Of a DNA stretch of 10,558 nucleotides, positions 1 through 10,558 are shown one piece after another. Within the stretch, counting starts at the first letter, position 1; each line of letters starts with the position of its first letter. Under the pieces are notes generated by a model. The model was not told where the DNA came from, made no database searches, and saw only the letters and a program-made list of their open reading frames with translations. Both the position numbers and the translations under genes were made by a program. Source of the stretch: Nitrospirales bacterium (GTDB taxonomy: Bacteria > Nitrospirota > Nitrospiria > Nitrospirales > UBA8639); NCBI GenBank assembly GCA_013817135.1, contig JACDDF010000033.1, positions 1-10,558 on the forward strand, given 5' to 3'.

Positions 1-1440
1 CAGTTCTTCAACCAATGAAGCCGTGCCGAGGGGTACTTTCAGGTAATAGCCAGGCCCTGTAAGGCTGGGCACGATACTTCGTCGAAGTTCCGGGTTGAGT
101 CGTTGGAGTTCCTCAACCGGAATTCCCGTTTGTTGTGTAACGGCTGATAGATGAACGCGCTTCGTAATCAGGACTTCCTCAAATTCATGGCGATCACCGT
201 CAGGAGTACTGAATCCATAGGCGGTGGGATTTTGTGCGATAAGGGTCGCCGCAATAAAACGAGGCACATAGTCTTTGGTCTCCCGTCTTATGTGGCGAGA
301 TTGTCGAATAGTCCAAAAATCACGGGTCCCCGTTTTTTTGATGGCCCGCGAAATCTTTCCACTCCCTGCATTGTACGCTCCCAGGGCGAGAGGCCAGGAG
401 CCAAACTGGTCATATAAATCACGAAGATGATGGGCGGCAGCAACTGTGGATTTAATAGGATCCCGTCGTTCATCCAAATACCAGTCGACATCAAGGCCAT
501 ACACACGGCCGGTCCCTTTCATGAATTGCCAGGGGCCTGATGCACGGGATCGAGAAAATGCACGAGGGTTGAACCCACTTTCGACGAGGGAAAGATACAT
601 GAGTTCCGGTGGGAGACCTAGTTCACGAAAAACGGGTTCTACAAGGTCTTGATAATGATGAAAGCGGTCAAGATACGATTGAAATCGTTCATGAATCCCA
701 TACTGAAAATATTCAAGATTTTTCTCTACCGAATCGTTCAGTACAAGGGGAATGGTGCCATATGCCCCTGGTTTTCTCTGTTGGGGGGCTTCCCATGTTT
801 GATCGAAAACCTGGGCAAATCGGGCTAGGACAACCTGCGACCGTTGCTCAGATGAGTCAGCAGGGTAAAAACGTAATTTTGTAGAGGAGTTGATTGAGAA
901 CCCAGTTTGAGCGTCTGGGGCTTCAAGCTTATTTTCGTCAGACAAAAAAATCCGCTGGTTTTGTGAAGGGTTAGGTTCCTGGGAGACATCAACTGATGAG
1001 GGATTAATGGGTCTTCCAGCATCCGATGATTGGATTTGGTGTGCTGGTGTTTGAGCTATGTCATCTAGAGAAGACTGGTTCGAGTCGTCTTCGGAAGATA
1101 ACCCTGTCATCCCTGGAGTTGGTTTCTCAGTTTGATCTATGAGAATAAATAATTGCTGATTCTTTTGAATGGTGCTCGTCGGAAACGTTTGAGTCTCAAT
1201 TGAGGTTCCTTGGTGAGGGTGGCTATTTGCAATAGCATAATTCAACGTCAGCTCTTCCGTGGAGTCATTAGGAGGGGAGAACGAGGATTCGCCAAGGGAT
1301 GGTTGAGGGCAAAGAGCCAACGTGATCAAAATGACACTGGAGCCAAAGAGTAGGTTGCTGGCAATGCCAGCCGCTCGCAGAGGAACGGAGGAATGTTGAA
1401 CTTGTAACGTTTTATCTAAGTGATTCATTTTATAAGACAT
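1..1440 (-). CDS. MltD-like membrane/periplasmic lytic murein transglycosylase, partial (C-terminus beyond left edge)
   Basis: The minus frame is open for 480 codons from ATG at 1440 to the window edge, so the C-terminus is missing. The product cleaves the MurNAc-GlcNAc bond of peptidoglycan, releasing 1,6-anhydro ends, in the periplasm. Residues about 24-43 are hydrophobic and act as a signal sequence or anchor. LALC ends this stretch but is a poor lipobox. Residues about 50-230 are a Ser/Gln/Pro-rich low-complexity linker. The GH23 SLT domain spans about 265-400: ESGFNP carries the expected catalytic Glu287, followed by GPWQFM (302-307) and AYNAG (355-359). After about residue 425 comes an MltD-type segment resembling the start of the LysM-bearing region. 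LysM repeats probably lie beyond the edge. No strong SD is visible. A second ATG at 1428 is possible. A promoter candidate lies just upstream. Confidence 0.9.
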   Translation of the reverse strand, partial: MSYKMNHLDKTLQVQHSSVPLRAAGIASNLLFGSSVILITLALCPQPSLGESSFSPPNDSTEELTLNYAIANSHPHQGTSIETQTFPTSTIQKNQQLFILIDQTEKPTPGMTGLSSEDDSNQSSLDDIAQTPAHQIQSSDAGRPINPSSVDVSQEPNPSQNQRIFLSDENKLEAPDAQTGFSINSSTKLRFYPADSSEQRSQVVLARFAQVFDQTWEAPQQRKPGAYGTIPLVLNDSVEKNLEYFQYGIHERFQSYLDRFHHYQDLVEPVFRELGLPPELMYLSLVESGFNPRAFSRSRASGPWQFMKGTGRVYGLDVDWYLDERRDPIKSTVAAAHHLRDLYDQFGSWPLALGAYNAGSGKISRAIKKTGTRDFWTIRQSRHIRRETKDYVPRFIAATLIAQNPTAYGFSTPDGDRHEFEEVLITKRVHLSAVTQQTGIPVEELQRLNPELRRSIVPSLTGPGYYLKVPLGTASLVEEL

Positions 1441-1466
1441 TTCGGCAAATCTGTGCACAACTTAAC

Positions 1467-1495
1467 AGGCTACCCTTGCAAAAAAAGATTGTCAA
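1467..1495 (-). promoter_or_regulatory. sigma-70-like promoter for the transglycosylase gene
   Basis: On the minus strand a perfect -35 hexamer TTGACA (1495-1490) is followed after 17 bases by TAGCCT (1472-1467), which keeps the TA...T pattern of a -10 box. Transcription would start near 1460, giving a leader of about 20 bases. The palindrome TGTGCACA (1452-1459) sits at the expected start site. Predicted from spacing and sequence only. Confidence 0.5.
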
Positions 1496-1507
1496 ACATA
1501 TTTATGT

Positions 1508-1575
1508 ATTTTTGGTTTTTTTCATAGGTAGAAAACGTGCACAAACCGAACCAAAAATTAAGTGTATGAAAAAAA
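1508..1575. repeat. nested inverted repeats in the AT-rich gap upstream of the transglycosylase gene
   Basis: TTTTTTTCATA (1516-1526) is matched exactly by TATGAAAAAAA (1565-1575). ATTTTTGGTT (1508-1517) is matched exactly by AACCAAAAAT (1549-1558). The arms interleave, so only one of the two hairpins can form at a time. They lie upstream of the minus-strand promoter candidate and just downstream of the RiPP maturase relic. The first could be a leftover terminator of the relic, because each arm has a T- or A-run. The function is unknown. Confidence 0.45.
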
Positions 1576-1639
1576 GCGAATATGATGAGAGGGAGAATGA
1601 GAGTGGCGTTTTCATTCCTGTTATTAGGCAAAAATGTCA

Positions 1640-2605
1640 CCGATGACGGTTGGCCGGTAGGGCCCAGAATAAAATTATCACGCCCCTTATCCAGATGCAA
1701 TATCCTTTTCTTTTGCAAGGTGGTGAGGATATCGGTGAGGGGCAGGATGTCGCCATCCTCCGATCCTGGCAAGGAGCAACCCTGCAAGGCTTTGCGAATC
1801 TGTTCAACCGATTTGGGTTGCTCATTGCAAAATTTTAAGATGAAGGCCTGTGGTCCCTCAAATCGTTCACTGGTCGGAGTTAAGCCTCTTAAATATTCCA
1901 GGAGGGATCAATATTTCAATATCGCCTACATACTGAGCATTCTTGGCTTTGTAGTAGGCTTACGCCCTTATCCATTTCATTTAGTTGGGCCAGACCCAAC
2001 CTTTCGATGCCCGGTTGCATGCATTTAATCACACCCTTTCCGCGATTACGACGTAATCAATCCAGGGAAATGTCCGAAAATGTTCCGGTCCCATTTCTCA
2101 GTCGAAATTGGCCCACCCCAAAACAATCCGAACATCGGGATATACGTTCCTGATCAATTTGACCGGATTTAAGCCTGCGACATTTTGATCGAACCTGGAG
2201 GGGGGGATACCCACCACTTAAATTGACTCCAATCTACTGATGTCAGGCATCAGGTTAAAAACTGAGGAGAGATCGTTCGGGCATTTTCTGCTAAATGATT
2301 GATAGAACAGCCGACTTCCAGATCCGTGTCTTCGAAAATGGGTTTAAACACGATAGGATATTCCTTGTGTTTGGGATTATTCCGAAACGGCAGTGCAAAG
2401 AACAGCCATTCCCCGAATAGGCCACGTTTCTCACGCAGATTTCGTATAGCGGCACCCCGATTTTATGGGCGAATTGAAAATTGATCGGATAGGTCTGGAT
2501 GCTAACCCCTTGTACTTTTAGCAAGGACGAGAGGGTCCCTAGTTGGATCGAGAGAAATTCGATTAACTAAATGCCATGGTTGCCAGTGCGACCTTTGTTC
2601 TAAAA
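1640..2605 (-). pseudogene. decayed RiPP maturation radical SAM C-methyltransferase (rSAM_ocin_1 type)
   Basis: No minus frame stays open, but pieces in 5'-3' order read like one protein family that modifies ribosomal peptides with a B12-binding plus radical SAM enzyme. The pieces are KVALATMAF (about 2602-2569), then SIQLGTLSSLLKVQG and FAHKIGVPLYEI (frame change near 2445). GLFGEWLFFALPF, ARTISPQFLT and DWSQF follow (to 2220). A one-base loss at 2218-2219 then leads to VVGI, FDQNVA, YPDVRIVLGWANFD-stop-EMGPEHF and FPWIDYVVIAE (to about 2048). The next pieces are MQPGIERL and MDKGVSLLQ (2020-1949). The C-terminal winged-helix-like part runs from 1907 to about 1650 (AFILKFCNEQPKSVEQIRKA, then ILHLDKGRDNFIL). 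In-frame stops include 2098-2100. The family is about 600-670 residues, but only about 300 remain. The CxxxCxxC cluster site is absent. Family assignment is from memory of conserved motifs. There is no plausible intact product. Confidence 0.72.
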
Positions 2606-2705
2606 GATCGAAAACTGGTGGTGACCCGAGATGAAGGGGCCTGAGTTCATTTTGCCTCTGAAGCAACCGGGTGAATCAAGGTCGGGCTGGTGGCTATAAG
2701 AGCCT

Positions 2706-3050
2706 TCAGTAGGCAGCAGGAAGGTGAAAGGCGCGATCCGCCTTGGCGGCTAAATAAAAATCACTTTCGGTGAGGCCTTGAATTTTGTGGGTCCAAATTT
2801 CTACTTTGCATTTGCCCCAGGCCAAATATATATCAGGGTGATGGCCCTCAAGTTCCGCGACATTGCCCACTCGATTAGTAAAAGCCAAGGCATCTGCAAA
2901 ATTATCAAAGGTATATGTTTTTTCAATATGACCTTGAGCATTTAGCGCCCATCCAGTCTCCAATTGACCCAACAGGTCCTGGACTTTCCCAGGTTCCAAC
3001 GGTGGTACGCCCCCACGACATGGCACGCATGTATTATCTGCTAGGCTCAT
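2706..3050 (-). CDS. pterin-4a-carbinolamine dehydratase
   Basis: This is a complete 114-residue protein, the normal size for the PCD/DCoH family (EC 4.2.1.96). The enzyme dehydrates 4a-hydroxytetrahydropterin, recycling the pterin cofactor of aromatic amino acid hydroxylases. Many bacteria without such a hydroxylase also carry one, possibly for pterin or molybdopterin metabolism. It is cytosolic. The signature is clear: CVPCRGGVPPL at the N-terminus, EGHHPD with His70-His71, then WTHK with His88 and GLTESD. The 18-residue spacing between His70 and His88 matches the family. The start is fixed by AGGAGG (3057-3062) six bases before ATG. No hydroxylase gene is visible nearby, so its partner is unknown. 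The relic lies downstream and a run of small inverted repeats upstream. Confidence 0.93.
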   Translation of the reverse strand: MSLADNTCVPCRGGVPPLEPGKVQDLLGQLETGWALNAQGHIEKTYTFDNFADALAFTNRVGNVAELEGHHPDIYLAWGKCKVEIWTHKIQGLTESDFYLAAKADRAFHLPAAY

Positions 3051-3056
3051 TTTCTT

Positions 3057-3062
3057 CCTCCT
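3057..3062 (-). promoter_or_regulatory. strong ribosome binding site of the carbinolamine dehydratase gene
   Basis: Minus-strand AGGAGG lies six bases before the ATG at 3050. It decides the start and suggests efficient translation. Confidence 0.85.
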
Positions 3063-3121
3063 TACGTCCTGAACATCTGCGGTGGATTGCCTTTTTCACC
3101 CTATTCTTTAATCTTATACCT

Positions 3122-3230
3122 GGGGAAATCTGACTTTCCCCCTACCCTTCGTGCAAATCAGTTTGCACTGGGAAGTGAGCTCCACGCAATCGTGATGTCA
3201 CATCATAGACCTGAATACTCTACTGAGTAT
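3122..3230. repeat. cluster of four short perfect inverted repeats
   Basis: Within 109 bases lie four exact inverted repeats: GGGGAAA-6-TTTCCCC (3122-3141), GTGCAAA-4-TTTGCAC (3151-3168), TGATGT-1-ACATCA (3193-3205) and ATACTC-4-GAGTAT (3215-3230). They sit 70-180 bases upstream of the carbinolamine dehydratase start. They could be operators, leader hairpins or folded debris. None is followed by a T-run, so they are not classic terminators. Confidence 0.6.
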
Positions 3231-3321
3231 AGACATGACCAAGTTCGGTGCACAATTCCAAAGGCACCTGGTTGGGCAGGCCAATGGCACGGATGGCCCG
3301 TCTGGCTGAAGTGCTGAGTAG
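3220..3321 (-). pseudogene. possible coding relic, family not recognised
   Basis: In one minus frame residues such as ARRAIRAIGLPNQVPLELC then TELGHVYTQ read like real protein, with codon choices similar to the window's true genes (ATC CGT GCC ATT GGC CTG CCC AAC CAG GTG). The frame is closed by stops at both ends and has no start. Immediately upstream in a different frame is RILMLPWEIVEPTQH. Joined by a frameshift, the two resemble the beginning of a universal stress protein (a β-strand, then EP..HAL..AI.LA and HVY). That resemblance is weak and may be chance. Confidence 0.25.
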
Positions 3322-3700
3322 GTTCTACGATTTCCCAAGGTAGCATCAGAATTCGACTTCTACCATGGGCTATCGGAAAGTTCTGCCCAGACCAGCCCGG
3401 CATGGAGCCACACTTATATTCGGTTCGAATATGACTCCACCAACTTCCAAACCTATGGCTTTTGTCACCGGCCCTTTTGACAAAAAGAACAGAATGAGGG
3501 CAAGGGGGCGGCAGGATGGCATGATATATCCCTTAGAAGAACTCTGTTTGAAACACTCCGGAATTGCAGTGGGTTTCAGCAAATCATACAGCACGTGAAA
3601 CCTCGGGGAACAAGAGCCAACGGGGCCTTTGTTTGAGATAGATGATCTTCGCGGTTCTGTCAGACTTAAGAACGAAGGGAGATTTAAGTATGAAGAAGGT

Positions 3701-3967
3701 TCAGGAAGGCATAGGAAGGATAAGACCCCCATTTTGGGTAAACTCTTGTTGCTGGGTTTGAGAGAAAAAGGCGAGAGGTTCATTATGGCAAAACTGGCAT
3801 TCTTTTGTTGTGATGACGGCATCTGGTTCACCTAAGCTGGCAAGATAGGTTTTGGCTAAGCGAAGAGCGGTATCTTCATCTGTTGTCATGACGTCAAAGT
3901 GAATGGTGCCCGTTTTACCTTGCACCCAGGTATCAAAGACTTTGACGGTATTTGAGGATTGGTTCAT
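3701..3967 (-). CDS. DUF2024 family protein
   Basis: This is a complete 88-residue cytosolic protein of unknown biochemical role, the usual length for DUF2024. The family pattern is clear: VKVFDTWV near the N-terminus, IHFDVMTTDED (22-32), then an Ala/Leu-rich helix. The signature ECQFCH (56-61) supplies Cys57, Cys60 and His61, which could bind a metal, although that is only an inference. The start is supported by AAGGA (3973-3977) five bases before ATG 3967. A perfect 10-base palindrome, GTTCATGAAC (3962-3971), covers the start codon and may affect initiation. The gene appears monocistronic; the next gene downstream on this strand is about 650 bases away. Confidence 0.88.
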   Translation of the reverse strand: MNQSSNTVKVFDTWVQGKTGTIHFDVMTTDEDTALRLAKTYLASLGEPDAVITTKECQFCHNEPLAFFSQTQQQEFTQNGGLILPMPS

Positions 3968-4044
3968 GAACGTCCTTTCTTCTAATTGTGATCATGGGGT
4001 TCCGCTAACTCCTAATCGAAATGACGAATGTGAGGTTTTTTGGT

Positions 4045-4090
4045 GGTTAACCAAAGTCGAGGAAGGCCGTCGGTGGCCCAAGGTTAACCT
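4045..4090. promoter_or_regulatory. paired GGTTAACC palindromes upstream of the DUF2024 gene
   Basis: GGTTAACC occurs at 4045-4052 and, as the longer palindrome AGGTTAACCT, at 4081-4090. The centres are 37 bases apart. The first is also framed by TTTGGT and ACCAAA (4039-4055). The pair lies 80-120 bases upstream of the DUF2024 start, in a 390-base gap shared with the divergent gene at 4358. Repeated palindromes at a fixed distance suit a dimeric regulator, but no regulator is identifiable. Confidence 0.4.
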
Positions 4091-4181
4091 GTGGTTTCCA
4101 TGGCCATTGACTGGTTGCCAGCCTGGGGTAGGGGAAGGCCTTTGGGGATGTGGAGTCTTCCTTTCCTTTCCAAAAGACCAT

Positions 4182-4211
4182 TTGACAACCTGAATCCTGG
4201 ACAGGTAGAAA
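4182..4211 (+). promoter_or_regulatory. candidate promoter for the 4358-4918 gene
   Basis: Perfect -35 TTGACA (4182-4187) is followed after 18 bases by TAGAAA (4206-4211), a fair -10 box. The spacer contains CCTG-GA-CAGG (4196-4205), a small palindrome that could be an operator. The leader to the ATG at 4358 would be about 140 bases long, which weakens the assignment. Confidence 0.35.
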
Positions 4212-4357
4212 AAACACCAAAAGCTTAGGTCCATCTGTTTTTAACGACTTCTTCTCGTATTCAAGACCTAAAGACGCCTCATTATGGAAATATCCTTACC
4301 TTATTGAATGAGCTACGGAAGACGAAGACCTATGGCAAACGATCATGGAGTTGTGAA

Positions 4358-4918
4358 ATGCCAGTGAATGCTCTGCGGAAAAGTGGGGCGAGAATGAGCC
4401 TGCAAGAAGCCCTCGCGCGAGTAGAGAAACTCAAGCGGTTATCAGAAAGCAGTAATCCCCACGAGGCGGCATTGGCCGCCATGCGACTGAAGGATTTTGA
4501 TGTGGAGGTGGCCCGATACCCTCGCTCCGAACCTGTTGTTGAAAATGTCTCCCCGCCCGAGGACCAGGCTTACCTCAATAAAGCCGTTGAAATACTTGAT
4601 GAAATGCCTATTGTTCCCTATGAAACATTGGATGAGATAGAGGTAGAGCAATCCCCTGATAAATCGAAAGTCAATTGGGATGAACTCCATTTTGCCCTTG
4701 TGAAAAAGGCGCAGCGTATGGGGGCGGATGCCTTGATTCATATTCAATTAAAGGGAACCGCTGAGCAAAAGGTGCTTGGCGCCACGGCATTGAAATATCT
4801 CACTCCAAAAGAGGTCCTGGAAATTCAAGAATCCACGGCTTTAGAGGATGCTGAAAAAGCCTATAGCGAGTCTCAAAAAGAACGGCTTGATGAAGACCTA
4901 GCGCCTGGTATTGGCTAA
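4358..4918 (+). CDS. DUF2786-like N-terminus with a GADA-motif C-terminal domain, hypothetical protein
   Basis: I do not recognise this 186-residue protein as a named gene. Residues 14-48 (ALARVEKLKRLSESSNPHEA, then ALAAMRLKDF) match the start of DUF2786, a short helical domain of unknown function found in plasmid and phage-like proteins. Residues about 75-150 form a second region. KKAQRMGADALIHIQ followed by GATALKYL recalls the YbjQ/DUF4156-type fold, where Ala-x-x-x-Gly-Ala-Asp-Ala is typical. The last 35 residues are Glu/Lys/Asp-rich, probably helical. There is no signal or membrane segment, so it is cytosolic. I chose ATG 4358 because GGAG (4347-4350) lies seven bases upstream. An in-frame TTG at 4304 and ATG at 4394 are alternatives. 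It stands alone on its strand and converges on a small minus-strand ORF 15 bases away. Confidence 0.75.
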   Translation: MPVNALRKSGARMSLQEALARVEKLKRLSESSNPHEAALAAMRLKDFDVEVARYPRSEPVVENVSPPEDQAYLNKAVEILDEMPIVPYETLDEIEVEQSPDKSKVNWDELHFALVKKAQRMGADALIHIQLKGTAEQKVLGATALKYLTPKEVLEIQESTALEDAEKAYSESQKERLDEDLAPGIG

Positions 4919-4933
4919 CCAACAAATTTTTTG

Positions 4934-5110
4934 TCAGAGTGAAGAAGACCTGTTGGGCCTTAATAGAGGAAACGGGGAAAGGCTGACAACTTCAAATTCG
5001 GGATGGACTACCTCAAAAAAATGGGGAAGTTCGTTGACCGTGTTTTCTTCCTCCCCTGAAACTACAAGGGGGACGACAGACGTATGAGAAGTATGATACA
5101 TTTCCCTCAT
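4934..5110 (-). CDS. small ORF, 58 residues, hypothetical
   Basis: The ATG at 5110 is preceded by a purine run GAGGGGG on the minus strand, with about six bases between it and the ATG, a good spacing. A second in-frame ATG (5101) follows three codons later. The product is not recognised. It starts MREMYHTSHTSVVPLVVSGE and continues with an acidic stretch (EEENTVNEL), then PHFFEVV and PEFEVVSLSPFPLL, ending in a Ser-rich tail. There is no signal peptide or membrane helix. The balanced composition and Glu-Val pattern resemble real protein more than chance reading. It lies between two plus-strand genes and converges on the stop at 4918. Chance remains possible at this length. Confidence 0.42.
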   Translation of the reverse strand: MREMYHTSHTSVVPLVVSGEEENTVNELPHFFEVVHPEFEVVSLSPFPLLRPNRSSSL

Positions 5111-5355
5111 CGTCTACCCCCTCATCACAGCATTGTCATTATTTTTGTAATCCCCTCTTGTAATTTTTTTCTCACAGACCTTGTCTAGGGGGCAGAGAAA
5201 TTTCACGTGTGGAAAAATCGTGAAAGACCCCTCTCTGGCCTCAAGTGGCGATGTGTCAAGGTAAGAGGATGTGGTACCCAAGCCAGGGCTTGTCCAGATT
5301 GCCGGCAAATGGTGGTGTGATTTGCTGTTGTCATAATTCAACAAAAGGACCAAAT
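5111..5355. other. AT-rich intergenic region ahead of the PagL-like gene
   Basis: No gene is supported here. TTTCAC (5201-5206) and GTGAAA (5220-5225) form a 6-base inverted repeat with a 13-base spacer that could be an operator for the downstream gene. An in-frame upstream start at 5245 is possible, but its extra 37 residues (Cys/Gly-rich, unlike a signal peptide) argue against it. Confidence 0.4.
5345..5349 (+). promoter_or_regulatory. ribosome binding site deciding a GTG start
   Basis: AAGGA lies six bases before GTG 5356. It selects this start over the upstream start at 5245, because translation from GTG gives a standard signal peptide at the N-terminus. Confidence 0.65.
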
Positions 5356-5946
5356 GTGGAGAGAAGCAAAATCGTGTCAAAATTCCCAGCGACGATAACC
5401 GGTATCCTGGTGATGACTGTATGGCTCACGGTAATGAATGCGGGCTTGGCCCACACCAAAGAGACTGAATTACTCTCCGTTGGGATACGGGGAGGACTCA
5501 ATTCTAATACGTTAGGCATTCCGCCAACTGAAAAGGAAGATTTTCAGCAATACGACGTATTTGCGGTTGTTGGAACTCCCTGGAATTGGGATTTTCCTTC
5601 CGGATGGGAGATACGTTTTAGATTGAATCTGGCGGCAGGTGCGTTGAGGGCGGCGGGAGAGGCCGGGTTCATTGGAGAGGTCAGCCCTGGGCTGGCCTTT
5701 ACGAAGCCAGATTGGAACCTCACTTTCGATATTGGCGGTGGTGGGGCATATCTGAGTAGGGAAAAATATGGTCGTCAGGATATTGGAGGACCTGTTCAAA
5801 TTGCTGCGCATGCTGGTATTACCTATCACCTTCCCTGGCATATGTCCCTAGGATGGCGATTTCATCATATTTCTGATGCGGCACTATACGGGTCTAATAA
5901 TCGAGGAGTGGATCTACATTTGTATGAGCTCAGCTATCGGTTCTGA
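5356..5946 (+). CDS. PagL-like lipid A 3-O-deacylase (acyloxyacyl hydrolase family)
   Basis: This is a 196-residue outer-membrane β-barrel enzyme of the PagL family, which removes the 3-O acyl chain of lipid A and so remodels lipopolysaccharide. Starting at GTG 5356, residues 4-32 form a signal peptide (basic KIVSK, hydrophobic core ITGILVMTVWLTVM, likely cleavage after GLA32). The mature part has alternating β-strand patterns and ends in an aromatic residue (LYELSYRF), as outer-membrane barrels do. The C-terminal motif FHHISDAAL supplies the expected His-x-Ser pair (His171, Ser173) and is followed by N-N-R-G-V-D, as in the family. Glu191 may be the third catalytic residue, but its distance from the Ser is uncertain. 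It is probably monocistronic, and the next gene converges on it. Confidence 0.82.
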   Translation: MERSKIVSKFPATITGILVMTVWLTVMNAGLAHTKETELLSVGIRGGLNSNTLGIPPTEKEDFQQYDVFAVVGTPWNWDFPSGWEIRFRLNLAAGALRAAGEAGFIGEVSPGLAFTKPDWNLTFDIGGGGAYLSREKYGRQDIGGPVQIAAHAGITYHLPWHMSLGWRFHHISDAALYGSNNRGVDLHLYELSYRF

Positions 5947-6026
5947 GGGTGTTTGAGAAGATTCCTGCCATCATGGGGGTAGCGCTCCGTTAAGATCTTC
6001 CCGCTTCAACGTGTTTATCTTTCAGT

Positions 6027-6059
6027 AGCCGAACCATTCATCATCCTATGATGACGGCT
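6027..6059. terminator. stem-loop between convergent genes, weak terminator candidate
   Basis: TCATCAT (6038-6044) and ATGATGA (6048-6054) pair around a 3-base loop. AGCCG (6027-6031) and CGGCT (6055-6059) can extend the stem past a 6-base bulge. It lies about 80 bases past the PagL-like stop and about 45 bases past the transhydrogenase stop. There is only a TTT after it on the plus strand, so termination is uncertain. Confidence 0.35.
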
Positions 6060-6102
6060 TTGACACTGGGAAAATAAAATCAGAATACAAGAAGCCAGTT
6101 GT

Positions 6103-7497
6103 TCAGTGCTGGCGTTGTTTGGCGATGTCGAGGGCGGCGACCCGGTAGGTTTCGGCGAGGGTCGGGAAGTTGAAAATATTGTCAATGAATCGGTCGATAG
6201 GCATATTATGAAGCAATCCCATTTGGCCAATATGAATCAGTTCGGTTGCTCCTTCCCCCACGATATGAATGCCTAACAGTTGTTCGCCTTTGGGGTCGGC
6301 GATCATTTTGAGCAATCCATGGGTCATGCCGGAGATCTGTCCTCGCGCAATTTCATGAAACCTGGCTCTTCCCACGGTCGCTCCGCCATACTTGGCTGTG
6401 GCTTCCTGTTCGCTTAATCCCACGCTCGACATTTCAGGAATGGTATAGATTCCCATGGGAATATGCTCAGGAGCGACGCCGGAGTTGAGACCTAAGGCAT
6501 GACAGACGGCACGTCGGCCCTGTTCCATGGAGCAGGATGCCAGCGACGGGGGGCCAATGACGTCACCGACCGCATAGATATGGCGAACCGTGGTTTGGCA
6601 GTGGTGGTTGACCGGAATGAGCCCACGAGTCGTCGGCTGTATTCCGGTGGCTTGTAAATTTAAATGTTCCAGATTGGACACTCGTCCGAGAGCCACCAGC
6701 ACCTTTTCACTTTCCAGCGTTTCACCACTCTCTAAAACGGTCGTCACCTTAGAGCATCCGTCCCACTGGACGGAGCCGATTTTTTGTCCACCCCGATAGT
6801 GCCCTCCGGTTTTCTCAAACGCTTCACAAAATTCATCGGTGAGTTCTTGATCCAAAAATTTGAGTGGGCGGTCCGCCGTATCCACCAGGGTGACGTGCAC
6901 TCCCAGCAAAGCAAAAATTGAGGCGTATTCACTGGCAATCACACCACCCCCCAACACAGTCAGGGATTTCGGCAAATATACGAGGGAAAGTATGGAGTCG
7001 CTGTCCAGAATATGTTCGTGGTCGATGGGAATATTATCAGGTACGCGTGGGCGGGAGCCGGTGGCGACGACGATAATCGGTGCCGTGACGAAGGTGGCCG
7101 TGCCATCAGTCTTTTGGATACGCACTTCATGGTCGGACACAAAGCCAGCGCGACCATGAAAGCAATCAATACCATTACGGGTGAGTTGGTCCTTCATAAA
7201 CTTCCCGTGCGCGCGCACCACCCGGTCCAAGCGCGTCATCAGGTTGGTGATTTTGACATCGTCGCGCATGCGGAATTCAAATACCTCAGTTGCCTGAAGA
7301 AATCGCACCATTTGAAGGGCACTTTCCCGTAATGTTTTACTGGGAATGGTTCCCTGGTAGACGCAAGCCCCTCCCACCTCGCGTGTTTGCTCGATGAGGG
7401 CCACCTGCTTTCCGGCTTTGGCGCCTTGAATAGCGGCTTTTTGTCCTGCCGGGCCGCTTCCGATCACAATCAGATCAAATGGGGTAGCTGACGTCAT
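6103..7497 (-). CDS. sthA: soluble pyridine nucleotide transhydrogenase (Si-specific)
   Basis: This 464-residue flavoprotein transfers hydride between NADPH and NAD+ (EC 1.6.1.1), balancing the two cofactor pools in the cytosol. E. coli SthA is nearly the same length. The FAD site GSGPAG is at 13-18, with Glu36 closing the Rossmann fold. The second motif GGACVYQGTIPSK (42-54) is diagnostic: disulfide reductases have Cys-x4-Cys here, but Cys45 is retained and the second position is Thr50, as in SthA. ATGSRP is at 145-150, the NAD(P) loop GGGVIASE at 183-190, and YAVGDV plus a C-terminal dimer domain follow. The ATG at 7497 overlaps the HDOD stop as ATGA, so I prefer it to the GTG at 7509. GGAG lies 11 bases upstream. 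Translation is probably coupled to the upstream gene. Confidence 0.93.
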   Translation of the reverse strand: MTSATPFDLIVIGSGPAGQKAAIQGAKAGKQVALIEQTREVGGACVYQGTIPSKTLRESALQMVRFLQATEVFEFRMRDDVKITNLMTRLDRVVRAHGKFMKDQLTRNGIDCFHGRAGFVSDHEVRIQKTDGTATFVTAPIIVVATGSRPRVPDNIPIDHEHILDSDSILSLVYLPKSLTVLGGGVIASEYASIFALLGVHVTLVDTADRPLKFLDQELTDEFCEAFEKTGGHYRGGQKIGSVQWDGCSKVTTVLESGETLESEKVLVALGRVSNLEHLNLQATGIQPTTRGLIPVNHHCQTTVRHIYAVGDVIGPPSLASCSMEQGRRAVCHALGLNSGVAPEHIPMGIYTIPEMSSVGLSEQEATAKYGGATVGRARFHEIARGQISGMTHGLLKMIADPKGEQLLGIHIVGEGATELIHIGQMGLLHNMPIDRFIDNIFNFPTLAETYRVAALDIAKQRQH

Positions 7498-8369
7498 GGC
7501 AAAAAACACTCCACACTCGCCCTGACGGTCTCGCGCAATTCCAGAAGGGCCGTCATGTCTTCAGGGTAAAAATTCAGATCCTGCACGACGGGAAGGGTGA
7601 GCAGGCTATTTTCGTCATGGACTGAATTACCAAGCATGACAGAAGCCAAATGATGAGCAAGGCAGGTGATCATGGCTCCCTTGGTGGGGGAAATGGCTTG
7701 GTGGTATTGGTCGTCCTGGTAGTAGCGAATCGTTTCCTGAACCGGATCGGGCAGTTGCCAGACGGCGGCCAATTTTGAGCCTGCCGTGATGTGAAACTCT
7801 TCGAAGAGGGATTCAATTGTGATCCAGGAAAACGGTTCCGCTGATTTGTCGGGAGATTGTGCGAGAAGATGGAGGATGGCGGGTTTCCCGATGGTGTGCA
7901 GGAGCCCGCACAAAAAGGCGTTTTCGACGTTATGGCGAATTCGTCTGGCGATTTCTTTTCCGAAAAGCCCTGTGGCCAAGGCGTGCCGCCAGAGGTTCCG
8001 TACTTCTTTCTCGTAGCCGGTCGTATGAAATACACCGCTTTGAACAGACACCGAAAACGCTAACCCGGCCAACATCGTCAACCCCAACCATGTAATAGCT
8101 TGTTGAAGCGAGACGATAGGGGTGCGAGGAGCATAGGCAGGGGAATTGGCTATGCGAATAATCTGTCCTGCAAGGGCTTGGTCCTGTTGAATCAATGAAG
8201 ACAGCTTTGAGGCGTCGGCATCCGGATCGCTTGAAAGCAGAAGAACCCGGTTCGCCACCACGGGCAAAAGAGGGAGATCCAGGTTTCCTCGTCCCAATTG
8301 ATCGGCGATGAAGGAACGAAGGGTTTCCCTCTCTTCCTGTGCAAGAGGAGTGATCGTTGAGTGAACCAT
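7494..8369 (-). CDS. HDOD domain-containing protein
   Basis: This is a 291-residue cytosolic protein made almost wholly of one HDOD domain, a degenerate relative of HD phosphohydrolases found in signalling and stress proteins. The canonical start is present: LPLLPVVANRVLLL (32-45), DPDAD (48-52), LIQQD (59-63), IIRIANSP (70-77) and PIVSLQQAITWLG (84-96). The segment GLLHTIGK (155-162) corresponds to the former HD metal site, with Asp replaced by Thr, so no hydrolase activity is expected. No receiver, GGDEF or EAL domain is attached. Only a weak SD (GAG) precedes ATG 8369. It is the first gene of a two-gene operon with transhydrogenase, sharing a 4-base stop/start overlap. The coupling suggests a redox or stress role, but that is inference. 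Confidence 0.9.
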   Translation of the reverse strand: MVHSTITPLAQEERETLRSFIADQLGRGNLDLPLLPVVANRVLLLSSDPDADASKLSSLIQQDQALAGQIIRIANSPAYAPRTPIVSLQQAITWLGLTMLAGLAFSVSVQSGVFHTTGYEKEVRNLWRHALATGLFGKEIARRIRHNVENAFLCGLLHTIGKPAILHLLAQSPDKSAEPFSWITIESLFEEFHITAGSKLAAVWQLPDPVQETIRYYQDDQYHQAISPTKGAMITCLAHHLASVMLGNSVHDENSLLTLPVVQDLNFYPEDMTALLELRETVRASVECFLP

Positions 8370-8639
8370 GTCTCAACTTGTCGGTTTTCGAGAAACAACC
8401 TTTAGAATTGTCTAGTTATGCCCGGTATCGGGTTTTAACGAAATGAAAAAGGGAACGGGTTAGAGTGGTCTCCAGCTCAACTTGTCGGGGTCTGGCCAAT
8501 GAGCAGCAGGAATGCCCCGTTCTTTGTTGGCCGAAGGAGTCCTCTCTCATCCCAGGCTGCTTATGGTGGGATTGTGTCAAAGTCTTTCAGTAATAAGGCT
8601 TCTCTGAAATGAAGGCCATCCTCTCAGGGAGGTTTCCGT
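8370..8639. other. intergenic region between divergent units, with a 13-base direct repeat
   Basis: No gene is supported. CTCAACTTGTCGG occurs exactly at 8372-8384, touching the HDOD start, and again at 8476-8488, 104 bases away. GGCCAA (8494-8499) and TTGGCC (8527-8532) form a loose inverted repeat. CCCG-4-CGGG occurs near 8420. The region must hold the promoters of the HDOD operon and of the genes to the right, but I see no convincing -35/-10 pair. Confidence 0.5.
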
Positions 8640-8774
8640 ATGTTTGTGGAGACATGGATGAGATCTAATCCTAACCATCAGGGTATGGTTCATTATGGTT
8701 TGCCTGGACTGGCGGGGGGGCCTAAAGTCAGGCAAAGGGTTGGCCTGGCGAGGCGGGCTGATAACGTGTTTTAA
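8640..8774 (+). CDS. 44-residue ORF resembling the first residues of a CBS-domain protein; truncated remnant or small gene
   Basis: ATG 8640 has an excellent ribosome binding site, AGGGAGG (8626-8632), seven bases upstream. The product begins MFVETWMRSNP, which resembles the common opening of small CBS-domain proteins (xVxxWMxxNPxTV). After residue 11 the similarity stops, and the rest (NHQGMVHYGLPGLAGGPKV, then Arg-rich) is not a CBS domain. It ends with TAA 26 bases before the SDR start, so both could be on one transcript. The likely readings are a truncated or frameshifted CBS gene, or a leader ORF coupled to the SDR gene. The product is probably not functional as a CBS protein. Confidence 0.38.
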   Translation: MFVETWMRSNPNHQGMVHYGLPGLAGGPKVRQRVGLARRADNVF

Positions 8775-8800
8775 GAGGAGTCCTAAAGGAGGAGAAAGTT

Positions 8801-9520
8801 ATGAAACGGCTAGAAGGTAAAATCGCGGTGGTCACGGGAAGCAGCAGCGGCATTGGCAAAGCCATTGCCCTTCGATTCGGAGAAGAGGGCGCAACGGTGG
8901 TGGTCGCTGCCAGGCGAGTGGATTTGTGTCATCAAACAGTGGGGCAAATTAAACAGGCTGGCGGAAGCGCCTATGCTCAACAAACCGATATCAGCCAGGA
9001 AGAACAAGTTAACGCGCTGATGCAAGAGACGATTGCCCTCTATGGGCGAATCGATATTCTTGTTAATAATGCCGGCGTGGTTGGGGGAGGACGGGTGGCT
9101 GACACATCCACAAAAATGTTTGATGAAGTGGTGGGTACCAATTTGCGGGGGACCTTTTTCTGTTGTCGAGCCGGATTTCAGCAAATGAAAAGGCAAGGAG
9201 GCGGGCTCATCATTAATATATCCAGCGTAGCCGGGGTTCAGGCCTGGGCAGGAACAGGCACGTACAGCGCCTCAAAGCATGGCATCATGGCCTTGACCAA
9301 GTCGCTGGCTGATGAAGGGCGGGCGTTTTATATCAAAGTGAGTGCGATCTGCCCGGGGGGTGTGGCAGATGAATTAGTGGATGCGACGCCTGAAGAAATC
9401 CTCAATAGTGAAAAAATCAATCCCTATGATGTCGCCGAAACTGCGGTGTTTTTGGCGACCCTGGGATACCATGCGGTTGTGCATCAGATTGTGCTGGATC
9501 GGTTAGGGGCTGATTGGTAA
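8801..9520 (+). CDS. SDR family NAD(P)-dependent oxidoreductase
   Basis: This is a complete 239-residue classical short-chain dehydrogenase/reductase, cytosolic, substrate unknown. All classical motifs are present: TGSSSGIG (12-19) for cofactor binding, NNAG (89-92), and the catalytic set Asn114, Ser142, Tyr155 and Lys159 in the YSASK box. CPGGV (184-188) follows the active site. AARR (36-39) after the second β-strand places Arg where NADP(H) is preferred, so NADP(H) is likely. FabG-like 3-oxoacyl reductase is the nearest familiar type, but the sequence does not settle the substrate. The start is fixed by AAGGAGG (8786-8792) eight bases before ATG. It follows the 44-codon ORF closely and ends before a strong hairpin. 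Confidence 0.92.
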   Translation: MKRLEGKIAVVTGSSSGIGKAIALRFGEEGATVVVAARRVDLCHQTVGQIKQAGGSAYAQQTDISQEEQVNALMQETIALYGRIDILVNNAGVVGGGRVADTSTKMFDEVVGTNLRGTFFCCRAGFQQMKRQGGGLIINISSVAGVQAWAGTGTYSASKHGIMALTKSLADEGRAFYIKVSAICPGGVADELVDATPEEILNSEKINPYDVAETAVFLATLGYHAVVHQIVLDRLGADW

Positions 9521-9561
9521 AGAACAGCTAGGCGTAGATTTAAAAATATGTCCAATAAAAA

Positions 9562-9595
9562 AACGACCTTCCAGGTTAAGCCCTGGAAGGTCGTT
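9562..9595. terminator. strong bidirectional intrinsic terminator
   Basis: AACGACCTTCCAGG (9562-9575) pairs perfectly over 14 bases with CCTGGAAGGTCGTT (9582-9595) around a 6-base loop. Read on the minus strand it is followed by a T-run (A-run at 9557-9563 on plus), so it is a classic terminator for the small gene at 9641. On the plus strand the tail is only TTCTTC, so it ends the SDR transcript less ideally. Confidence 0.85.
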
Positions 9596-9640
9596 CTTCA
9601 ATCAGACTGAAAGAAGATCTATGTAGATGAGGCGAAAAAA

Positions 9641-9886
9641 CTAATGGGGCTTCTTTGGTTCACCTTTCCCATCCTTCCCATCTTTCCCATCCTTGTCTTT
9701 TTTCTCGTCCATCTTTTTCTTGTCACCCTTTTTACCCTTGTCGCCTTTGTCATCCTTATCCGCATCTGAGTTCAAGGGAAAGGTGTTCTGAATGGACGAA
9801 TTGTCCGCCAAGGGTCCGGCGAAGGTCATTCCGCCAAAGGCCAAGGCAACAACTAAGGTTAATAAAACGGTAGATAATTTAATCAT
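9641..9886 (-). CDS. small exported Lys/Asp/Gly-rich protein, hypothetical
   Basis: The product has 81 residues, of which about 23 form a signal peptide: MIKL, then the hydrophobic core STVLLTLVVALAFGG and likely cleavage after TFA23. The mature 58 residues begin GPLADNSSIQNTFPLNSD and then become an almost pure charged tail of Lys, Asp and Gly with repeats KGDKG, KKGDKK and three KDG units, ending GEPKKPH. It should be disordered and sit in the periplasm or outside the cell. No family is recognised. The tail could bind anions or metals, but that is a guess. The start is well fixed: GGAGGG (9894-9899) seven bases before ATG. It has its own terminator, so it is a single-gene unit and probably well expressed. 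Confidence 0.8.
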   Translation of the reverse strand: MIKLSTVLLTLVVALAFGGMTFAGPLADNSSIQNTFPLNSDADKDDKGDKGKKGDKKKMDEKKDKDGKDGKDGKGEPKKPH

Positions 9887-10382
9887 GATTCAGCCCTCCA
9901 AAATTAATAAAAGTTAACTAACCCTCCCTTGAATCATCTTGGGAGAATGACTCTAACAACGCACAGGATAAATTAATAGAGCAAAACCCATTCCACAGGT
10001 TTATTGAAATGACAATGCACGTAACATATTGTTTTTAATTAATAAATGTAGTTATTCGGAATGAATGTTTTATGAAGAATTTCTAATAATTTCCACAAAA
10101 ATTATGTGAAGTCCAGGAACGAATAAAAAATAAACAAAAAACCATTATTAAACAACAACTTGCGTAACTATGAAGTTCGGATAGGGCAATGAAATTATCG
10201 TGGCTATGCACTGAAGGGTTTGCCCTCCATGGAGTATGGATTTCACTCCATCCCTTTGTATTATCTGACCACTGCAACAGGCTGAAAATGGTCAAGAAAA
10301 AGGTGTAAATGGCGACCGATTGTATCACAAAAATGGGAAGTTTCCTGGTGATATCTGACTGAGGTGACAAAGGAGAGAAAGA
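9887..10382. other. AT-rich region without a supported gene
   Basis: The first part holds the leader and promoter region of the small exported protein. TTTTATTAAT on the minus strand near 9903-9912 is a possible -10 area. CTCCC-12-GGGAG near 9925-9946 is a weak hairpin. A minus frame (10083-10370) stays open for 95 codons but starts with TTG and has no ribosome binding site or recognisable family. AT-rich DNA gives such frames by chance. See the note on the right-end frame. Confidence 0.5.
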
Positions 10383-10558
10383 TTAAAGCCGTGGAATGCT
10401 GAGGGTAAAGGCAATGGCACCAATATGGAGAGGAACAATGTCGAGGAAAAAAGAGGTAAAGAGAAGCCCAGCCTGGGTCCTTTTTTCGTCGTCATTTTGC
10501 GAAAGGAACAAACATGGTAAGCCGGCTCGGTGGGTCTGAGAGAAGGGCCTTCGGACGT
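10383..10558 (-). CDS. possible C-terminal end of a gene entering from the right edge, hypothetical
   Basis: The minus frame is open for 58 codons from the window edge to TAA at 10383-10385. It includes LSQNDDEKRTQAGLLFTSFF, then LDIVPLHIGAIAFTLSIPRL: a charged stretch followed by a hydrophobic one, with coding-like codon choice. No family is recognised and the start lies outside the window. After the stop, the same frame stays open to 10083 with another hydrophobic segment. Either the gene ends here, or this is a gene broken by one nonsense change, or it is chance. Confidence 0.3.
   Translation of the reverse strand, partial: VRRPFSQTHRAGLPCLFLSQNDDEKRTQAGLLFTSFFLDIVPLHIGAIAFTLSIPRL

Follow-up and report, generated by a model that had tools for sequence, protein, structure and literature searches.

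Positions 1637-2709 of the window (the whole stretch of DNA analysed, 10,558 nucleotides from a member of the Nitrospirales, the group that holds nitrite oxidisers) very probably carry what is left, no longer functional, of a minus-strand gene of the TIGR03975 type for a B12-binding radical SAM enzyme. The gene is near-core in the order and was inactivated in the common ancestor of the species and of two sisters; its intact product is predicted to methylate a peptide or a protein. Both disabling changes and a loss of codon-position constraint are seen in the stretch.

An earlier note, made from the letters of the window, had read positions 1640-2605 as the pieces of one heavily decayed protein and had named its family as rSAM_ocin_1 (TIGR03975). 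The motifs that it listed are indeed present, in the right order, on the minus strand and spread over three frames, and the locus was right, if drawn slightly short, as the remnant begins at 2709 and extends to the former stop codon at 1639-1637. When the genome that holds the window was searched with the TIGR03975 profile, the locus was matched twice, collinearly and with stops inside both matches: window 2044-2223 corresponds to model positions 129-187 (E 1.1e-10) and window 1892-2056 to model positions 355-408 (E 2.3e-4), so that the middle of the model is absent between adjoining bases of the window. The two pieces score 40.9 and 20 bits and, as expected of a decayed copy, do not reach the cut-off of 281.85; the observation as a whole is far above chance. 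At the DNA level the stretch is matched in 19 of the 20 genomes of the genus, its own counted (18 of the 19 others). Intact orthologues of 648-653 aa, which the note had proposed to look for, were found in related genomes, and within the genus they sit behind a gene for pterin-4a-carbinolamine dehydratase (PCD) and before a lytic-transglycosylase gene, that is, in the place of the remnant (Table 1). The intact orthologue at locus L055 aligns with the window in three collinear blocks (window 2720-2043, 84.3% over 681 columns; 2038-1893, 82.2% over 146 columns; 1889-1560, 81.7% over 333 columns), between which it is longer by about 0.5 and 0.4 kb. The single decayed protein and its family thus both hold.

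Table 1. Features of the window around the remnant, its lesions and its neighbours
Feature	Position	Strand	Basis
Very probable pseudogene of a TIGR03975 B12-binding radical SAM gene	1637..2709	-	Collinear 82-84% DNA blocks to intact orthologues; alignment to seven further copies (five intact, two decayed)
Remains of the putative C-terminal PqqD/RRE-like domain	1640..1860	-	Frame 0 still readable over most of the length; domain assigned on intact relatives
Lost start: TTG counterpart (first possible start) is CTG at 2709-2707; conserved ATG counterpart is ATA at 2697-2695	2695..2709	-	Alignment
1-bp deletion, common to G019 and G009	2559..2560	-	Alignment
In-frame TGA (of GAC-TGA-GAA); Gly codon in five aligned intact genes	2098..2100	-	Alignment
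Junction of ~514-bp deletion; radical SAM core with CX7CX2C gone	2038..2039	-	DNA blocks and alignment
Junction of ~379-bp deletion, common to G019 (379 bp) and G009 (371 bp as aligned)	1890..1891	-	Alignment
Intact gene for PCD (114 aa, PF01329), whose partner is the lost gene; the end of the PCD gene overlaps the former start of that partner	2706..3050	-	Pfam
Lytic-transglycosylase (SLT) gene, cut off by the window edge; lies downstream of the remnant and, elsewhere in the genus, of the intact gene	1..1458	-	Pfam

Set against intact genes, the copy in the window shows six frame-changing indels, among them the two large deletions of about 514 and 379 bp; it also has in-frame stops and has lost both candidate starts. 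The earlier note had ascribed the decay to frame changes and stops, and had singled out a TGA where Gly is expected; frameshifts and stops are both present, and that TGA (2100-2098) does align with Gly codons, but the two large deletions account for a good part of the harm, and the radical SAM core has been removed outright, not scrambled. Two sister genomes, G019 and G009, also lack 1022 bp, with different end points, in a gap that spans the content of the ~514-bp deletion of the window. Because both have the 1-bp deletion and the second large deletion in common with the window, the gene was, on this alignment, already dead in the common ancestor of the window species, G019 and G009, before the three lineages split. 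An assembly or sequencing artefact could be suspected, as the genome of the window is a draft in 645 contigs; it is, however, most improbable, because two further genomes have part of the same damage, the 1-bp and 379-bp deletions recurring in G019 (7 contigs) and, with a small length difference, in G009.

Differences between the window copy and that of G019 are spread evenly over codon positions 1, 2 and 3 (0.20/0.16/0.19). Those between the PCD genes of the same two genomes follow the pattern of a working gene (0.026/0/0.104), and the intact orthologues of G002 and G014 differ by 0.054/0.031/0.265. All these rates were taken from aligned stretches that are short, with some 165 sites per position in the case of the window and G019. 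By these rates, the remnant has decayed since its inactivation without visible constraint, with PCD meanwhile intact. About 1 kb of the stretch remains recognisable, and one might ask if it still functions, as a non-coding RNA, as small proteins or through recoding; we consider this highly unlikely, as no Rfam family matches at its gathering score, which rejects an RNA gene, the sisters lack other parts of the stretch, and codon-position constraint is absent. As to a second copy, the other TIGR03975 matches in the window's own genome all fall below the cut-off (best 141.4 bits), and a profile search found no copy above it in G019 or G009. An intact copy elsewhere in the window's genome is possible because that genome is a draft, 84.6% complete; G019, which is 99% complete, has none over the cut-off.

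What the lost protein may have done is best read from the intact orthologues. The four that were scanned match TIGR03975 from end to end (607.8, 608.4, 620.5 and 616.2 bits, against the cut-off of 281.85), the family that NCBIfam names rSAM_ocin_1, 'RiPP maturation radical SAM C-methyltransferase'; the family owes this name to members other than these. The Pfam radical SAM domain was above cut-off in both orthologues examined and the B12-binding domain in one of the two. A CX7CX2C cluster motif, deleted in the window copy, is present in all 60 orthologue rows (some genomes being represented twice) and in 10 of 10 aligned members from outside the order. Among solved structures the best match is TokK (PDB 7kdx; residues 179-354, E 3.2e-12), a B12-dependent radical SAM methyltransferase and a remote relative, which acts on a carbapenem intermediate and not on a peptide. 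The intact enzyme would bind cobalamin through a Rossmann domain and hold a [4Fe-4S] cluster through CX7CX2C.

The C-terminal ~80 residues align with profiles of PqqD, the RiPP recognition element (RRE), with a probability of 87.5% when built from members of the order and of 93.4% when members from outside were added; ArsR helix-turn-helix controls gave 0.1% and 3.1%, and reversed sequences 0.2-0.3% (row L214, seemingly misread, was kept in this comparison, and ArsR row L238 was dropped for a stop). A putative domain of this kind is indicated in the outside members as well; here it would be fused to the enzyme and, for the member shown, its match lies below the Pfam cut-off. Taken one sequence at a time, 10 of 34 members match Pfam PqqD (PF05402) at E 1 or better, the best at 7.5e-4, below cut-off; these matches are weak because an unrelated family also matches 6 of the 34 (best 0.0023). 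Against solved structures the C-terminal profile gave nothing significant, a PQQ synthesis C/D protein ranking fifth (E 1.3), and a structure prediction from seven sequences was dropped for its mean pLDDT of 44.3. The PqqD/RRE-like domain may dock a peptide or a protein, an unreactive carbon of which the enzyme would then methylate.

The orthologue is found throughout the order, as a rule in single copy: 123 of 146 genomes match it at E 1e-60 or better, although two of these (G106 and G136) do so only through divergent copies of 31-38% identity, leaving 121, several of them cut by contig ends. A wider sample, 118 genomes drawn from the phylum, yields 22 with a TIGR03975 match at E 1e-80, every one of them inside the order. 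Elsewhere the family is patchy, with matches at E 1e-70 in 7 of 398 genomes of Pseudomonadota (at most three candidates scored per genome), in contrast to a near-core gene that sits behind PCD with no recognised precursor and of which the window holds a dead copy. In the tree, 40 orthologues fall on one side of a 100/100 branch, with families f1, f2 and f3 apart, a topology consistent with vertical descent; the eleven outside rows are long-branched and the root is unsure (L175, L176 and L188, with a stop in frame as cut, and nine loci that were near-copies or duplicates were left out). The nearest outside row, on a 99/94 branch but again with long branches, is WP_114059372.1 of Streptomyces globosus, from a pheganomycin-type cluster (38% identity over 94% of the query); it adjoins an annotated pheganomycin-family precursor and other cluster genes, and no PCD is listed there.

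Divergent TIGR03975 copies (L190, L188 and L189, in G106, G131 and G136) have 31-38% identity to the orthologue, and of these genomes G106 and G136 have no orthologue match. The copy of G106 groups with a Sinorhizobium meliloti member that adjoins Nif11 leaders (100/98), and by this grouping it may be a true RiPP enzyme. A separate oddity concerns the genome G240, to which a record titled Nitrospinota (B18T1B5; L049) belongs: its TIGR03975 match has almost the contig number and place of the match in G077, which is in the window's family, so that title and placement seem to disagree.

PCD is detected at E 1e-8 in 142 of 146 genomes of the order (in G006 and G102 only weakly); these include every one of the 123 genomes in which the enzyme was matched and 19 of the 23 in which it was not. 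It lies directly upstream, on the same strand, in 108 of the 123, with a gap between the matches of -6 to 337 bp (median 70). In the remaining 15 (six f2 genomes with a match, seven f3 genomes, G106 and G136) it is on another contig; four of these loci (L119, L120, L121 and L124) show at least 4.6 kb upstream of the gene with no PCD match, L122 covers only 454 bp upstream, and a contig break may account for the rest. None of eight loci outside the order showed a PCD match.

The stretch upstream of PCD seems, from the comparisons made, to change fast. A frame of 847 aa lies there in G014 (L059:7525-10068, minus strand), with no Pfam match; 44 residues encoded at window 3401-3532 (minus strand) match it at 45% identity (E 6e-6) and are a possible second relic. 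Some relatives have a caspase-domain (Peptidase_C14) gene upstream of PCD (L070:2874-4148, plus strand; L063), of whose product G019 keeps a 101-aa piece, the window giving no match at E 1e-3. A gene for a small DUF2024 protein (window 3701-3967, minus strand; PF09630, E 1.7e-21) is kept upstream of PCD in some relatives. Further along, the window holds a gene for a PagL-like lipid A 3-O-deacylase (5245-5946, plus strand; PF09411, E 2.4e-18) and one for an 81-aa protein with a signal-like start and a repetitive tail rich in Lys, Asp and Gly, without a Pfam or NCBIfam match (9641-9886, minus strand).

The gene has probably been lost more than once. An orthologue is missing from 25 of the 146 genomes, namely G106, G136 and the 23 that gave no match, and the region behind PCD was inspected in 18 of them, the window and 17 others, with only 115 bp available in G032 and a partial PCD match in G025; G006, G070, G102, G035, G045 and G101 were left out of the search. 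Six carry relics behind PCD: the window's genome, G019 and G009, which represent one event, and G098 (C-terminal part, 79% identity), G095 (B12-binding part, 43%) and G108 (36 residues, 64%). Among the remaining twelve no match was seen at E 0.01 except in G107 (27%, E 0.001) and G031 (wrong strand), whose weak hits were taken as chance; a 31-residue match in G104 overlaps the end of PCD, disappeared with trimmed queries and was not counted. In G012 a C-terminal piece, readable in a single frame, lies where a contig ends, and the one frameshift of G034 reflects either recent decay or a sequencing error. Four genomes without the gene (G012, G045, G070 and G101) also lack a PCD match, so that PCD is at times lost too, unless gaps in the drafts explain its absence. 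Because the relics lie in three genera that also have intact copies, and keep different parts, at least three losses are likely, and the function of the enzyme would have become dispensable in several lineages.

The loss, then, is that of a B12-radical SAM enzyme that is near-core in the order and mostly paired with PCD. The earlier note had gone further, to the loss of a RiPP pathway, and here the claim is only partly supported: the enzyme is gone, and its putative PqqD/RRE-like domain keeps a peptide substrate possible, but no precursor is recognised beside the gene. That the enzyme matured a RiPP, with a precursor unlinked or of an unrecognised kind, and that this pathway was lost here, is a reading we regard as rather doubtful, even though the family name, the PqqD alignment, the pheganomycin-cluster member as nearest outside row and the annotated precursors beside three relatives speak for it. 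Those three are among six plasmid-borne family members, while two others have none annotated, in a plasmid gene table that has gaps, and the record of the sixth bears no annotation there. Against it, no short frame is common across families among the eight largest groups listed for 24 loci, with frames taken from the 700 bp before PCD and the 500 bp after the gene; these groups reach at most 7 loci each, each inside one genus or family. In five f3 loci a frame does lie upstream of PCD, which we take to resemble a CBS-domain protein. Nif11 leaders were above cut-off in one of 57 genomes of the order, G027, which has no enzyme (a Synechococcus control matched), and below it in three enzyme-bearing genomes, inside longer frames. 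The TIGR03793 leader was found in none of 20 genomes, but no control matched either, so that this absence carries no weight. The gene is also near-core and tied to PCD rather than patchy.

These last features fit a different role, in which the enzyme modifies a housekeeping protein, or acts with PCD in pterin metabolism, and it is that modification which was lost; we give this a probability somewhat short of even. A protein target would have a precedent in the B12-radical SAM enzyme by which methyl-coenzyme M reductase is modified, and both the constant company of PCD in genomes with a match and its position directly upstream in most of them are in line with such a role, as is the single-copy habit of the gene. 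The mere presence of PCD says little, however, because PCD is nearly universal in the order; moreover, PCD persists where the enzyme is gone, the two genes stand apart in 15 of the 123 genomes, and the putative PqqD-like domain points to a peptide. From the domain content, a peptide or protein substrate is plausible. Tentatively, PCD and the TIGR03975 enzyme could form an order-wide two-gene module of the Nitrospirales that places a B12/radical-SAM mark on a target other than a classical RiPP precursor, be it a pterin, a housekeeping protein or an unlinked peptide, and that has broken down repeatedly, each time losing the enzyme and keeping PCD, as in the window.

By itself, the dead gene is an ordinary, though well-dated, pseudogene. 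Its greater interest lies in what it indicates about the family, which takes its name from RiPP maturation and which is near-core across an entire order, for the most part coupled to PCD and with no precursor recognised beside the gene. Annotation by family name would label such copies 'RiPP maturation' with or without an actual RiPP, and the species with an intact gene, set against sisters in which it is dead, make a natural comparison for finding the substrate.
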